Part shown: in pieces, positions 1 to 64,000 of the stretch | How positions within the stretch are numbered: the first letter of the stretch is position 1 | Layout of the letters: every line of letters begins with the position of its first letter | The notes under the pieces: model-generated | Told to the model about the DNA's origin: nothing | Seen by the model: the letters and a program-made list of their open reading frames with translations, nothing else | Database searches by the model: none | Made by a program: the position numbers and the translations under genes | Origin: Prosthecobacter sp. | GTDB lineage: Bacteria; Verrucomicrobiota; Verrucomicrobiia; Verrucomicrobiales; Verrucomicrobiaceae | Direction: 5' to 3' | Assembly (NCBI RefSeq): GCF_014879935.1 | Contig: NZ_JACSRD010000198.1 | Span: 1 to 64,000 of the forward strand | Length of the DNA stretch: 64,000 bases

Positions 1-3000
1 ACCGAGTCCGGACTCGGTGGCGTGGCGGTCGAACTGATGAGCCCGGGCGCTGACAACGTCATCGGCGGCACGGGCGGTGACGCTGATGTGTCGCTTCAGA
101 CCACTTCCACGCTCAGCAATGGCTCCTACAGCTTCAAGGTTTACACCGCAGGCCGCTACTACGTGCGCCTGACGCCGCCTGCAGCCTACTCGCTCGCCAG
201 CGGCAGTGTTGTCTCGACGGACAACGGCGTGAACAATGACAACAACGGCACGCAGCCTGCCGGTGCCGGCACGGCGGTGAGCAGCATGGTCTTCCAGCTC
301 ACCCCTGGCGGCGAGCCGGGCACCAGCGGAGTCAGCAACACGGAAAACACCATCGACTTCGGCCTGCGTGCCTGCCCGGCGGTCACCATCACACCGGCGA
401 CGCTCACGAATGCGATGAAGGGCAGCGCCTACAGCGCCACCTTCAGCGCTGCTGGTGGCAATTCGCCTTACAACTGGTCGGTTTCCGCCGGTGCGCTGCC
501 GACAGGCCTCACCCTGGCCAGTTCCGGTATTCTGAGCGGCACGCCGACGGCAGTCCCGGCCACTTACAGCTTCACCGTGCGCTCGATTGATGCCTCAGGC
601 TGTGTGGCGACGAAAGCGATGACGCTCGCGGTCGTGTGCCCCACGATCTCCCTTTCGCCGACGTCGCTGGCGTCGGTGGCCCAGGGAGCGGTGATCAACC
701 AGACCTTCACCGCGAGCGGCGGCACTTCGCCTTACACCTTCAGCAATCCATCAGGCGCCATCCCGGCGGGCCTGACGCTTTCCTCCGGCGGTGTGCTGTC
801 CGGCACGATCACCGGAAGCCCTGGCAGCTACAGCTTCGTGATCCGTGCCACCGATGCCAACGGCTGTTCGCTCGACACCACGATTCCGTGGACGATCACC
901 TGCCCGACCATCGCCATCTCGCCAGCCACGCTGCCCGCCGCCACGCAATACGCGGCCTACACGCCGCGCACGCTCACGGCTTCCAGCGGCACCTCGCCTT
1001 ATCAATGGAGCTACCTCGGTGCCCTGCCCACGGGCATGAATCTGAGCTCGGGTGGTGTGCTCAGCGGCACGCCTTCCAGCGCTCCGGGCACTTACAACGT
1101 GACCGTGACCGTCACCGATGCCAACGGCTGCCAAAGCTCCGCCGTGTATGCCGTCGTGGTGAACTGCCCGGCGATCACCATCACGCCGACGACCCTGCCA
1201 GGCGGCACGAAAAACGTGGTGTATGCCTCCCAGCAGCTCGCGGCCGCCGGTGGCACCGCGCCCTACATCTGGTCGCTGGCTTCCGGCACGCTTCCCGCCG
1301 GATTGACCTTCTCGAATGCGGGACTCATCTCCGGAACGCCCACTGGAACGCCCGGCAACTACGACTTCACCGTCCGTGCCACCGATGGCGTGAACTGCTC
1401 CGCGACGCAGCCTCTGCGCATCGTGATCGCATGTCCGGCGCTGTCCATCGGACCCGTTCCGCTGCCTTCCGCAGTGCAGTATGCGTCCTACAGCCGCACG
1501 CTGTCCGTCGGTGGCGGCACCGCGCCTTACACCTGGACTGTCAGCTCCGGAGTGCTGCCCACCGGCATGACCTTGAGCACCAGCGGTGTGCTCAGCGGCA
1601 CTCCCACCGGCCTGGGCAGCAGCACCTTTGTGGTGAGGGCGACGGATGCGGAGAACTGCGTCGGCACCCAGTCCTACACCTTCACGGTGGACTATCCGCC
1701 GATCACCATCCTGCCGCCCACGCTGCCGAATGCGACTCGCCTCGTGCCCTACTTCCAGCAGGTCACCGCCAGCGGCGGCACTGCGCCATACACCTTCAGC
1801 AAACTCACGGGCAATCTGCCTTCCGGCATCACGATCTCCTCCACTGGCGTGATCTCCGGCACCACGACCTCCGCTCCGGGCGACTACAGCTTCACTGTGC
1901 AGGCGCTGGATGCCAATGGAGCGCCTGGAACTCAGCCCTACACGATCACCATCGTGTGTCCGGCCCTCGCCATCTCTCCTGACACGCTTTCTAGCGGTGT
2001 CGTCGGCACGGCTTACTCCGCTCCGTTGAGCGCCAGCGGCGGTGGTGCGCCTTATGTGTGGAGTGTGATCAGCGGCTCGCTGCCTCCGGGCCTCTCGCTC
2101 AGCTCCACAGGCATCCTCTCCGGCACGCCGACACAGGCGACGACGGCGTCCTTCACCGTGCAGGTCACGGATGCGTTCAATTGCGTGAACACCAAGCTCC
2201 ACACGCTCGCGGTGAACTGCCCTGGCATCAGCATCACGCCGACGACACTGACGAGCGCCTACTACGGCACGCCTTACAGCCGCCAGTTCAGCGTCACCGG
2301 CGGCACCGGGCCTTACACCTGGTCCGTGATTGCCGGTTCGCCGCCTGCGGGCATCACCCTGTCGTCCTCCGGCCTGCTTTCCGGCACTTCCACCGTGTAT
2401 GGCACCGCGGCGTTCACGATCCGCGTCACGGACGCCTATGGCTGCTCCTCCACGCAGTCGTGCTCGCTGCTGGTCAAAGGTCTCAGCCTCGGTGATCTCG
2501 TTTACGAAGACACGAACTTCAACGGCCTGCGGGATGTGGGCGAGCCGGGCATCAAGGATGTCACGGTCGAGCTCTGGGATCCAGGTGCGGACGGCCTCAT
2601 CGGCGGCACCGGTCCAAACAGCGACCTCATGCTCCGCTCCGCCACCACCGGTGCTCTGGGTCAGTATCACTTCGACAACCTTCAGCCGGGCAAATTCTTC
2701 ATGCGCGTGATCATGCCGTCGTCGCTGAACATCCGCGGTGGCAATCCGGTGGACCTCGACAACGGCATCGACAACGACAACAACGCCGCCTCCCAGCCGG
2801 ATGGTCCGGGAACGGCGGTCTTCTCGCCAGTCGTCACTTTGGTCACCGGTGGAGAGCCGACGCTGGATGATGGTGATGCGGACACCGAGTACACCGTCGA
2901 TTTCGGCCTCTTCCGCGGCATGAGCGTGGGCAATCTGGTGTGGCAGGACACCAACGACAACGGTCTCCGTGACGGCGGCGAGCCCGGCATCGAGAGCGTC

Positions 3001-6000
3001 ACCGTGCAGCTCTGGTCCGCAGGCGCGGACGACCGCATCGGCGGCATCGACGACACGCTGCTGAAGACCACGCAGACCTCCGCCACGGGCGCGTATCTCT
3101 TCACCGCGCTGCCACCGGGGAATGTCTATGTGCGTATTCCAGCGCCGCCGCCCGCACAGCCGTTGTCCAGCAGCAGCACCGCCTTCACCGACAATGGCGT
3201 CGATAACGACGACAACGGCCATCAGGTGAACGCCGGCTCCGTTTACAGCCCGGTCATCGCCCTCAGCCCGGCCGACGAGCCCGGCACCGGCGGCGGCACG
3301 TATGAGGAGCTCACCATCGACTTCGGCTTCGTCAATCTGACGCCGAGCATCTACGTCTCCGCCACACAGGCGGACAGCATCCAGACCTTCAATGCCACGA
3401 CCGGCTTGTATTCGGGATCACTCGTTCCGGCCTTTGGCAACAGCCAGAGCCAGGGCAATGCGGATTATGGCGACGTGCCTTACGCCATCGAACTCGGCCA
3501 GGATGGCCACTGGTATGTGGCGCACTACGGTGCCAGCAACATCCGCAAGATCAGCGCCGCTGGCGTGGATATGGGGCCGGTGCTCGACAACAGCACGGCC
3601 AGCGTCAGCCTCATCGCGCAGTTCACCATCGGCCCGGACGGCAACTTCTACGTGGTGGATGTGAACGGCGGCCGCATCGTGCGCTTCCAGGGCCCCACGG
3701 GCACGACGCCCGGCGCTCCGATCGGCACCGCGCCTTACACCTTCATCTCCCAGACCGGCATCGAGGACCTGAACTTCGGCCCGGATGGCAATCTCTACCT
3801 CGTGGTGCAGACCAGCGTGTTGCGCGAGGTCCGCCGCTACAACGCCACCACCGGCGAGTTCCTCAACACCATCGTCACCGACATCGAGCTGGTGGACATG
3901 GTGCCTGGAGGGCAGCCCATCGCGCTGATCTCCGGCATCGACATCGAAGGCAACGCGCTCTACGGCGTGAACCGCAGTGACGGTGAGATCTTCTCCGTCG
4001 ATCTCACCACGCCCTCCGCCGCGGGCCTGCCGCAGCTCATCGCCACCATCTCCAGCGCGGGCAGGGGAGACGTGGACACGCGCGACATCGAATTCAATCC
4101 TGCGGACGGCCATTTGTACATCTCCGGTTATCACTGGGGCAAGCCGGTGAACCCGGGCACCTACATCAGCGGCGCCTTGCTGCGCGTGAATGTCGCCAGT
4201 GCGCCGAACGGCACAGTCAGCGTCCATGAAGTGCCGATCCCGCGTCCGCCGGGACCGAACAACGAAATCTGGGCGGGTCCGCGTGACCTCGCCATCGGCC
4301 GTCCGTTCGCACCGTTGCCGGATTCGGTCTCCATCGGCTCGCTGGTCTGGAATGATCTCGACGCAGACGGCATCCACGACGCGGATGAGCTCGGAATCTC
4401 CGGCGTGCGTGTCGAACTCTGGCGCGATCTCAACGGCAACTCCGCCGACGGTGCCGAAGTGCTCATCGGCTGGACTTACACCGACACGAACGGCCGCTAC
4501 TACTTCTCCGGCCAGGCTCCCGGCGTGTATCAGGTGCAGATCCCCGAATCGAACTTCGTCGAAGGCCTGCCGCTCGCCGGCAGCGGCTACAGCAGCCCGA
4601 TTTCCTCCATCCTTGATGATCAGATCGATGGTGATGACAGCGGTCGTCAGCCAGACGGGCCTAAAACGGTGGTGAAGAGCCCGCTCATCACCCTGACACC
4701 GGGCTCCGAGCCGCTGGGTGACGGTACCGCCGGCTCCGCAGAACATGGACGCGGCGGCGAAATCGACGATTACACTGTCGATGCCAATGGCGACATGACG
4801 ATCGACTTCGGCTTCGTGGAGCCCGGCATCATGGGCATCGGCAACCTGGTGTTCGTGGACGCCAACGGCAACAACCGCTTCGACGTGGGCGAAGGCCGCG
4901 ACGAGGCCGTGGTCGAGCTGTATCGCTGGGGCGATACCCCGGGCGTCACCCAGCCCGTGGGCACCACCGTCACGGCGGACGGCGGTCTCTTCCTCTTCAG
5001 CAATCTGTGGCAGGGCCAGTATTTCCTCCATCTGCCAGCGGCCCAGTTTGAATCCACCGGCAACCTGCGCGGTCTCTTCAGCCTTCCAGGTTACACCTCG
5101 GGTGATGATGACACGGGCGAGGACTCGCTCGACAGCGACGAGCCGTGGGTCACCGGCATCAGCAGCAGCATGGTCAATCTCGTGCGTGAGCAGGCGCCCA
5201 CCGACGACGAAGGCGAGACCGGCTACGACAACTCCACCGACCTTGATGACTTCAACATCAACCTGACCGTGGACTTCGGCCTGTTCCGTCCGGTGGCCCT
5301 GGGGAACCTCGTCTTCGATGACATTGACTCCAGCGGCGGCTTTGACACTGGCGAAGGCCTGGCTGGAGTGCGTGTGGAGCTGTATTCTGACACCCAGTTC
5401 CCTGAGGTGGACAGTCCGCTGGCCTTCACCACCACCGACTCCGTCGGCCGCTACGGCTTCAACTTCCTCCGTCCAGGCAACTACATCGTCCACATCCCGT
5501 CCACTCAGTTCGCTTCCGGAGCGCCGCTCTATCAGCGCATCAGCATCCTCGAAGGCCTCGTGGGCGATGACGATGTTGGCGAGGATGGCGTGAACAATGG
5601 CGATCCAGCCGTGAACGGGGTCTCCTCCCTCGTCACCAGCCTCTTCCCGGGCAATGCGCCGACCGATGACAGCGGAGAAACCGGCTTCGAGGCCACCACG
5701 GACAATCAAATCGACGCTGCGGTCGATCTGACGATCGACTTCGGCTTCCAGACGCCGGTCGGTGTCGGCAATCTGGTTTACATCGACGGCAACGGCAACG
5801 GTTTCGCCGATGCGGGCGAGGGTGTCGATGGCGTCACGGTACAGTTGTATCGCGGCAACCAGACGCCGGGCTTCAGCCTGCCAGTCTTCACCGACATCAC
5901 CAGCGATGGCGGGAAATACTTCTTCGGCTCCCTGCCGGCGGGTGAATACCGTCTGCACATCCCCGCCTCCGAATTCGAGGCAGGCCGCCCGCTCAACGGG

Positions 6001-9000
6001 CTGGCCTCGTCCACGGGTTCGAATCCGGTGGAGATCGCTCTGGATGACAACGTGCCGCAGAATGACGACGGCATTGATGATCCCACGCCGTTCCTCAATG
6101 GCATCAGCAGCGCTGTCTTTGCCCTGGAGGTGGATGGCTCGCCTGTCGCCGCCGATGGCGAGACGGGCACCGATGCTGATGCCGACACCTTCGATGACGA
6201 CAACTTCAACCTCACCTTCGACTTCTCCTTCGCCCCGGCGAATCCGAACAGCGTCGGCGTCGGCAATCTCGTGTTCCTCGACCTGAACGGCAGCGGATTC
6301 CGCGATGAGGGCGAAGGCGTCGATGGCGTGAAGGTGCAGCTCTTTGATGCGGCGGCCGATCCGCTCAGTTCCACGCCGCTCGCGACGCAGATCACCAGCA
6401 ATGGCGGTCTCTACCAGTTCAGCAACCTCACCTCCGGCGACTACAAGGTCTTCATCCCGCCGTCAGAATTCGCTCCTGGCAAACTCCTCGCAGGCTGGCA
6501 TTCGATGCCTGGCGAAGGCGGGGATGATGGTGTGGACGATGACTTTGATGAAAACGGCAGCGACTCCGTCGATCCGGCCTCCACCGGCATCGTGTCGAAT
6601 GTGTTCACGCTCATGCCGGATGAGGAACCCACCGACTCCCTCGGCGAGTTCGGCACGGCGGCCTACATCGACAACGTCAACGACGACAACACCGACCTCA
6701 CCATCGACTTCGGCTTCTTCCGCTCCGTCGGCGTCGGCAATCTTGTCTTCATCGACTCGAACTACAACGGCCGCGCTGACGCTGGTGAAGGCATCGGTGG
6801 TGTGACCGTTGAACTCTATGCGGAGGGCATGGTGCCGCCGTTTGACGCCCCGCTGTCCACCACCGTCACCGCCGTGGATGGCACCTACCTGTTCAGCGAT
6901 CTGCAGGCCGGCCGCTATTACATCCGCATTCCTTCCAGCCAGTTCGAGTTCGGCATGCCGCTTTATTTCCACGCCAGTGTGTCCGGCACGCAATCCGGCG
7001 ACGACCACCTCGGCGAGGACGGTGTGGACAGTGGCAATCCTGCCGGCACCGGCATCGACACCGCCGTCTTCGAACTCACCGCAGTGAACGGGCCGACCGG
7101 CAGCCAGGAGGCGGGGCATCTCGGCTCCAGCGATGATTTGAACGACACTGCCGTCAATCTCACCATCGATCTTGGATTCGTGCCTCAGGTTTCCATCGGC
7201 AATCTGGTCTTCAACGACATGAACAACGATGGCATCTTCGATCCGAACGTCGAAAGTGGCATTGATGGCGTCACCGTCCAGCTCTGGCCGAATCTGGCCT
7301 CCGCCACCGAGCCGGTCGCCACCACGCCGACCTTCGGCGGCGGCCTCTACAATTTCAACGTGGCCCCGGGCATGTATCAGGTGCGCGTTCCTGCCTCGAA
7401 CTTCGCCGAGGGCGGTGCGCTGGCCAATCTGGTGCCGTCGAAGCCGGTCAACACCACGACCACCACGGCTTCCTCGACCGCTGGAGACGACGATGTCGGC
7501 CAGGATGGCTACACCACCGGCTCCGTACTTGTCGAAGGTGTCCGCACCGCCTTCTTCACAGTCCTTCCCGGTCTCGCACCGGCGGCGGAGACGGATGAAA
7601 CCGGCTATCTGTCTGAAATGGATGACTTCGCCGATGCGGACGTCGATCTCACTGTGGACCTCGGCTTCTCACCGAAACCGCTGAGCGTCGGCAACCTCGT
7701 CTTCCGCGATCTCGACGGCAACGGAGTCTATGACAACACCGACTACGGCGTCTCCGGCATCCAGGTGCAGTTGTACCGCCTCGGTGACGTTCCCGGCAGC
7801 AGCACTCCGGTGATGGAGACGATCACCGCCATCGACGGTTCCTTCCTTCTCAGCACCTATGAGGCCGGGGAGTACTTCATGCACATCCCAGCCTCCCAGT
7901 TCACCGGCACAGCCCTCGAAGGCGCCACCTCCGTCAATGGCTGGGGCGGTGACGACGGCACCGATGATGACCGCGGCGAAAATGGCATCGATGCCGCGAA
8001 TCCGGCCGCCACCGGCATCAGCTCCATCGTCTTCGATCTCGCCTACGACTCGGAGGCCACTGGCGACACGACGGAGTCCGGCTTCCTGGCCGATGCCGAC
8101 GAGTACAACGACAGCGATGTCGATCTGACCATCGACTTCGGCTTTGTCGGCGGCACGACACCGGAGCTCATGAGCATCGGCAATCTCGTCTTCTTCGATG
8201 CCAACAACAACGGCGTGGCCGACGCTGGCGAGGGCGTGCCCGGCGTCTGGATGCTGCTCTATGCCGGCGCTGGCAACGCGGGCTCCACCAGCTTCATCCG
8301 CAGCACTTACACAGGCGCTGACGGGCGCTATCTCTTCGACCATCTCAGCCCCGGCACCTACACCGTCCACGTCGCCGCGGACAACTTCAAAAACAACATC
8401 AGCATCAACGGCGGCACGCCCGGCAACGGCCCGCTCTACCAGAAGATCTCCCTGCGCGGTCATCAGTCCGGCTCCGGCGATGACAACATCGGCGAGGACG
8501 GCATGGATGTGCAGAATCCTGAGCAGGTCGGCACCACCGCACCACCTGTCACGCTCTTGGCCGGCGCTGCTCCCGCAGGCGCCGCCGAAAGCGGCATCAT
8601 GGGCTCCGATGACAATGGCAAGGACAGCAGCGTCGATCTCACCATCGACTTCGGCTTCGCCACGCGCCTCGGCGTGGGCAATCTCGTGTTCCGTGACAAC
8701 AACGCCGACGGCAAATACACCGCCGGTGCGGATGCGGGCATCCCTGGCATCACCGTGGAGCTCGTCCACTCGGATGGCAGTGCCAATGAGACCGTGATCG
8801 GATCCACCACGACCACCACGACCGGCGCTTACATCCTCTACGCACCGCCGGCGATCACGCCGCACACCTACAAGGTGCGCATTCCGGCCGCGCAGTTCAC
8901 CGCCTCCGGCAGGCTGGCCTTCCTCGTGCCGAGCGTGCTCAGCACTTCTGGCAACGACGACGATCTGAATCAGAACGCGCAGCCTGCCACCAGCCCCGAG

Positions 9001-10902
9001 ACCACCGGCGTCGTCACCGCCGCCTATTCCGCAGGCGCTGGCACGCAGCCGACCGATGCCGATGGCCGCGAGACCGGGTTCGACAAGACCAGCGACAATG
9101 CGGACGACGCCAACATCAACCTCACCTTCGACTTCGGCCTCAAACCGAAGGCCATCATGGTGGGCAACCTCGTCTTCCGCGATGTGAACGACAACGGCAC
9201 CTTTGAGTCCGGCATCGACCTGCCTGTGCCGAACGTCACCGTCCGCCTCTTCCAGCAGTCGCAGGCGGTCACCGCAACCCCTGTCTCGGAGGCCGTGACC
9301 TCGGCCAACGGCACCTACATGCTCTACGCCACCTCGGCTGCGGCCTACTACGTCCACATTCCGAAAGAGATGTTCGCCACGGGTGCTCCGCTCGCAGGCC
9401 TGAACTCCGTCATCGGCCTCGGCAATGTCACGCTTACCACCAACGCCAACACCAATCTCGACGATCGTTACGACGAAAATGGTGCTGATCCGTCCCTCCC
9501 TGCGGTGACGGGTGTCTCCTCGGGCATAATCAATCTCGGTTATGGCACCATGCCGGTGAACACCGGCGTCACCTCGACCTACGGTGAAAACGGTTTTGAA
9601 TCCTTCATGGACGACACCGCCGACTCCTCCGGCATCATGACCATCGATTTCGGCTTCAGTGTGTTGGGGCTTGGACTGGGCCTTCCTCTCGCCCAGCACG
9701 AGACGCGTGATCTGGCCACCTCTCCAGCCGTCTCTTCTCCTGCGGCCACCTTTGCCACCTGGCAGTCACAGTCCGCGCTGGCGTCCCAGAACAGCGCCAC
9801 CGATGACCCCGATGCCGACGGCCTCACGAACCTGCTCGAATACGCGCTCGGCACACCCGCTGCCAGCGGCGTGCAGACCAGCCGCTTCCGCCTCGAAGTC
9901 AATGCCGCCTCGGGCGCGGTGGACGCGTTGCTGACACGGGCCGCCGGCGAGCAGCGGGACCTTCGCTATGTCCTCGAAGGCAGCACCGATCTCGCCACGT
10001 GGTCGTCGCTCGCCATCACGCCTGCGGTGCAGCCGAATGCCGATCAGACCGCCACACTGCGCTTCCGTTCGCTCACCACGCCGTTCGTCCGGGTCAAAGT
10101 CCTGCTCGATGCTGATCTCGACGGCACCGCTGAAGCCACCGCCTTCACGTCAGTGCAGGGCTTGACCCAACGCGAGTTCGCCGTGGGCAAACAGACCCTG
10201 TCCATGCCGCTCCAACGTCCTGCGGCCTTCATCGGCCGTGTTTCCAGCGTCGATGGCGTCCAGATCACGCTTCCCGTCGCGCTTACGCTGCCTGCCGTGC
10301 CGCATTACCTCGAAGTGCTCGATGGTTCGCTCGCCGGTCGCACTTTTGAAATCACTTCCAGCCTCAAACTCGACGCTTATGCCGCCCTCGCCGGTGCTCG
10401 TGTCGCCATTCGTCCGCACTGGACGCTCGGTGGCCTGCTTCCGGCCGGGAACTTCCAATCCGGAGCCACAGCGGACGAGTCTGACCGCGCTTTGTTCTTC
10501 GATTCCGCCGCGAACAGCTTCCAGACACTCGTCATCGCCGATCCTGAGGCCGCCCCGCGCATCATCCAGCCGCAGGAAGGGCTGCTGGTGCAGATCCGCA
10601 GCACGCCAGTCAGCATCGTCCTGCTCGGCGAGGTGCGCGTCAATGCGCTCGCCCTTCCGCAAGCCGCCGGCACCCGCCTCATCGGCACCGGACTCGCCAC
10701 AACGCGCTCGCCGGGCTCGCAATCACACGCCGCCGGTTCCCGTCTCCGCCTGTGGCGTGGCGATGCCGATCCTGCGGCCGCCAGTTACCAGAACTACCTG
10801 CTGAATGAGCAGGATCGCTGGATCGACGAGGCCACCGGTGTCGATGTCACCACGCAGCCGCTGTTCGATCCGTTCCGCGCCTTCTTCCTCGTGCGTCCGT
10901 GA
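1..10902 (+). CDS. Giant surface/secreted protein with SdrD-B-like and putative Ig (He_PIG) repeats, 5' truncated by window edge
   Basis: The reading frame is open from the first base, so the true start and signal peptide lie left of the window; 3633 residues are visible. Order: a partial SdrD-B-like unit (nt 1-370); eight putative-Ig repeats of about 85 residues (nt 373-2478), each with a GTPT-type turn and most starting with Cys-Pro; two SdrD-B-like units (nt 2485-3330); an NHL/SMP30-like propeller region (nt 3340-4320); eleven more SdrD-B-like units of about 155 residues (nt 4327-9660), each opening with a G-N-L-V-[FYW]-x-D core and closing near D-L-T-I-D-F-G-F; and a non-repeated tail with a D-x-D-x-DGL calcium-loop-like motif. 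No LPXTG or C-terminal membrane segment is seen. The Asp-rich loops suggest calcium binding. An adhesin or cell-surface matrix role is inference from the SdrD family. Confidence 0.85.
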   Translation, partial: TESGLGGVAVELMSPGADNVIGGTGGDADVSLQTTSTLSNGSYSFKVYTAGRYYVRLTPPAAYSLASGSVVSTDNGVNNDNNGTQPAGAGTAVSSMVFQLTPGGEPGTSGVSNTENTIDFGLRACPAVTITPATLTNAMKGSAYSATFSAAGGNSPYNWSVSAGALPTGLTLASSGILSGTPTAVPATYSFTVRSIDASGCVATKAMTLAVVCPTISLSPTSLASVAQGAVINQTFTASGGTSPYTFSNPSGAIPAGLTLSSGGVLSGTITGSPGSYSFVIRATDANGCSLDTTIPWTITCPTIAISPATLPAATQYAAYTPRTLTASSGTSPYQWSYLGALPTGMNLSSGGVLSGTPSSAPGTYNVTVTVTDANGCQSSAVYAVVVNCPAITITPTTLPGGTKNVVYASQQLAAAGGTAPYIWSLASGTLPAGLTFSNAGLISGTPTGTPGNYDFTVRATDGVNCSATQPLRIVIACPALSIGPVPLPSAVQYASYSRTLSVGGGTAPYTWTVSSGVLPTGMTLSTSGVLSGTPTGLGSSTFVVRATDAENCVGTQSYTFTVDYPPITILPPTLPNATRLVPYFQQVTASGGTAPYTFSKLTGNLPSGITISSTGVISGTTTSAPGDYSFTVQALDANGAPGTQPYTITIVCPALAISPDTLSSGVVGTAYSAPLSASGGGAPYVWSVISGSLPPGLSLSSTGILSGTPTQATTASFTVQVTDAFNCVNTKLHTLAVNCPGISITPTTLTSAYYGTPYSRQFSVTGGTGPYTWSVIAGSPPAGITLSSSGLLSGTSTVYGTAAFTIRVTDAYGCSSTQSCSLLVKGLSLGDLVYEDTNFNGLRDVGEPGIKDVTVELWDPGADGLIGGTGPNSDLMLRSATTGALGQYHFDNLQPGKFFMRVIMPSSLNIRGGNPVDLDNGIDNDNNAASQPDGPGTAVFSPVVTLVTGGEPTLDDGDADTEYTVDFGLFRGMSVGNLVWQDTNDNGLRDGGEPGIESVTVQLWSAGADDRIGGIDDTLLKTTQTSATGAYLFTALPPGNVYVRIPAPPPAQPLSSSSTAFTDNGVDNDDNGHQVNAGSVYSPVIALSPADEPGTGGGTYEELTIDFGFVNLTPSIYVSATQADSIQTFNATTGLYSGSLVPAFGNSQSQGNADYGDVPYAIELGQDGHWYVAHYGASNIRKISAAGVDMGPVLDNSTASVSLIAQFTIGPDGNFYVVDVNGGRIVRFQGPTGTTPGAPIGTAPYTFISQTGIEDLNFGPDGNLYLVVQTSVLREVRRYNATTGEFLNTIVTDIELVDMVPGGQPIALISGIDIEGNALYGVNRSDGEIFSVDLTTPSAAGLPQLIATISSAGRGDVDTRDIEFNPADGHLYISGYHWGKPVNPGTYISGALLRVNVASAPNGTVSVHEVPIPRPPGPNNEIWAGPRDLAIGRPFAPLPDSVSIGSLVWNDLDADGIHDADELGISGVRVELWRDLNGNSADGAEVLIGWTYTDTNGRYYFSGQAPGVYQVQIPESNFVEGLPLAGSGYSSPISSILDDQIDGDDSGRQPDGPKTVVKSPLITLTPGSEPLGDGTAGSAEHGRGGEIDDYTVDANGDMTIDFGFVEPGIMGIGNLVFVDANGNNRFDVGEGRDEAVVELYRWGDTPGVTQPVGTTVTADGGLFLFSNLWQGQYFLHLPAAQFESTGNLRGLFSLPGYTSGDDDTGEDSLDSDEPWVTGISSSMVNLVREQAPTDDEGETGYDNSTDLDDFNINLTVDFGLFRPVALGNLVFDDIDSSGGFDTGEGLAGVRVELYSDTQFPEVDSPLAFTTTDSVGRYGFNFLRPGNYIVHIPSTQFASGAPLYQRISILEGLVGDDDVGEDGVNNGDPAVNGVSSLVTSLFPGNAPTDDSGETGFEATTDNQIDAAVDLTIDFGFQTPVGVGNLVYIDGNGNGFADAGEGVDGVTVQLYRGNQTPGFSLPVFTDITSDGGKYFFGSLPAGEYRLHIPASEFEAGRPLNGLASSTGSNPVEIALDDNVPQNDDGIDDPTPFLNGISSAVFALEVDGSPVAADGETGTDADADTFDDDNFNLTFDFSFAPANPNSVGVGNLVFLDLNGSGFRDEGEGVDGVKVQLFDAAADPLSSTPLATQITSNGGLYQFSNLTSGDYKVFIPPSEFAPGKLLAGWHSMPGEGGDDGVDDDFDENGSDSVDPASTGIVSNVFTLMPDEEPTDSLGEFGTAAYIDNVNDDNTDLTIDFGFFRSVGVGNLVFIDSNYNGRADAGEGIGGVTVELYAEGMVPPFDAPLSTTVTAVDGTYLFSDLQAGRYYIRIPSSQFEFGMPLYFHASVSGTQSGDDHLGEDGVDSGNPAGTGIDTAVFELTAVNGPTGSQEAGHLGSSDDLNDTAVNLTIDLGFVPQVSIGNLVFNDMNNDGIFDPNVESGIDGVTVQLWPNLASATEPVATTPTFGGGLYNFNVAPGMYQVRVPASNFAEGGALANLVPSKPVNTTTTTASSTAGDDDVGQDGYTTGSVLVEGVRTAFFTVLPGLAPAAETDETGYLSEMDDFADADVDLTVDLGFSPKPLSVGNLVFRDLDGNGVYDNTDYGVSGIQVQLYRLGDVPGSSTPVMETITAIDGSFLLSTYEAGEYFMHIPASQFTGTALEGATSVNGWGGDDGTDDDRGENGIDAANPAATGISSIVFDLAYDSEATGDTTESGFLADADEYNDSDVDLTIDFGFVGGTTPELMSIGNLVFFDANNNGVADAGEGVPGVWMLLYAGAGNAGSTSFIRSTYTGADGRYLFDHLSPGTYTVHVAADNFKNNISINGGTPGNGPLYQKISLRGHQSGSGDDNIGEDGMDVQNPEQVGTTAPPVTLLAGAAPAGAAESGIMGSDDNGKDSSVDLTIDFGFATRLGVGNLVFRDNNADGKYTAGADAGIPGITVELVHSDGSANETVIGSTTTTTTGAYILYAPPAITPHTYKVRIPAAQFTASGRLAFLVPSVLSTSGNDDDLNQNAQPATSPETTGVVTAAYSAGAGTQPTDADGRETGFDKTSDNADDANINLTFDFGLKPKAIMVGNLVFRDVNDNGTFESGIDLPVPNVTVRLFQQSQAVTATPVSEAVTSANGTYMLYATSAAAYYVHIPKEMFATGAPLAGLNSVIGLGNVTLTTNANTNLDDRYDENGADPSLPAVTGVSSGIINLGYGTMPVNTGVTSTYGENGFESFMDDTADSSGIMTIDFGFSVLGLGLGLPLAQHETRDLATSPAVSSPAATFATWQSQSALASQNSATDDPDADGLTNLLEYALGTPAASGVQTSRFRLEVNAASGAVDALLTRAAGEQRDLRYVLEGSTDLATWSSLAITPAVQPNADQTATLRFRSLTTPFVRVKVLLDADLDGTAEATAFTSVQGLTQREFAVGKQTLSMPLQRPAAFIGRVSSVDGVQITLPVALTLPAVPHYLEVLDGSLAGRTFEITSSLKLDAYAALAGARVAIRPHWTLGGLLPAGNFQSGATADESDRALFFDSAANSFQTLVIADPEAAPRIIQPQEGLLVQIRSTPVSIVLLGEVRVNALALPQAAGTRLIGTGLATTRSPGSQSHAAGSRLRLWRGDADPAAASYQNYLLNEQDRWIDEATGVDVTTQPLFDPFRAFFLVRP

Positions 10903-10909
10903 CCGCGTC

Positions 10910-10938
10910 TTGACGAATCGCGGCGGGTGCGCGACAAG
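10910..10938 (+). promoter_or_regulatory. Putative sigma70-type promoter of L,D-transpeptidase gene, leaderless
   Basis: TTGACG (10910-10915), a 17-nt spacer, and GACAAG (10933-10938). The -10-like box ends 8 nt before the ATG at 10947, so transcription would begin at or next to the start codon. The -10 match is weak. Confidence 0.4.
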
Positions 10939-10946
10939 CCACGCGC

Positions 10947-11600
10947 ATGAGCTGCCCATCGCGCCTTCGTCTTCCCTCGCTGCTCGTCCTGGTCTTCGTT
11001 TCGTCCTGCCTCAGCAGTTGCGTCTTCCCACGCGACGGCGGTGTGGTCGGCCGTGCGGGGAAAAGGTTCTTCACCCACCAGGTGCCCACCGCCGCCCGCT
11101 TCGTCCACGGTCGGGCCATGAACCTCATCCGCGGCGACTCCTCGCGCGGCAGCTTCTGGTATGCCGATGACATGCGCGGGAAGCCCTCCGTCGTGATCAA
11201 TCTGGGCGAGCAGATGGTCTATCTCTTCAAAGGCGGCGAACTCGCCGGCGGCTCGCCGATTTCCTCCGGCTCAGAAGGCTACGACACCCTTCCTGGCAGC
11301 TACCGCACCCTGGAAAAGGACATCGACCACAAATCCTCCATCTACGGCGACTACGAGGACTTCGACGGCAATGTGATCTGGCAGAACATCGACAACCGCA
11401 AAGACCCGCGCCCGCCCGGCACGCGGTTCGAAGGGGCCAAGATGTACTACTTCATGCGCATTTACGGCGGCGTCGGCATGCACCAGGGCTATCTGCCCGG
11501 CTACCCCGCCTCCCACGGCTGCATCCGCCTCCCCGGACACATGGCCGAAAAATTCTACCACGAAGTCCACATCGGCACGCCCGTGAAGGTCGTGCCGTGA
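10947..11600 (+). CDS. L,D-transpeptidase (YkuD family) lipoprotein
   Basis: 217 residues. A hydrophobic N-terminus (about residues 8-24) ends in lipobox-like SSC/LSSC sites at Cys21 or Cys25, predicting a lipoprotein. The C-terminal half is a YkuD catalytic domain: GMHQGY, then a Ser-His-Gly-Cys-Ile-Arg signature with the nucleophile Cys192. Such enzymes make 3-3 peptidoglycan cross-links or attach proteins to peptidoglycan in the periplasm. It starts 44 nt after the giant surface protein but has its own promoter-like sequence. A paralogue lies at 25644-26315; the two share the DNRKDPRP stretch, the GAKM-Y-FMR segment and the catalytic block. Family assignment is firm; the choice between cross-linking and protein anchoring is not visible. 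Confidence 0.92.
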   Translation: MSCPSRLRLPSLLVLVFVSSCLSSCVFPRDGGVVGRAGKRFFTHQVPTAARFVHGRAMNLIRGDSSRGSFWYADDMRGKPSVVINLGEQMVYLFKGGELAGGSPISSGSEGYDTLPGSYRTLEKDIDHKSSIYGDYEDFDGNVIWQNIDNRKDPRPPGTRFEGAKMYYFMRIYGGVGMHQGYLPGYPASHGCIRLPGHMAEKFYHEVHIGTPVKVVP

Positions 11601-11699
11601 TGCCACAACGGGGCGCGGCGGAGAAGCAGACCCCGTCGCTCTCGCTGTTCAGAGTTTTCCTGTGGGGCCTTTGCCCGGCATTTTGTCCGAGAAAACGGA

Positions 11700-11729
11700 T
11701 TGCCAAAGTCAGGCTCTCTCGGGTAAAAA
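11700..11729 (+). promoter_or_regulatory. Putative promoter of beta-repeat protein gene, leaderless
   Basis: TTGCCA (11700-11705), an 18-nt spacer and TAAAAA (11724-11729). Eight nucleotides separate the -10-like box from the ATG at 11738, which supports that start over any upstream codon. Confidence 0.4.
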
Positions 11730-11737
11730 CCTCCGAA

Positions 11738-13330
11738 ATGAAACCCGCCGCCCGTTTCCTGAGGCTCGCCACACTCGTCGTGAGTTTCGGCGTGACCTCG
11801 CTTTCGGCACAGACCAGCGATCCTGTGGACGAACCAGCCGGTTCCACAGGTGGCCCTGTGTATGGCGGGACGCTGGCCATCAGCAGCCCCACCTGGTCTG
11901 GTGGCAACACGCTCGTGACAGGTCTCGCGCTCGCGCCGGACGCCACTCTTTGGGCACCCGTCAATTTTTCCGGCGTGAGCCTCGCGAATGGCAGCATCGT
12001 CCCCGCCATGGCCGGGGGCTACACCGGTGCCACCGTTGTTGCCAACCCGACGACCTCCACCAACCTGGTGGGCGGTGGCAGCACCGCCACATGGTTCGGA
12101 GGAGATCGTACCCTCACCACGAATGTCCTTTCCACCAGCGGTTCGACCCTGACCCTGTCGTCGGGCAACACCAACGCTACCATCTCGTTGGGGGCTTGGA
12201 CGGGTGCCACGCTGACCACAGGCGTTGACAACTCAACCAACGTCCTTTCCACCAGCGGCTCCACTCTGACCTTGGCTTCAGGCACAACCGCCATTCCCGC
12301 CACGTCGGGAGCCTCCACCGGCGCCACGTTGACGATCACAGGCTCGACAACCCCGACGAACGTCCTGATCAACGGTGGTGCCGGCACATTGACCCTCGCC
12401 AACTCCACGAACACCACGTCGTCCTCAGGGTCGCTGGTGCTAGGCTCTCCGGTCATCATCAATGGCATCAATTCCACCGCAGGGACCCTGACGCTGTCGC
12501 AGACTGGGGCCTCGGCCTTGACCGGCGGCACGGTGCTGGTCACCACGCAGAACATCGCCGCTGGCGGCACCCTCTCCCGGCCCCTGACCATCTCCAGTGG
12601 CACGGTTTCGCTGCAAAACGCCACCACGCTCAACAGCAGCCTCCAATTGCAGAACAACGCCACCCTCAGCGTCAATCTCGGCAACGGCGCGGCTGGCTCC
12701 GGTGGCAGCATCACCGTCGCTGGCGACGTGGTCCTCAGCGGCAACCTGGCCGTGGCAGCCCCTGCGAACCTTCCCGTCGGCTCGTCATTCGTCATCCTCA
12801 ACAAGACCAGCGCGGGCATCATCGCCGGGAGGTTTTCCGGACAGCCTCAGGGCAGCATCATCAGCCTCAGCGGCAACGACTTCGTCATCAGCTACACCGG
12901 CGGCGATGGCAATGACGTGACCCTCACCGCCCTTTCCAAGGCCCAGGCATGGAGGCAGGCGCACTTCGGCACCGTCGAGGAGACCGGTGCCGCTGCGGAC
13001 ACGGCTGATGCGGATGCCGACGGCATTCCAAACCTCATCGAGCGCGCCTGCCTTCTCGATCCCGCCGCCAGCAGCACCCTGCCCGTGAGCACCGCCCGTT
13101 CCGGAGCCAGTCTCGAATACAACTATCAGCGCAGTGTCGCGGCCGTGAACGCGGGCGACCTCTTCACTGTGGAATGGAGCGATTCCCTCACCGCCGCCAC
13201 CTGGAGCAGCATCGGTGTCACCCAGGAGGTGCAGAGCGACGACGGCACCATCCAAATCGTCAAAGCCACTGTCCCTGCTGGCAGCAAAGGTCAGCGCTTC
13301 ATCCGCCTCAAGATCACGCCCGCCCCGTGA
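11738..13330 (+). CDS. Secreted beta-strand-repeat protein, autotransporter-passenger-like
   Basis: 530 residues from the ATG at 11738, chosen because it opens a clear signal peptide (MKPAARFLRL, then a hydrophobic stretch ending S-L-S-A-Q); the frame is open upstream but without signal-peptide features. The mature part is Ser/Thr/Gly-rich with repeated beta-strand motifs; NVLSTSGSTLTL occurs twice, encoded by near-identical DNA around nt 12120-12160 and 12238-12280. A region resembling autotransporter-associated beta-strand repeats follows (about residues 200-390). The C-terminus has a D-A-D-A-DGIPNL motif also seen in the giant upstream protein, and a final beta-rich domain. No outer-membrane barrel is evident, so it is probably secreted or exported by another route. 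Function unknown. Confidence 0.75.
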   Translation: MKPAARFLRLATLVVSFGVTSLSAQTSDPVDEPAGSTGGPVYGGTLAISSPTWSGGNTLVTGLALAPDATLWAPVNFSGVSLANGSIVPAMAGGYTGATVVANPTTSTNLVGGGSTATWFGGDRTLTTNVLSTSGSTLTLSSGNTNATISLGAWTGATLTTGVDNSTNVLSTSGSTLTLASGTTAIPATSGASTGATLTITGSTTPTNVLINGGAGTLTLANSTNTTSSSGSLVLGSPVIINGINSTAGTLTLSQTGASALTGGTVLVTTQNIAAGGTLSRPLTISSGTVSLQNATTLNSSLQLQNNATLSVNLGNGAAGSGGSITVAGDVVLSGNLAVAAPANLPVGSSFVILNKTSAGIIAGRFSGQPQGSIISLSGNDFVISYTGGDGNDVTLTALSKAQAWRQAHFGTVEETGAAADTADADADGIPNLIERACLLDPAASSTLPVSTARSGASLEYNYQRSVAAVNAGDLFTVEWSDSLTAATWSSIGVTQEVQSDDGTIQIVKATVPAGSKGQRFIRLKITPAP

Positions 13331-13488
13331 TTGGCGGACGCCTGTCATCCCGGTGGAGGCGAATGAATGGATGAGGACACGAGTCAGATGGGGCCAGCCT
13401 CTCCAGAGGTGACAGTGACAGCCGGGTTCCTTTCGCTCGTCAGCCTGCATTCTGCCCACCTATTCAGAGCACGCAGTCATCGGCAGAC

Positions 13489-13559
13489 GTTGGAGTCCAG
13501 CCTTCAGGCGACCCGAACGTCTCCCAGCCTGCGGATCGGCTGAAAGCCTGGACTCCAAC
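13489..13559. repeat. Inverted repeat, about 21-nt arms
   Basis: Left arm 13489-13509, right arm 13538-13559. The outer 12 bases GTTGGAGTCCAG and CTGGACTCCAAC pair perfectly; the inner parts pair imperfectly. The 28-nt interior includes a Cys/Gly-codon-like GC-rich stretch with no gene. Resembles a small non-autonomous REP/MITE-type element. Confidence 0.7.
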
Positions 13560-13617
13560 TCCGAAGAGACGCACACTGTCTTTGTCAGCTCCCGCCAGGA
13601 ACCTGCGCGGGAACTCA

Positions 13618-13868
13618 GCGCCAACGGCGCGGCATTCCTCAGCCCAGGGGTGAAACCCTGGTTGTGCAAGATGCCACCGTGCATACCGAGTTCGGTGAAG
13701 CCCTGAAAGGGCGAAACTCGTCTCAGGATGGCCTTGGCGAATGGAGGGTGGCAGCGGGAGCACAGTGTCGAGTGCCGCCCTTGCAGGGCTGGGTTTCATC
13801 CCCTCCTGCCGACCGCTCACGAAACCCAGGATTTCATCCTGGGCTCAGGAGTTCCGCGCCGTTGGCGC
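13618..13868. repeat. Composite nested inverted repeat (REPIN- or MITE-like)
   Basis: Outer arms 13618-13661 and 13825-13868 are reverse complements with few mismatches; the outermost 15 bases (13618-13632 with 13854-13868) pair perfectly. Each arm itself contains a hairpin: CCAGGG/CCCTGG at 13644-13661 and CCCAGGAT/ATCCTGGG at 13825-13843. Two further hairpins lie inside: GCCCT/AGGGC at 13700-13712 and GCCCT/AGGGC at 13777-13789. The four hairpins in mirror order give a roughly 250-bp palindromic element. Confidence 0.75.
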
Positions 13869-13902
13869 TCCTACAGCGAACATCATTGCTGAACTCCCAC
13901 CG

Positions 13903-16900
13903 CTACCGCTTTGCTTTGTTCGCGATGGCTTTGTAGTAGCTCTCAATCGCGGCGCGGTATTCGGGGGCGGCTTCGCTGCGGGTGGCTTCGGTGAGGTCGT
14001 CGGCCATCTTTTGCGGCAGGTGGCCCCAGTCGCCGTTCACCAGCACGGTGATCTGGCCCAGCACGCCGTCCTTGAGCTGCGTGGCCTGATTGCCGCCCTC
14101 GGCGGATTGCGCCTGGGTGTTTTGATTCTGCTGCTGATTCTGCGCCATCTGCTGGGAAGGCTTGGAGCCGGGCGTCTGGCCGTTGTTGCGGGAGTCGGCC
14201 ATGCTCTGCTGCTGGGCCTGCTGCGCGTCGTTGAGGGAGTTCTGCGCCTGTTGTTGCTGTCCCTGGCCCTGCTGCTGTTGCTGCTGGCCGTTTTGAGCCT
14301 GCTGCTGGCCGCCCTGCATCGGATGAAGCTGGGCATCGAGCTGATCCAGCGCCTGGGCGAGCATCTGGCCCTGCAATTGTTCGAGAGGCGAGGCGAGCAT
14401 GGGCGGCGAGGTCGCGCTGGCGGTCGCTTCGGCGGCTTTCGCGGCCTGGGCGGCGCTGGCCTGGCTCTGCTGCGCGGCCTGGGCGTTCGGTTGTGGATTC
14501 GCCTGTTGGGCCTCGGCCTGTTGACCGGCCTGCTGGAGCTGGTTGCTGGCCTGCGCGATCTGCTGCGCGGCCTCTTTCTGCCCAAGACGCTGCTGGTGGC
14601 GTGACACGCGGGCGAGGTCATTGGCCGCCTGCTTCTGCGCCATGCCATTCTGCACGGCCTGCTGCGTTTCCTTGGAGACAGCCTGCTCCGCCTGCTGCGC
14701 GGTGCCCTTCGCCGTTTCCGCCAGCGCCTTCTGCATGGAAGGATTCTTTGGCAATTCCTTCTCCAAGGCCTCCAGAACGGCCTGCGGGTTCTGCTTCGCA
14801 TCCTGCGCCATCTGCGCGAGCTGCTGCGCACGCTCATAGGCCTCGTCCAAAGGCTCCTGCACGCCGAGTTCCTGCTCCATCTGCTGCATGGCGGCCTTTT
14901 CGGCGTCGGTGAGTTCCTGGCCCTGCTCCATCTTCTCGATGTTCTGGGCGAGCTGCTGCAAGGCCTGCGCGGTCTGCTGCTGCGCATCGGCCGCGGCCTG
15001 CAGATTCTGGGCCTGTGGCTGGCTTTGGGTGGCCTGGGCGGCCTGTTTGAGGTTCTGCGCGATCTGCGGCGACTTCTGCTGCATCTGCGCCAGTGCCACA
15101 TCCGCCACGCGGGCCATCGCGGCATCCGGCTTCTTCGCCAGATCGGCCGCATTGGCCTCCTGACGCAGCGCTGCCTGCAAGGCTTCCATCTTCTCCGCAT
15201 TTTCGGCGGCTTCAGGTCGCAGCTCCTGCGCCTTCTGCGCCACCTGATCGACAGGTTTCTCGGCTTTCGCCTCATTCGCGGCGGTTTGGGTCTCCTGCTG
15301 CGTCGTTTTCAAGTCCTCGGCCACGCGTTTCATCATCTCGCTGACTTCCGGGGTCATCGCGGCCAGTTGGGCGCGTGCGGCGTCGATTTGCGGCTGCAAC
15401 TGCTCCGCGAGTTGATTTGCCTTCATCTGCGCATCCGCCGTGGCCTGCTGGGCGGGCTGGTTGTTCAATTCCTGACCCGCTTGTTGCTGCGCGGCCTGTT
15501 GCGCGAGCTGCTTGTTCTGCTCCGCCGCGTTGCGTGACGCATCGCTGGCCTGTTGCGCGACCTGACGCAGGTTGTTCGCGGCCTGTGGATCGGTCTTCTG
15601 CATTTCCTCAGCAAGACGGGCGCGATTGATCTTCTCCGGGAGCTGCTGGAGGGCCTCGGCGGCGGCTTTAGCCTGCGCGGCGGTCTGTGTCAGATCCTGC
15701 TGATTCTGAGGACGCATGGCCTCTGCCTGCACGGACTCCAACGCCTGCGCGGCTTCCTGTGCCAGCGCGTCCGCCTCCAGCGCACGGGTGGCCTGGGCGA
15801 GCTGCGTGGCCTGGTCCTTCACTTGCTGCATGGCCTTCTGGGCCTCGGAAGGCGGTGCGTTCGACTTGCGGGCCTTTTCTGCTTCTTCTTGCGAGGGAAG
15901 GGGAAGCTGGCGGGCCTCCGCCGTCTGCCGGGCGAGTTCATCGGCGGCACGGCTGGCGCGGTTCATGTCGAGCGCGGCCTGATTGTTCGTCAGCTGGTTC
16001 TGCTCCCGCAATTCCGCCTGGTCCTGGAGCTGTTTCGCAGCCTGGGCGAGCTGCTGCTGCGCTTTTTCGGCCGGCGTCATGCCATCGCGGTCGTTGCGTT
16101 TGTTCTGACGCGGATCACGCGCGGCATTCTCCGCCACGGCGAGCGTGTTCTTCGCTTCTTCGAGCTTCGCGAGCGCGGGATTCTCCTGGCGGGCGAGCTG
16201 TTCACGCCGTTGCGTGGCCTCGTTCGCCAGTTGTTCGGCGATGTTGCGTGAAACATCCGCCGCCTGCTGCAAACGACCGCGCAGGTTGTCCGACGCGCCA
16301 TAAAGATGCTCCGGACTCTTCGTCTGGTCCGCCTTGTCGAGGCTGCTGGCGAGATCGTTCGAGGTGTCGTCGAGCTGGCGGTTCGCGTTTTCGATCTGGC
16401 CACGGTAACGGCCGCGCTGCGTGTCATCGATCTGCTGCATGTCCTTTTGCAGCGTCTTGGTCTGCGCCATGAGCGCGCGCTGCTGCTCCTGCCACTTCGG
16501 CCGCTGGTCGGCGTCACGATTCGCCTGCAAGGCGTTCTCCGTGAGCATGCGTGACTGCCGCTGCAACTGCTGCGCCTCCTGCGCGGCGATCTTCGCCGTG
16601 GTCTCGCCGGCGAAGGCGCGTGCGGCGTCGGCGATCATGTTTGCCTGGCTGTGCGCCTCATGGGCGGCCTTCTTGATCGTCTCGGGGTTTTCAATCGCAT
16701 CCGCGTTGAGCTTTTCCATCTCGGCGATGTTCTCGCGGCGCATCTGCGCGAGGCGTTCGCCCAGGAGCTGCGTCTCCGACGCGTCGAGCTGGTTCGGCGC
16801 GTCGCGTGCGGCGTCTTTGAGGGCCTTCCAGAGATCATCCGCCTGCGCCTTGACCTGCTCAAACTTCTCCTGGGCGCTGGCGAGCGCGTTCTCGGCCTCG

Positions 16901-18579
16901 TTTTTGGCGGCATTGGGGTCTTTGCGGGCGTTCTTCTCCGTCTTCCGCACTTTCTCGATGTCCTTCACCAGCTCGCGAGTCTGCTCGTTGAGCCGTTCGG
17001 CCTTCTGGGCCAGCCGGCGTTGGGATTCCGCCCAGTCACGCTGACGTGGATCGATGGTCTGTTCGAGGACGATCACGCGCACGGGCGGCGATTCGGCCTT
17101 CTGTCCCTTCAGATCGATGGCGATGAGCTTCACGAGCAGGGCGTCGCCCGTTTTAACCCCGAGCGGTGCCAGCGGAATGAGGCTCTGCACTGGCGCTTCT
17201 TTCGCCGCCTTCGTGACCTGCACTTCACGCTCGCTCCAATCGGCGCCATTGATCGCGTGGGCGATCTTCACGGCGCTGAGGCCGACATCGTCGGAGGTGA
17301 TGCCCGCCAGACGCACGGCCTCGTCAGGCAGCAGTTCGATTTGTTCCGCCGGCTCGTTGATTTGCGCGAGAGGCGGCAGGTCTGGAATCGTGGTGATGCG
17401 CCACGGGGTGCTCTCGTCGTTGGTGAAGCCGCTTTCCTCCGACTTCAGCGCGATCTGCCACGACGCGTGCTCAGCCTTGATGGCGATGTCGGCGGTGAGC
17501 AGCCCGTTCGCGTCGGTTCCGGCGGCCACCTTGGTCTTTTCCGGCAGGTCTGGATTCAAAAAGACATCGCTCTCTGTGACGGGCTGGTTGGTCTTGAGCG
17601 CGAGCCTGATGGTGGAGCCGTCGAGCGCTTCGAGATCGCCGTGATCCTCGGTCACCTGGGTTTCCTTGGCTCCGGTGTAGGCCGGTGGAACGATGGTTTT
17701 GATGAATTCCGTCACGCGTGGCCGTGCGCGGGCGCTGAGCGTGCGCCATGGGCTGATGGCGTCACCCGCATGGATGCGATAACGGACGTCCGCCTGTCCG
17801 ACGGGCAGCACGCCTTCGAAACGGGTGGTGCCGACGGCGGAGAGTTCGTTGCGGCGTGGCTTCGAGCCTTCGGTTTGCAGTTCGAGCGTGGCCACGTCCG
17901 GCATCGGGCCTTCCGTTTCGATGACCAGCGGCACTTCAGAACCAATCGGGGCGAGCGCATCTGCCTTCGCAGGCTCCAGGATGCGGATTTTCACTGACGC
18001 AGGACGTTCCAGGTTCGCGAAGGGCAGGGCAGCGCGGGCCAGGAAGCCGGCCATGTGCAACCCAGGCACCAGGAAGAGAACCAGCACCAGCACAACCACA
18101 GCGCCGACGCCGATGAACCACGGTTTGAGCGCCCGCGTGGGCAGCTTTGCCTTCCAGTCGATGCCCTCGACGGCAGCGGCGACATCGTCCTGAAGCTTTT
18201 CACGGAACTCGATGGAGTCCTTCACGCTCGCACCATCATGCGGGTCGGCGAGCTCGACCGCAGCGAGAAGGCGCTCATGCAGCGCGGGTTCGACGGTCTC
18301 GATGAGTTTCGCCGCGCCTTCTTTGCCCTTGGATTGAGCGATGAAGCGCCAGGCGAGCCGCCATGCGGCATAGACGGCGCCACCATAGACGGCCAGCGTG
18401 AGCCACGGGCGCAAGCCGTCCGGCATGAACCACGCACGATCGAGCAACGCGATCAGCGTGAATGCGGCAAGGGCCACGACAGCGCCAGCGAGCAGCGCAC
18501 GGGCTTGCAGCAGGAACTGTCGGCGCAGACGGAAGCGTTCGAGAGCTTCGTGCGTGGCGGGGCGTAGGGCGAGGTTCAT
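13903..18579 (-). CDS. DUF4175-like membrane protein with very long Gln/Ala-rich coiled coil
   Basis: 1558 residues. Three hydrophobic segments (about 27-50, 57-79 and 152-172) are followed by a beta-rich, presumably periplasmic region (about 190-490), then about 1000 residues of heptad-rich, Gln/Ala/Glu/Lys-dominated coiled coil, ending in a short ordered tail (L-V-N-G-D-W-G-H). The layout matches DUF4175-type proteins, which in other bacteria are often near MoxR ATPase and DUF58 genes; none is adjacent here. The coiled-coil part becomes a low-complexity Gln tract near residues 1440-1520. A divergent P-loop ATPase gene starts 152 nt away and is the only obvious potential partner. Family assignment is moderate; the role is unknown. 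Confidence 0.75.
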   Translation of the reverse strand: MNLALRPATHEALERFRLRRQFLLQARALLAGAVVALAAFTLIALLDRAWFMPDGLRPWLTLAVYGGAVYAAWRLAWRFIAQSKGKEGAAKLIETVEPALHERLLAAVELADPHDGASVKDSIEFREKLQDDVAAAVEGIDWKAKLPTRALKPWFIGVGAVVVLVLVLFLVPGLHMAGFLARAALPFANLERPASVKIRILEPAKADALAPIGSEVPLVIETEGPMPDVATLELQTEGSKPRRNELSAVGTTRFEGVLPVGQADVRYRIHAGDAISPWRTLSARARPRVTEFIKTIVPPAYTGAKETQVTEDHGDLEALDGSTIRLALKTNQPVTESDVFLNPDLPEKTKVAAGTDANGLLTADIAIKAEHASWQIALKSEESGFTNDESTPWRITTIPDLPPLAQINEPAEQIELLPDEAVRLAGITSDDVGLSAVKIAHAINGADWSEREVQVTKAAKEAPVQSLIPLAPLGVKTGDALLVKLIAIDLKGQKAESPPVRVIVLEQTIDPRQRDWAESQRRLAQKAERLNEQTRELVKDIEKVRKTEKNARKDPNAAKNEAENALASAQEKFEQVKAQADDLWKALKDAARDAPNQLDASETQLLGERLAQMRRENIAEMEKLNADAIENPETIKKAAHEAHSQANMIADAARAFAGETTAKIAAQEAQQLQRQSRMLTENALQANRDADQRPKWQEQQRALMAQTKTLQKDMQQIDDTQRGRYRGQIENANRQLDDTSNDLASSLDKADQTKSPEHLYGASDNLRGRLQQAADVSRNIAEQLANEATQRREQLARQENPALAKLEEAKNTLAVAENAARDPRQNKRNDRDGMTPAEKAQQQLAQAAKQLQDQAELREQNQLTNNQAALDMNRASRAADELARQTAEARQLPLPSQEEAEKARKSNAPPSEAQKAMQQVKDQATQLAQATRALEADALAQEAAQALESVQAEAMRPQNQQDLTQTAAQAKAAAEALQQLPEKINRARLAEEMQKTDPQAANNLRQVAQQASDASRNAAEQNKQLAQQAAQQQAGQELNNQPAQQATADAQMKANQLAEQLQPQIDAARAQLAAMTPEVSEMMKRVAEDLKTTQQETQTAANEAKAEKPVDQVAQKAQELRPEAAENAEKMEALQAALRQEANAADLAKKPDAAMARVADVALAQMQQKSPQIAQNLKQAAQATQSQPQAQNLQAAADAQQQTAQALQQLAQNIEKMEQGQELTDAEKAAMQQMEQELGVQEPLDEAYERAQQLAQMAQDAKQNPQAVLEALEKELPKNPSMQKALAETAKGTAQQAEQAVSKETQQAVQNGMAQKQAANDLARVSRHQQRLGQKEAAQQIAQASNQLQQAGQQAEAQQANPQPNAQAAQQSQASAAQAAKAAEATASATSPPMLASPLEQLQGQMLAQALDQLDAQLHPMQGGQQQAQNGQQQQQQGQGQQQQAQNSLNDAQQAQQQSMADSRNNGQTPGSKPSQQMAQNQQQNQNTQAQSAEGGNQATQLKDGVLGQITVLVNGDWGHLPQKMADDLTEATRSEAAPEYRAAIESYYKAIANKAKR

Positions 18580-18731
18580 GAAGTGAGGGGGCTTAACGCG
18601 GCTCAGAGGAGCATGTTTTCCGTCGCAGGAAAGATGTCAGCGATGCAAAAAACTTACTTTGTGGAGTCTTGGGATTGGCATAAATATCAGCTAAACCGTC
18701 CCGATTTCAGAACGCTGAAACCCGATTCGTT

Positions 18732-21047
18732 GTGGAAAATTCAGAAAAGACATCGCTCCACCCCTTTGCACCTGCGCCTGAGCCATCAGGGGTGGAACGG
18801 CTGAATCCCTTCGTGGACGATGTCTGTGCGGGTCCGTTTGGAGTGGCTGAGAATCGCTCGGTGCCCGGCCTGAACGCCGACATTCTGGAACAACTGACCA
18901 CCTGCGTGGATGAACGGCAGAAGAGCGTGGGTCGTGCGGGCGGGCAGCCGCTGCTGCTGCTGACCGCTCCTCGTGCCGGCTATGGCAAGACGCATCTGCT
19001 GGGGCGTCTGGCGGCAGCCGCAGGCGGGCAGGTGGTGCTGGTGCCGCTGGCGTTTCGGCTGGAGGACCAGATCGGCATCTCGGCAGTGGCCGTGCGTGGA
19101 TTGGAGTCGATGGCACGTGCGGAGACCGGGCGCGACGGCTGGACCAAGCTGCGTGAGGCCTGCGCCGGCGTTTGCGCGGCGCTGGTGCGGCGTTTGATCG
19201 AGACCGACTCGCTGCCTTGCGCGAATAAGGACCAGGCGCTGCGCGTGCTGAGCGGCGATCCGGTAGAGGTTTTCGATGAAAGGGGCAGCGCACGCCTGAT
19301 CGGCGACTGGGTGCGGCGTTTTGAGGCCCAACTGCGCAAGCCGATGACCGAGCAGGCAATGAAGCGCGTGCCGGCGATCCCTGCGGCGCTCGAAGCGTGG
19401 GTGGGCGCGATGCTGAATCACGCTCTTGATGGAGCGATGTCGGAAATGGCTGTGTTGCGAACCCTCGCGGCAGATGAATCGAATGAGGGGCCGGTCACGT
19501 GGCTGCGTCTGCTGGGCCTGTGGCGTCCCGTGGTGCTGCTGGTGGATCACCTGGATGCTTATTATCGCAATCCCGAGGCAGGTCTGCGCATCGCCTCGCT
19601 GCTGCTCGACATGTCGGAGATGGATGGCGTGAACGTGGTGCTCAGCCTGAACCAGGATGTGTGGCAGGCGACGTTTGGTCATCATTTGCCCAGTGCCATG
19701 GAGGACCGCCTGACCGCGTCGCAGATGCTGCTGCGTGGCATTGGTGAAAAGGAGGCCGCCATGCTGCTGCGTCTGCGCCTGCAAAACGCGGGCGTGGAGG
19801 GTGACGAACTGCGCGACTTCGAGGCTTTCATGGATGTGAAGCGCTACTTCCTCGGCCGGCCGCTCGGTTCCGTGTCTGCGCGCACCTTTTTGCGTCATGC
19901 GGCGAAGCAGTGGGACTTTTTCCATCAAACCTTGTCCGCGCCGCCTGAACCGGCACCCATCGAGCCGCTCAAGGCTCAGCCGGAGGACCCGGGCGTCCTG
20001 CCGCTGATGACGGAAACCGTTTTCGACAACGAAACGCCGGAGGATGTGGCCATTTTCGATGCCGGCACCACTGCTGACGTGAAGCGCATGGCCGAAGGTC
20101 TTGCCGAGCCGCAGCCTGCGCTGCCGCAGCAGTCCGAAGCACCGCTGATGGCGGTGAATGGCCATCATCTGCCTCCGCCGAGTCCTGCATCGGTCGAATT
20201 GCCGCCGCCCGTGGCCGGCGAAAGCATCGCGCCCGCGCAAACGCCATTCTCACCGAGTTCGGCGAGCGCCTTTGAAAACCTGCGGGAGATGCTCGGCAGG
20301 CTGCGGCAGCCCAACGTTCCTGCTCCCGTGTCTGCACAGGCAGTTGAACCAGGTTCGCATGCGGTCGCCGCGCGACTGGCCACAGTGATGAGCACCGCGA
20401 CGCCGGTGGCGGCCCCCGTCTTCTCCGCCGCACAGGCGTCCCCTGCAGCAGTCGTCGCGGCAGATCCTGAGCGTGATGCCTTGCTCGGCCGCTACGAGGC
20501 GCTGCGCATGCAAATGTCCGCGGAGGCGGTGTCCCTGCCGCTCGATTACACGAAGCTGGCCGAATTGATCCGACTCGCCGGCCGCCGTTTTCCCCTGGTT
20601 CGTTTCAGCGAGCACGAACTGCCCGGCATGACCGGTCGTTACGCGATGTGCTGGTCGCTTCAGGGCATGGAGATCGTGTTCGGGCTCGCGAACTTCGCCG
20701 ACAGCTCCTACTGGCGCACGCTGGCGGGCTTTGCGGCGGGGCGTCTGGCTGAACTGGACGTGAACGCGGTCGAAGGAGCGCCCAAGCTCAAGATCGCCAC
20801 CTTCAAAACCGATCGTGAGCAGCAAAGCTGGGCCATCCTGCAGCACAGCACGGCAATCCCCGAGGTGCTGCGCCCGCATGTCGATGTGATCCACCTCGAC
20901 ACCAACAGCGTGGCCTCGCTGTATGCGATGCAACGCATCATCAAGGAGTCTGAATCCGGTGCCCTGCAGGCCGCTCCGGCGCAGGTGATGAGTGTGCTGG
21001 CGCGTGAGCTCGATTTCTTCTGGAAGCGTGTGACACGCGCCGCCTGA
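18732..21047 (+). CDS. P-loop ATPase of unknown function
   Basis: 771 residues from a GTG at 18732; no ATG lies closer. Walker A is A-P-R-A-G-Y-G-K-T (residues 79-87). A hydrophobic strand ending V-V-L-L-V-D-H-L-D (about 267-275) is the Walker B, and N308 in L-S-L-N-Q-D sits at a sensor-like position, pointing to an AAA/STAND-type fold. Residues about 410-570 are Pro/Ala-rich and probably a flexible linker. Residues about 575-771 form a second folded domain that I do not recognise. No signal peptide, so cytoplasmic. It is transcribed divergently from the large coiled-coil membrane protein. Substrate and pathway unknown. Confidence 0.7.
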   Translation: MENSEKTSLHPFAPAPEPSGVERLNPFVDDVCAGPFGVAENRSVPGLNADILEQLTTCVDERQKSVGRAGGQPLLLLTAPRAGYGKTHLLGRLAAAAGGQVVLVPLAFRLEDQIGISAVAVRGLESMARAETGRDGWTKLREACAGVCAALVRRLIETDSLPCANKDQALRVLSGDPVEVFDERGSARLIGDWVRRFEAQLRKPMTEQAMKRVPAIPAALEAWVGAMLNHALDGAMSEMAVLRTLAADESNEGPVTWLRLLGLWRPVVLLVDHLDAYYRNPEAGLRIASLLLDMSEMDGVNVVLSLNQDVWQATFGHHLPSAMEDRLTASQMLLRGIGEKEAAMLLRLRLQNAGVEGDELRDFEAFMDVKRYFLGRPLGSVSARTFLRHAAKQWDFFHQTLSAPPEPAPIEPLKAQPEDPGVLPLMTETVFDNETPEDVAIFDAGTTADVKRMAEGLAEPQPALPQQSEAPLMAVNGHHLPPPSPASVELPPPVAGESIAPAQTPFSPSSASAFENLREMLGRLRQPNVPAPVSAQAVEPGSHAVAARLATVMSTATPVAAPVFSAAQASPAAVVAADPERDALLGRYEALRMQMSAEAVSLPLDYTKLAELIRLAGRRFPLVRFSEHELPGMTGRYAMCWSLQGMEIVFGLANFADSSYWRTLAGFAAGRLAELDVNAVEGAPKLKIATFKTDREQQSWAILQHSTAIPEVLRPHVDVIHLDTNSVASLYAMQRIIKESESGALQAAPAQVMSVLARELDFFWKRVTRAA

Positions 21048-21129
21048 AACGGCCGGGAGCCGCTGGAAGGTGGTCGCAAGGATCATGCTCACGTGGCAGA
21101 TCGGATAGCCGCAGGTGCAATGACTTGGC

Positions 21130-21158
21130 TTGCCGTCCGCCAGACGCGTCGCTAGCAT
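21130..21158 (+). promoter_or_regulatory. Promoter of cupin gene, leaderless
   Basis: TTGCCG (21130-21135), a 17-nt spacer and TAGCAT (21153-21158). Eight nucleotides separate the -10 box from the ATG at 21167, placing the expected transcription start at about 21165. Confidence 0.6.
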
Positions 21159-21166
21159 CGCGGATC

Positions 21167-21580
21167 ATGTCTGACTCCATCGCCGACCGCCGTTTTGTCA
21201 CCGCTGCTGAAAAAGTGGATTTCCTCTCCCCGTGGACCCTCGAAGAATGGCTGTGCCGCGGTGACATCGTGAACAACGAGCATCTGCTCATGGTGCGTGC
21301 GAACATGGAACCGGGCCGCAGTCATCCCTTCCACTCCCACCCCACGCGTGAGGAGCTGATCTATGTGCTGGCGGGGACGGCGGAGCAGTGGGTGGGCAAG
21401 GAGAAGAAAATCCTCCGTCCAGGTGACATGGCCTTCATTCCGACGGGCGAGATCCACGGCACGTGGAACGTGGGTGACGACATGCTGGTCTTCCTCGCGA
21501 TTCTTTCTCCCGCAAAGGCCGATGAGCCTGCCATCGTGGACCATAGCGGGGAAGAGCCATGGAAGTCACTGCGGCAGTGA
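21167..21580 (+). CDS. Single-domain cupin protein
   Basis: 137 residues from the ATG at 21167, the start that fits the promoter just upstream. The double-stranded beta-helix carries cupin motif 1 with metal-binding H-P-F-H-S-H-P-T-R-E-E (about residues 50-60) and motif 2 P-T-G-E-I-H-G-T-W (about residues 88-97), giving His/His/Glu/His-type ligands. Small cupins of this type bind a divalent metal and act as isomerases, dioxygenases or sugar-binding regulators; the sequence does not say which. It stands alone, convergent with the acidic protein gene on the other strand, 18 nt apart. Confidence 0.85.
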   Translation: MSDSIADRRFVTAAEKVDFLSPWTLEEWLCRGDIVNNEHLLMVRANMEPGRSHPFHSHPTREELIYVLAGTAEQWVGKEKKILRPGDMAFIPTGEIHGTWNVGDDMLVFLAILSPAKADEPAIVDHSGEEPWKSLRQ

Positions 21581-21598
21581 ACCGCGCGGCCCATGTGG

Positions 21599-22810
21599 TC
21601 AATGCTCGCGCAGTTCCTTGCGCAGATCGGTGATGCCGTCGCGCAGGGCGAAGAGTTCGGCGCGGAACTCCCCCAGCAGCTCCAGCCGTGCCTGCCAAGC
21701 GGGCGATTCGGAGAGTTCATTGAGAGCTGCCAGCGCCTCGTTGGCCCAGTTCAGGCAGCGGCGGAGAATCGCCAGCGTGTAGCCACGGTCGCGCGAGCCT
21801 GACATTTCGCCGTAGCCGAGCGCCCCGGCGAGTTTTCCGCTGATGTTCATGCTGTTGCGGATGAAGCGGTCGAGCGCCGTGCTGCCATCGCTCGTCTGGG
21901 TGTTCTCCTCGCGTTCCTCGTCGATGTCGGTCATCAGACGCAGCACGAGGTCGTGCGCGCGTTTCTGCAAGGGATGCTGCTCGCGCTTCTCCTCCTCTTC
22001 GAGCCAGCGGTCGAAGTCCTCCTCGTCAAACGCTTCGGGAGCGGTCTCGCCATCGGCCTGCTTCCACGCTTCGCCATCATCATCTTCTTCTTCATCATCA
22101 TCGTCGTCGTCCGCATTCGATGGCGGTCCGCCGCGGCCGAGCATGTGATCCCAGCCCATGACGAAGAAGACGCGGTCGTCATCCAGGCCGTCCATGCCGT
22201 ATTTTTCCAGCGCTTCGAGATGGGCGTCGGAAAGCCGGTCGGATTGTTTGAGGGACTCCTCCCAGGATTCCTCGCTGTCGTCGAAGTCATCCTCCGCCTC
22301 GTCGTCCTCTTTGGGCTCAGGACGCTGGATGATGCCCGCCAGCCACCCGCGCATGGTGTGCAGGTTGGTCATTTTCTGCGCCTCTTCGTCGGCCTCGTCC
22401 ATCTCCCAGATCCACTCTGACATGCTGACCTCGAAGCTGGTGCTCTCGATGAAAACGCGGCCGTTCTCATTGGAAAACCACTCAAAGTAGAGCGCGTTGT
22501 GCCATTCGGCCGCCGGCTGTGAATCCGTGTCATCCTCGAATTCAGACTCCGCCTTGATCTTTTGTGAGGCGGTGATGTCACCCACATAGCCGGTTTGCCT
22601 GGGCTGGATTTCGGCGGCGACAGACTGTGCCTCCGGCGTGGGATTGATGAATGTGAGCCTGGCGCCCGCCACGTCCCGCCATGCATCCCCGCGCAGGTCC
22701 AGAACGACTGGCTCTTCACGACCGACGAGCCAGAGCTTTCCACGCACGTTTCCACGGGTGGTGTTGTCAATTTCGCCACGGATGACGGCGGAGTCCAGAC
22801 GCAGGGCCAT
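21599..22810 (-). CDS. Acidic cytoplasmic protein of unknown function
   Basis: 403 residues from the ATG at 22810. The frame continues upstream, but the extension overlaps the divergent scpB gene and has unusual composition, while a good promoter sits just upstream of 22810. The protein is strongly acidic, with a run of Asp/Glu around residues 235-250 (N-A-D, then about a dozen D/E) and further D/E-rich parts near 185-200 and 265-275. The first 130 residues look beta-rich; the last 100 look helical and include R-R-C-L-N-W-A-N-E-A-L-A-A-L-N-E-L. No signal peptide or membrane segment. I do not recognise the family. Divergent from scpB with 121 nt between starts. Confidence 0.7.
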   Translation of the reverse strand: MALRLDSAVIRGEIDNTTRGNVRGKLWLVGREEPVVLDLRGDAWRDVAGARLTFINPTPEAQSVAAEIQPRQTGYVGDITASQKIKAESEFEDDTDSQPAAEWHNALYFEWFSNENGRVFIESTSFEVSMSEWIWEMDEADEEAQKMTNLHTMRGWLAGIIQRPEPKEDDEAEDDFDDSEESWEESLKQSDRLSDAHLEALEKYGMDGLDDDRVFFVMGWDHMLGRGGPPSNADDDDDDEEEDDDGEAWKQADGETAPEAFDEEDFDRWLEEEEKREQHPLQKRAHDLVLRLMTDIDEEREENTQTSDGSTALDRFIRNSMNISGKLAGALGYGEMSGSRDRGYTLAILRRCLNWANEALAALNELSESPAWQARLELLGEFRAELFALRDGITDLRKELREH

Positions 22811-22816
22811 GGTCGC

Positions 22817-22846
22817 ATCAGAGCGTGGGCGGGGCGGGCATGTCAA
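22817..22846 (-). promoter_or_regulatory. Promoter of acidic protein gene, leaderless
   Basis: On the minus strand TTGACA (22846-22841), an 18-nt spacer and TCTGAT (22822-22817). Six nucleotides separate the -10 box from the ATG at 22810. Confidence 0.55.
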
Positions 22847-22931
22847 GGCCCGTGCAGGGCCGGCCGCCAGGCAAGTGCGTTCCATAGCTTGACTCTCCTG
22901 CCTGCCTTGCTTGAGGTTATCCGCCCGCGTC

Positions 22932-23654
22932 ATGGAACTGATCTCGATCGTCGAAGCCCTGCTTTTCGCCACCCAGGAACCCCTGGGCGTGCCGCAAATG
23001 TGCGCTGCCGTCAAAGACACGGCCAGGGACATCCTCGAGGCAGCGGCTGAAGCCGCCGCGCCCGAGAATGGCGAGGCCAATCCGATCCCTGAGTGGGTGG
23101 CCCCGCTGGCCGAAACCACCGAGGAGCAGGTGCGCGCGATCCTGGATGAACTGATCGCACGCTACGACGCTGAAAAACATGCCTTTACGCTCGTCGAACG
23201 TGCGAACGGCTGGCGGATCGCCGCCCGTGGCGAGTATGCGGAATGGTGCCGCGCCTTGTATCCGGGAAAAAAGATCCAGCGACTCAGCCAGCCCGCGCTG
23301 GAGACGCTCGCGATCATCGCTTATCGCCAGCCCATCACCAAGGCGGGTGTTGAAGCCGTGCGTGGCGTCTCCGTGGATGCGATGGTGCAGATGCTCATGG
23401 ATCGGGGCTTGGTGAAAATCGAAGGCCGTGCCGACCTGCCGGGGCGTCCGCTCCTGTATGGCACCACCGAGGCATTCCTGGATCATTTTGGGGTCCGCAG
23501 CCTGGATGAAATGCCCAATGCGTCCGAACTGCGCCGCGTGAAACTACCCTCGGCTGAGGAAGCTCCGCCTGCCGCAGCTGAACAGGCTCAAGAGGAACAA
23601 CTGGCGCTGGCTCCGGTGGCTGCGGCAGATGAACCCGCCCCGGCTGAGGGCTGA
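22932..23654 (+). CDS. scpB: Segregation and condensation protein B
   Basis: 240 residues from the ATG at 22932. ScpB dimers bind ScpA and the SMC ATPase to form the condensin-like complex that compacts and segregates the chromosome. The N-terminal winged helix opens with the typical I-V-E-A-L-L-F-A-T-Q-E-P-L motif; the central Q-P-A-L-E-T-L-A-I-I-A-Y-R-Q-P-I-T-K block (about 121-138) is the strongest family signature. The C-terminus carries an extra Ala/Glu/Pro-rich tail (from about residue 205) beyond the usual domain. pheA follows 17 nt downstream, probably in the same transcript. A TTG at 22911 is an alternative start but would add residues not typical of the family. Confidence 0.93.
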   Translation: MELISIVEALLFATQEPLGVPQMCAAVKDTARDILEAAAEAAAPENGEANPIPEWVAPLAETTEEQVRAILDELIARYDAEKHAFTLVERANGWRIAARGEYAEWCRALYPGKKIQRLSQPALETLAIIAYRQPITKAGVEAVRGVSVDAMVQMLMDRGLVKIEGRADLPGRPLLYGTTEAFLDHFGVRSLDEMPNASELRRVKLPSAEEAPPAAAEQAQEEQLALAPVAAADEPAPAEG

Positions 23655-23671
23655 ACTCTTTTTAGCGGCCC

Positions 23672-24751
23672 ATGTCCCTCGAAGAAGTCCGCAAAAAGAT
23701 CGACAGCATCGATCAGCAGCTTCTCCGCCTGCTGAACGAGCGTGCGGAACTGGTGCACGCGGTCGGGGAGATCAAGCGCAAGGACGATCTCGACATCTAT
23801 GTGCCAGGACGGGAGGATCAGTTGCTGCGCAAGCTGGCTGAATTGAATCGTGCGCAAAACGGCAGACTCACCGAGCGCGCGATCCGTGCGATCTTTCGCG
23901 AGATCATGAGCGCGGCGCTGGCGCTGGAGGACAGTTTGAAGATCGCCTACCTCGGGCCGGCAGGATCCTGGACGCATCAGGCGGCGGTGAACAAGTTCGG
24001 CCACTGTGTCGAATACCTGCCGGAGGCCAGCACGGAGAGCGTTTTCGGTCGCGTGGCGTCGCAGGATGCGGATTACGGCGTCCTGCCCATCGAGCACTCC
24101 ACCGAAGGCGCCGTGCACCACACGCTGGACCATCTGGCGGACAGTGCCCTGCAGATCTACGCGGAGATTTTGTGGAAGGCCGATGTCGCGGTGATGGCGC
24201 AGTCACCGACGGCCGCCATTTCGGAGATTCACGGCCGTGCGCAGATGCTTGCACGCTGCGGGCCATGGCTGGCGCAAAGTTTTCCCGGCTCCAAATTGGT
24301 GGAGGCGGCCAGTTCGAACGCCGCGGCGGCCCTGGCGGCGCAGAGTGCCTCCATCGCCGCCTTGGGCACGCCCTTGAGCGCGGAATTGCACGGTCTGCGT
24401 GTCATCGCCGCCTCGCCGCGCGAATACGCCACCCAGACGCGCTTAATCATCCTCGGCCGGCGTTCCGGTCCGCCATCCGGGAACGACAACACGATGCTGA
24501 TGATTCATTCGCGTGACCGCGTCGGTGCGCTGATGGAGGTGCTGCAGGTTTTTGCCACGCGAAACATCAACGTGCGCCAGATCGAGAACCGTCCGACGCC
24601 CTGCGGCACCCAGGCGCGGTTCTTCCTCGAAATCAGCGGCCATCATGCCGATGCGACGATCCGGCAGGCCGTCGCTGCATTGGAGGAGCACGCCGTCCAC
24701 GTGAAGACGCTCGGCAGCTATCCCGCGCCCGGCTGGGTGGAGGAGAGATAG
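23672..24751 (+). CDS. pheA: Bifunctional chorismate mutase / prephenate dehydratase
   Basis: 359 residues. The N-terminal AroQ-type chorismate mutase domain (about 1-85) begins L-E-E-V-R-K-K-I-D-S-I-D with Arg and Lys residues of the active site. The prephenate dehydratase domain follows (about 90-265): L-G-P-A-G-S-W-T-H-Q-A-A, and P-I-E-H-S-T-E-G-A-V, the local equivalent of the P-I-E-N-S-x-x-G motif. A C-terminal ACT domain (about 270-350) carries the E-N-R-P segment used for phenylalanine feedback. It converts chorismate to phenylpyruvate in phenylalanine synthesis. Downstream of scpB by 17 nt with no visible Shine-Dalgarno. The His in place of Asn in the P-I-E-x-S motif is a mild departure. 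Confidence 0.93.
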   Translation: MSLEEVRKKIDSIDQQLLRLLNERAELVHAVGEIKRKDDLDIYVPGREDQLLRKLAELNRAQNGRLTERAIRAIFREIMSAALALEDSLKIAYLGPAGSWTHQAAVNKFGHCVEYLPEASTESVFGRVASQDADYGVLPIEHSTEGAVHHTLDHLADSALQIYAEILWKADVAVMAQSPTAAISEIHGRAQMLARCGPWLAQSFPGSKLVEAASSNAAAALAAQSASIAALGTPLSAELHGLRVIAASPREYATQTRLIILGRRSGPPSGNDNTMLMIHSRDRVGALMEVLQVFATRNINVRQIENRPTPCGTQARFFLEISGHHADATIRQAVAALEEHAVHVKTLGSYPAPGWVEER

Positions 24752-24773
24752 GAGCCAGCGTGGCTGGAACGAA

Positions 24774-25538
24774 TCAGATCCAGCCCTTCCAGCGATAGAA
24801 CAGGCTGCCGACGATTTCGTGCATCCACAGGCTGAAGGATTCGAGTCCGCCATGACCGGGCGGATGAATGAGGGTGCGTTCCGTGCCGCGGAACTTCGAG
24901 GTGATGTAATTGCAGGGCACCGGAGTGACTTTCAGCCCCTGACGCTGGAAGACGGCAAGGGCCCGGGGCATGTGATAAGCCGATGTGACCAGCAGAATGC
25001 TTTTCCACTGATGAGCCTGCGCCAGCTTGGCCGTCTTGAGTGCCTCATCATGAGTGTCGGCACACAAACCGAGACTGAAGACGGTCACCCGGGTGTCCAA
25101 AACGGGATGGAGCAGGGCCTTGAGCGTGTCCGACTCCGAATGCCACTGGCCGTGGATCTTGTAACCTCCGCCGCCGATCACCAGATGAGGGGCTTTTTTC
25201 AGCCGTGTCAGGACCAGCGCCGCAGGCAACCGGTCCGCCGCGCTCTTGAGGTGAACTCCCGCAGGTTCGGGAGGTGACGGGGACACTCCTCCGCCGAGGC
25301 AGACGATCGCGTCGCAAACAGCCAGGTCTCCCACCGCCACTGGCGGATGCTGGCCCTCCAAAGACGCCAGAAAGAGCGAAGGAAGAGCGCTGCACGTGAA
25401 GAGGGTGAGCACGAGCCAGGAGCCGGCGGCGAGGCAAGTGGTCGCATGCCGGCGCTTGAGAATCTGCCGAAGCAAAAACGCGGTGAGCAGGAGCCAGGCA
25501 ATCCCGAGAGGCTCGACGAAGGGCAGGAGCGATTTCAT
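24774..25538 (-). CDS. YdcF/ElyC-family (DUF218) membrane protein
   Basis: 254 residues from the ATG at 25538, chosen because the protein then begins with the first of two membrane segments (about 8-28 and 42-62) as in ElyC/SanA/YdcF proteins; an upstream ATG at 25592 is possible. The DUF218 domain follows: C-D-A-I-V-C-L-G-G-G (about 89-98), a region with R-L-P-A-A-L, H-L-V-I-G-G-G-G, A-D-T-H-D-E-A, and S-A-Y-H-M-P-R-A. Characterised members affect envelope integrity and peptidoglycan or lipid-carrier metabolism. It is divergent from an L,D-transpeptidase gene 105 nt away, consistent with an envelope role. The exact substrate is unknown. Confidence 0.85.
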   Translation of the reverse strand: MKSLLPFVEPLGIAWLLLTAFLLRQILKRRHATTCLAAGSWLVLTLFTCSALPSLFLASLEGQHPPVAVGDLAVCDAIVCLGGGVSPSPPEPAGVHLKSAADRLPAALVLTRLKKAPHLVIGGGGYKIHGQWHSESDTLKALLHPVLDTRVTVFSLGLCADTHDEALKTAKLAQAHQWKSILLVTSAYHMPRALAVFQRQGLKVTPVPCNYITSKFRGTERTLIHPPGHGGLESFSLWMHEIVGSLFYRWKGWI

Positions 25539-25643
25539 GGACAAAGTCAGGCCGTGGAAGCCAGCCTGCCGCTGAATGGCGACAAAAGTCATTGGCGCAA
25601 GTTCTGCTGTGTTCCAGTGTCCTGAATCGATCCACAAGCTGCC

Positions 25644-26315
25644 ATGACCCGTCATTCCAAGCTCCGCGCTGTTCTTTTGCTGTCACTTTCATCTCTGGCG
25701 CTGGTCATGGGCGGCACCGGCTGCACCACCGTCACTTACCGGCCCGCCCCCGGAGGTGCCTATTATGTCGTCGAGGAGAGGGTCACCATGGACGAATACT
25801 GGGGGCTGGTGAAACTGCCAAAATTCGGCGGCAGAGGGTCGAAAGCGCAGCATCGTGACGATAACACATTCTGGCATGGGGATGGCGTGTCGGGCTCTCC
25901 GAAGATCGTGATCGTTCTCGGCGAACAACGAGCCTATTTTTACAAGGGCAATCAGAAGGTGGGTTCGTCACCTGTTTGCACAGGCAGTCCGCAATTTCCA
26001 ACGCCCAAAGGGAGCTTCCGGGTCATTGAAAAAGACGCGGATCATTACTCATCGGTGTATGGCGACTGGGTGGATCAACACGGCAACGTCTTGCAAACAC
26101 AGATCGACAATCGCAAGGACCCGCGGCCTGCCGGCGGGCGCTTTGACGGCGCGAAGATGTTCTATTTCATGCGTGTCACAGGCGGCGTCGGCATGCACGA
26201 GGGCTATTTGCCCGGTTACGCCGATTCCCACGGCTGTATCCGCCTGCCATCCGAAATGGCAAGAACCTACTACCACCACGCCCCTGTCGGCACTCCGGTG
26301 AAGATCGTGGAGTAA
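25644..26315 (+). CDS. L,D-transpeptidase (YkuD family) lipoprotein
   Basis: 223 residues. The signal peptide (hydrophobic residues about 8-25) ends in a T-G-C lipobox near Cys27. The YkuD domain occupies roughly residues 85-223, with G-G-V-G-M-H-E-G-Y and the Ser-His-Gly-Cys-Ile-Arg signature, nucleophile Cys198. It is a paralogue of the protein at 10947-11600 but diverges strongly in the N-terminal 80 residues, which include an acidic E-E-R-V-T-M-D-E-Y stretch. Expected to act on peptidoglycan stem peptides in the periplasm. Divergent from a YdcF-type gene and convergent with dxs, 29 nt away; no terminator was found between them. Confidence 0.92.
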   Translation: MTRHSKLRAVLLLSLSSLALVMGGTGCTTVTYRPAPGGAYYVVEERVTMDEYWGLVKLPKFGGRGSKAQHRDDNTFWHGDGVSGSPKIVIVLGEQRAYFYKGNQKVGSSPVCTGSPQFPTPKGSFRVIEKDADHYSSVYGDWVDQHGNVLQTQIDNRKDPRPAGGRFDGAKMFYFMRVTGGVGMHEGYLPGYADSHGCIRLPSEMARTYYHHAPVGTPVKIVE

Positions 26316-26344
26316 GGTGAAGGTGAATTGCTGTGCGCTGAACG

Positions 26345-28237
26345 CTATTTTCCAAGCGTCGCAAGCACCTTGGCCACACAGTTTTCAGCAGTGAGGCCGT
26401 GTTTTTTGCGGAGGATGGCGGGTGTGCCGTGTTCGACGAACTGATCTGGCCAGCCGATGCGGACGACGGGGGTGCGAATGCCGGCATCGCTGAGTTCTTC
26501 GATGACGCCTGCACCGAAACCGTTGCGGAGAACGTGGTCTTCCAGGGTGCAGACGACCTTCACTTTTTTGGCGAAGGATGAGATGCAGGGCATGTCCAGG
26601 GGCTTGATCCAGCGCGGATTGATCAACGCGACGGAGATGCCTTTGGCTTCGAGTTCTTTCTTCGCGGCTTCGGCGACGGGGAACATGTCGCCAAGGGCGA
26701 TGAGGGCGACGTCGCTGCCATCGGCGACGACTTCTGCCTTGCCGATTTCGAGGAGGACGGGTTTTTCTTTCGGCAGGATGCCAGGGCCGTTGCCACGCGG
26801 GTAGCGGATGGCGATGGGGCCTTTGTCGTAGTTCGCCATGGTCCAGAGCATGTCCACGAACTCGTCCTCGTTGCGCGGTTGCATGTGAACGATGCCGGGG
26901 ACGCCACGGAGGTAGGCGATGTCGAACAAGCCGTGATGCGTGGGGCCGTCGTCGCCGCTGAGGCCGCCGCGGTCCATGCACATGCGCACGGGGAGGTTTT
27001 GGATCGCCATGTCATGCACGATCATGTCGAACGCACGCTGCATGAAGGTGGAATAGATGGTGAGGAAAGGCTTCATGCTGCGGGTGGCAAGGCCGCAGGC
27101 GAACAAGGCAGCATGTTCCTCCGCGATGCCGACATCGAAGTAGCGCTCAGGCACTTCGTTTTTAAAGACACTCAATCCTGTGCCGCCGGGCATTGCTCCC
27201 GTGATGGCGACGATCTTTTCGTCTGCTTTCGCCATGTCGGTGACGGCTCGGCCGAAGACTTGAGAGTAAGTCGGTTTGTCGCTGGCGGCGGTTTCGCCGG
27301 TTTCGACGTTGTATTTGCCGAGGCCGTGGAACTTGAGCGGATCATCAAGAGCTGGCTTATAGCCGCGACCCTTCTCCGTGATGATGTGCAGGATGACGGG
27401 CTCGTTCTGAGTTTTGAGGAACTCGAAGGTCTGGATGAGCAAGGGGATGTTGTGACCGTCGATGGGACCGTAGTAACGGATGCCGAATTCGTCGAACAGG
27501 ACGCTGCGGTTGCTTGGCGTCTGGCTTTGGGGCAGAAGGATGTTCTTAGCTTTGCCTTCGACCTTTTCGGCGAAACGACGGGCGCCTTCGCCGAGGGCAA
27601 ATTCGACGAACTTGGCGGCTTTCTGGTGCAGGGACGCGTAGCCGGGATTGGTGGCGATTGCGTTGAAGTATTTGGCGATGGCACCGACGTTGCGGTCGAT
27701 GGACCATTCGTTGTCGTTAAGGACGATGATGAGGCGCTTGGTGTGCGCGGCGATGTTGTTCATCGCTTCGAAGACCGGGCCGCAAGTGAATGCGGCGTCA
27801 CCAGCGACACAGACGACGTTTTCATCCGTGCCGGCCAGATCGCGTGCGGTGGCCATGCCTAGAGCTGCGGAAAGGGCGGTGCCAGCGTGGCCGGCACCAT
27901 AGCAGTCGTGTTCGCTTTCGGTGCGGAGCAGGAAGCCGTTCAGGCCGTCGTGCTGACGGATGGTGTGGATGCGGTCCCAGCGCCCGGTGAGCATTTTGTG
28001 GACGTAACCCTGGTGGGCGACGTCGAAGACAAAACGATCCGTTGGCGTGTCGAAAACCCGGTGCATGGCCAGCGTGAGCTCGACCACACCGAGGTTCGGA
28101 CCGAGGTGGCCGCCAGTCTGGCTGAGGGTTTCGATGAGCGTCTGGCGGATTTTTTCAGCGAGGTCGGGCAGTTTCTCCAGCGGCAGCGCTTTGAGATCGG
28201 CAGGGCAGGTGATGGCAGGCAATTCGATGGTGTCCAC
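26345..28237 (-). CDS. dxs: 1-deoxy-D-xylulose-5-phosphate synthase
   Basis: 630 residues from a GTG at 28237, three nucleotides after the xseB stop. DXS condenses pyruvate and glyceraldehyde 3-phosphate, using thiamine diphosphate, at the entry of the MEP isoprenoid pathway. The thiamine-diphosphate and Mg motif is G-D-A-A-F-T-C-G followed by N-D-N-E-W-S-I. The pyrimidine-binding domain has G-I-A-E-E-H-A (catalytic Glu) and H-D-M-A-I-Q-N, and the transketolase C-terminal domain ends the protein. Length and order match the family. xseB-dxs pairing is a common bacterial arrangement, so the two are read as one operon. Confidence 0.95.
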   Translation of the reverse strand: MDTIELPAITCPADLKALPLEKLPDLAEKIRQTLIETLSQTGGHLGPNLGVVELTLAMHRVFDTPTDRFVFDVAHQGYVHKMLTGRWDRIHTIRQHDGLNGFLLRTESEHDCYGAGHAGTALSAALGMATARDLAGTDENVVCVAGDAAFTCGPVFEAMNNIAAHTKRLIIVLNDNEWSIDRNVGAIAKYFNAIATNPGYASLHQKAAKFVEFALGEGARRFAEKVEGKAKNILLPQSQTPSNRSVLFDEFGIRYYGPIDGHNIPLLIQTFEFLKTQNEPVILHIITEKGRGYKPALDDPLKFHGLGKYNVETGETAASDKPTYSQVFGRAVTDMAKADEKIVAITGAMPGGTGLSVFKNEVPERYFDVGIAEEHAALFACGLATRSMKPFLTIYSTFMQRAFDMIVHDMAIQNLPVRMCMDRGGLSGDDGPTHHGLFDIAYLRGVPGIVHMQPRNEDEFVDMLWTMANYDKGPIAIRYPRGNGPGILPKEKPVLLEIGKAEVVADGSDVALIALGDMFPVAEAAKKELEAKGISVALINPRWIKPLDMPCISSFAKKVKVVCTLEDHVLRNGFGAGVIEELSDAGIRTPVVRIGWPDQFVEHGTPAILRKKHGLTAENCVAKVLATLGK

Positions 28238-28240
28238 AGG

Positions 28241-28591
28241 TCAAAAGAGTCGTATTTCGCCGCTTTCAGGATCGGTCTGTTTGCGGCGGCGGTTCGGGGA
28301 TCGCTGTTTTTCGGATGATTCGCTGAGGTCCTCGGCTTCCGGGATTCCCTCAAAAGGTGTCAGCGCCGCCTTTCCGGGCTCCAAGCCCACACTGATGAGT
28401 TCCACCCGACGCCTGGCACCGTCAATGCGGTGGCGGCAAAGTTTCAGCAGCCGGACACCCTCCTCATAGCTGGAGATCATTTCCTCCAAGGAAAGCTGAC
28501 TGTCCTCCATTCCCGCCACGATGTCGTCGAGGCGTTGCATCGCCTCCTCGAAGGAGGGATCGACGGTCTCGGTGGCGGTCGGTTGGCTCAT
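28241..28591 (-). CDS. xseB: Exodeoxyribonuclease VII small subunit
   Basis: 116 residues, somewhat longer than the usual 75-85 because of a charged C-terminal tail after residue 75. The core has the family pattern F-E-E-A-M-Q-R-L-D-D-I-V, L-S-L-E-E-M and S-Y-E-E-G-V-R-L-L-K-L-C. XseB forms a helical hairpin that binds the XseA catalytic subunit of exonuclease VII, a single-strand DNA nuclease. xseA is not in the window. dxs follows with a three-base gap, implying translational coupling. Confidence 0.92.
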   Translation of the reverse strand: MSQPTATETVDPSFEEAMQRLDDIVAGMEDSQLSLEEMISSYEEGVRLLKLCRHRIDGARRRVELISVGLEPGKAALTPFEGIPEAEDLSESSEKQRSPNRRRKQTDPESGEIRLF

Positions 28592-28819
28592 GCGTGTTTT
28601 TTTGCGATCCGTGAGGGCAAAAGGGCCGCCATTATCCGGGCTTCAAAGTGCGCCGCAAGCAGGAAAAGGGGCGGCTTTGTGTGGTTGTGCGAGGCGGAAC
28701 TCACGAATGGAAGGGGAACGGGATGTGGGTGGAGTCAGACGGCATCCACGGCACTGGGATTGCCAAACGTGGAAATTATTGAATTTATATTCAGTGGCAC
28801 TAAAGTTACGCTTACCTGA

Positions 28820-29908
28820 ATGAGCAATGCTTTAGCCAATTTCGTCCTCGCCATCGCCCTGTTGGCCGTTCTCGGCCCCCGGCAGGCGGAGGCGTATTTG
28901 GGCAGTTTTGAAGAGCAGGACGGTTATCGACTTCCGTCCGCCGGGCAGATTCTATCCGAGTACCTCGTGGGAGACGCGCAATTTTACCTGAACAACATTG
29001 AGGCCAATGGGTACACCGGGGTGGTGCCGCTCGGTGCCTATCCAAACACTCTGGGTGACAGCAGTCATGGAGCCGATCTCAGCCGTTATAATGCCGGTCA
29101 ATACGGCACGAATAATGGTGGCCCGGGGGGCACAGCGACAGACATAGCGGATAATTCCGGCCTGTGGCAGGCCCTCGCTGGCGGGCGTTTGAACGAGGAT
29201 GCAGACGCTCCCTACTACTACGGAGGGACGTTCAGCCGTGACTACGTCCAGGCTTACGGTTACCCCGGTGCGCGCACGGGTTCTACAGTTCTTAACTTCC
29301 TCGCCTCGGAAACGGATCTCAGTTATGCCTACACGCTGGATTCTCGGGACTTCGACGGCCTGGCTCCATCGGCCAGCGGGGCCAGTCTGGTGCAGATGGC
29401 GCTCTGGCTCTGTCCGTCGGACTGGGACGACGACGACACTGGCAATCTTCTGAGTCTATCGCTGAAGGACGCAATGAACCAGACGATCTTCCAAATCGGT
29501 TACACGGGCGACAACATGCTCCAATACCGGCTGGCGGGCGGTTCCTGGCAGACGACGGCCTACCGCATGGGCACGTCCGGGTGGTCCCAGGTGATTGTGA
29601 TTTACGATGCGGTGAACAACACCGCCGGCCTCGTCACGAGTGCCTTCAATGACACCACTTCCAGTCTGGGACCGCAGAGTTATGTGTTGTCCAACCAAGC
29701 GCTGGGGCTCGATGCCGAGGCGCTGACGGGGCTCCAATGGGATTTGCGTGGTGGGACACTCGACAACGGAGCGGTGAGTTTCAAAAACTACTTTGATGAC
29801 TTCAACTTCACTGTGAGCCCCGTTTTGGTGCCCGAACCGGGGAGTTTGGTGCTTGTCGGGCTCGCGGTTGCCCTGGTGGCAATTCCACGTCGCCGCCGGG
29901 CGTCCTGA
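28820..29908 (+). CDS. PEP-CTERM sorting-signal protein
   Basis: 362 residues. An N-terminal signal peptide (about residues 1-25) and a C-terminal PEP-CTERM tail: V-P-E-P-G-S near residue 337, a hydrophobic helix, then a basic R-R-R-R-A-S end. Exosortase cleaves at such tails and the proteins are exported to the surface, often linked to exopolysaccharide. The middle is a beta-rich domain with aromatic and Asp-rich loops (S-D-W-D-D-D-D-T-G), perhaps a jelly-roll/LamG-like fold. Upstream, TTGAAT (28779-28784) and TAAAGT (28801-28806) with a 16-nt spacer could be a promoter with a very short leader. No exosortase gene is in the window. Confidence 0.85.
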   Translation: MSNALANFVLAIALLAVLGPRQAEAYLGSFEEQDGYRLPSAGQILSEYLVGDAQFYLNNIEANGYTGVVPLGAYPNTLGDSSHGADLSRYNAGQYGTNNGGPGGTATDIADNSGLWQALAGGRLNEDADAPYYYGGTFSRDYVQAYGYPGARTGSTVLNFLASETDLSYAYTLDSRDFDGLAPSASGASLVQMALWLCPSDWDDDDTGNLLSLSLKDAMNQTIFQIGYTGDNMLQYRLAGGSWQTTAYRMGTSGWSQVIVIYDAVNNTAGLVTSAFNDTTSSLGPQSYVLSNQALGLDAEALTGLQWDLRGGTLDNGAVSFKNYFDDFNFTVSPVLVPEPGSLVLVGLAVALVAIPRRRRAS

Positions 29909-29965
29909 GGTGCTGCCCTCTGCTCGATGGGAGTGTCGCCGTCCGTTCAAGACCATCACGGCAAC

Positions 29966-29995
29966 AAAAAAGCACCCGGCTTTGGGCCGGGTGCT
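29966..29995 (-). terminator. Rho-independent terminator of DUF1501 gene
   Basis: Minus strand: a 10-bp perfect stem (29995-29986 with 29980-29971, AGCACCCGGC and its complement), a 5-nt loop, and a run of T (29971-29966). It lies 25 nt after the DUF1501 stop codon. Confidence 0.9.
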
Positions 29996-30019
29996 CGTGG
30001 TTCGAACTTTTGCGAGTGA

Positions 30020-31312
30020 TCAGGCGAAGATGTCGAGGATCGGCACGCCCTTGTCACCGACCGTGAACGGACGGTTCGAGGGGGACATGACGACTTCGTC
30101 CACCGGAAGGCCCATCGCATGACCGATGGTGGCCTGGAAATCCTGCGGGGTGACCTGCTTGTCGGCAACGCGACGGCCATCCTTGTCGGTGGCGCCGTAA
30201 ACGAAGCCACCCTTCACGCCGCCGCCCGCGAAGACGGTGGAGTAGGCGAGCGGGTAGTGATCGCGGCCTTCATTTTCGTTGATGTCCGGTGTGCGGCCGA
30301 ACTCGGAGCCCATGACAACCATCGTGGATTCAAGCAAGCCATTCGAGGCGAGATCCTGAATGAGCGCTGCAAACACCTGGTCCATGGACGAGGCGGTCGT
30401 GTTGAGAGCCTGGTCGATGTTGTTATGCATGTCCCAGCCACCGGACTGGACTTCCACGAAACGGACACCTGATTGAACCAGACGGCGGGCGAGAAGAGCA
30501 CCCTGGCCGAATTGATTGCGGCCGAATTTCTCACGCACGTTCGCCGGTTCCTGGGAAAGGTCGAAGGCCTTGAGGTCTTCGCTCTTCATCAGTTTCATCG
30601 TTTCGTCGTAGAACTCGCTGTAAGCCTTCACTTCTTCCGATTGGAACTTCTTGCGGAAGGCAGTGTCGAATTCGTCCATCAGGCTGACTCGCTTCTGGAA
30701 CTGGTTGTCAGACACACCTGAGCTCGGGCGGATGTTCTGAAGGCCGGTTTCCGGATTGGAGATCGGGATGGGGCTGAGGGCAGGCGGGAAGAAGCCAGAG
30801 CCTGGATAAGCGCTGCCGCTGTTCACGACGACGCTGTCAGGAAGGGTGACGCCCTTGATACGGCCGAGGAAGTGGGAAGCCCAGGCACCGAGGTTCGGGT
30901 GAACGATGGTTCCACGGGGCTCATAACCCGTCTTCATGATGTAGGTGCCGGACTCATGAACACCAGTCTTGGAGGACATGGAGCGCACGATGGTGATCTT
31001 GTCCGAAACCTCGGCCATGTTCTTCATGGAGCCGCCAAGGAAATCGACGCTGCCCTTGCCCTTGATGGGATCCGTCGGGCCCTTGGTGGAGCCGGTCTTC
31101 GGATCCCAGGTGTCGATGTGGGTCATGCCACCACCCATCCAGAGGAAGATGACGTTCTTGGCCTTGCCAAAACCGGCAGTGCCCGGTCCGGTGCCTCCGG
31201 CGGCGCGGAGATTGAGGGCTGGCATGACGGTGACGCCGAGGGCGGCCTGGGCTGTCCGCATCATGAAGTCACGGCGGGCGATCGGGTTCAGCTTGTTCAG
31301 TTCAGTTTTCAT
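30020..31312 (-). CDS. DUF1501 domain protein with Tat signal
   Basis: 430 residues. The N-terminus carries a twin-arginine signal (R-R-D-F-M at about 13-17, then a hydrophobic stretch). The rest is a DUF1501 domain of the alkaline-phosphatase/sulfatase superfamily type: K-N-V-I-F-L-W-M-G-G-G-M, G-G-W-D-M-H, and G-S-E-F-G-R-T-P-D are recognisable. DUF1501 proteins are expanded in Planctomycetes and Verrucomicrobia, almost always next to a DUF1549/DUF1553 protein as here, 48 nt downstream of it on the same strand. They are presumed periplasmic and linked to polysaccharide use; a biochemical activity is not established. A strong terminator follows. Confidence 0.9.
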   Translation of the reverse strand: MKTELNKLNPIARRDFMMRTAQAALGVTVMPALNLRAAGGTGPGTAGFGKAKNVIFLWMGGGMTHIDTWDPKTGSTKGPTDPIKGKGSVDFLGGSMKNMAEVSDKITIVRSMSSKTGVHESGTYIMKTGYEPRGTIVHPNLGAWASHFLGRIKGVTLPDSVVVNSGSAYPGSGFFPPALSPIPISNPETGLQNIRPSSGVSDNQFQKRVSLMDEFDTAFRKKFQSEEVKAYSEFYDETMKLMKSEDLKAFDLSQEPANVREKFGRNQFGQGALLARRLVQSGVRFVEVQSGGWDMHNNIDQALNTTASSMDQVFAALIQDLASNGLLESTMVVMGSEFGRTPDINENEGRDHYPLAYSTVFAGGGVKGGFVYGATDKDGRRVADKQVTPQDFQATIGHAMGLPVDEVVMSPSNRPFTVGDKGVPILDIFA

Positions 31313-31360
31313 AGAGGTGTTAATGCGCGTTGTTGGTGAGGTCTGGATTCAGGTGGGTGA

Positions 31361-33613
31361 TCATTGAACAAAGATGAACTCGCGGGTGTTGATGAGCGCC
31401 CAGATCATGTTTGCGTAGCCATCATCACCGGAGGAAAGGGCACGTTTGGCGATGTCCTTTTCAACCAGCGTCGGACGGCGGCTGAGCACGGAAAGGAAAA
31501 GCGCCTCCACCTTCTCGGAAGGTGATTTCACTTTCTCCATCGTGCGGAAAATGAGGGAATCCTGGTTGGTGAGCATCTCCTGGGCCTGCCCGTTCATCAT
31601 CATGAGCACCTGCGGCACGGAGCCGATCTTGTTGCTGCCGTCGATGAGGTTGCGGGGAGACTGGCCGAAGTCCGTCAGGAAGTGGCCTGGGCGTGCGGGC
31701 TGTTCCAGTTCGGCGGCGCGGCGGAGCACCAAGTTGCCGTATTTGAGGGAGGCGTTCTCCATCATCTCGCCGGCCGGGGCTGCGTCGCCCTTGCTCTTGC
31801 CTTTGGAGCCTTCCATCATCATGTCGCCACCGGCGTCAGCCAGGCCACCGCCCATCATGGCGGATTCTTTCGCCGCCATGCGGCGATAGGCGTCATACTT
31901 GATCAGGATGGTTTTGGCATCGAGCTTCGGATTGTAGAGGTCGAGGTCGATGGACTTGCTGTAAAGGTCCTCCAGCGGCTTCTTGTACTTGTCAGGATCG
32001 CCCAGCACGAGGGTCATGTAGGAATCCCAGGCCTGTTCAGCGGTCATGCGGCGGAGCAATGGTCCCTGGAAATAGTAGGGCTCACCCATGGCGATGAACT
32101 CCGTGGTGGCTTCGGACTGGTAGGCGCGTGTGTTGTAAAGGATGCGCATGAAGTCCTTCAGGCTGAATTTCACCCGCTTCATTTCCTCGGCGAGGTGCTT
32201 CAGCAGCTCAGGGTTCACCGACTGGTTCGGGTCATCAATGTTCGTCACCGGCTCAGAGATGCCCTGACCGAACGCACGCTTCCACATGCGGTTGGCGATG
32301 GCCATGGCGAAACGGGGATTGGTTGGATGCGTGGCCCAGGTAGCGAAGGAAACACGGAGATCCTCCTCCACCTTGGTCTTTTGCTTGTACGCAGCAAGAT
32401 TCTTGTCGTCCTTGCTCCAGCTGATGAACTTCGGTGCCACAAAATCGCCCGGCTTGGCGTCAGGATACTTGTAGTCGTGCGGCAGCTTGGTGCTGTTTTC
32501 CGCTAGGTCGGTGATCGCGTAGTTGTTGGCGCCGATGAACTGGCGCAGGCCATTGCGGATGCGGGTCAGATCGCCACCGCCCTTTTCAATGAGGCCTTCC
32601 ACTTCTGGCATGAGCTTGTCAGCCATGTTGGTCATCGCCATGCCATCCTTCGTCCGGCTTTTCTGCCGACGGGGCTGGTAGCGCGTGGTGGAGGCACCGA
32701 AGAAGGACGCGAGTTCGAAGAACTGGTGCTGGGTCCAGTCGGAAAACGGGTGGTCATGGCACTGGGCGCAGGCCACGTCGGTTCCGAGGAACACGGCGAG
32801 GGTGTTTGCCAGATTGTCCAGCGGCATGCCGGTGTCGCGCAGGAGATAACCAGCTTCACCGTTGTAGGTGCCGTCTGCTTTCTTGTCCCACATTTTGCCC
32901 GTCGCGGTGAGCATGGAGTACACCATCTTGTCCCAGCCGACGTTCTTCTCCACCTGCTGCTGCAGCCAGTTGATGTAGGGAAGGCCGCGGACGTTGTTGC
33001 CTCCGCCGAAGTCATCCTTCACACGGAGCATCTCGGCGACGTAGTTGTACATGTGGCTGTTGTAGCCAGGGCTGTCGAGCAGCATGTCGATCAGCTTCGC
33101 ACGCTTGTCTGCGGCGGAATTGGCCAGGAAAGCGGTCGTTTCCTCATGGTTCGGAATGCGGCCCACGATGTCCAGATACACGCGGCGCACGAATTGCTCG
33201 TCATTGCAGGGCGCGTTGAAGTTGGTGATCGGCTTCTTGCCGGTCTTCATGCGCTCAGGATTCGCACGCACCAGACCTCTGGCCACAAGGCCATCGATCA
33301 CAGCGGCTGCCTTGCCCACGGTCGCGTTGGCGAGGTAGGCTGGCTGGCCTTCTGCAGCAGCCGGGGCAGCCGGGGCTTCCGCCACCAGCTTTTTGGCCAG
33401 CGCCTGATCCTCGGCGGACAGGTTTGCAAGCGGGAAGCGATGCATGGTGCCATCAGCGGTCTGGAGGGTGATGTTATCACCTTCGAGGCCGACGAATGTG
33501 GCGGTGACCTGACGTCCTTGGACGTCGGTCCATGTCCGGGATTCCGCGAGAGCGGAACCGGCGAACAGCGCCAGGACGGTGAGGCTGCTGAGCAGTTTCG
33601 TGGTTTGTTTCAT
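31361..33613 (-). CDS. DUF1549/DUF1553 protein with N-terminal SHD1-type domain
   Basis: 750 residues. A signal peptide (residues 1-23) is followed by a 50-residue SHD1-like domain: R-T-W-T-D-V-Q-G-R-Q-V and F-P-L-A-N-L-S. A DUF1549 domain (about 120-330) has R-R-V-Y-L-D-I-V-G-R-I-P and a heme c-like C-A-Q-C-H in D-V-A-C-A-Q-C-H-D-H-P-F. A DUF1553 domain (about 400-700) has R-M-W-K-R-A-F-G-Q-G. Such periplasmic proteins are hallmarks of the PVC group. It heads an operon with DUF1501. A promoter lies about 70 nt upstream. A polysaccharide-degradation role is suggested in the literature but unproved. Confidence 0.9.
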   Translation of the reverse strand: MKQTTKLLSSLTVLALFAGSALAESRTWTDVQGRQVTATFVGLEGDNITLQTADGTMHRFPLANLSAEDQALAKKLVAEAPAAPAAAEGQPAYLANATVGKAAAVIDGLVARGLVRANPERMKTGKKPITNFNAPCNDEQFVRRVYLDIVGRIPNHEETTAFLANSAADKRAKLIDMLLDSPGYNSHMYNYVAEMLRVKDDFGGGNNVRGLPYINWLQQQVEKNVGWDKMVYSMLTATGKMWDKKADGTYNGEAGYLLRDTGMPLDNLANTLAVFLGTDVACAQCHDHPFSDWTQHQFFELASFFGASTTRYQPRRQKSRTKDGMAMTNMADKLMPEVEGLIEKGGGDLTRIRNGLRQFIGANNYAITDLAENSTKLPHDYKYPDAKPGDFVAPKFISWSKDDKNLAAYKQKTKVEEDLRVSFATWATHPTNPRFAMAIANRMWKRAFGQGISEPVTNIDDPNQSVNPELLKHLAEEMKRVKFSLKDFMRILYNTRAYQSEATTEFIAMGEPYYFQGPLLRRMTAEQAWDSYMTLVLGDPDKYKKPLEDLYSKSIDLDLYNPKLDAKTILIKYDAYRRMAAKESAMMGGGLADAGGDMMMEGSKGKSKGDAAPAGEMMENASLKYGNLVLRRAAELEQPARPGHFLTDFGQSPRNLIDGSNKIGSVPQVLMMMNGQAQEMLTNQDSLIFRTMEKVKSPSEKVEALFLSVLSRRPTLVEKDIAKRALSSGDDGYANMIWALINTREFIFVQ

Positions 33614-33679
33614 GGGTAGGGTGGGTAAAAGGGATGCCTTTCATCATGCGCAACGCGGATGTGGGGCACCAATTTAGGC

Positions 33680-33709
33680 ATTTTAGCACTTTTTTTCGAA
33701 TTCAGGCAA
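33680..33709 (-). promoter_or_regulatory. Promoter of the DUF1549/DUF1553-DUF1501 operon
   Basis: Minus strand: TTGCCT (33709-33704), an 18-nt spacer and TAAAAT (33685-33680). Predicted start near 33673, leaving a leader of about 60 nt before the ATG at 33613. This is one of the few good promoters here with a conventional leader. Confidence 0.6.
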
Positions 33710-33842
33710 GCAACAGGACCTCGCCGAGGCCGATATGGGATGGATGATCCGGCTTTTCAGGCCATCCAGCGGTGGGAAAGAGGCCCTTTGGGTCATTTGA
33801 TGCCCGTTTTCGCCTTTTTCGCCGGTCCGGTCGGCCTTCATC

Positions 33843-35381
33843 TCATTCCATGGCTTTGGCCATGAATGCCGCGATGTCAGCGTGCATTTTGGCCATGTCC
33901 GGCCGGTTTGTGTACATCATGTGGCCGGACTCATACTCGGCGAATTCGATGTTGCCCCGCAGTTCCTCGGGCAGTCGCATCTGGCGCACGCTCAGCCTCA
34001 TGTTGTCGGGCGGGGTCACCAGGTCGCGCCAGCCCACCATCGCCAGCACCCTGAGGTGCGGGTTTTGTTTGATGGCCTCGGAGAGCTGGCCGCTCACGCT
34101 GGTGTAGCTGTTGCCTTTCCCATGGTTCCAGTTCGGCTGGGGGGCCAGAACCTCGTACGGCAGGTCTTTCTCATATTTCAGCGTCTCACGCAGGTAAGCG
34201 TTCATCGAAGCGGCCGCGATGCTCCCGACCACGCGCATGAAAGGCTCGATTTGCGGGTAATTCTCCGATTCATCGCCGTCCCGGCCGGTGACACGGGCGT
34301 CATAGGCCCCGAGGACGAGTTTCTCCTTCCGCAGCAGCATCTCCCGGAACACTCCACTGTCGATCCGCAGCTCCTGCTCCTCGATCAATTTGTTCGGCAG
34401 CCCGGTCAGCCGGGCGAGCTGGCGCACGATGCCTTCCCGGGCCGTTTTCGTCAGTTCCGCCCCTTGCAACAGCGCTTCTGCGTAGTCACCGAACGCGAAC
34501 TCCCGCGCCTCAGCCACCGCCTTTTTGAAATCCGCCTGGAGATCTGGCGGCAGCTTCTTGTGATAGTGCGCCGTCGCCGTCAATGCGGGAAGCAGCGTCA
34601 AATAAGGAGTGTCATTCAAAGGCCCGGCCAACAGGGTGGCGTAATCCAGCAGGCCTGAGACGATGATGATGCCATTGAGATACATCCGGTGCCGCTGCTG
34701 CAGGTGCTGCGCCAGACCACCGCCACGGATGCCGCCGTAGCTTTCTCCGGCGATGAATTTGGGCGAGCGCCATCGCTGCTCGCGTGTGACCCACAACCGG
34801 ATGAACTCGCCCACGCTCTGGATGTCCTCCTGCACGCCGAGGAACTCATCCACCTTCTTCGGATCTTCCGCCCGGCTGAAGCCCGTGTTCACCGGATCGA
34901 TGAAGACGAGGTCGGTCACATCCAGCAGCGAGAACTCATTATCCACCAAGCCTCCCGGCGGTTTCGGCGGCGTGAGGCCGTCCGCCGGCAAATCCACCCG
35001 CCTCGGTCCGAATGCGCCCAGGTGCAGCCACACGCTGCTGCTGCCTGGGCCGCCGTTGAAACAGAATGTTACCGGGCGTTTCGTCACGTCCTTCACGCCT
35101 TTCATCGTGTAGGCAGTGTAGAAGACCTGCGCGGAGGGTTTCCCATCCGGCTTCAGGATCGGCAGTGTCCCCGCCTTTGCCTGAAATTCGATCTCCTTGC
35201 CCCCGATCTTCACCTTGCCTTCTGTCAGGACAGGTTTGTCGTCCTCGGGCTTCGTCTCTTCCTTCTTCTCCTCTTTCTTCGGTTCTTCAGCGGGATCCGG
35301 TTTCTTGGGTTCGTCGGCAAACAGGCACAAAGGCAGCGCACAGGCGTTAAAAGCGGCAAAAAGGGTCAGTCGGTTCATCAT
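33843..35381 (-). CDS. Serine carboxypeptidase-like protein (peptidase family S10)
   Basis: 512 residues from the ATG at 35381 (next Met one codon on), which opens a signal peptide ending at about C-L-F-A. A Lys/Glu/Pro-rich linker (about 25-55) precedes the alpha/beta-hydrolase domain. F-N-G-G-P-G-S-S-S-V-W is the oxyanion loop, G-E-S-Y-G-G holds the catalytic Ser, and a Trp-Arg-Asp in V-G-W-R-D-L and the His of S-G-H-M-M-Y complete a likely triad. S10 enzymes remove C-terminal residues at acidic pH and are common in eukaryotes; secreted bacterial forms like this exist in several phyla. No operon partner is obvious; the esterase gene 117 nt upstream is on the same strand. Confidence 0.9.
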   Translation of the reverse strand: MMNRLTLFAAFNACALPLCLFADEPKKPDPAEEPKKEEKKEETKPEDDKPVLTEGKVKIGGKEIEFQAKAGTLPILKPDGKPSAQVFYTAYTMKGVKDVTKRPVTFCFNGGPGSSSVWLHLGAFGPRRVDLPADGLTPPKPPGGLVDNEFSLLDVTDLVFIDPVNTGFSRAEDPKKVDEFLGVQEDIQSVGEFIRLWVTREQRWRSPKFIAGESYGGIRGGGLAQHLQQRHRMYLNGIIIVSGLLDYATLLAGPLNDTPYLTLLPALTATAHYHKKLPPDLQADFKKAVAEAREFAFGDYAEALLQGAELTKTAREGIVRQLARLTGLPNKLIEEQELRIDSGVFREMLLRKEKLVLGAYDARVTGRDGDESENYPQIEPFMRVVGSIAAASMNAYLRETLKYEKDLPYEVLAPQPNWNHGKGNSYTSVSGQLSEAIKQNPHLRVLAMVGWRDLVTPPDNMRLSVRQMRLPEELRGNIEFAEYESGHMMYTNRPDMAKMHADIAAFMAKAME

Positions 35382-35498
35382 GGCGGCGTGGAGCATGACA
35401 TGAGCTGTCCGGGAAGGGAATGAATTTTCTAAACTGTCGAGGCGCTCTGGGCCTGCTGAGCGCAATTCCGCCCTGAATCCTCAACCGGGCCCAATCGG

Positions 35499-36422
35499 TC
35501 ATTTCGTCGCCACTCCTTTTGCGAAGAGCCATGTGTGCATTTCCTCCTCTTCGAAGACTTTTCCCGGGATGCCGTGCCCGCCTGTGGGATACTCCGTGTA
35601 TTTGCATTCTTTGTCGCGCTTCAGGGCCTCCCACAGGTCGCGCGAGTATTTCACCTCGACGGTGGGATCGTCAGCCGCATGAAACAACCACAGGGGCACT
35701 TTTTTGAACGTGCTGGCCGTTTCCGGCCCGGTGCAGCCAGCGACGGCGACTCCCGCCGCAAAAAGACGTGTCTCCGTGTTGATCAGATGACAGGTGCCAA
35801 AGCCGCCCATCGAATAGCCGACGCAATAAACGCGTTCTTTGTCGATGGGCAGCGACTTGAGCAGTTCCTTCACCAGATCGATCGCTTCCTCGCCCGGTTT
35901 CGAGTTCCACGCCGAGCCGGTGCCGCCAAAGGGCTGGTAGCCGAGCGGCGCGAGGATGATGCACGGGTTCTTCTTGTAGCGGTCCTCTTTGGTGAAGCTC
36001 TTCATCCAGCCGCCCACCTGCTTGCCGTTTTCATCGTTCTGGCTGCGGCCATGCAGCGCGAGGATGAGCGGATATTTCTTCGCCGCGTCGAGTTCCTTCG
36101 CGCCATAGAGGGCAAAGGGCAGGTTCTTGTGCTTCGAGAGCGCCCAGTCGCCCGTGAGCAGCGCGGCAAACTCACCTTCGATCTTCTTTGGTGCCGTGGC
36201 TGGCGCTGCCGCGCCTTGTTGCCTCACAAAGGCCTGATCCGCAGCGGACAGACGGCTCAGCGGCACCGGCACGATCTGGCCGCTCGCCAGTTTCAGCATC
36301 ACTTGATCGCCATTGAGTGAAACAAGGTCGGCCTGGAGCTTTTTGCCATCACTGGAGGTCCACTCACGGGCCTCGGCGGAGAAGGTCACGACGAGCAGAA
36401 GGGCAGAAAGCAAGGTCTTCAT
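35499..36422 (-). CDS. Secreted alpha/beta-hydrolase esterase with SHD1-type domain
   Basis: 307 residues from the ATG at 36422, which starts a signal peptide (1-18) ending S-A-E-A. An SHD1-like domain (about 19-65) has R-E-W-T-S-S-D-G-K-K-L and V-P-L-S-R-L-S, close to the domain of the DUF1549 protein. The hydrolase domain (about 100-307) resembles prolyl-oligopeptidase/PHB-depolymerase-type esterases: A-L-H-G-R-S-Q-N-D-E-N-G-K, nucleophile in G-Y-S-M-G-G, acid residue in H-A-A-D-D-P-T-V, and His in G-G-H-G-I-P. Substrate could be an acetylated or feruloylated polysaccharide; this is inference. A -10-like TAGCAC lies about 20 nt upstream. Confidence 0.85.
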   Translation of the reverse strand: MKTLLSALLLVVTFSAEAREWTSSDGKKLQADLVSLNGDQVMLKLASGQIVPVPLSRLSAADQAFVRQQGAAAPATAPKKIEGEFAALLTGDWALSKHKNLPFALYGAKELDAAKKYPLILALHGRSQNDENGKQVGGWMKSFTKEDRYKKNPCIILAPLGYQPFGGTGSAWNSKPGEEAIDLVKELLKSLPIDKERVYCVGYSMGGFGTCHLINTETRLFAAGVAVAGCTGPETASTFKKVPLWLFHAADDPTVEVKYSRDLWEALKRDKECKYTEYPTGGHGIPGKVFEEEEMHTWLFAKGVATK

Positions 36423-36618
36423 GGCAAAGGCTGGGTGGCGTGTGCTAGAACAGAAGGCGCGCGTCATTGTTTCATGAAAGACACTGGAGGCGCTGTGATG
36501 AGGCGTGTGCTTGATCCAATCAGGGGGGAAAGATTGAGGGCGGAAAATTTAGAACCAGTCCTCCTGCCCCAAATGCTTGCACCCTGGCGCGGTGCTGCAG
36601 TGTCGGTCGATCATGGCT

Positions 36619-37821
36619 TCACGGTTTCCCGGCAGCTTTCCAAAGTTCCGCTTTGAGACTGACGTTATAAACACTGCCAGACGGGCTGCTCAGGGTGAAT
36701 TCCGCCGATTCGCCCGAGGCTATTTCCACAGCGTTTAGGGCGCTGATGTGCTCGTTTTGTGGATCCCCGCTTTTCTCCTTCAAGGTGCCCGAGATGGATA
36801 GCCCTGTGCTTTCCTTCCCTTCGGTCTGCTTTCTCACGTGGGATGCCACGAGGGTGAGTTCGAACAACACGCCCCGTCCGTCGGCGGGCGAGAGGCCCCA
36901 GGCGATTTTGGTCGGTTCTCCGAGCAAGGTGTACAACGTCGGCCGGCTGATGACACGCGCTTCCCCGCCGCGTCCGGCCGACATGTCGGAAATCACGCCA
37001 GAGATGCAAACCTGACCGGGGCGTTGATCCATGGCCGTGAGTTCTTGGAGCGCCGCTTCAAAGGCCTGACTGGTTGGCAACAGGCGAATCGAGTTGGTGG
37101 CTGCGTCCGTGGAAACCAGCGTGCTGGCGAATTCTGGATGCGCCTTGAGCAGGGTGGAGCCGGCCTGCTCCGCCGCGATGTACTTCAGCGTCACGGACTT
37201 GAGGTCCGTCATTTTGACAGCGTCTTGAGCAAGGTCAGCGACGGGCCTGCTTCGTTTCGCTGCCTCCCCCACTCCAGGCCGGTGTTCGCGGATGAACTCG
37301 GAGGGCGCCCAGTAGTTCTTTGTGCTCTTTTCATACTTTGAAGACTCCACGCCCATGCCGGGGGTCTTGCGCAGCTCAAAGTGCAGGTGTGAGCGATACA
37401 TGCCGTTGTTGTTTCCCAGCGTGCCGATCTTCTGCCCGCGCCGGACGCGTGCGCCGGCCTGCACGAAGCGCTGCTGGAGGTGATGATAGGACGATTCGCA
37501 GACCTGGAGCCTCCCCCTCGGATCCCAGTAGTTGTGCCGCATGATGATCACATGGCCATGGCCGCCGCCGGTGTTTTCAGAGAAGACCACCAATCCATGC
37601 GCGATGGCGTGCACTGGAGCGCCTAGGTCGCTGTCCGCCTCGCCGTCGCCATTCCAATCCTCGCCCGCGTGAGGCGCGTCTTTGCCAAACGCCTGACGCA
37701 TGAGGTGGAAGCCTGCTCCGTCCGGCGGTCCAACCGGGAAATCGAAGCCGTCCGCCACATCCGTCGGGTAGGCCGTCTCGTATGAAGCAAATCCCTGCTT
37801 CTCTTTCATCGCCTGCGACAT
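36619..37821 (-). CDS. M23-family metallopeptidase without visible signal peptide
   Basis: 400 residues. The N-terminal third is a LytM/M23 domain: H51 and D55 in H-A-G-E-D-W, then S-H-L-H-F-E-L-R with H145 and H147, the Zn ligands and catalytic His of lysostaphin-type endopeptidases. A G-D-G-E-A-D-S-D-L loop follows the first ligands. The remaining 230 residues are beta-rich and unrecognised. No signal peptide or membrane segment is seen, which is unusual for a peptidoglycan enzyme, and the start is fixed because the kinase stop lies 10 nt upstream. It belongs to the same run as the kinase and sigma factor genes, so it may be regulated by them or be a kinase substrate. Confidence 0.85.
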   Translation of the reverse strand: MSQAMKEKQGFASYETAYPTDVADGFDFPVGPPDGAGFHLMRQAFGKDAPHAGEDWNGDGEADSDLGAPVHAIAHGLVVFSENTGGGHGHVIIMRHNYWDPRGRLQVCESSYHHLQQRFVQAGARVRRGQKIGTLGNNNGMYRSHLHFELRKTPGMGVESSKYEKSTKNYWAPSEFIREHRPGVGEAAKRSRPVADLAQDAVKMTDLKSVTLKYIAAEQAGSTLLKAHPEFASTLVSTDAATNSIRLLPTSQAFEAALQELTAMDQRPGQVCISGVISDMSAGRGGEARVISRPTLYTLLGEPTKIAWGLSPADGRGVLFELTLVASHVRKQTEGKESTGLSISGTLKEKSGDPQNEHISALNAVEIASGESAEFTLSSPSGSVYNVSLKAELWKAAGKP

Positions 37822-37831
37822 CTGGCGGTAG

Positions 37832-38818
37832 CTAAAAAAAGCTCTGGGTGCTGCTCAGGGGCTTGTTTTCAGGGATGGCCGCTTCCACCTGTGTGCGAAA
37901 CTCCGCCGCCGTGGCAAAACGCAGCTCGGGTGTCTTTTCGAGGGCACGGAGAACGATTTCGTCGATGCGGATGTCCACTTGGACGCGTTTCGACGGCGCT
38001 TCGAGTTTGTCCTTCGGTCGCTCTCCAGTGAGCATCTCGTAAAGAACGACGCCGAGGCTGTAAATGTCCGCGCGGTGGTCGGCGTGGCCGTTTTGCTGCT
38101 CGGGGGCGGCGTAGGCGGGGGTACCGAGCGGAAACGTAGCCCGACTTTCCAAAGTCGGGTCACTGGGGCTGGGTTGAACGAACTCGGAAGTTCGTTCTAC
38201 GATCTTCGCGATGCCGAAGTCGGCGATCTTCACGACGCCGTTTTTGTCGATGAGGAGGTTCTCAGGTTTGATGTCGCGGTGGACGATGCCGTGGTCGTGG
38301 GCGCATTGCAGCGCATCACACACCGGCGGCACGATGCTGAGGGCTTCTTTGGGCGTGAGGCGCTTCGATTGGAGAAGTTGGCGGAGATTCACGCCGTCCA
38401 CAAACTCCATGAGCAAATAGTAGAAGCCGCTGGCCTGACCGAAGTCGAACACGCTGACGATGTGCGGATGATTCAGCGCGGCGAGGGCCTGCGCCTCTTT
38501 TTCAAAGCGGGCGGCGAACTGCGGATCATCCGCACGCTCGGGCGCGAGCAGTTTGAGCGCGACGAGGCGGTTCAGACTCTTTTGACGTGCTTTATATACC
38601 ACGCCCATGCCGCCGCGGCCGAGGCATTCGAGGATTTCGAGCTGCGGGAAGTGCGGTGCGAGTTCCTCCGGCGTCAGCGGGGGCAAAGAGGCGTTCGTCT
38701 CGCCAGCTTGAGTCGGTTGCACGATCTGGGCCATCAGGCAGCGAGGACACAAACCTGACGTGGCATCCGGCATGTTGGCACCGCACTGTGGGCATGGAAT
38801 GACTTGGGAAGCGTTCAT
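37832..38818 (-). CDS. Ser/Thr protein kinase with zinc ribbon and repeat-derived activation-loop insert
   Basis: 328 residues. An N-terminal zinc ribbon (Cys9, Cys12, Cys24, Cys27) precedes a Hanks-type kinase domain (about 60-320): G-R-G-G-M-G glycine loop, Lys89, H-R-D-I-K-P-E-N (180-187), D-F-G (200-202) and A-P-E (238-240). Residues 207-228, between D-F-G and G-T-P-A-Y, are encoded by a palindromic repeat (nt 38136-38200) and have low-complexity sequence. There is no membrane segment, so it is cytoplasmic. The ECF sigma gene ends 42 nt upstream and an M23 gene starts 10 nt downstream. ECF-kinase pairs are known in planctomycetes and verrucomicrobia; the kinase probably tunes the sigma factor. 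Confidence 0.92.
   Translation of the reverse strand: MNASQVIPCPQCGANMPDATSGLCPRCLMAQIVQPTQAGETNASLPPLTPEELAPHFPQLEILECLGRGGMGVVYKARQKSLNRLVALKLLAPERADDPQFAARFEKEAQALAALNHPHIVSVFDFGQASGFYYLLMEFVDGVNLRQLLQSKRLTPKEALSIVPPVCDALQCAHDHGIVHRDIKPENLLIDKNGVVKIADFGIAKIVERTSEFVQPSPSDPTLESRATFPLGTPAYAAPEQQNGHADHRADIYSLGVVLYEMLTGERPKDKLEAPSKRVQVDIRIDEIVLRALEKTPELRFATAAEFRTQVEAAIPENKPLSSTQSFF
38136..38200. repeat. Two-hairpin palindromic element inside the kinase gene
   Basis: CCCGACTTT/AAAGTCGGG (38140-38148 with 38151-38159, 2-nt loop) and GAACGAACT/AGTTCGTTC (38176-38184 with 38189-38197, 4-nt loop), both perfect 9-bp stems, joined by 16 nt and flanked by GTAG and CTAC. It lies in frame in the activation segment. 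The structure matches small extragenic palindromic repeats rather than coding constraint. Confidence 0.8.
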
Positions 38819-38860
38819 GCTGATGTCCTGATGCGAAAAGCCGGATTCATAACCGCTTTT

Positions 38861-39589
38861 TCACCGGCTGAGGGCGGCGAAAAGACTTTCCAGCTCCTGC
38901 TGCACCATCGCCGGATCATCCAAGGTGCTGGCGATCTCCGCCTTCACACACTCTCGCAGCCGTTTCTTCAAACGGTGAACGGCCATGCGGAAAGCTTCGA
39001 TGTTCAGGCCGCATTCCGCCGCCAGAGCGGCCTGGCCACCGTGAACGCCGTCGCCCGTCAGCAACGGGCAGGCTGCACGGAAGAAGGATTCGCGGCCTTC
39101 CTCGACGCATTCGAGCCGCAGAGCGTCCAGGCCGCGTGCCAGCACAGTAACCGCCCATTGTCGGTCGAATTCGGCATCGGGGGAGAGTTGGCGCATGTCC
39201 GCCAGTTGAGCCGCTTCTTCGTTTTCCAAAGAAACGTCCTCCTTGCCGCCTCCTCGTTTCAATCGGGCCGCCGATTCGCGATGTCGGGACAGAAAATGTT
39301 TCACCGCTCCGAGCAGATAGGCACGAAACCGGCCCCGGTCGCGTTGAGCACCACGAATTGAGCCTCCAGCAAGCATTTCGGCAAAGAAGCTATGGCTCAT
39401 CTCCTGCGCAGCGTCGGCGTCACGCAGTTCACAGCGCAGATAAGCCAGCAGGGGTTCGTAGTAGGCGTCGCACAGGTCGGCGAGCGCACTGCGGCCCTCG
39501 TCAGAGTCTGACTGGGCTGCACAAACGGAGGTCCAGCGCGTGGTGTGAAACGTGCCGGTGCGGGGCGGGGGAGCAGGTGCCAAAGTCAT
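38861..39589 (-). CDS. ECF-type RNA polymerase sigma factor
   Basis: 242 residues from the ATG at 39589; an upstream in-frame ATG at 39637 is less likely because T-F-H-T-T-R-W-T-S-V is the usual N-terminus of this subgroup. Region 2 runs about 35-105, with A-L-A-D-L-C-D-A-Y-Y-E-P-L-L-A-Y and the A-A-Q-E-M-S-H-S-F-F core-binding segment. Region 4 (about 165-230) has a helix-turn-helix around A-L-A-A-E-C-G-L-N-I-E-A-F-R-M-A-V-H-R. The D-A-A-Q-E segment and F-H-T-T-R-W start resemble the ECF sigma factors linked to Ser/Thr kinases in the PVC group, as here. No anti-sigma gene is adjacent. Confidence 0.88.
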   Translation of the reverse strand: MTLAPAPPPRTGTFHTTRWTSVCAAQSDSDEGRSALADLCDAYYEPLLAYLRCELRDADAAQEMSHSFFAEMLAGGSIRGAQRDRGRFRAYLLGAVKHFLSRHRESAARLKRGGGKEDVSLENEEAAQLADMRQLSPDAEFDRQWAVTVLARGLDALRLECVEEGRESFFRAACPLLTGDGVHGGQAALAAECGLNIEAFRMAVHRLKKRLRECVKAEIASTLDDPAMVQQELESLFAALSR

Positions 39590-39664
39590 GTCCAACGGGC
39601 ACAGCGTGCCACATTTGCCTGACGTTTTGGAAGCCAAACCTCACGGGCTGATTTCCCCACACCC

Positions 39665-40540
39665 TCAAACAGCCTGCCGGCAGGCCTTGATCGTGTTCGC
39701 CATGAGCATGGCGATGGTCATGGGCCCGACGCCGCCGGGAACGGGGGTGATCGCGCGGCATTTGGGCGCGACTTCGTCGAAGGCGACGTCGCCGACGAGC
39801 TTGTAGCCCTTATCACTGGACGGGTCGTCCACGCGGTTGATGCCGACGTCGATGACAACGGCACCTTCCTTGACGTGCTCCGCCTTGAGGAAATGCGGGC
39901 GGCCGATGGCAGCGATGATGATGTCGGCAGTCTTGGTGATCGCGGCGAGATCGCGCGTGCGGGAGTGTGTGACGGTCACGGTGGCGTCGCCGCCTTTGCC
40001 CTTGGCCATCAAAAGCAGTGCCATCGGCTTGCCGACGATCATGCTGCGGCCGACCACAACGGCGTGCGCGCCGCTTGTTTCGATCCCGGCATCGATCAGC
40101 AGGCGCTGGCAGCCGAGGGGCGTGCAGGGCACGAAGCCGGTGGGGTCCTCCAGGGCCAGTTTGGCGACGTTCACGGGATGGAAGCCGTCCACGTCCTTGG
40201 CCGGATCAATCGCTCGCACGATGGCGGCTTCGTCGATGTGTTTAGGTGGCGGGCTTTGCACGAGAATGCCGTGGATGGCCGGGTCATTGTTCAAAGCGTG
40301 GACATGCGCGAGCAACTCGTCCTGGGTGGTGGTGGCGGGAAGCTCCAGTTTGACCGAGTGCAGGCCCAGATCGCGACATTTTTTGTCCTTGGAGCGGACG
40401 TAGGCGCGGGAAGCAGGATCATCACCGACCAGAACGACGGCGAGGCCTGGTTTGCGTCCTTGGGCGGCCAGATCCGCGATGTCGCGGCGGCATTCTTCGA
40501 GGACTTTTTCAGCGACGGCAGTTCCAGAAATCAGAGTCAT
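39665..40540 (-). CDS. folD: Methylenetetrahydrofolate dehydrogenase / cyclohydrolase
   Basis: 291 residues, normal for the family. FolD interconverts 5,10-methylene-, methenyl- and 10-formyl-tetrahydrofolate using NADP. Signatures: [18 protein letters not shown] with the catalytic Lys, Q-S-P-P-P-K-H-I-D, the G-R-S-M-I-V-G-K-P nucleotide-binding block, and [10 protein letters not shown] near the end. It follows the small ribbon-helix-helix operon by 30 nt, so it may be co-transcribed with it, and precedes the sigma factor gene by 75 nt. It works in one-carbon metabolism with the SHMT half of the RpiB-GlyA fusion at 54.2 kb. Confidence 0.96.
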
Positions 40541-40570
40541 GCGCCTCGGTGGCGCAGGGAGGGCGGCATT

Positions 40571-40777
40571 TCAAGCCGCCAGCATCTTCCGGCGGCCGCT
40601 CTGCGCCAGCATGGCGGCGAGTTCCGGCATGTAACGGGTGATTTCGTGGGAGAGCATCGACAGCCGCGTCTCGGACTTCCAGTTGCCCTTCAGGCTGCGG
40701 TCCGTGTCGGTCATCTCGACCTCGACGAGCGTGGAAAAGACGGCGGAGTCGGCTTGGAGATCAAGTTGCAGGGTCAT
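40571..40777 (-). CDS. Small conserved-looking protein, translationally coupled
   Basis: 68 residues from the ATG at 40777, which overlaps the stop of the upstream gene by four bases (ATGA). Sequence features: a short beta-like start (T-L-Q-L-D-L-Q-A-D-S-A-V-F-S-T-L), a central R-S-L-K-G-N-W-K-S-E segment, then a helix with R-L-S-M-L-S-H-E-I-T-R-Y and a basic end. No signal peptide or recognised family. The four-base overlap and size suggest a two-gene unit with the ribbon-helix-helix protein, like an antitoxin-toxin pair or a DNA-binding complex; there is no direct evidence of toxicity. Confidence 0.55.
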   Translation of the reverse strand: MTLQLDLQADSAVFSTLVEVEMTDTDRSLKGNWKSETRLSMLSHEITRYMPELAAMLAQSGRRKMLAA

Positions 40778-41025
40778 GATGTGAGGGCAGGTTGGTCGGG
40801 CGTGACCAGGACGAGTTCCCCGTCCTTGAGCGCCCATTTGCGTCTTTCCAAAGCACCCGTGTTCAACATGGCATCAATCCCATTGCTCAGAAGCATCCTC
40901 GCCGCCTCGGCGGGGCTGCTGCCAAACGTGCCCTTCAAGGTCAGGTCTTCGAGATACTGCTTGATCTGCGGGGTGACCGCGATCGTCAGCGAGAGTGAAT
41001 CGAAGGTGTTTGAGGGGCGGGCCAT
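40774..41025 (-). CDS. Ribbon-helix-helix-like DNA-binding protein
   Basis: 83 residues from the ATG at 41025; an upstream ATG at 41052 would extend into the operator-like repeats. The core S-L-S-L-T-I-A-V-T-P-Q-I-K-Q-Y-L-E-D (about 7-25) followed by S-S-P-A-E-A-A-R-M-L-L-S-N-G-I fits a beta strand plus two helices of the RHH/CopG/MetJ-type fold. A promoter with a direct repeat lies right over the predicted start point, which fits autorepression. It is coupled by ATGA overlap to the 68-residue gene, then folD. Likely a small transcriptional regulator. Confidence 0.65.
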   Translation of the reverse strand: MARPSNTFDSLSLTIAVTPQIKQYLEDLTLKGTFGSSPAEAARMLLSNGIDAMLNTGALERRKWALKDGELVLVTPDQPALTS

Positions 41026-41029
41026 CCAA

Positions 41030-41048
41030 TAATAACCGGGTAATAACC
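41030..41048. promoter_or_regulatory. Operator-like direct repeat of the RHH operon
   Basis: Two copies of TAATAACC (41030-41037 and 41041-41048), 11 bp centre to centre, so on the same helix face. They sit over the predicted transcription start and just before the start codon at 41025. A related sequence, CCGGTTAAAACCCC (41111-41124), compares with CCGGGTAATAACCCC (41036-41050). Confidence 0.55.
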
Positions 41049-41050
41049 CC

Positions 41051-41080
41051 ATTTTAATTCCAACCTGGGCCGATGGTCAA
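41051..41080 (-). promoter_or_regulatory. Promoter of the RHH operon
   Basis: Minus strand: TTGACC (41080-41075), an 18-nt spacer and TAAAAT (41056-41051). Expected start near 41044, inside the direct repeat. The -35 side also overlaps a perfect 7-bp inverted repeat, CCAACCT/AGGTTGG (41060-41066 and 41080-41086). Confidence 0.6.
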
Positions 41081-41205
41081 GGTTGGTGTGGGTTTATTTG
41101 AGGTTTTTATCCGGTTAAAACCCCTGGTTTAATTAAGTTTTCTTAAATAACTGTGACTTTTCGATGGAAATCAGGCTGTTGGGGCGTTCTGAGCGGCTCA
41201 TTTTT

Positions 41206-41913
41206 ATGAAAACCCGCTCCATTGCCTCTCTCTCTGCCGTTGCCTTCATGGCTGCCGCCTTCCTGAACCTCCGCGCCGAAACCAAGGGGGATGGTGAGTG
41301 GCAAAAATGGTTCGCCGACGGCTCCCTCCAAGGCGGGCAGATCATCAGCGGTCAGGCCACCTACAAGGTGGAAGATGGCGTCCTGGTCGGCACCACCACA
41401 GACGGAAGCCCGAACACCTTCCTGGCCATCGGTCCATTCAAGGACTTTGAACTCGAGTTCGACGTGAAGGTGGATGACGAACTCAATTCCGGCGTGCAGG
41501 TGCGCAGCCACATCGCCAAGGAAGGCGATCCGGTGCCTGAAGGCAGCAAAAGCGGCAAGCCGAACCCTCCCGGCCGCCTTTTTGGCCCCCAATGCGAGAT
41601 CGCGATCAATGGCACTGCCGGCGACTTCTACGACGAGGCCCGTCGCGGCACGTGGTGGAGCATTCTCACCAAGACGGAAGCCGTGCGGACTGACGCGGCG
41701 AAGGCGGCCTTCAAAAAAGGCGAGTGGAACCACTACCGCATCGTGGTGAAGGGCGACCACTACCAAAGCTTTGTGAATGGCGTGGCGACTGCTGATTTCA
41801 GCCAGCCCGGTGATCCTGAAGGCTATATCGGCTTCCAGGTGCACGGCATCAAGAAGGGCAGCGGCCCCTACAGCGTGCGTTGGCGCAATGTGAAGTTCCG
41901 CGAGACGAAGTAA
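41206..41913 (+). CDS. DUF1080 (3-keto-disaccharide hydrolase) family protein
   Basis: 235 residues from the ATG at 41206, which opens a signal peptide (about 1-24) ending L-R-A; an in-frame ATG at 41164 lacks this. The domain is a concanavalin-like beta-sandwich: F-E-L-E-F-D-V-K-V, N-S-G-V-Q-V-R-S-H, Y-D-E-A-R-R-G-T-W-W, and G-Y-I-G-F-Q-V-H-G-I near the end. DUF1080 domains are expanded in the PVC group; some cleave 3-keto-glycosides. Secreted or periplasmic. The region before it (41026-41205) is AT-rich compared with the neighbourhood and shared with the divergent RHH operon. The 3' end overlaps the convergent unknown gene by 46 bases. Confidence 0.88.
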   Translation: MKTRSIASLSAVAFMAAAFLNLRAETKGDGEWQKWFADGSLQGGQIISGQATYKVEDGVLVGTTTDGSPNTFLAIGPFKDFELEFDVKVDDELNSGVQVRSHIAKEGDPVPEGSKSGKPNPPGRLFGPQCEIAINGTAGDFYDEARRGTWWSILTKTEAVRTDAAKAAFKKGEWNHYRIVVKGDHYQSFVNGVATADFSQPGDPEGYIGFQVHGIKKGSGPYSVRWRNVKFRETK

Positions 41914-42536
41914 CCGAGCAGGACAAAGACCAACGACGAGGCCATCACCGTCTGCCAGCGACGCCACCATGGCGTCCAGTGGACGGAGATGGCCTTTGAT
42001 TTGTCGCCGGCGAGGAGAAGCATCCACTTCGGCGGGGCGGAAGGATCTGCGTCGTCGTGCGTCCAGAGCAGGACGTCGTGGAGGCGGCCTTTGGGCATTT
42101 CAAAGACGATTTCCGGCGTCTCACTGCGCCACTGCCAGGACGCTGTGATCAGCGCGTGCGACTGCGTTTCGGTATCGGATGGCAGATAGGCCGCCGGGGC
42201 GAAATCTGCCCAGTTTTGATGCTGCGAGAGGCTGGGGGCTGCCAGTTCCGTCAAAGGCAGCAGTTTATCCGCCTGTCGCAGCCGGACCGGGTCCTGCAGT
42301 GCTTTTCGCGCCTCCGTTTCATCCGCGATCAGAGGATTGCCGCCAAAGTCTGCGGTGACATCGAGACGCACCTCTGCGTCCGGCAGTAAAGTGAGCTTGG
42401 CGCTCAAAAACTCGGCCCCATGTCCCAAAGCACCCAGGGGGTAAGTCAGAATGACGAATGCAGAAATCCGAATGACGAATGAGCGGATGGTCTGGGGCAT
42501 CTGCGATTCGTCATTCGGGATTTCGGGTGTCGTCAT
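41868..42536 (-). CDS. Unknown secreted or membrane protein with repeat-encoded signal sequence
   Basis: 222 residues from the ATG at 42536, which overlaps the stop of the NHL gene (ATGA); an internal ATG at 42503 is an alternative start. Residues about 5-33 are encoded by a heptamer-rich palindromic repeat yet supply the hydrophobic signal-like stretch (S-F-V-I-R-I-S-A-F-V-I-L-T), ending G-A-L-G-H-G. The mature part is beta-rich (L-T-L-L-P-D-A-E-V-R-L-D-V-T), and a single membrane helix lies near residues 195-215 with a basic R-Q-R-T-L end. I do not recognise the family. The 3' end lies inside the convergent DUF1080 gene. Confidence 0.6.
   Translation of the reverse strand: MTTPEIPNDESQMPQTIRSFVIRISAFVILTYPLGALGHGAEFLSAKLTLLPDAEVRLDVTADFGGNPLIADETEARKALQDPVRLRQADKLLPLTELAAPSLSQHQNWADFAPAAYLPSDTETQSHALITASWQWRSETPEIVFEMPKGRLHDVLLWTHDDADPSAPPKWMLLLAGDKSKAISVHWTPWWRRWQTVMASSLVFVLLGYFVSRNFTLRQRTL
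42440..42524. repeat. Heptamer-based palindromic element in coding DNA
   Basis: Inverted arms 42463-42480 and 42506-42524 (GAAATCCGAATGACGAAT against its complement with one extra G), 25-nt loop. The left side (from about 42440) is a 7-nt periodic run of units like GAATGAC. It overlaps the first 30 codons of the minus-strand gene. Confidence 0.7.
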
Positions 42537-43480
42537 TTCTTGAGGTTCCACCTCAACACACGGCCCCACTTGTTCCATTCGGTTTCGAGGATGTTGCCCT
42601 CGTTGTCGAAGGTGATGCCGTGCGGACTCGTCACGATGCCTTGCTGCCAATCTTTGGGCTCAATACCCGGTGTGTTGGTCGGTTTCGGGCTGGTGCCGAG
42701 GTCGGCGACGCGCTTGTTGTTCTTGTCCCAGACGCTGACATTGCCGGCGATTTCAGCGACGCACATCAGTTCGCCGTGGAAGCTGGCGGAACTCGGATTG
42801 CGCATCTCGGTGGCGATTTCGCCGATGAAATTGCCTGCCAGATCGGTGTGCAGCATGCGCTTGTGGCCGCGGTCGCAGATCATGACGCGGGCGGGTTCAA
42901 AGCGTTTGTCGATGAAGATCTTGTGGGCGTTGGCCAGTTTGAGAGGCTCCCCCGGGCCGCCAAAGACGCTCTTGAATTTGCCTTCGCGGCTGAAGACGAA
43001 GATGTGGCTCTGTCCGTAGCCATCGACGACATAGATGTCTCCGTTCGGGGCGACGTCGCAGTTGGTGAGCTTGAGGCCCTTGCCGACCTTGTCAGCGGGG
43101 AACTCGCTCGTCGGGATGGTCATGAGGACCTTGCCTTCAAGGTCGGTTTTGATCACCTTCTGCTCGCCCAGCACGGCGGCGTAGATGAATTCTCCGTCAC
43201 CGTATTTGCGGATCACGAACCCATGCAGTGACTGCGGCAGGGGCAACGCCTTGATGAACTTGCCGTCAGTTCCATAGACCTGGATGCCGGCATTCGCTTC
43301 CTGGACACTCACATAGACCTTGCCGGTGGAATCCACGGCGATCTCACCATGGCCGTTGCCAATGGTTTCTTTGCCGGGAGGCGGCTGGATGAAGTTCGGG
43401 ACGAATTCATAGGCCACCTCGGCAGCAGCGCTGCCGGAAAGGGCCATGACGGACAGGAGGGAGAGAATGCGGTTGTTCAT
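42533..43480 (-). CDS. NHL-repeat beta-propeller protein
   Basis: 315 residues. A signal peptide (1-20, ending S-A-A-A) precedes a six-bladed-type NHL propeller with repeated G-x-I-x-V-D, G-x-V-Y-V-S and D-x-x-G-K-F motifs (N-G-D-I-Y-V-V-D-G-Y-G-Q is the clearest blade, about residue 146). Secreted NHL proteins in this group bind carbohydrates or act in peptide-amidation-like contexts; catalytic residues for a lyase are not evident. It is the first gene of a two-gene unit with the unknown protein that overlaps it by four bases. No strong promoter was found before 43480. Confidence 0.85.
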   Translation of the reverse strand: MNNRILSLLSVMALSGSAAAEVAYEFVPNFIQPPPGKETIGNGHGEIAVDSTGKVYVSVQEANAGIQVYGTDGKFIKALPLPQSLHGFVIRKYGDGEFIYAAVLGEQKVIKTDLEGKVLMTIPTSEFPADKVGKGLKLTNCDVAPNGDIYVVDGYGQSHIFVFSREGKFKSVFGGPGEPLKLANAHKIFIDKRFEPARVMICDRGHKRMLHTDLAGNFIGEIATEMRNPSSASFHGELMCVAEIAGNVSVWDKNNKRVADLGTSPKPTNTPGIEPKDWQQGIVTSPHGITFDNEGNILETEWNKWGRVLRWNLKK

Positions 43481-43605
43481 CGAAGGGGCGATTCAAACGA
43501 ACTGGGAACAGGGCGTCAATCGTGCAGATGTGATTTTGACTGGATGATCCTGTCATACAGCAGGAAACTTCCGGGCACCCATCGAGTTCACTTTCCGCTC
43601 ACTCC

Positions 43606-45807
43606 ATGAAAAAGACCGGCTTCATCTTTCTCGGCGTCGTTGTGCTTGCCATCTCCGCCCTGGCCCTCCGTGCGCAGTCCCAACTGTCCGAATTCGACTC
43701 TCGTTTCAAAGCCTTCGACAAAAACAGCGACGGTGTCATCAGCGGTGATGAGATGAACAGCGCGGCCTACCTGAAGCTCCTCGACTCGGACAAGGACGGC
43801 ACGCTGACTCGTGAGGAGGCGCTTCAGAGTGTGCGCAGGACGCAGAGCCTGGCAGCGAGCATCTCGGAACCAGGCGTTCTGTTCAAGCGGTTGGACAAAA
43901 ATGCTGATGGCCGGCTTACCGAGGACGAACTGCCGAACAAAAAGTGGTTCAATGGCCTCGATCTCGACAAAGACGGCAGTGTGAGCCAGGACGAGGCTGC
44001 AAAGGCGCTGGCTGTGCTGCGCAAACGTGCGAGCGGCAGCAACTTGGCTCCGGAAGATCCCATCCAGCCCGCGAACGAGGATCCATCCTTCAAGGAGGCA
44101 CCCCAGATCCTCAAAGGCAGTGAGCATGGTGTGGGACGCATGGTCGATGACATCGCCCTGAAGACCGTCGATGGGAAGGACATCAAGCTCAGTCAGGCGT
44201 CCGGCAAAAACGGCCTGGTGATCGCCCTTTTCAGCGCAGACTGTCCGATCAGCGGCAAGCTGGCGCCCGAAACCGTGCGTCTGGAGAAGGATCTGGCCGC
44301 GGAAGGTGTGAATCTGTTGCTGGTGAACGCTCCTCCCGGCCAAAAGAACGAGCAGGTGGTGAAGTTCGTCGCTGATCACGGCTTCAAAGCGAAGGTTGCG
44401 CTTGATGCCGAAGGAATTCTGTCCAGGGCGCTGGCCGCGACGACGACCACGGAGGTGTTTCTGCTCGATGCGTCCCGCACGCTCATCTATCGCGGCGCTT
44501 TGAATGACCAATACGGTCTTGGCTACGCGAAAGACGAAGCGAGGCATCATTACCTGCGGAACGCGGTCGCGACGATGATGCGCGGCCAGTCACTCAATGT
44601 CTCCGCAACCTCCGCACCGGGCTGTGCGCTCGATTCGTCCACTCAGAGCGCTGCTATGGCCGTCCCGGTGACTTATCATCGGGACATTGCCCGGATCATG
44701 CAGGCACACTGCGTCGAATGTCATCACAGCGGTGGGGTCGGGCCCTTCGCTCTCGATACCTACGAGGCGGTGATCGAACACTCCGGAATGATCCGCAAGC
44801 AGGTCGAAAGGGGAGCGATGCCACCCTGGTTCGCGGCTCCGCTGGAAGGCGTGGCGCATTCGCCTTGGGCCAATGATCGGTCCTTGTCCAAGCGGGATCG
44901 TGACGATCTGCTTGCGTGGCTGGCCTCTGACCGGCCGAAGGGCGATGTCGCCGATGCGCCCAAGCCGCGCACTTTTCCGGGAGAGTGGAGCATCGGCAAG
45001 CCCGATGCCATCATCGCTGTCGCTAAGCCGATCTCGATCAAGGCGGAGGGGACCATGCCCTACCAGCATGCGACGGTGACCACGGAGTTTGCTCAAGATC
45101 GCTGGGTGCGCGGTTATGAAATACTGCCCTCGGCGCGTGAGGTGGTGCATCACGTCATCGTGAGCGTGTTTGAGAAAGGGCAGAAAGTGCGTGGCGGCGG
45201 CGAGGAGGGGGCCGAGGGCTACTGGGCGGCCTATGTGCCGGGGAACACAAAACAGATTTATCCCGAAGGCTTCGCCCGCAAACTGCCAGCCGGCGCCACA
45301 GTGCGGTTTCAGATTCATTACACCCCGAACGGCAAGGCGGTTCAGGACACGATGCGTCTGGGCCTGCTGTTCGCCAAGGAGCCGCCAAAGTATGTCGTCC
45401 ACACCACCGCCCTGCCGAATCCGCGTCTGAACATTCCCGCCGGCCGGGCAAATCACGTCGAGACGGCGCAGCGGAAGCTTCCAGTGGACCTGAACGCGAT
45501 GGCGTGGATGGCGCACATGCACGTGCGTGGCAAAGCGTTCAAATTCGAGGCCATTTCACCTGAAGGGAAGAGCGAGACGCTGCTCGACATCCCGCGTTAC
45601 GACTTCAACTGGCAGCTCCGCTACGACTACGCGATGCCGCGTTTTCTGCCACGAGGCACCACCATCAAAATCACCGCCACCTACGACAATAGCGCCGCCA
45701 ATCCTGCCAATCCCGACCCGGCCAAAAACGTCCGTTGGGGCCAGCAGACCTTCGATGAAATGATGATCGGCTATGTGGAGCACTACACGCCATGGACTGG
45801 CAGGTAG
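43606..45807 (+). CDS. Multidomain redox protein: EF-hands, redoxin, c-type heme site, copper monooxygenase-like
   Basis: 733 residues. Signal peptide or anchor (about 5-24); four EF-hand-like calcium loops at about 38-49, 60-71, 97-108 and 119-130 (D-K-N-S-D-G, D-S-D-K-D-G, D-K-N-A-D-G, D-L-D-K-D-G); a peroxiredoxin/redoxin-like domain (about 175-330) with only one Cys (C213 in A-D-C-P-I-S) rather than the CxxC of thioredoxins; a C-V-E-C-H heme c motif (369-373) in a planctomycete-type cytochrome domain; and a C-terminal region resembling copper type II ascorbate-dependent monooxygenases, with V-V-H-H-V and H-M-H-V-R-G-K. Probably periplasmic. The combination suggests electron transfer to a copper hydroxylase; the substrate is unknown. 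Confidence 0.8.
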   Translation: MKKTGFIFLGVVVLAISALALRAQSQLSEFDSRFKAFDKNSDGVISGDEMNSAAYLKLLDSDKDGTLTREEALQSVRRTQSLAASISEPGVLFKRLDKNADGRLTEDELPNKKWFNGLDLDKDGSVSQDEAAKALAVLRKRASGSNLAPEDPIQPANEDPSFKEAPQILKGSEHGVGRMVDDIALKTVDGKDIKLSQASGKNGLVIALFSADCPISGKLAPETVRLEKDLAAEGVNLLLVNAPPGQKNEQVVKFVADHGFKAKVALDAEGILSRALAATTTTEVFLLDASRTLIYRGALNDQYGLGYAKDEARHHYLRNAVATMMRGQSLNVSATSAPGCALDSSTQSAAMAVPVTYHRDIARIMQAHCVECHHSGGVGPFALDTYEAVIEHSGMIRKQVERGAMPPWFAAPLEGVAHSPWANDRSLSKRDRDDLLAWLASDRPKGDVADAPKPRTFPGEWSIGKPDAIIAVAKPISIKAEGTMPYQHATVTTEFAQDRWVRGYEILPSAREVVHHVIVSVFEKGQKVRGGGEEGAEGYWAAYVPGNTKQIYPEGFARKLPAGATVRFQIHYTPNGKAVQDTMRLGLLFAKEPPKYVVHTTALPNPRLNIPAGRANHVETAQRKLPVDLNAMAWMAHMHVRGKAFKFEAISPEGKSETLLDIPRYDFNWQLRYDYAMPRFLPRGTTIKITATYDNSAANPANPDPAKNVRWGQQTFDEMMIGYVEHYTPWTGR

Positions 45808-45892
45808 TAACTGGATTTCTGTTATTCGTCACGACCGATGATTCTCTCCGCAGTGCATTGGGTCGCGGCCTGCCTGGGTTGAGATGTCGGCC

Positions 45893-46828
45893 TCATTTTT
45901 TCCCGAGAAGCGTCTGCTCCTGAGACCTCAGAGAGTTTAACCGCGTCTCGATCTTGCCGGCCTCGCTGCGAATCTGGCCAGCGCTGCCTTCCGCGACATC
46001 CCGTTGCGTCCTGATGCTGAAGCTCGCCTGGGAACGGCCCGCTTCACGGGCGATCTGCTGGTCGTACTCACGCACGAGAGACTCCTGCTGGACTCTCTGG
46101 ACGGTGAGTCGCTCCAAAGCGCCCTCCAGAAGGGCCATTTCCTTGCGCATGGCGGTCAATCGGGCGTCTGGAATGTTTTCCGGCGGAGTCGATTGATTTG
46201 CTGGTTCAAGCCGGGCGGCCAGACGTTTCAAACGCGCGATAATGTCGAAGGACCGCCAGTCAAACTTTGCGAGGAGGGGCGCTGGCATGTCGTGAAGCGG
46301 AATCACACCCGCTCCTTCTGAATGCGTCAGGTTCAAGCGATCTCCGTCGAGGGATCCCAGTTTCACATTCCGCAAGGTCCTGCCGCTGCCGAGCTGGATC
46401 TCGGGGATCTCAACAGCCCTCCAGGCAGTTTCCGCTCGCTGGAAGTGCTCTTCCACTTTTCTGGCGAGCGCGTTCAAGTCTGAGATGATGGCCTTTGTGT
46501 GTGCGTCAGTTGTTTCATGCTTTTGCACCGCTTCATCCACCCGCTTTTGGGCGTGCAGCAGCTTTTGCCGGGACATATCATCCAAGCGTGCGGCGGCCGC
46601 CCGGTTGGCGGCCCTTTCCGTCAATGCAGCATGCGTGCGTCGGACGTGCGCAACCTTCAACCGTGTCGTTTCGAGGGCCAGTTTCGCTTTTTCCACCTCA
46701 TCCACATACCAGAGGCCGGCGGCACCGCCCAGAACAGCCAGCATGACTGCCACCACCCACCACGGCGAAGTTTTCGGGGGCGGCTCTGCCCATGCTTGGG
46801 TTCGGTGAAGTGAAGGCCGTCGGCGCAT
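45893..46828 (-). CDS. Membrane-anchored coiled-coil protein with SHD1-like domain (copy C)
   Basis: 311 residues. One membrane helix (about 24-41), a coiled coil (about 45-140), a domain at about 144-191 (L-G-S-G-R-T-L-R-N-V-K, then H-S-E-G-A-G-V-I-P-L), and a second coiled coil to the end. The domain aligns with those of the two other membrane proteins in this operon (copies A and B): a G-[KR]-x-L start, [ILV]-x-H-x-[DE]-G and a V-P-L or I-P-L motif. Last gene of a five-gene run, 47 nt after copy B. The family is not one I can name. Topology (N-terminus in, coiled coil outside) is inference. Confidence 0.7.
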   Translation of the reverse strand: MRRRPSLHRTQAWAEPPPKTSPWWVVAVMLAVLGGAAGLWYVDEVEKAKLALETTRLKVAHVRRTHAALTERAANRAAAARLDDMSRQKLLHAQKRVDEAVQKHETTDAHTKAIISDLNALARKVEEHFQRAETAWRAVEIPEIQLGSGRTLRNVKLGSLDGDRLNLTHSEGAGVIPLHDMPAPLLAKFDWRSFDIIARLKRLAARLEPANQSTPPENIPDARLTAMRKEMALLEGALERLTVQRVQQESLVREYDQQIAREAGRSQASFSIRTQRDVAEGSAGQIRSEAGKIETRLNSLRSQEQTLLGKK

Positions 46829-46875
46829 TGATTTGGATTTGCTTCAGCAGAGCAGGGTTCGGACCATGGAGGGCC

Positions 46876-47460
46876 TCAGGGATCGATCCTGGTCGTGGGT
46901 GACTGCAGCTTCTTCAGGGCGGCCAGTGTGGCGGTGCCATCGAGACCGAGTTCGCTTTGCAGTTTATCAGGCAGTTCGGCGAGCGGGACGCTGCTGATGC
47001 CATCGGAATGTACAATGCTCACTGAAGACTCGTCGATCTTGCGAAACCGGGCGTCGGCGAGTTTCTTCCCGTTGCGCAGCTCGATGGCGAGGTGCTCGGT
47101 GCCCAAAGCCCGGCGTTTCGCCGTTTCGATGGCGTCTGTCAATGTCATCGCGAGCCGGTCGAGTTCGGCTTTGATCTGGCGTTTGCGATGGAGAATGTCG
47201 AGCTGCTTCTGTTCCGCAGATGCGAAGCGGGCCTCCGCCAGTCTGAGCGCGTCCCGATTCGCCAGATGGCCGGACTGGACCCGGTTTCTGTGATCGAGCA
47301 TCTGATGACGGGCCAGCAGGCTTTCCTGAGCCTGTTCGGTCAGCAGCTTGGCATGCTGGAACTCGGTGTTGGCACGATCCACCTTGTCAAAATAGCTGAG
47401 GCAGAACGTGCCCAGGATGATGAACAGCAGGACGGCGACTGGCACGATCAGCTTGTTCAT
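46876..47460 (-). CDS. Membrane-anchored coiled-coil protein with SHD1-like domain (copy B)
   Basis: 194 residues. Membrane helix at about 4-23, coiled coil 27-120, then the shared domain at 126-172 (L-R-N-G-K-K-L-A-D-A-R-F-R-K, D-E-S-S-V-S-I-V-H-S-D-G and S-V-P-L). It stops after the domain, lacking the second coiled coil found in copies A and C, so it is a shortened version. Nineteen nt separate it from the upstream lipoprotein gene. It shares R-F-R-K-[IL]-D-E-S and H-[SA]-D-G-I with copy A, which supports a recent duplication of the two. Confidence 0.7.
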   Translation of the reverse strand: MNKLIVPVAVLLFIILGTFCLSYFDKVDRANTEFQHAKLLTEQAQESLLARHQMLDHRNRVQSGHLANRDALRLAEARFASAEQKQLDILHRKRQIKAELDRLAMTLTDAIETAKRRALGTEHLAIELRNGKKLADARFRKIDESSVSIVHSDGISSVPLAELPDKLQSELGLDGTATLAALKKLQSPTTRIDP

Positions 47461-47479
47461 GCGATACAGAGGGGCGTTG

Positions 47480-47869
47480 TTACTTGTGCCGCGCCATGAA
47501 GGCTTCGGCCTCCGCCTTCAGTGGTTTGTATTCGTTCTCCAAGGCCTCAAGCTCGCTGGTCTGGCTGACAAGTTGCGCTTCCAGCTCAACAGCCTTCTTT
47601 TCCATCACCTCGATCTGTCTTTGGATGGCTGTCTCGTTGATCCGATCAGGCATGGCGCTGATCTTCTGATCGAGTCCGGCGATCTCGGCATGCAGCGCAG
47701 CCCGTTCCGCTTCCAGTTTCAGACGCTCCTCATCGAGGATTCGATGCTTGTTGCAGCTTGTGGCGAGCAACACGCAGATCAGACTCACACAAGGAACGAA
47801 CGAATTTGCTGTCGTGCGCTCGTGTGACAGCCCGGCTGTATTGGGTGAAGGCATGAAACGTAGAGACAT
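47480..47869 (-). CDS. Coiled-coil lipoprotein (copy B)
   Basis: 129 residues from the ATG at 47869, one nucleotide after the stop of copy A; an ATG at 47854 is an alternative. The hydrophobic segment ends in a lipobox L-A-T-S-C, followed by N-K-H-R-I-L-D-E and then heptads to the end, finishing M-A-R-H-K. The start after the Cys (C-N-K-H-[NR]-[VI]-L) and the end match the lipoprotein at 48834-49172, so the two are paralogues. Likely tethered to the inner face of the outer membrane or the outer face of the inner membrane. Its place, between two membrane coiled-coil genes, suggests they interact. Confidence 0.72.
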   Translation of the reverse strand: MSLRFMPSPNTAGLSHERTTANSFVPCVSLICVLLATSCNKHRILDEERLKLEAERAALHAEIAGLDQKISAMPDRINETAIQRQIEVMEKKAVELEAQLVSQTSELEALENEYKPLKAEAEAFMARHK

Positions 47870-47870
47870 C

Positions 47871-48806
47871 TCATTTCCGGGCGCTGGCGAATTCCAGTTC
47901 GATCTCAAGCTTTCTTTTTTCGGCCTTCAGGCTTTCGACCTGGGCCTTATAGACTTGCGCTTGCTGGGCTGCCTGTTGTGCCGCCGCCCAGTACCGTGTC
48001 GCCGGAGTTCCACGGGCCTTGGCAATGTCTCCATTGGTGTACTGATCGCTTGCCTGTTGCTGATAGGAGGCGGCGGTGGACTGGGCAGTTGCAATGCTCG
48101 ACTCAACGGAGGCAATCTTCAGCCGAAGGGCTTTCAGTTTTGCTTCGTCCACTTTGGGCTCTTCTGTGGGGGGGCTGGACGGGGCGGTTCTCGCCACGGT
48201 GGTCACGGCCGGCTTCTTTTTGTCATCTTTCGAGGCTGGGTTGCCACTCTCCGCAAACGCCTTCTCTCCATCTGTGAGAGCCGCCAACAATGGCGAGGAG
48301 ATATAGTCGTATTTTTCCAGCATTTCCGCTGGCAACTGGTCAAGGGGGACGCTGCCAATGCCGTCCGCGTGGGAGAGGGAAGCTCCTGACTCATCCAGTT
48401 TGCGAAACTTGACTGACCGGAGGGTCTTGCCATTGGCGAGGGTCAGGTCGCCCACTTCTTTTCCCGGGGCTTCGTTACGGGCACGTTCCACGGCCACTTT
48501 GATCGTGGCCGTCATATCGCGGAACTCGCCTTCGATCTTGCGGACACGAGCGTCCAGAACTTCCTTGGCCTTCAGCAGCACAGCGCCCTTTTCCTGTTGT
48601 TCGCGGATCTGTGTGGCGCTGTTCTGCAATTCCAGGACAGCCTTCTGGCGCTGGGTCGCGATCTCCTCCAGGCTGGCCAGCTTGGTCTTGGCTTCCTCGT
48701 ACATGGCATTGGCAGAATCCACCGACGAAAGATAGGATGCTGCATAGCCAATGCCGATGATGGCTGCGACAACGGCGATGAAGAACCAACGACTGTTTTC
48801 GAACAT
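47871..48806 (-). CDS. Membrane-anchored coiled-coil protein with SHD1-like domain (copy A)
   Basis: 311 residues. Membrane helix at about 7-27, coiled coil 32-112, domain at about 121-168 (L-A-N-G-K-T-L-R-S-V-K-F-R-K-L-D-E-S, H-A-D-G-I-G-S-V-P-L), a Pro/Lys-rich linker near 185-205, and a second coiled coil to the end. It has the same layout as copy C. Lies 27 nt after the first lipoprotein gene and 1 nt before the second lipoprotein gene. In PVC genomes such domains occur at N-termini of secreted enzymes; here it is sandwiched between coiled coils, which I have not seen named. Function unknown. Confidence 0.7.
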   Translation of the reverse strand: MFENSRWFFIAVVAAIIGIGYAASYLSSVDSANAMYEEAKTKLASLEEIATQRQKAVLELQNSATQIREQQEKGAVLLKAKEVLDARVRKIEGEFRDMTATIKVAVERARNEAPGKEVGDLTLANGKTLRSVKFRKLDESGASLSHADGIGSVPLDQLPAEMLEKYDYISSPLLAALTDGEKAFAESGNPASKDDKKKPAVTTVARTAPSSPPTEEPKVDEAKLKALRLKIASVESSIATAQSTAASYQQQASDQYTNGDIAKARGTPATRYWAAAQQAAQQAQVYKAQVESLKAEKRKLEIELEFASARK

Positions 48807-48833
48807 AAGCGGGAGGGGTGAATGATTGGTGTA

Positions 48834-49172
48834 TTAACGGAAATGCTTCGCTTTATAGGCGTCCACGCGGGCTCTCAGGCTTTCGACCGTCGCTTCTCCT
48901 TCTGCGCAACGGCGGGTCATGTCGCTCAACTGCTTTTCCAACAGCTGATTTGTCGCCGCCAGGGACGCAGTCTGGCGGTCCAGGCCGATTTTTGCAGCCA
49001 CCGGATCCATGCCATAAGAATGCAAGGTGGCATCCATGGTTTGAATTTCCTGGTTTTTCTTAGCTATCTCGGCCTCCACTTTGGCCTTCTCGCCCATCAA
49101 CACATTGTGCTTGTTGCATGAACTGGTTAGAAGAATGACCGCGAGTGCTGTGAGGGCTGCTGTGGGTTTCAT
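48834..49172 (-). CDS. Coiled-coil lipoprotein (copy A)
   Basis: 112 residues from the ATG at 49172, giving a short signal peptide with the lipobox L-T-S-S-C at about residues 15-19; the upstream frame to 49271 has no such feature. After Cys come N-K-H-N-V-L, then a coiled coil to the C-terminus (V-D-A-Y-K-A-K-H). First gene of the operon. TCTAAT (49188-49183, minus strand) lies 10 nt before the start and could be a -10 box, though no good -35 is visible at 17 nt. Paralogue of the lipoprotein at 47480-47869. Overall size and layout resemble Lpp/Pal-type tethers but with no peptidoglycan-binding motif. Confidence 0.7.
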   Translation of the reverse strand: MKPTAALTALAVILLTSSCNKHNVLMGEKAKVEAEIAKKNQEIQTMDATLHSYGMDPVAAKIGLDRQTASLAATNQLLEKQLSDMTRRCAEGEATVESLRARVDAYKAKHFR

Positions 49173-49287
49173 GGAGATACAGATTAGATCGGAACATGCA
49201 CGTGGCGTTCTGGCAAGGATAAAACGATTTAGCCGAAAAAAAGTCATGATGTCGCCACATTGACGGTGCAAGAGCCATGCCAGTGGC

Positions 49288-49293
49288 TAGCAT
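49288..49293 (+). promoter_or_regulatory. -10 box of ParA-like gene, leaderless
   Basis: TAGCAT at 49288-49293 is six nucleotides before the GTG start at 49300; the same hexamer is used by the cupin gene at 21153. A TTGACG at 49260-49265 is 22 nt upstream, too far for a normal -35, so the promoter may be extended or activated. Confidence 0.45.
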
Positions 49294-49299
49294 CGTCGC

Positions 49300-50109
49300 G
49301 TGATCGCAATCGCAACGGCCAGTCAGAAGGGAGGGGTGGGGAAGACCACGCTTTGCATCAATCTTGCCTACTCGCTGGCCCGGCGCGGCTGGCGGGTGCT
49401 GTTGATCGACACCGACCCGCAAGGCGGCGTCGGTCTGTCGCTGGCGAAAAGCACCAAAGCGCGGGAGGGTTTTCACGAGTTCCTTGTTCGGGGTGGTGAT
49501 TTGGGGCGCATCGTGGTGTCCACGCGGCTTCCGGAATTGGAGATCGTACCTGCGGGACAGTATGACGTGTGCGCCCGCCAAGGCTGGCCAGTCCATGAAC
49601 TCCCCGCGCGACTGGCGGATCTGCTGCGAAACGCCGAGCTGCGGGGAGTGGACATTGTGCTGATGGACACGGCAGCTGGCATGAGCAGCACAACGGAAGC
49701 TGTGGTGAAAGCTTGTGATTTTGTCATTCTGCCCCAACAAGCCGAGCCGCTGGCGATCCGGAGCGTCCCACACTTGCTTGAGACGCTGGCGCGTTTCCGG
49801 GCGGAGGGGGCTGGGGTCCGGGTGGCGGGAATCCTGCTGACCATGGTCATGCGTGAGCAGGAGATGAGCCTGAAAGTAGCCCGGGAACTGCGGGACATGC
49901 TGCCGGCGAACCTGATGTTTCAGCAAAGCATTCCGCGTTTGTCTTCCTTCCTTGATGCGAGCGCTCTGGGCGTGCCTGTGGCTTTGACCAAACGCAATCC
50001 GCCGCCCGAGGCGCTGATCTTTGACCAGATCGCCGCGGAACTGGAGCAGCGCACCAATCTGGTGAAGGACCGTGAAAAGGATCATGATCATGCAAGTCTC
50101 ATGGATTGA
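49300..50109 (+). CDS. ParA/MinD-family ATPase
   Basis: 269 residues from a GTG at 49300, favoured because of the -10 box six nucleotides before it. A deviant Walker A, K-G-G-V-G-K-T-T (residues 10-17), is followed by D-T-D-P-Q-G and I-V-L-M-D-T-A-A-G. Such ATPases dimerise on ATP and position chromosomes, division proteins or protein complexes. There is no parB or parS-like site next to it; the downstream gene, overlapping by 20 nt, is the probable partner, and the combination points away from classic chromosome partition. The last 15 residues are charged (K-D-R-E-K-D-H-D-H). Confidence 0.88.
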   Translation: MIAIATASQKGGVGKTTLCINLAYSLARRGWRVLLIDTDPQGGVGLSLAKSTKAREGFHEFLVRGGDLGRIVVSTRLPELEIVPAGQYDVCARQGWPVHELPARLADLLRNAELRGVDIVLMDTAAGMSSTTEAVVKACDFVILPQQAEPLAIRSVPHLLETLARFRAEGAGVRVAGILLTMVMREQEMSLKVARELRDMLPANLMFQQSIPRLSSFLDASALGVPVALTKRNPPPEALIFDQIAAELEQRTNLVKDREKDHDHASLMD

Positions 50110-50986
50110 CGCGGAACGCCTGAGGCAGTTGGTGGCGCAGATCGCCCCTGAGCAGGAAAGTGTCAGCGACCTCGGTCGCGAGGCTGGGGCTGGCGCGCGC
50201 GGGGATTTCGCGCGTGGCGATTTGAGTGGCGGGAGTTGGCCGGAAGGCAGCTGGCTGGAGCCGGCGGAACCGCTGTCTGAGCAGCCCTCGTTTGTTTCCC
50301 TGCCAACTGCCTCGCAGATGGCTCCTGGCACAGACGAGACCGCCGGGGGGCCTGGGCCTGAGGAAGATGGTCCGCCAATGCCAGTGATGCCGTTGAGCCG
50401 GATACGTGACAAACTGCGCGCGATCCGTCAACGGGCCTCTGAGGCGGGGATTTTGAGCCGCGCAGGTGATATGGCAAAGACTGAGGCAACGCCGCCTCCG
50501 CAGGTGCCGACGGGGGATTCATCGTCCCAACGTGTCGATCCACCCATCAAGCCTGCGGACGAACGCTCATATGGCGCTCCGTTGGCAGCATTCGACCGGC
50601 CGCTGCCTCCATTCGAGATCCCGCAGGGCTCGCGTGAGCAACGTCTGGCGGCATTCGCGCGTTGGGCGCTGCAACTGCTCGATGATGATGGCAGCCATGT
50701 GCTTGTGATGAACGGAGAAGGCGATGTTCTATGGGGCGGAGAGGCGAAGGCAGGACTGGTCTTGTCCGCCATGATGGCCTGGGGCTCCGCGATGCATGCG
50801 ACCCCCCTGCCTGCGAGTGGCGTGCCGGGAGTCATGCGCACTTCACTGGCTTCGGGTCATGTTTTGACTGTCGTGCCGTGCGAGACTGCTGATGGCGTCC
50901 TCCATGCCGCCGTTGTGGCTTCGAAAGCCATGCCTGAGGCCGCAGCTTCGCTGCTGCAGGGGGCTCTGGCGGCAGCTATTTCTTGA
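50090..50986 (+). CDS. Partner of ParA-like ATPase with a roadblock-like C-terminal domain
   Basis: 298 residues from the ATG at 50090, with 50084 as an alternative, overlapping the end of the ParA-like gene. The N-terminal 180 residues are Pro/Gly/Glu-rich and probably disordered, with repeated short helices. The C-terminal 110 residues (from about G-S-H-V-L-V-M-N-G-E-G-D-V-L-W-G-G) resemble a roadblock/LC7 (MglB-like) fold, with a second strand pair at H-V-L-T-V-V-P. Roadblock proteins regulate small GTPases and ATPases, which would suit regulation of the ParA-like neighbour. The roadblock call is tentative. The stop overlaps the convergent kinase gene by 11 bases. Confidence 0.6.
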   Translation: MQVSWIDAERLRQLVAQIAPEQESVSDLGREAGAGARGDFARGDLSGGSWPEGSWLEPAEPLSEQPSFVSLPTASQMAPGTDETAGGPGPEEDGPPMPVMPLSRIRDKLRAIRQRASEAGILSRAGDMAKTEATPPPQVPTGDSSSQRVDPPIKPADERSYGAPLAAFDRPLPPFEIPQGSREQRLAAFARWALQLLDDDGSHVLVMNGEGDVLWGGEAKAGLVLSAMMAWGSAMHATPLPASGVPGVMRTSLASGHVLTVVPCETADGVLHAAVVASKAMPEAAASLLQGALAAAIS

Positions 50987-53540
50987 GCAGCACCAGCTCG
51001 TTGATGGACCAGTGGTTGGAGGCCCCGCCCCCCTGGGTGATCCGGAGAAAGCGTCCTTTCTGCGGTGCTTTGAAGATGATCTCCGTCACCGAGGAGCCAC
51101 CACCTTCCGCTGCGGGATTCCATTGCTTGCCATCTTTGGACAGTTCGACTTTGTAGCGTCGTGCGTGATCAGGAGAGTTCCCCTGGCTGTCGATCGCCAC
51201 CCCCGCGATCTCCGTTTCAGAGGGCAGCTCGACCGTGACCCACTCGCCCCCTTTCATGGGGGCGCCGGTTGACCAGCGCGTCGCGGTGTCATCATCCAGC
51301 ATCTTGCCGACGTCGCTGGATTTATGACTGGCGCTGGATTTCCAGGCCCTGCGCGGCTCGATCCACGCCAGCTTGGTCTTCAGCCTTTCTTTCAGAGGTG
51401 GCGGCGGGCCTGCAAGGAAGTACGTTTCCTTGAGGCGGCCGTCCAGCAGTTGAGATTGATCCGGCTTCAAGGCGGAAGCATAGGCCATCACTTCCGCCAC
51501 GTGGCCGCTGAACTGGTCGGATGGATTGTCCGTGACACGTCCGATCTGCAGCTTGCTGAATGGTTTGGATGGCGCGGGGGCTTTGGCGGTGGTGCTGGAG
51601 GTCCGGCCGTCGGCGTCACGCGTGCGCAGCTCAAGAACTCCGTTGCTGGCATTCCATGTCAGGATCGCGGTGCAGGGGATGCCGCCGTTCACATTGTTGG
51701 TCGAGGTCAGGTTCGGCTTGCTGCCACCGTTGCGCACTTCTGCGATGATGGTCTTCTTCTGATCCACCCGCAACGACACGCTGGCACCGTCATCGTTGCT
51801 GTAAGTCAGGATCCGCGTCGGCAGACGTGTCGAGTCCGGCTGAAACACCGCGACCAAGGTCAGCCCCTTTTCGCTGCCGGGCACGTCGTTGGCACCAAAT
51901 GGCATGTTGGGGAGTTCCTTGCCGGGCTTCGCCAGCTCCATGGCGCAGGGCTTCCCGGAACGCGGGCGGAAATCCAGCGCCACGGAGCCGGGTTTCGGTC
52001 CGCCGATTCCGGTTGCGGTCGGCCAGTCAACGCGCTTCGGCGCGTGAGCGGTGTTGCCTTGGAAGCAGCGCAAAATGTTGTCATTCCCGCGCTCGGAGAT
52101 GTCATGCCACTCAATCACCGCCTCATTCGTGTTGGCAGGCGCAGGTTTGCCGTCACCACCTTTGCCGCTGCTCAGGATCCCGGTGTTGCCGACGTAAAAC
52201 AAAGCGATGCCCTTGTCTGCCGGCGGATACGTCCGGTTCTGGGGAAGCTGGAAAGTGACCTTGGGCGGATCGGACGAGATGATGGAGGTGAGGACAGATG
52301 AGGTGGTGCTTTCCCCAGATTCATCGCCGCCGCTGCCTCCGAAGAAGAAACAGCCTCCTGCGAGCAGCAAAACGACGCCTCCTGCCGCAATGGCGATTTT
52401 TTTGCCCATCGACAAGCCTTCCCGATGCGGCGGGATGGCGTTCTTGTATCCGGCGGGCAGCCGCTGGTGCGCGGCAGTGTGGGTGCTCGGACGACGCGGT
52501 GCCGGAACCAGCGGTGTGGTGATGGCCGCGGTCTCCACCACCGGCTGTGCCTCAGGAATGACCTCCACGGCCACAGCCTCCTGCGCAGGGGGATAGTAGC
52601 CCGTCAGCGGAACGGTTCCGGTACCTGGCGGCATGTAGGCCGGCTGCCCGGGCGGCATGTACATCGGCGGTGGCGCGTACATGCCCATCCAGGGGCCGTA
52701 AGGGACCATCGTGGGCATCTTTTCCCACGCGCGAAATTCCTCGATGGCCTGCTGTGCGTTGGCGGGGCGGTCATCCGGCTTCTGCGCCATCAGGCGCGCG
52801 CACCAAGCTCCCAGCCACTGCGGCACATGTGGGGCGATGACATGCAGCGGCGTCACCACGTGATCGATGTGTTTGTCGATCACATCAGCCATCGACTCGC
52901 CGTCAAAGGCCTTCTTGCCCGAAAGCGCCTCGTAAAACACGCAGCCGAGCGAATACAGGTCTGTCCGCTCATCCACCGGCTCACGCGTCAATTGCTCGGG
53001 AGCCATGTAATAGATGGAGCCCATCACCGTGCCTTCCTGGTCCTCCGTCTGCTTGCGCGCACGCAGACCGGCGCGGGCCAGGCCAAAGTCGATGATTTTT
53101 GCCTGGAGGCGCCCGCCGGGGAGTCGCTCCACCTTGATGTTCTCCGGCTTGATGTCGCGATGCAGGATGTGATGCTGGTGCGCGGAGAGCAGCCCTTCAA
53201 GGGTTTGCGAGGCCAGTTCCTTGAAGTCGTCGTAGGGCAGCGGACCACGGGCCACCACATCGGCCAGATCCTCGCCCTGCAGCAATTCCATCACCATGAA
53301 CAGCCCTTCGTCATCGCTGGCGACATCAAAGATGGTGACGATGTTCGGATTGCGGATGGAGGCCAGCGCGTCGGCCTCACGACGGAGTTCCGCGGCGATG
53401 TTGCGGTCCTGCGCCTCTTCCGTGGCTGTCATGAGGCGCTTCACCGCGACCCATCGCTTTAATTGGCTGTCATAAGCACGAAAGACGGCCCCGACGCCGC
53501 CTGCGCCGAGCTTTTCATATATCTTGTAGCGTTCCGCCAT
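50976..53540 (-). CDS. Transmembrane Ser/Thr kinase with LamG-like and discoidin ectodomains
   Basis: 854 residues from the ATG at 53540, the start that leaves a normal kinase N-terminus; an upstream ATG at 53585 is possible. The kinase domain (about 5-265) has G-A-G-G-V-G, Lys34, H-R-D-I-K-P-E-N (128-135), D-F-G (151-153) and a P-E-Q motif. A Pro/Met/Tyr-rich juxtamembrane region (about 275-375) leads to one membrane helix (about 380-401). Outside lie a Ser/Gly-rich linker, a concanavalin/LamG-like domain (about 430-690) and a C-terminal F5/8 type C (discoidin) domain (about 722-854) with S-I-N-E-L. The ectodomains would bind glycans, making this a receptor-kinase-like sensor. Ligand unknown. 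Confidence 0.9.
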   Translation of the reverse strand: MAERYKIYEKLGAGGVGAVFRAYDSQLKRWVAVKRLMTATEEAQDRNIAAELRREADALASIRNPNIVTIFDVASDDEGLFMVMELLQGEDLADVVARGPLPYDDFKELASQTLEGLLSAHQHHILHRDIKPENIKVERLPGGRLQAKIIDFGLARAGLRARKQTEDQEGTVMGSIYYMAPEQLTREPVDERTDLYSLGCVFYEALSGKKAFDGESMADVIDKHIDHVVTPLHVIAPHVPQWLGAWCARLMAQKPDDRPANAQQAIEEFRAWEKMPTMVPYGPWMGMYAPPPMYMPPGQPAYMPPGTGTVPLTGYYPPAQEAVAVEVIPEAQPVVETAAITTPLVPAPRRPSTHTAAHQRLPAGYKNAIPPHREGLSMGKKIAIAAGGVVLLLAGGCFFFGGSGGDESGESTTSSVLTSIISSDPPKVTFQLPQNRTYPPADKGIALFYVGNTGILSSGKGGDGKPAPANTNEAVIEWHDISERGNDNILRCFQGNTAHAPKRVDWPTATGIGGPKPGSVALDFRPRSGKPCAMELAKPGKELPNMPFGANDVPGSEKGLTLVAVFQPDSTRLPTRILTYSNDDGASVSLRVDQKKTIIAEVRNGGSKPNLTSTNNVNGGIPCTAILTWNASNGVLELRTRDADGRTSSTTAKAPAPSKPFSKLQIGRVTDNPSDQFSGHVAEVMAYASALKPDQSQLLDGRLKETYFLAGPPPPLKERLKTKLAWIEPRRAWKSSASHKSSDVGKMLDDDTATRWSTGAPMKGGEWVTVELPSETEIAGVAIDSQGNSPDHARRYKVELSKDGKQWNPAAEGGGSSVTEIIFKAPQKGRFLRITQGGGASNHWSINELVLLKK

Positions 53541-53664
53541 CCGTCTGAGTCGCGTGAAAAAATGATTCTGGGGAGCAAAGCCCATGGGCCGCCCATTTGG
53601 CAAGCGCGATGTTCTGCGAAAATGCCTGGGAGACAGCATTTGCTCCTCTTTGACAAAACGGGGC

Positions 53665-54162
53665 ATGCGGCCAGACTGGCATCCCTTGAAACACGTTCTC
53701 TTTGTTTGTACTGGCAACACCTGCCGCAGTCCGCTGGCGGAGGCGATGTTCCGTGAACTCGTCAAAGGACGCGCCGACTACCAGGTCTCCAGCGCGGGAG
53801 TGGCCGCGGCGCCAGGAATGCCCGCCAGCAAGCACACAGCGGCCATTTTGAAGGAAAAAGGACTGCACCGGGATGATTTTTGCAGCCGCATGTTGGATGA
53901 GGAGATCATGAAGGCGGCGACTCATGTCTTCGCCATGTCCTGCCATCACATCGGTGCCATCGAGGAGGAGTTTCCCCAGCACGCTGACAAGGTCTATCTC
54001 GTCTCCGAATTCGCAGCGGATGACGTCCTGCGCGGCAAAGACGTCAGTGATCCCTTCGGCCAGGGCCGCGCCGCCTATGAGGAGACACTGCGCGATCTCG
54101 ACAAGATGCTCCCCAGCGTGCTTGCGTTCATTGAGCAGACCTGGAAGGAGCCTCCGCCTTGA
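53665..54162 (+). CDS. Low-molecular-weight protein tyrosine/arginine phosphatase
   Basis: 165 residues from the ATG at 53665; a TTG at 53686 ([10 protein letters not shown]) would give the commonest family N-terminus and is a real alternative. Catalytic P-loop C-T-G-N-T-C-R-S (C-x5-R-S), and a general-acid Asp in S-D-P-F-G. Enzymes of this family remove phosphate from tyrosine, or from arginine in YwlE-type members. Directly upstream of rpiB-glyA, like the ywlE-ywlF-glyA order of Bacillus, which argues for the YwlE type. The divergent start of the receptor-like kinase is 124 nt away. Confidence 0.9.
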
Positions 54163-54197
54163 CCTCGTCCACACCTTGCCCGATTGACCCTTTTTCA

Positions 54198-55889
54198 ATG
54201 CAAAATCCCGTCCCTCAGACACTCGCCATTGGTTCCGACCACGGCGGCCTCGTGCTCAAAAACGCCATCGCGGCGCACTTGAAGACCGCGGGTTTTGAAG
54301 TCGAGGACGTCGGCACGCACACGATGGACAGCGTGGACTACCCGGACTTCGCGGAAATGGTCAGCGAGCGTGTGTTGGACGGCCGCGCGGATGCGGGCAT
54401 CCTCGTTTGCACCACTGGCATCGGCGTCAGCATCGCCGCGAACCGCCACGCCGGCATCCAAGCCTCCCTCGTGCACGATGTGGAGACCGCGAAGATCACC
54501 CGCGAGCACAACGCCTCGAACATTCTCTGCCTCGCGGGCAAAACCACGCCCGAGTCCCTGGCGAAAGACATTGCCACCGCCTGGCTCGCCACCCCCTTTG
54601 CTGGAGGCCGTCATGGCCGCCGCGTCGATAAAATGAACACCCAAGCCCACCCCCTCAGCATCCTCGCCTCCGCCGATCCCGCCGTCGCCCACATCATCCA
54701 GGGCGAGCAGCAACGCCAGCAGGACCACATCGAGCTCATCGCGAGCGAAAACTTCACCTCCCGCGCCGTGATGGCGGCTCAAGGCAGCTGCCTCACGAAC
54801 AAATACGCCGAAGGTTATCCCGCGAAACGCTGGTATGGCGGCTGTGAGGAAGTGGACAAAGTCGAGCAACTCGCCATCGACCGCGCGTGCGAGCTCTTCG
54901 GTGCGAAATTCGCCAACGTGCAGCCGCATTCCGGCTCGCAGGCCAATGCCGCCGTCTATTTCAGCGTGCTCCAGCCCGGCGACAAAGTTTTGGGCATGAA
55001 TCTCGCCCACGGTGGCCATCTCACCCACGGCAATCCGGCCAACTTCAGCGGCCGTTTTTACCAGTTCTGCCAATACGGCGTCAGCGCCACCGACGAGCGC
55101 ATCAACTACGACGAGCTCGCCGAAGTCGCCCTGCGTGAAAAGCCGAAGATGATCACCGCCGGTGCCTCCGCGTATCCGCGCATCATCGACTTCAAAAAGA
55201 TGAGCGAGATCGCCAAGAGCGTCGGCGCATATCTTTTCGTCGATATGGCCCACATCGCCAGTCTCGTCGCCGGTGGCGCGCATCCCTCGCCGATGGAATA
55301 CGCCGACTTCGTCACCACCACCACGCACAAGAGCCTGCGTGGCCCGCGTGGCGGCATGATCCTCACGAACAACGAGGAACTCTTCAAAAAGATCCAGAGC
55401 CAGGTCTTCCCCGGCGTGCAGGGCGGCCCGCTCATGCATGTCATCGCCGCCAAGGCCGTCTGCTTCGGCGAGTGCCTCAAGCCTGACTTCAAAGCCTACA
55501 CGCATCAGGTCGTCAAAAACGCCCAGGCTCTCGCCGCCGCACTCATGACCCTCGGCTACCGCATCACCAGCGGCGGCACCGACAACCACCTCATGCTCGT
55601 CGATCTGCGTCCGCAGGGCCTCAACGGCAAAATCGCCAGCGAGACCCTCGACAAAGCCGCCATCACCGTGAACAAAAACGGCATCCCCTTCGACACCGAG
55701 AAGATCACCCTCGGCGGCGGCATCCGCGTCGGCACCCCCGCCGTCACCACCCGCGGCATGAAAGAAGCCGAGATGACCCAAATCGCCTCGTGGATCGACC
55801 GCGCCCTCAAAAACCGCGAAAACGACGCTGTGCTCGCGGAGATCCGCAAAGAGGTGAGCGAGACGAACAAGCGTTTCCCGCTGCCCTGA
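54198..55889 (+). CDS. RpiB-GlyA fusion: ribose-5-phosphate isomerase B and serine hydroxymethyltransferase
   Basis: 563 residues from the ATG at 54198 with one continuous reading frame. Residues 1-145 are RpiB: I-G-S-D-H-G-G, V-D-Y-P-D, and C-T-T-G-I-G with Cys71 as the catalytic base, ending at the usual G-G-R-H-x-R-R-V-x-K. Residues from 146 are Gly[11 protein letters not shown], the [14 protein letters not shown]-lysine site, and K-x-G-G-x-x-x-G elements, full length. Both halves keep their active sites. The only Met at the junction (146, nt 54633) has no ribosome site, but internal translation cannot be excluded. RpiB feeds the pentose phosphate pathway; GlyA makes glycine and methylene-THF for FolD. 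Confidence 0.93.
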
Positions 55890-55895
55890 GTCTTT

Positions 55896-55923
55896 GTTTC
55901 ACGTTTCAGGTTCCAAGTTTCAG
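55896..55923. repeat. Heptanucleotide tandem repeat
   Basis: Four 7-nt units in a row: GTTTCAC, GTTTCAG, GTTCCAA and GTTTCAG (55896-55902, 55903-55909, 55910-55916, 55917-55923), immediately after the glyA stop. Resembles the STRR heptamer class known from cyanobacteria. Confidence 0.7.
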
Positions 55924-55931
55924 AACACGCA

Positions 55932-55955
55932 GCGGGATGTCGAAAGGCATCCCGC
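55932..55955. terminator. Bidirectional terminator-like hairpin
   Basis: GCGGGATG (55932-55939) pairs perfectly with CATCCCGC (55948-55955) around an 8-nt loop. It lies between the convergent rpiB-glyA fusion and CvfB-like gene, with a T-rich stretch following on the plus strand (55958-55962). Confidence 0.65.
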
Positions 55956-55974
55956 ATCGTTTTGGTGCCTTGGA

Positions 55975-56862
55975 TCATTTTCCGCCGCCTGCGGACGGCT
56001 TCCAGTCACCCGCCTTTGCCTCGCGAATGTCCAGTGCAGCGATGCCTGGACGTGTGAATTCGAGGCGGCGCTGCTTGTAGAGGGCTCCGAGGGCCTGTTT
56101 GAAGGCCTTCTTGCTGGCGTCAAAGGTGCTGCGAATCCGCTCCGGCGACGTGTCATCATCGAAATCGAGGCGGCCGCCGTTGTTCTTGAGTGCTTCGAGG
56201 ATGCGATCCGTCAGCGACGCCACGCGCTGATAACCGGAAGCATCCAGGCTGAGGTCGATCTTGCCGCCAGGATGCACCGCCGCGATGAATCCCTTCACTT
56301 TCTGGCCGATCTGCAACGGCGCACCGACGTTTGAGTGGTAAAGCAGACCCAGGTGCGTCCCCTCGACGATCGCATTGTATCCAAGCGGTGTGCGGGCGGT
56401 GATGAGAAGCGAAACGGGCTGCTGAAGCCGGAAAGCCGGCCGTTCACGGCTCAGATGGCGGTTCAGCCGCGTTGTGGCGATGATGCGGTCCGTTTTCTCA
56501 TCCACGAGGATGAAGGCCACCACCATGTCGCCCACTCGCACTGGCTCCGCCTGCTCGCGGAATGGCAGCAGCAGGTCCTTGAGCAGTCCCCAATTCAGGA
56601 AGGCGCCAGTGTTGCGATTCACGCTGACGACTTCCAGTGTGGCAAACTCGCCTACAGTGGCGAACGGCTTCTCTGTGGTGGCCACGAGCCGGTCCTCTGA
56701 ATCGCGATAGACGAAAACCTCCAACACATCGCCGATGCTCGTGCCTTTCGGGATGTAGCGGTTCGGCAGCAGGATCTCGCCATGCTCGCCACCGTCGAGG
56801 TAAACGCCGTGAGGAGTGCTGTGCAGCACGGTGAGTGAGTTTTGTCTGCCGATTTGGGCCAT
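55975..56862 (-). CDS. CvfB/YitL-type S1 RNA-binding regulator
   Basis: 295 residues, right for the family. Three S1-like beta-barrels and a C-terminal winged-helix domain: G-V-Y-L-D-G-G-E-H-G-E-I-L-L-P-N-R-Y-I-P (about 18-37) is the first, W-G-L-L-K-D-L-L-L-P the second (about 90-99), and G-K-I-D-L-S-L-D the third (about 200-207). CvfB proteins bind RNA and affect virulence-gene or translation regulation in Gram-positive bacteria; the role elsewhere is unclear. It is convergent with glyA and separated by the hairpin terminator. A -10-like TAGTCT lies 7 nt before the ATG. Confidence 0.9.
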   Translation of the reverse strand: MAQIGRQNSLTVLHSTPHGVYLDGGEHGEILLPNRYIPKGTSIGDVLEVFVYRDSEDRLVATTEKPFATVGEFATLEVVSVNRNTGAFLNWGLLKDLLLPFREQAEPVRVGDMVVAFILVDEKTDRIIATTRLNRHLSRERPAFRLQQPVSLLITARTPLGYNAIVEGTHLGLLYHSNVGAPLQIGQKVKGFIAAVHPGGKIDLSLDASGYQRVASLTDRILEALKNNGGRLDFDDDTSPERIRSTFDASKKAFKQALGALYKQRRLEFTRPGIAALDIREAKAGDWKPSAGGGK

Positions 56863-56869
56863 GCGTCCC

Positions 56870-56898
56870 AGACTAGACGCGCCCGGTCATCAATCCAG
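56870..56898 (-). promoter_or_regulatory. Putative leaderless promoter of CvfB-like gene
   Basis: Minus strand: CTGGAT (56898-56893), a 17-nt spacer and TAGTCT (56875-56870), seven nucleotides before the ATG at 56862. The -35 is weak; the -10 is better. Confidence 0.4.
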
Positions 56899-56901
56899 CG
56901 G

Positions 56902-58116
56902 CTACTTCACCCGCACCGCGACGAGTTTCTCCGCATCACGGGCAAACAGCAGGCCGTCAGCGAATGCGGCGTGGCTTCGGTGGCCGGCGCGGGTGATCTG
57001 CGAGCTGCGGACGAGGTCGAATTTTTCGGGCGTGGCTTTGAAGATCCACAGTTCGCCCGATTCACCGTGCAGGAGCAGTTTGTCCCCCACACGGATCATG
57101 GTGCCACCCTGGATGCCTTCTGGTGCCTCCCACGCCACTTTGCCATCGGCGACGGCGATGCAGCGCAGTTTCATGCCGCTTTCCTGGCGGCCGTGCAGGC
57201 CATAGACGTGACCGTCGTGATAAACCGGCGTCGTGTAGTGACAGTCGAGCGTGTCGAGCTTCTTCCAAAGGCTGGTCAGCTTGCGCTCCGTCTTGTTCCA
57301 TTGCCACAAACCGGCACCGACATCATACGCGGCGGAAAACAGCAGCTTCCCGTCTCCGCAGGGCACCGGGGCGGCGGCGTTCACGGAGGCATCGATGTCG
57401 GCACGGAAGAATTCGTCGCCCAGCACTTTGCCGTCGCTGTTTTGGGTGATGACCACGCCTTTCCGGGTGAAAAAGGCGCTCACACTGGGGTCTTCAGGGA
57501 GCAGCACCGGCGATGAATAGCCCGCTTCGTCGTCCGTGGCCTTCCAGACCAGTTTTCCCATGCTCAAGTCGAGTGCGATGATCCCCGCGCTGCCTTTTCC
57601 GCCGACGTTGAGCAGCACCTTACCATCCACAACAAGCGGCGAGCACACGCGACCGAAGAAACCCTGGGGAGAATCGAGCTCGGCGACGGTGTCGTAGCGC
57701 CAGCGCAGCTCGCCCGTGTCAAAGTCGAGCGCCTCCACGATGCCTTCCGGCCCGTGAGTGACGACTTTTCCTTCCGCAATGCACGGAACCGCCCGCGGGC
57801 CATTGTCGAAGCCGAAACTGTCGCGGTAGTTCGTCTTGTAGCTGTGCTTCCAGATCGGTTGTCCATCAGCCGCGCTGAGCGCCTCAGTGGTCATGGCGTC
57901 GTCCTGGCGGTAAAAAACGATCACGCGACCTTTGGCGACGACAGCGCCTGCGAACCCCGTTCCGAGGCGGCGCTGCCACACGATCTCCGGTTCCACGTCG
58001 CCACGGATTTCCTTTTCATCGACTGCCGTGCTGGTGCGATTCGGGCCGAGAAACTGCGGCCAGTCGCCGGCCTGGAGGGTGGAGACGGCGCAGAAGAACA
58101 AAAGGAGGGAGCGCAT
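56902..58116 (-). CDS. PQQ-like (BamB-type) beta-propeller protein
   Basis: 404 residues. Signal peptide (1-16, ending L-Q-A). Then G-D-W-P-Q-F-L-G-P-N-R, the usual opening of secreted PQQ-like propellers in planctomycetes and verrucomicrobia, followed by 7-8 blades with W-x-x-x-L-G, G-x-V-V and A-L-D-x-x-T-G-x-x-x-W-like motifs (E-A-L-D-F-D-T-G-E-L-R-W-R is the clearest, about 127-139). No PQQ-binding dehydrogenase catalytic residues are evident, so it is more likely structural or binding. Starts 9 nt after tsaD, which is surprising functionally but consistent with co-transcription. Confidence 0.87.
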   Translation of the reverse strand: MRSLLLFFCAVSTLQAGDWPQFLGPNRTSTAVDEKEIRGDVEPEIVWQRRLGTGFAGAVVAKGRVIVFYRQDDAMTTEALSAADGQPIWKHSYKTNYRDSFGFDNGPRAVPCIAEGKVVTHGPEGIVEALDFDTGELRWRYDTVAELDSPQGFFGRVCSPLVVDGKVLLNVGGKGSAGIIALDLSMGKLVWKATDDEAGYSSPVLLPEDPSVSAFFTRKGVVITQNSDGKVLGDEFFRADIDASVNAAAPVPCGDGKLLFSAAYDVGAGLWQWNKTERKLTSLWKKLDTLDCHYTTPVYHDGHVYGLHGRQESGMKLRCIAVADGKVAWEAPEGIQGGTMIRVGDKLLLHGESGELWIFKATPEKFDLVRSSQITRAGHRSHAAFADGLLFARDAEKLVAVRVK

Positions 58117-58125
58117 GGCGGGAGA

Positions 58126-59166
58126 TCAATCAACGAGGGACAGATTGGGATTCACATCTGCCTCCAACGGCGAGGTGTGACCGGCATTGAAACGTTGCAC
58201 AGCGGCAAAAGCGATCATGCCGGCATTGTCGGTGCAGAGATCAGGCCGTGCGAGCAGCAGTTGCAGTCCTTCCTTGCCACAGCGTGCGGTCAGGGCTTCG
58301 CGCAGGCCACGGTTGCAGCTCACACCGCCGCTGACGGTCACGAGTGTTTCACGACTGCGTTTGGCGGCGAGCACGAGCTTCTCCACCAGCACCTCAATGA
58401 TGGCCGCCTGAACGCTGGCGCAGAGGTTGGTGAGTGTCTGCTCGTTCTGCAGATCGAGTTTGGGCAGCTCATAGAGCACGGCGGTCTTCAATCCGCTGAA
58501 GCTGAATTCCAGGCTGGTGCCGTCCAGGAAGCTGCGTGGAAATGCAAAGGCTGCGGGATCGCCTTGGCGGGCCAGTTTGTCGATCTCCGGGCCGCCAGGG
58601 TAGGGGAGGCCGATCATTTTGGCCACCTTGTCGAATGCCTCGCCGGCGGCATCATCCCGCGTGCGTCCGAGCAGTTCGTAGCGGCCCGTCTCACGCACAT
58701 GCACGAGCATCGTGTGACCGCCGCTGACGATCAGTGCGACGCTGGGCCGCACGGGGCCGTTTCCATTCATGAAGGGTGAAAGCAGATGACCTTCCATGTG
58801 ATTCACGGCGAGAAACGGCTTGTTCTCTGCCACGGCGAGGGCCTTGGCCATCGAGGTGCCGATCAGCAACGAACTGACGAGGCCGGGCCCGCTTGTGGCC
58901 GCGAATGCGGCCATGTCGCCCAGTTCTTTGCCGGCATCCGCCAGCACCTGCTCCACCAATGCACGGGCGTGCAGGATGTGATTGCGTGAGGCCACCTCCG
59001 GCACGACGCCGCCATACTGGCGATGAATGTCGATCTGCGAGGCGATGCGGCTCGAGATCAACTCACCATCCAACGTGCACACCGCAGCCGCAGTCTCGTC
59101 GCAGGAGGACTCAAGGGCGAGCAGGCAGTGCTGGCTGCGGGGTTCAGGAGGCTCGGTGCTGGACAT
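58126..59166 (-). CDS. tsaD: tRNA threonylcarbamoyladenosine transferase subunit
   Basis: 346 residues from the ATG at 59166. TsaD, with TsaB and TsaE, transfers the threonylcarbamoyl group to A37 of ANN-decoding tRNAs. Motifs of the ASKHA fold: L-A-L-E-S-S-C-D-E-T, the metal site N-H-M-E-G-H, I-V-S-G-G-H-T, and D-N-A-G-M-I-A near the end. Length is normal. The upstream terminator belongs to the small lipoprotein gene transcribed in the same direction. Followed 9 nt later by the PQQ-like propeller gene. Confidence 0.95.
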   Translation of the reverse strand: MSSTEPPEPRSQHCLLALESSCDETAAAVCTLDGELISSRIASQIDIHRQYGGVVPEVASRNHILHARALVEQVLADAGKELGDMAAFAATSGPGLVSSLLIGTSMAKALAVAENKPFLAVNHMEGHLLSPFMNGNGPVRPSVALIVSGGHTMLVHVRETGRYELLGRTRDDAAGEAFDKVAKMIGLPYPGGPEIDKLARQGDPAAFAFPRSFLDGTSLEFSFSGLKTAVLYELPKLDLQNEQTLTNLCASVQAAIIEVLVEKLVLAAKRSRETLVTVSGGVSCNRGLREALTARCGKEGLQLLLARPDLCTDNAGMIAFAAVQRFNAGHTSPLEADVNPNLSLVD

Positions 59167-59224
59167 CGGGATGTTGATGAGTCGCTGCGATCCAGATTCA
59201 AGCATCCAGTCACCGGCATCCAAT

Positions 59225-59264
59225 AAAAAAGCCGCCGTTCCCCGGTTGGGTAGGGAACGGCGGC
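59225..59264 (-). terminator. Strong rho-independent terminator after the Cys-rich lipoprotein gene
   Basis: Minus strand: a 12-bp perfect stem (59264-59253 with 59242-59231), 10-nt loop and a run of six T (59230-59225). It lies 24 nt after the stop of the 51-residue gene and separates it from tsaD. Confidence 0.93.
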
Positions 59265-59288
59265 GCAGATTCAGTTATTCCTGTCAGA

Positions 59289-59444
59289 TCAGTGCTTGTG
59301 GCCTTCCTTGCAGCAAGCCTTGCCGTCTTTCGAGCAGCAGGCGGACTTCGCTTTGGCGTCGCACGTGGCACATTCTTTCTTCGTCGCGCAGGATGCCAGA
59401 AGCATCGAGCTGGCTGCGAGGAGAACAGAGGCAATTCGGATCAT
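59289..59444 (-). CDS. Small Cys-rich lipoprotein
   Basis: 51 residues from the ATG at 59444. A short signal peptide ends in the lipobox L-A-S-C at Cys19, followed by A-T-K-K-E. The mature 30 residues contain six more Cys (E-C-A-T-C-D, A-C-C-S-K, A-C-C-K-E) and end in G-H-K-H, a layout suited to metal binding, perhaps copper or zinc. The gene has its own strong terminator and lies between tsaD and another tiny lipoprotein gene on the same strand. It is a real gene in my view because signal peptide, lipobox, stop and terminator all agree. No named family. Confidence 0.75.
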   Translation of the reverse strand: MIRIASVLLAASSMLLASCATKKECATCDAKAKSACCSKDGKACCKEGHKH

Positions 59445-59496
59445 TGAAGTGATCAGATGTAAGATTGAAAGTCTGCCGCTTTGAACGGCGGATCAC

Positions 59497-59601
59497 TTAC
59501 TTGCCGGTCTGCATCGGAGGCGGGGGCGGAGGAGGAGTCTGCTGCTGGCAGGAGCTAAGGACGGCGGAAGCCGCGATGAGGGTGAGGATAGCGAGTTTCA
59601 T
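59497..59601 (-). CDS. Tiny Pro-rich lipoprotein
   Basis: 34 residues from the ATG at 59601. A lysine-start signal peptide with hydrophobic core ends in the lipobox L-S-S-C at Cys18, leaving a mature chain of only 16 residues after the Cys: Q-Q-Q-T, seven Pro, then M-Q-T-G-K. Upstream 180 nt (59602-59781) hold no other gene and no clear promoter. Similar in kind to other very short lipoproteins beside it (59289-59444), 52 nt away, so the two may be co-expressed. Function unknown. Confidence 0.6.
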   Translation of the reverse strand: MKLAILTLIAASAVLSSCQQQTPPPPPPPMQTGK

Positions 59602-59781
59602 ATGTGTGGGTGTTAACCAGTTATTTGAGATGCCCATCCACCAGACTCCTGGCAGCGGGATTTTCGAGAGTAACGACAACTTCTGCTTTTGCAAACATCC
59701 AAAGTGATTTCTGTGAGAAAACACATAGGGCAGGGGCGCATGAGAGAAACTTGAGAATGCTGGAATGTCAGGAACGTCATC

Positions 59782-59979
59782 TCAGCCAAAAACACCGGCG
59801 GCTCCCAGCCCATATGCGTTTCCAGTGATCTCGCCACCGTCCTCGTCGAAGTAGATTCGCATCGGCCGGCAACAGACTTCGCAGTCGTAGTCCACATCGC
59901 ATGGCACCTCTTGTGCCGCGGGCGCTGGGACGTCGAACTCTTCAAAACAGCTTGGACATGTCACGGATACAGCATGCAT
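59782..59979 (-). CDS. CPXCG-type cysteine-rich zinc protein
   Basis: 65 residues from the ATG at 59979. A Zn-binding pair C-P-S-C near the start and the strongly conserved D-C-E-V-C-C-R-P-[MI] block later identify the CPXCG family; here the first motif is C-P-S-C-F-E-E, with Phe where the name-giving Gly usually is. Ends with a flexible G-N-A-Y-G-L-G-A-A-G tail. Role unknown; found mainly in proteobacteria and related Gram-negatives. Confidence 0.85.
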   Translation of the reverse strand: MHAVSVTCPSCFEEFDVPAPAAQEVPCDVDYDCEVCCRPMRIYFDEDGGEITGNAYGLGAAGVFG

Positions 59980-60051
59980 CCGCCTCAGAACGCATCTCGC
60001 TCGTCCGTCAGATGTATGATTTTTCACCAGCCTTCATCATGCGGGCAGCCT

Positions 60052-62751
60052 TTATTTCAAACTCGCGAGAAAGGCGATCAAATCCGCCGCCTCCTGCTCC
60101 GTCATCGCTTGCAGCAAGCCTTCCGGCATGAGTGAGGCAGGCAGCACTTTCTGGCTGCGGATCTGGTCCCGCGCAAAAGTCTGCGGCTGGCCCGTGGGTA
60201 TCTTCAAGGTGACGGCGGCGTCACCTGGATTCACCACAAAGCCTGTTTGAGCTCCACCGTCCTTCAGGGTGAGCATCCACGTTTCGTAGCCCTTTGAGAT
60301 GACTTTGGAAGGCTGGTGGATGCTTTCGAGAATCTGTTCGCGGCTCAGGCGTGATCCGACCTTGCTCAAATCCGGCCCAAAATCGCGACCGCTGCCATTG
60401 ATGATGTGGCAGGCAAGGCACGCGGCCATTTTCCCGGTCATGCTGACGAGTTCGGAGCCACGCTTCGCATCGCCCTTCGCGGCGAGCAGCTTCTTCGCAT
60501 CGAGATTCATGCCGAGCGTCTTCACGCGCTGGTCGTGGGGCAGGAAACCCTCGAAATAGCATGCGATCTCGGGATTCGCATGTTTCGCCAGCGTCGGATC
60601 GAAGGTCTCCCCGGCACGATGGAACGCATTGGCTGCAAGCAAGGCGTCGGAGGGAGATTCGACTTTTTCCGGGCCCTCGGTCTCCTGGCCTGCCGCGATC
60701 CAATCCCACAGCAGCCGGAAGCCGTCGGGATCGACTTCGCGGGCACCGATCATGGGCATGTGGCCGGTTCCGCTCCGGGCGATGCGGGCCAGCAGCACGC
60801 TTTGATGCGGCTTTCCAGGAGCGATGATGCGGGCGTCCGTCAACGACAGGTCACCGCGCACCGGCTTTTCGTCGAGCAGCATGGCCTCTGTCGTGGGGAG
60901 ATCGGCGTTCACCATCAATTGCACGCTGCCGCCGCCGTGCCGGCGATGGCAGTGGGCGCAGTTCGCGTGGAGCCAGGAACGTGCACGGTCCTCCAGGGAG
61001 GCCCTTTCATCGTGGCTGGCGACGAGGCGTGTTTTCAGACGCTCGAAGAACGGGCCGTCAAAGATCGCAGCTTCCTCCGTCTTGCTTCCACCGATGCTGG
61101 CGAGTTGATCCGGCTGGAAGCCGATCGTGAAGCCGCTCCAGTTCGTGTGGCAACGGGCACATTCCGCGCGGCCGTGGATGCGCCAGGGCTGTTTTTCAAT
61201 GGTGAACTCCTCGCCATCGGCACCGACGAGCTGCGCCTCTGTTCCTGTGTCGTTCCAGCGATATGAGTAGCCATTCCACGTCTCGCCATCGAAATGCAGC
61301 ACCTGCGTTTCGATGCGTTTCTGTTTCAAACTGATCGTTCGTGCCAGCACGGCATCCACCGGCCATTCCACCTTGTAGTTGGGCTTCGCGGGATTGCCGC
61401 TCGTCGTGGTTTTGATCTTCTGGCCTTCCGGCAGGGCCACAAACCGTTCTGCACTGGCTCCGTCCTGCCACAGCGGCTCGGTGATTGAAAATGGCAGAAC
61501 GCCTGCCGCCGCTGTTTGCGATGCTGTGTCGGTGAACAGGCCGGTTTCGCTGAGTTTGCGCGGAAACTCGCTCGGTTTGCCGACAGCGGGATTCCGGGCG
61601 AGTCGATAGACACGCGTGTCCTTTTCCCAGTTCATCCAATACAACTCACCATCCCCGCTCTGCCCGAAACTGACAATCTTGTGCGGCGTGTCGGCGATTT
61701 CCTCGCGTCGTGTGACTTGCTTGCCATCGTGCCACAGCGCCCAGATCTTGCCCGTTTCATAGTCGCCGTAGATGTAGGCATCGCGCAGTTCGGGAAAGCG
61801 GCTGCCGTGGTAAACGTAACCGCCCGTGATGCTCGCAGCCTCGGTGTGCGGATGTGCCGCGACGGGCGGGATGATGTCGCCAGGCCCTTTCAGTTCCGGC
61901 ATGATCGGCTGGCTGGCCTCCATCGTACTCCACCCATGATTGCCTCCCTTCGGCACGAGGTGAATCATCTCCCACAGCTCCCAGCCGACGTCGCCGCACC
62001 AGAGCCGGCCTTTGGGATCAAAACTGATCTTCCACGGATTGCGAAAGCCGAAGGCGTAGATCTCCGGGCGTGCGTTGGGCGTCGCGAGAAACGGATTGTC
62101 CTTCGGGATGGCATACGCCTTGCCGTTTTCCTCGTGATCCACGTCGATGCGCAGGATGGAGGAAAGAAAGTCGCTCAAATCCTGCCCGGTCTTCAGCGAA
62201 TCAGGCGGCGAAGGTGCGGTCGCATCGCCCGTGGTGCAGTAAAGCATGCCATCTGGGCCAAATTGCAGATGTGCGCCATTGTGACCGCCGCTCAACCAGG
62301 TGAGCAGCACCGTCTCCGACTTCGGATCGAGCACCGGTGGGTCCTGCTGCGTTAGTTTGAAGCGCGAGAGCTTGCTGCCATCCGGATTCTTGTCGCCCTC
62401 GACGTAGGTGATGAAGACGAAGCCGTTCTCACGCCACTGCGGATGAAACGCGATGCCATAGCCGTAGCTGAGCGCCGGATGATCCGGCTTGAGGTCAATC
62501 AACAGGTCCTTCTTTGTGGTGTCGGGCGAGTCTTTGAAGGTCCAGATCTTGCCGTTCTTCTCGACCGCCGCGAATCGGCCGGCTCCGGGCACCATCTGCA
62601 TCTCCAGGCCGTCATTCAGCGCGATCTGTGTGAACACCTGCTCGGGCACATAGGGCTTGGGAGCCTCCGGTGATCCCTGAATGTGCGAGGTGGTCCATTG
62701 AGCCTGCGCGGCCAGGGAGAGTGCGGTGAGGTATGCAAAAACGCGGAGCAT
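60052..62751 (-). CDS. Glucose/sorbosone dehydrogenase-type propeller fused to c-type cytochrome domains
   Basis: 899 residues. Signal peptide (1-17). Residues about 35-400 form a PQQ-dependent sugar dehydrogenase-like (GSDH) propeller: G-L-E-M-Q-M-V-P-G, G-G-H-N-G-A-H-L-Q-F-G-P-D-G, and G-F-R-N-P-W-K-I-S-F-D. The C-terminal half contains three C-x-x-C-H heme c sites (C-A-R-C-H, C-A-H-C-H, C-L-A-C-H). The last lies in a PVC-type heme-binding domain with D-F-G-P-D-L-S. Such fusions are characteristic of the PVC group and are thought to oxidise carbohydrates in the periplasm and pass electrons to the hemes. A leaderless-type promoter lies upstream. Confidence 0.9.
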   Translation of the reverse strand: MLRVFAYLTALSLAAQAQWTTSHIQGSPEAPKPYVPEQVFTQIALNDGLEMQMVPGAGRFAAVEKNGKIWTFKDSPDTTKKDLLIDLKPDHPALSYGYGIAFHPQWRENGFVFITYVEGDKNPDGSKLSRFKLTQQDPPVLDPKSETVLLTWLSGGHNGAHLQFGPDGMLYCTTGDATAPSPPDSLKTGQDLSDFLSSILRIDVDHEENGKAYAIPKDNPFLATPNARPEIYAFGFRNPWKISFDPKGRLWCGDVGWELWEMIHLVPKGGNHGWSTMEASQPIMPELKGPGDIIPPVAAHPHTEAASITGGYVYHGSRFPELRDAYIYGDYETGKIWALWHDGKQVTRREEIADTPHKIVSFGQSGDGELYWMNWEKDTRVYRLARNPAVGKPSEFPRKLSETGLFTDTASQTAAAGVLPFSITEPLWQDGASAERFVALPEGQKIKTTTSGNPAKPNYKVEWPVDAVLARTISLKQKRIETQVLHFDGETWNGYSYRWNDTGTEAQLVGADGEEFTIEKQPWRIHGRAECARCHTNWSGFTIGFQPDQLASIGGSKTEEAAIFDGPFFERLKTRLVASHDERASLEDRARSWLHANCAHCHRRHGGGSVQLMVNADLPTTEAMLLDEKPVRGDLSLTDARIIAPGKPHQSVLLARIARSGTGHMPMIGAREVDPDGFRLLWDWIAAGQETEGPEKVESPSDALLAANAFHRAGETFDPTLAKHANPEIACYFEGFLPHDQRVKTLGMNLDAKKLLAAKGDAKRGSELVSMTGKMAACLACHIINGSGRDFGPDLSKVGSRLSREQILESIHQPSKVISKGYETWMLTLKDGGAQTGFVVNPGDAAVTLKIPTGQPQTFARDQIRSQKVLPASLMPEGLLQAMTEQEAADLIAFLASLK

Positions 62752-62756
62752 GCGGC

Positions 62757-62786
62757 ATCATGGAATGAGCGGCCGCAGTTCGCCAA
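62757..62786 (-). promoter_or_regulatory. Putative leaderless promoter of dehydrogenase-cytochrome gene
   Basis: Minus strand: TTGGCG (62786-62781), an 18-nt spacer and CATGAT (62762-62757), five nucleotides before the ATG at 62751. Confidence 0.45.
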
Positions 62787-62802
62787 GCCTGAAAATCCAG
62801 GA

Positions 62803-62832
62803 TTGTGCCGATGATGGAAATTCGGGTATGAC
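62803..62832 (+). promoter_or_regulatory. Putative leaderless promoter of divergent secreted-protein gene
   Basis: TTGTGC (62803-62808), an 18-nt spacer and TATGAC (62827-62832), seven nucleotides before the ATG at 62840. It is placed back to back with the promoter of the cytochrome gene. Confidence 0.45.
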
Positions 62833-62839
62833 TTCGATC

Positions 62840-63718
62840 ATGAAGCTCCTGCATTCCTTTGCTTTCTGTGTGCCCCTGGCCTGCGCGAGTGTCCTGTTCG
62901 CGGCAGACAGCACCCAGCGACCGATGGTTCTCAGCAAAACGCAGCTACTGCGTTTCAACACCGTCATTCGCGAGAACCGTGAGATCCGCGTGGAGAACGG
63001 CCGCTCGAAGCAGGTGAATGCCAAAGAGACCGCCGATGTGACCACCCGCTATGTGCAGCGACTCAATCTTCTCCGGCGTGTCGCGGGCGCAGGAGCGGAG
63101 GAAGTGCGAGTCAGCGAGTTCATGGGCGAGCTGTCGCATTTTAGAGCCAGGCCCGGGCAGAATCCGCCGCCGAATGAGCAGCCGTCCACACTCATGGGCA
63201 GAACCTTGCGTGTGCGAAAGAACAACGCGGGCTGGGTGTACGAGATCGCCGAAGGCAAGCCGACACCGGAGGAACGGCAGACGCTCGACCACCTCGCCTT
63301 CACTGCGGGCCTTCTCGACCTGCTTTCAGTCTGCATCGGCAACGAGCCGCGGAAACTGGGGGAGACCTGGAGGGCGGACATTCCCTCTCCTCGCGGCAAG
63401 GCGGCCGGACAGGCGGTGCTGAAAGAGGTTTCCTGTGTCTTTGCGAAGCTCGATGCCCAGCCCGACGCCAGCCTTGCCACCATCGTGATCTCCGGCGTCC
63501 TCAGCCTGGAGCGCCCGATGGGCTACAATTCGCATGTGGAAATCACCTTCGACGCCACGCTCGTCCGCCGGCTCTCCGACATGCTCGACGTGGATATGAA
63601 GATCAAGGGCACCTACGTGCTGAAGGGAGAGGCAAACATCGCCGGCGTGGGCAAAACCGAGCTCGACTTCAATTATCCCTACACCCTCACCCGCACCCTG
63701 AAGATCGAAGACAAATAG
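62840..63718 (+). CDS. Secreted protein of unknown function
   Basis: 292 residues from the ATG at 62840, which opens a signal peptide (about 1-22) ending L-F-A-A-D; an ATG at 62828 is four codons upstream. The mature protein is mixed alpha/beta with no Cys-x-x-Cys-His. Clear features: an R-E-N-R-E-I-R-V-E-N-G-R-S motif early, T-R-Y-V-Q-R-L-N-L-L-R-R, and a beta-rich second half with V-I-S-G-V-L-S-L-E-R-P-M-G and a final Y-T-L-T-R-T-L-K-I-E. I cannot name the family. Divergent from the dehydrogenase-cytochrome with 88 nt between starts. Confidence 0.65.
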   Translation: MKLLHSFAFCVPLACASVLFAADSTQRPMVLSKTQLLRFNTVIRENREIRVENGRSKQVNAKETADVTTRYVQRLNLLRRVAGAGAEEVRVSEFMGELSHFRARPGQNPPPNEQPSTLMGRTLRVRKNNAGWVYEIAEGKPTPEERQTLDHLAFTAGLLDLLSVCIGNEPRKLGETWRADIPSPRGKAAGQAVLKEVSCVFAKLDAQPDASLATIVISGVLSLERPMGYNSHVEITFDATLVRRLSDMLDVDMKIKGTYVLKGEANIAGVGKTELDFNYPYTLTRTLKIEDK

Positions 63719-63734
63719 CCGCCGCCCGCGCAAA

Positions 63735-63766
63735 AATTCGTCATTCCACATTCGACATTCGCCATT
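63735..63766. repeat. Heptanucleotide tandem repeat
   Basis: ATTCGTC, ATTCCAC, ATTCGAC, ATTCGCC, then ATTC: 4.6 units with a period of 7. The GAATGAC unit in the element at 42440-42524 is its complement. Sits between the unknown secreted gene and the isomerase/epimerase gene. Confidence 0.75.
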
Positions 63767-63808
63767 CTTTCTCCTTCTTCCCGCCCTCCATTCAACCTGA
63801 CACACACC

Positions 63809-64000
63809 ATGCCACGCCCCGTCACTCTCTTCACCGGCCAGTGGGCCGATCTTTCCTGCGACACCATGATCCAGAAGGCCAAGTCCTTCGGTTACGACGG
63901 CGTCGAGCTCGCCTGCTGGGGCGACCACTTCGAAGTGGACAAGGCCGACCAGGCTTACTGCGATGCCAAACGTGCGAAGCTGAAGGCCGCTGGCATGCAG
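63809..64000 (+). CDS. Sugar phosphate isomerase/epimerase-type TIM-barrel protein, 3' truncated by window edge
   Basis: 64 codons from the ATG at 63809 are in the window; the frame runs off the right edge. The opening [12 protein letters not shown], followed by [20 protein letters not shown], is typical of the xylose-isomerase-like (AP endonuclease 2) TIM-barrel family, with the first beta-alpha unit and the Glu/His of the metal site beginning to show. There is no signal peptide. Complete identification needs the rest of the gene. Confidence 0.8.

Follow-up and report, generated by a model that had tools for sequence, protein, structure and literature searches.

A kinase gene with a palindrome doublet between its DFG and APE motifs

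The window analyzed in this study, a stretch of 64,000 nucleotides from Prosthecobacter sp., encodes a Hanks-type Ser/Thr protein kinase that adjoins a sigma-factor-like ORF and an M23 peptidase ORF (Table 1). The kinase consists of an N-terminal CxxC...CxxC stretch followed by the kinase domain, and it contains all of the hallmarks of Hanks-type Ser/Thr kinases (Lys, Glu, HRD, DFG, and APE). These residues (K89, E108, H180-R181-D182, D200-F201-G202, and A238-P239-E240) are invariant in a 43-sequence alignment; judged by its catalytic motifs, which the first-pass annotation had described as undamaged on both sides of the insert, this is predicted to be an intact Ser/Thr kinase. In NCBIfam, it is matched best by the Stk1/PknB PASTA kinase model (residues 61-320), with a score below the cut-off of that model (287 versus 450 bits).

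The sigma-factor-like ORF upstream has no Pfam match, and its TIGR02989 match lies far under the model cut-off of 124.55 bits. A similar ORF, recognized by eye, adjoins a kinase paralogue on contig C154 (L002:2237-3091), so that at least two of the duplicated kinases have such a neighbor. On the downstream side, the kinase and peptidase ORFs seem to derive from a single ancestral gene: the orthologue of genome G028 (L010) has one frame of 748 amino acids that takes in the kinase, a hydrophobic stretch, and, identified by eye, an M23-like stretch, whereas in the window (36619-38818) the hydrophobic stretch is missing and the frame is split. Pfam analysis of the first 642 amino acids of the L010 stretch, which stop short of the M23-like end, returned kinase models only.

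Between the codons for DFG and APE lies a 65-nt element that begins with GTAG, ends with CTAC, and contains two hairpins with perfect 9-bp arms. It is in frame and encodes V207-T228 of the 328-residue kinase, exactly as the first-pass annotation had read it. With GTAG at one end and a 9-bp stem on each side, in inverted arrangement, the element has the ends of a GTAG-type REP, and we identify it as a GTAG-type REP doublet with its two units in inverted order. Unit 2 matches a degenerate pattern exactly on the plus strand (C148:38136-38157). No other hairpin pair with arms of at least 8 bp lying within 40 bp of each other is present in the window, and ten order-1 Markov shuffles of the window yielded no such pair nine times and one pair once. 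At gathering thresholds, Rfam detected no family in the window or in loci L009, L002, and L144.

Table 1. Features of the kinase locus, with positions given in window coordinates
Feature	Position	Strand	Basis
M23 peptidase ORF, directly downstream of the kinase	36619..37821	minus	Pfam Peptidase_M23, E 1.7e-17
Hanks-type Ser/Thr protein kinase ORF, 328 aa	37832..38818	minus	Pfam Pkinase, E 2.5e-51, residues 61-276
APE motif codons, residues 238-240	38099..38107	minus	sequence; 43-sequence alignment
In-frame REP doublet in the activation loop, codons 207-228	38135..38200 (element itself 38136-38200)	minus	sequence, hairpin scan, family-A comparison
GTAG	38136-38139		sequence
REP unit 2 of the coding strand: hairpin (arms 9, loop 2) and CTAC	38136..38159	minus	hairpin 38140-38159
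16-nt spacer between the hairpins	38160..38175	minus	poorly conserved among carriers, length equal
REP unit 1 of the coding strand: GTAG and hairpin (arms 9, loop 4)	38176..38200	minus	hairpin 38176-38197
CTAC	38197-38200		sequence
DFG motif codons, residues 200-202	38213..38221	minus	sequence; 43-sequence alignment
Sigma-factor-like ORF, upstream of the kinase	38861..39637	minus	NCBIfam TIGR02989, E 4.3e-5, 23.5 bits

The element is dispersed in the genome and lies in frame within several genes

Allowing at most three mismatches, we found 21 matches to the unit of this element (GTAGAACGAACTTCCAAGTTCGTT; family A) at 15 sites of the 7.7-Mb genome, while a reversed-pattern control in the same genome gave none. 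REP-rich genomes typically carry hundreds of copies, and the family-A units are thus fewer. The proposal that a dispersed palindromic element was inserted into the kinase gene is well supported by these copies elsewhere in the genome. At seven of the 15 sites, a count that is independent of the loci clipped by contig ends (L162, L183, L208, L216, L228, and L236), the element is in frame inside a gene according to a codon-usage score computed for both flanks. The genes concerned encode two kinases (the one in the window and that on C154), a molybdopterin oxidoreductase, a glycosyltransferase, a haem-binding/ThuA protein, and two PSD1/DUF1553 proteins. Pfam matches span or abut the insert in the genes for the oxidoreductase, the glycosyltransferase, and the PSD1/DUF1553 proteins; the glycosyltransferase insert is located at the joint of two Pfam domains and that of the haem-binding/ThuA gene between the haem-binding and ThuA matches. 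An eighth site, a single unit on C187, is within an open frame, yet did not reach the in-frame score.

REPs are usually, although not by definition, mostly extragenic. In 400 kb of the same genome, consisting of contigs that were picked for their kinase relatives, repeats playing no part in the choice, six hairpin pairs end in GTAG/CTAC or in variants of it such as GTGG/CCAC, and long ORFs contain four of the six.

Several individual loci deserve mention. Four GTAG/GTGG-type hairpin doublets are clustered at G000:C217, about 79727-82483 (L143:19727-19793 and L144:924-2483); three of them lie in one ORF of 1631 amino acids encoding a PVC-type haem-binding CxxCH protein, and the fourth is in a minus-strand frame just before this ORF. 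At L050, L053, L245, and L257, REP doublets are in frame inside the PSD1/DUF1553 domain (Pfam), with one and the same YR motif immediately preceding three of the four, and on these sequences the domain appears to be a second recurrent site for REP doublets. A doublet at G000:C107:3907-3967 (L056), the GTAA of which ends an open frame of 500 amino acids, is perhaps a disrupting insertion.

The genome has 27 places matching PF01797, candidates for a RAYT (TnpA-REP), at an E value of 0.001 or better, and no RAYT cognate to family A was found near the ten of these that were fetched as loci. At G000:C31:136879-137513 (L060), a PF01797 transposase gene is bracketed by inverted hairpins (GTTG-CCCGGCCTTTCAAGGCCGGG) in a REPtron-like arrangement; the stem of these hairpins differs from that of family A.

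At least four palindrome families occupy the same activation loop

Relatives of the kinase are present in all 56 genomes searched, the genome of the window included, and at a stricter E value of 1e-110 in 25 of 48 genomes of the genus. The activation loop could be parsed in 65 of 71 loci, the exceptions being L020, L025, L079, L087, L090, and L108. From the genome_contigs collection, 80 of 374 places were kept and 69 were parsed, many being identical to loci already in the set. Nine other kinases carry family A at the same site as the window kinase and with the same loop length; family-A carriers include, besides the window, C154, L088, L260, L261, and L286. Family B occupies the site in L011, L014, and L074, and in decayed form in L016 and L078; family C in L010 and L070, and in decaying form in L071 and L017; and family D in L013, L072, L073, L027, L089, and L298. 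The four families differ in both stem and hairpin loop, with family C having other end letters as well (GTGA/TCAC), and copies of every family exist outside these kinases. Counting kinase sites, matches to families A, B, C, and D were found in 17, 7, 7, and 25, respectively, of 39 genomes of the genus. Thus, in this kinase subfamily of Verrucomicrobiota, the same activation loop has been hit by at least four palindrome families and is a recurrent landing site rather than the scene of a single event.

Further loop palindromes fit this pattern, among them type E in L015 and those in L295, L309, L326, L342, and L350. In G015, type E was detected at the kinase site only, while five other genomes have it at scattered places with one or two mismatches; the L309-type palindrome was found at the kinase site only in its own genome, G069. 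Outside the kinases, genes for FecR-family proteins (Pfam FecR) in four genomes contain a type-C element that is read in frame and precedes a hydrophobic stretch (L190, L192, L194, and L196 in G031, G009, G028, and G058).

After removal of duplicates, 30 of 103 loops contain a hairpin of at least 7 bp and 18 contain two or more, compared to 4.2% and 0.1%, respectively, in codon shuffles of the same loops. The concentration in the loop is also evident within the genes, with 48 hairpins in 8,109 nt of loop (5.92 per kb) and 40 in the remaining 94,818 nt (0.42 per kb). None of the 15 kinases with an LTQ-type loop has a hairpin. Chance palindromes in a GC-rich coding segment are therefore rejected for families A-D on the basis of the shuffles and of the copies elsewhere in the genomes. 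Although most of the named records are metagenome-assembled genomes, so that an assembly artefact might be considered, types C and E also occur in a genome of six contigs (G015), and together with the window and codon shuffles and the dispersed copies this leaves chance or artefact with a negligible probability.

In two of the loop sets, loci were required to have one frame across the loop. In the set that was free of this requirement, the loci lacking a clean in-frame loop are L087, L090, which has a run of N, and a few in which the search pattern missed APE. Eleven loci initially left unparsed, which were excluded from the count of 103, are all in frame when read singly, and one more of them (L336) has a hairpin; in L294 and L325, the loop resembles a decayed type C, and a residue of DFG or next to it is altered. 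The L087 loop has stops and runs into the end of a group II intron on the opposite strand (G024:C19, about 2118-2213; Rfam RF00029, 54.1 bits), 44 nt beyond which the contig stops. From this case, the activation loop may attract hairpin-seeking elements.

Insert turnover apparently outpaces the divergence of the kinase genes

We asked how the insert types are distributed on a codon tree of the kinases built without the loop. Among the 20 carriers in this tree, which took in 34 of 36 chosen rows, 12 changes of insert type are needed, and the mean for shuffled types is 12.0; given the many open forks, this lack of signal has limited power. An earlier protein tree of 47 rows likewise has many open forks and mixed insert types. 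In one clade with a support of 100/100, the window and L260 have family A and L010 has family C, while L074 (family B) groups with L075 and L262, both of which have loops of 19 amino acids without a hairpin. As insert type carries no signal on the kinase tree, inserts appear to turn over faster than the genes diverge.

These data also bear on the possibility of a single ancient insertion, from which all types would have arisen by descent as the stems diverged through compensatory change. It is true that family-A carriers from several records share the insertion site and a loop length of 84 nt, and that four type-C loops align without gaps. However, the stems and hairpin loops of families A-D are different, every family has dispersed copies of its own, and the types do not track the gene tree. 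We therefore reject a single inherited insertion for types A-D, and regard this account as very unlikely overall.

Some relatives lack a hairpin and have loops of 16-22 residues, so that the loop is not the same in all orthologues. The median length is 28 amino acids in loops with a hairpin and 23 in those without one. Loops of 22 residues or fewer make up 36 of the 73 hairpin-free loops and none of the 30 with hairpins, whereas 21 of the latter and 30 of the former have 24-31 residues. Since hairpin-containing loops mostly fall in this range rather than at the native length plus 22, simple insertion alone is insufficient; a net gain of less than one doublet implies that older loop sequence was lost or that whole loops were exchanged. 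Where a long loop has no hairpin, it may represent a decayed insert or be naturally long.

In G009, two kinases of different clades agree at only 0.58 of their four-fold sites, yet 77 of 78 nt are shared between their loops, which fits an exchange between paralogues. A genome-specific homogenization of loops was also considered and discarded, as there is no clear excess of shared types among carrier pairs of the same genome (3 of 14) over pairs from different genomes (33 of 176).

Family-A stems are better conserved than their spacers

For ten family-A loops of exactly 84 nt (the decayed L293, with 87 nt, was left out), we compared stems with the surrounding sequence. The stems pair in 93.2% of cells, compared to 82.7% in shuffles, and 20 cells have changed on both sides, compared to 7.2; none of 500 shuffles reached either value, and controls in which the stems were slid gave far lower pairing. 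At four-fold sites, identity reaches 0.858 within the arms (194 of 226 over 45 pooled pairs), against an average of 0.539 elsewhere. Mean identity is 0.784 in the arms and 0.453 in the spacers, which are equal in length. These pairwise counts are not independent of each other, and the shuffles ignore relatedness.

Either these hairpins are kept at the DNA or RNA level, or their stems are young or have been renewed from other copies. A role of the hairpin in DNA or RNA, or its repair as a palindrome through template switching or re-supply from other REP copies, would explain the high pairing, the two-sided changes, and the conserved four-fold sites of the arms. However, further pair types show no excess in the stems (66 of 500 shuffles were as high), the stems have decayed in several carriers (L016, L017, L071, and L078), and recent or repeated insertion of elements with fixed stems and free spacers would give the same picture, in addition to the statistical dependence of the counts. 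We consider such maintenance or repair possible, if somewhat unlikely.

Probable tolerance of inserts versus a proposed selected switch

In an AlphaFold2 model of the kinase, the mean pLDDT is 87.5 overall and drops to 62, 57, and 51 in the blocks of residues 201-210, 211-220, and 221-230. The activation loop, a hypervariable segment, is thus modelled with low confidence in an otherwise well-predicted kinase.

The reading that we favor, with a probability of roughly 0.7, is that a REP doublet was inserted in frame and that the loop has been colonized by at least four REP-like families with a turnover faster than gene divergence. Two inverted GTAG-type REP units would have entered the activation loop, which would since have been renewed through fresh insertions, the loss of older loop sequence, and exchange between gene copies. 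The likely reason is that the segment is disordered and tolerant of changes in length and sequence: these genomes may scatter REP doublets into genes, of which only those that are in frame and located in loops would survive. Mobilization may be due to a RAYT (TnpA-REP) acting on single-stranded DNA, loop swapping to recombination, and the persistence of the inserts to tolerance rather than to a selected function. The conservation of family-A stems above that of neutral sites is not predicted by pure tolerance unless the stems are young or re-supplied.

By contrast, the first-pass annotation had viewed the insert as domesticated into a phospho-switch, in which it supplies new phosphoacceptors and its frame may have been selected, other readings being expected to lack polarity. 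The position of the insert is indeed exact, and its Ser/Thr residues include Thr210 and Ser211, so that the claim of at least two candidate phosphoacceptors is true of the letters; other insert types and hairpin-free loops have such residues too, however. A Ser/Thr four residues before GT(P) is found in 73 of 103 kinases of the subfamily, and in family A, CTAC contributes two bases to its codon. Yet this residue is equally common with (20 of 30) and without (53 of 73) a hairpin, and was therefore not introduced as a feature by the insert. All ten family-A kinase loops that were compared use one frame, a uniformity for which common descent can account. Of the three frames of the element, one is closed by TAG; the second of the two open ones is used by other genes in that genome, where it encodes RRTNFQVRS or RRTSFQARS, and is polar too; hence the argument for frame selection fails. 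Moreover, different palindromes replace one another in this hypervariable loop without signal on the tree, and REP doublets are also present in unrelated enzymes. Domestication as a phospho-switch is unsupported by these comparisons, and we consider it improbable.

A broader version of the idea seems to us only slightly less doubtful, namely that the loop is an exchangeable cassette fed by mobile palindromes. Each REP doublet would contribute a new polar peptide with Ser/Thr residues, and turnover among the duplicated kinases, of which at least two adjoin a sigma-factor-like gene, might diversify their activation or separate paralogous pathways. If so, a mobile repeat would supply regulatory variation at the switch of a protein.

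Intragenic REPs have hitherto been viewed as scattered and probably neutral. In the present kinases, different palindrome families have repeatedly hit one short segment, located where the activity of kinases in general is controlled. The kinases with empty loops, old inserts, and fresh inserts form a natural series in which the effect of mobile DNA on a signaling switch can be measured. The finding is also relevant to the question of why coding DNA retains palindromes as their spacers drift.

Relation to known palindromic elements and kinases

PknB-like Ser/Thr kinases have the Pkinase domain in common with the window kinase. The latter differs in that its loop lacks the LTQ-type motif found in 15 other kinases compared, and in that its G028 orthologue runs on into an M23-like stretch. 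The term activation loop is absent from the accessible part of a paper on planctomycetal Ser/Thr kinases (PMC11032199).

The first-pass annotation had compared the insert to Rickettsia palindromic elements (RPE), which are likewise in-frame palindromes in genes. The window element has no CGTC-type end, which marks RPE-4 and RPE-6 as members of the CGTC class according to the available text of PMC3733652; it has GTAG/CTAC ends and a protein kinase as host. The GTAG-type REP dimers of Opitutus terrae described there are a closer match. REPINs, introduced as REP doublets that are likely mobile units (PMC3116915, in the part accessible), resemble the window element in being inverted doublets with a spacer less conserved than the REPs. 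However, they are described in extragenic space, whereas the window doublet lies within a gene and, although its two units are in inverted order, their stems differ. Cleavage by TnpA-REP and the role of GTAG in it are treated in the accessible portion of PMC8266576.

No palindrome insertion into an activation loop is described among the matches listed, which comprise open-access papers exclusive of supplements such as the intragenic REP list of PMC3733652. The available main text of PMC3733652 mentions a kinase once, in a reference on the excision of a repeat insertion from the guanylate kinase, a nucleotide kinase, of Rickettsia conorii. As far as that text extends, GTAG REPs inside ORFs, often dimers of 20-30 amino acids, are most numerous in the verrucomicrobium O. 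terrae, and two Xanthomonas species carry different REPs at roughly one position in recB. REP doublets lying in frame are therefore already known from Verrucomicrobia, and the elements reported here are like them GTAG-ended short stem-loops in inverted, in-frame pairs; what is new, relative to the accessible part of that work, is the repeated capture of the activation loop of a single kinase by at least four families, and their turnover at this site.
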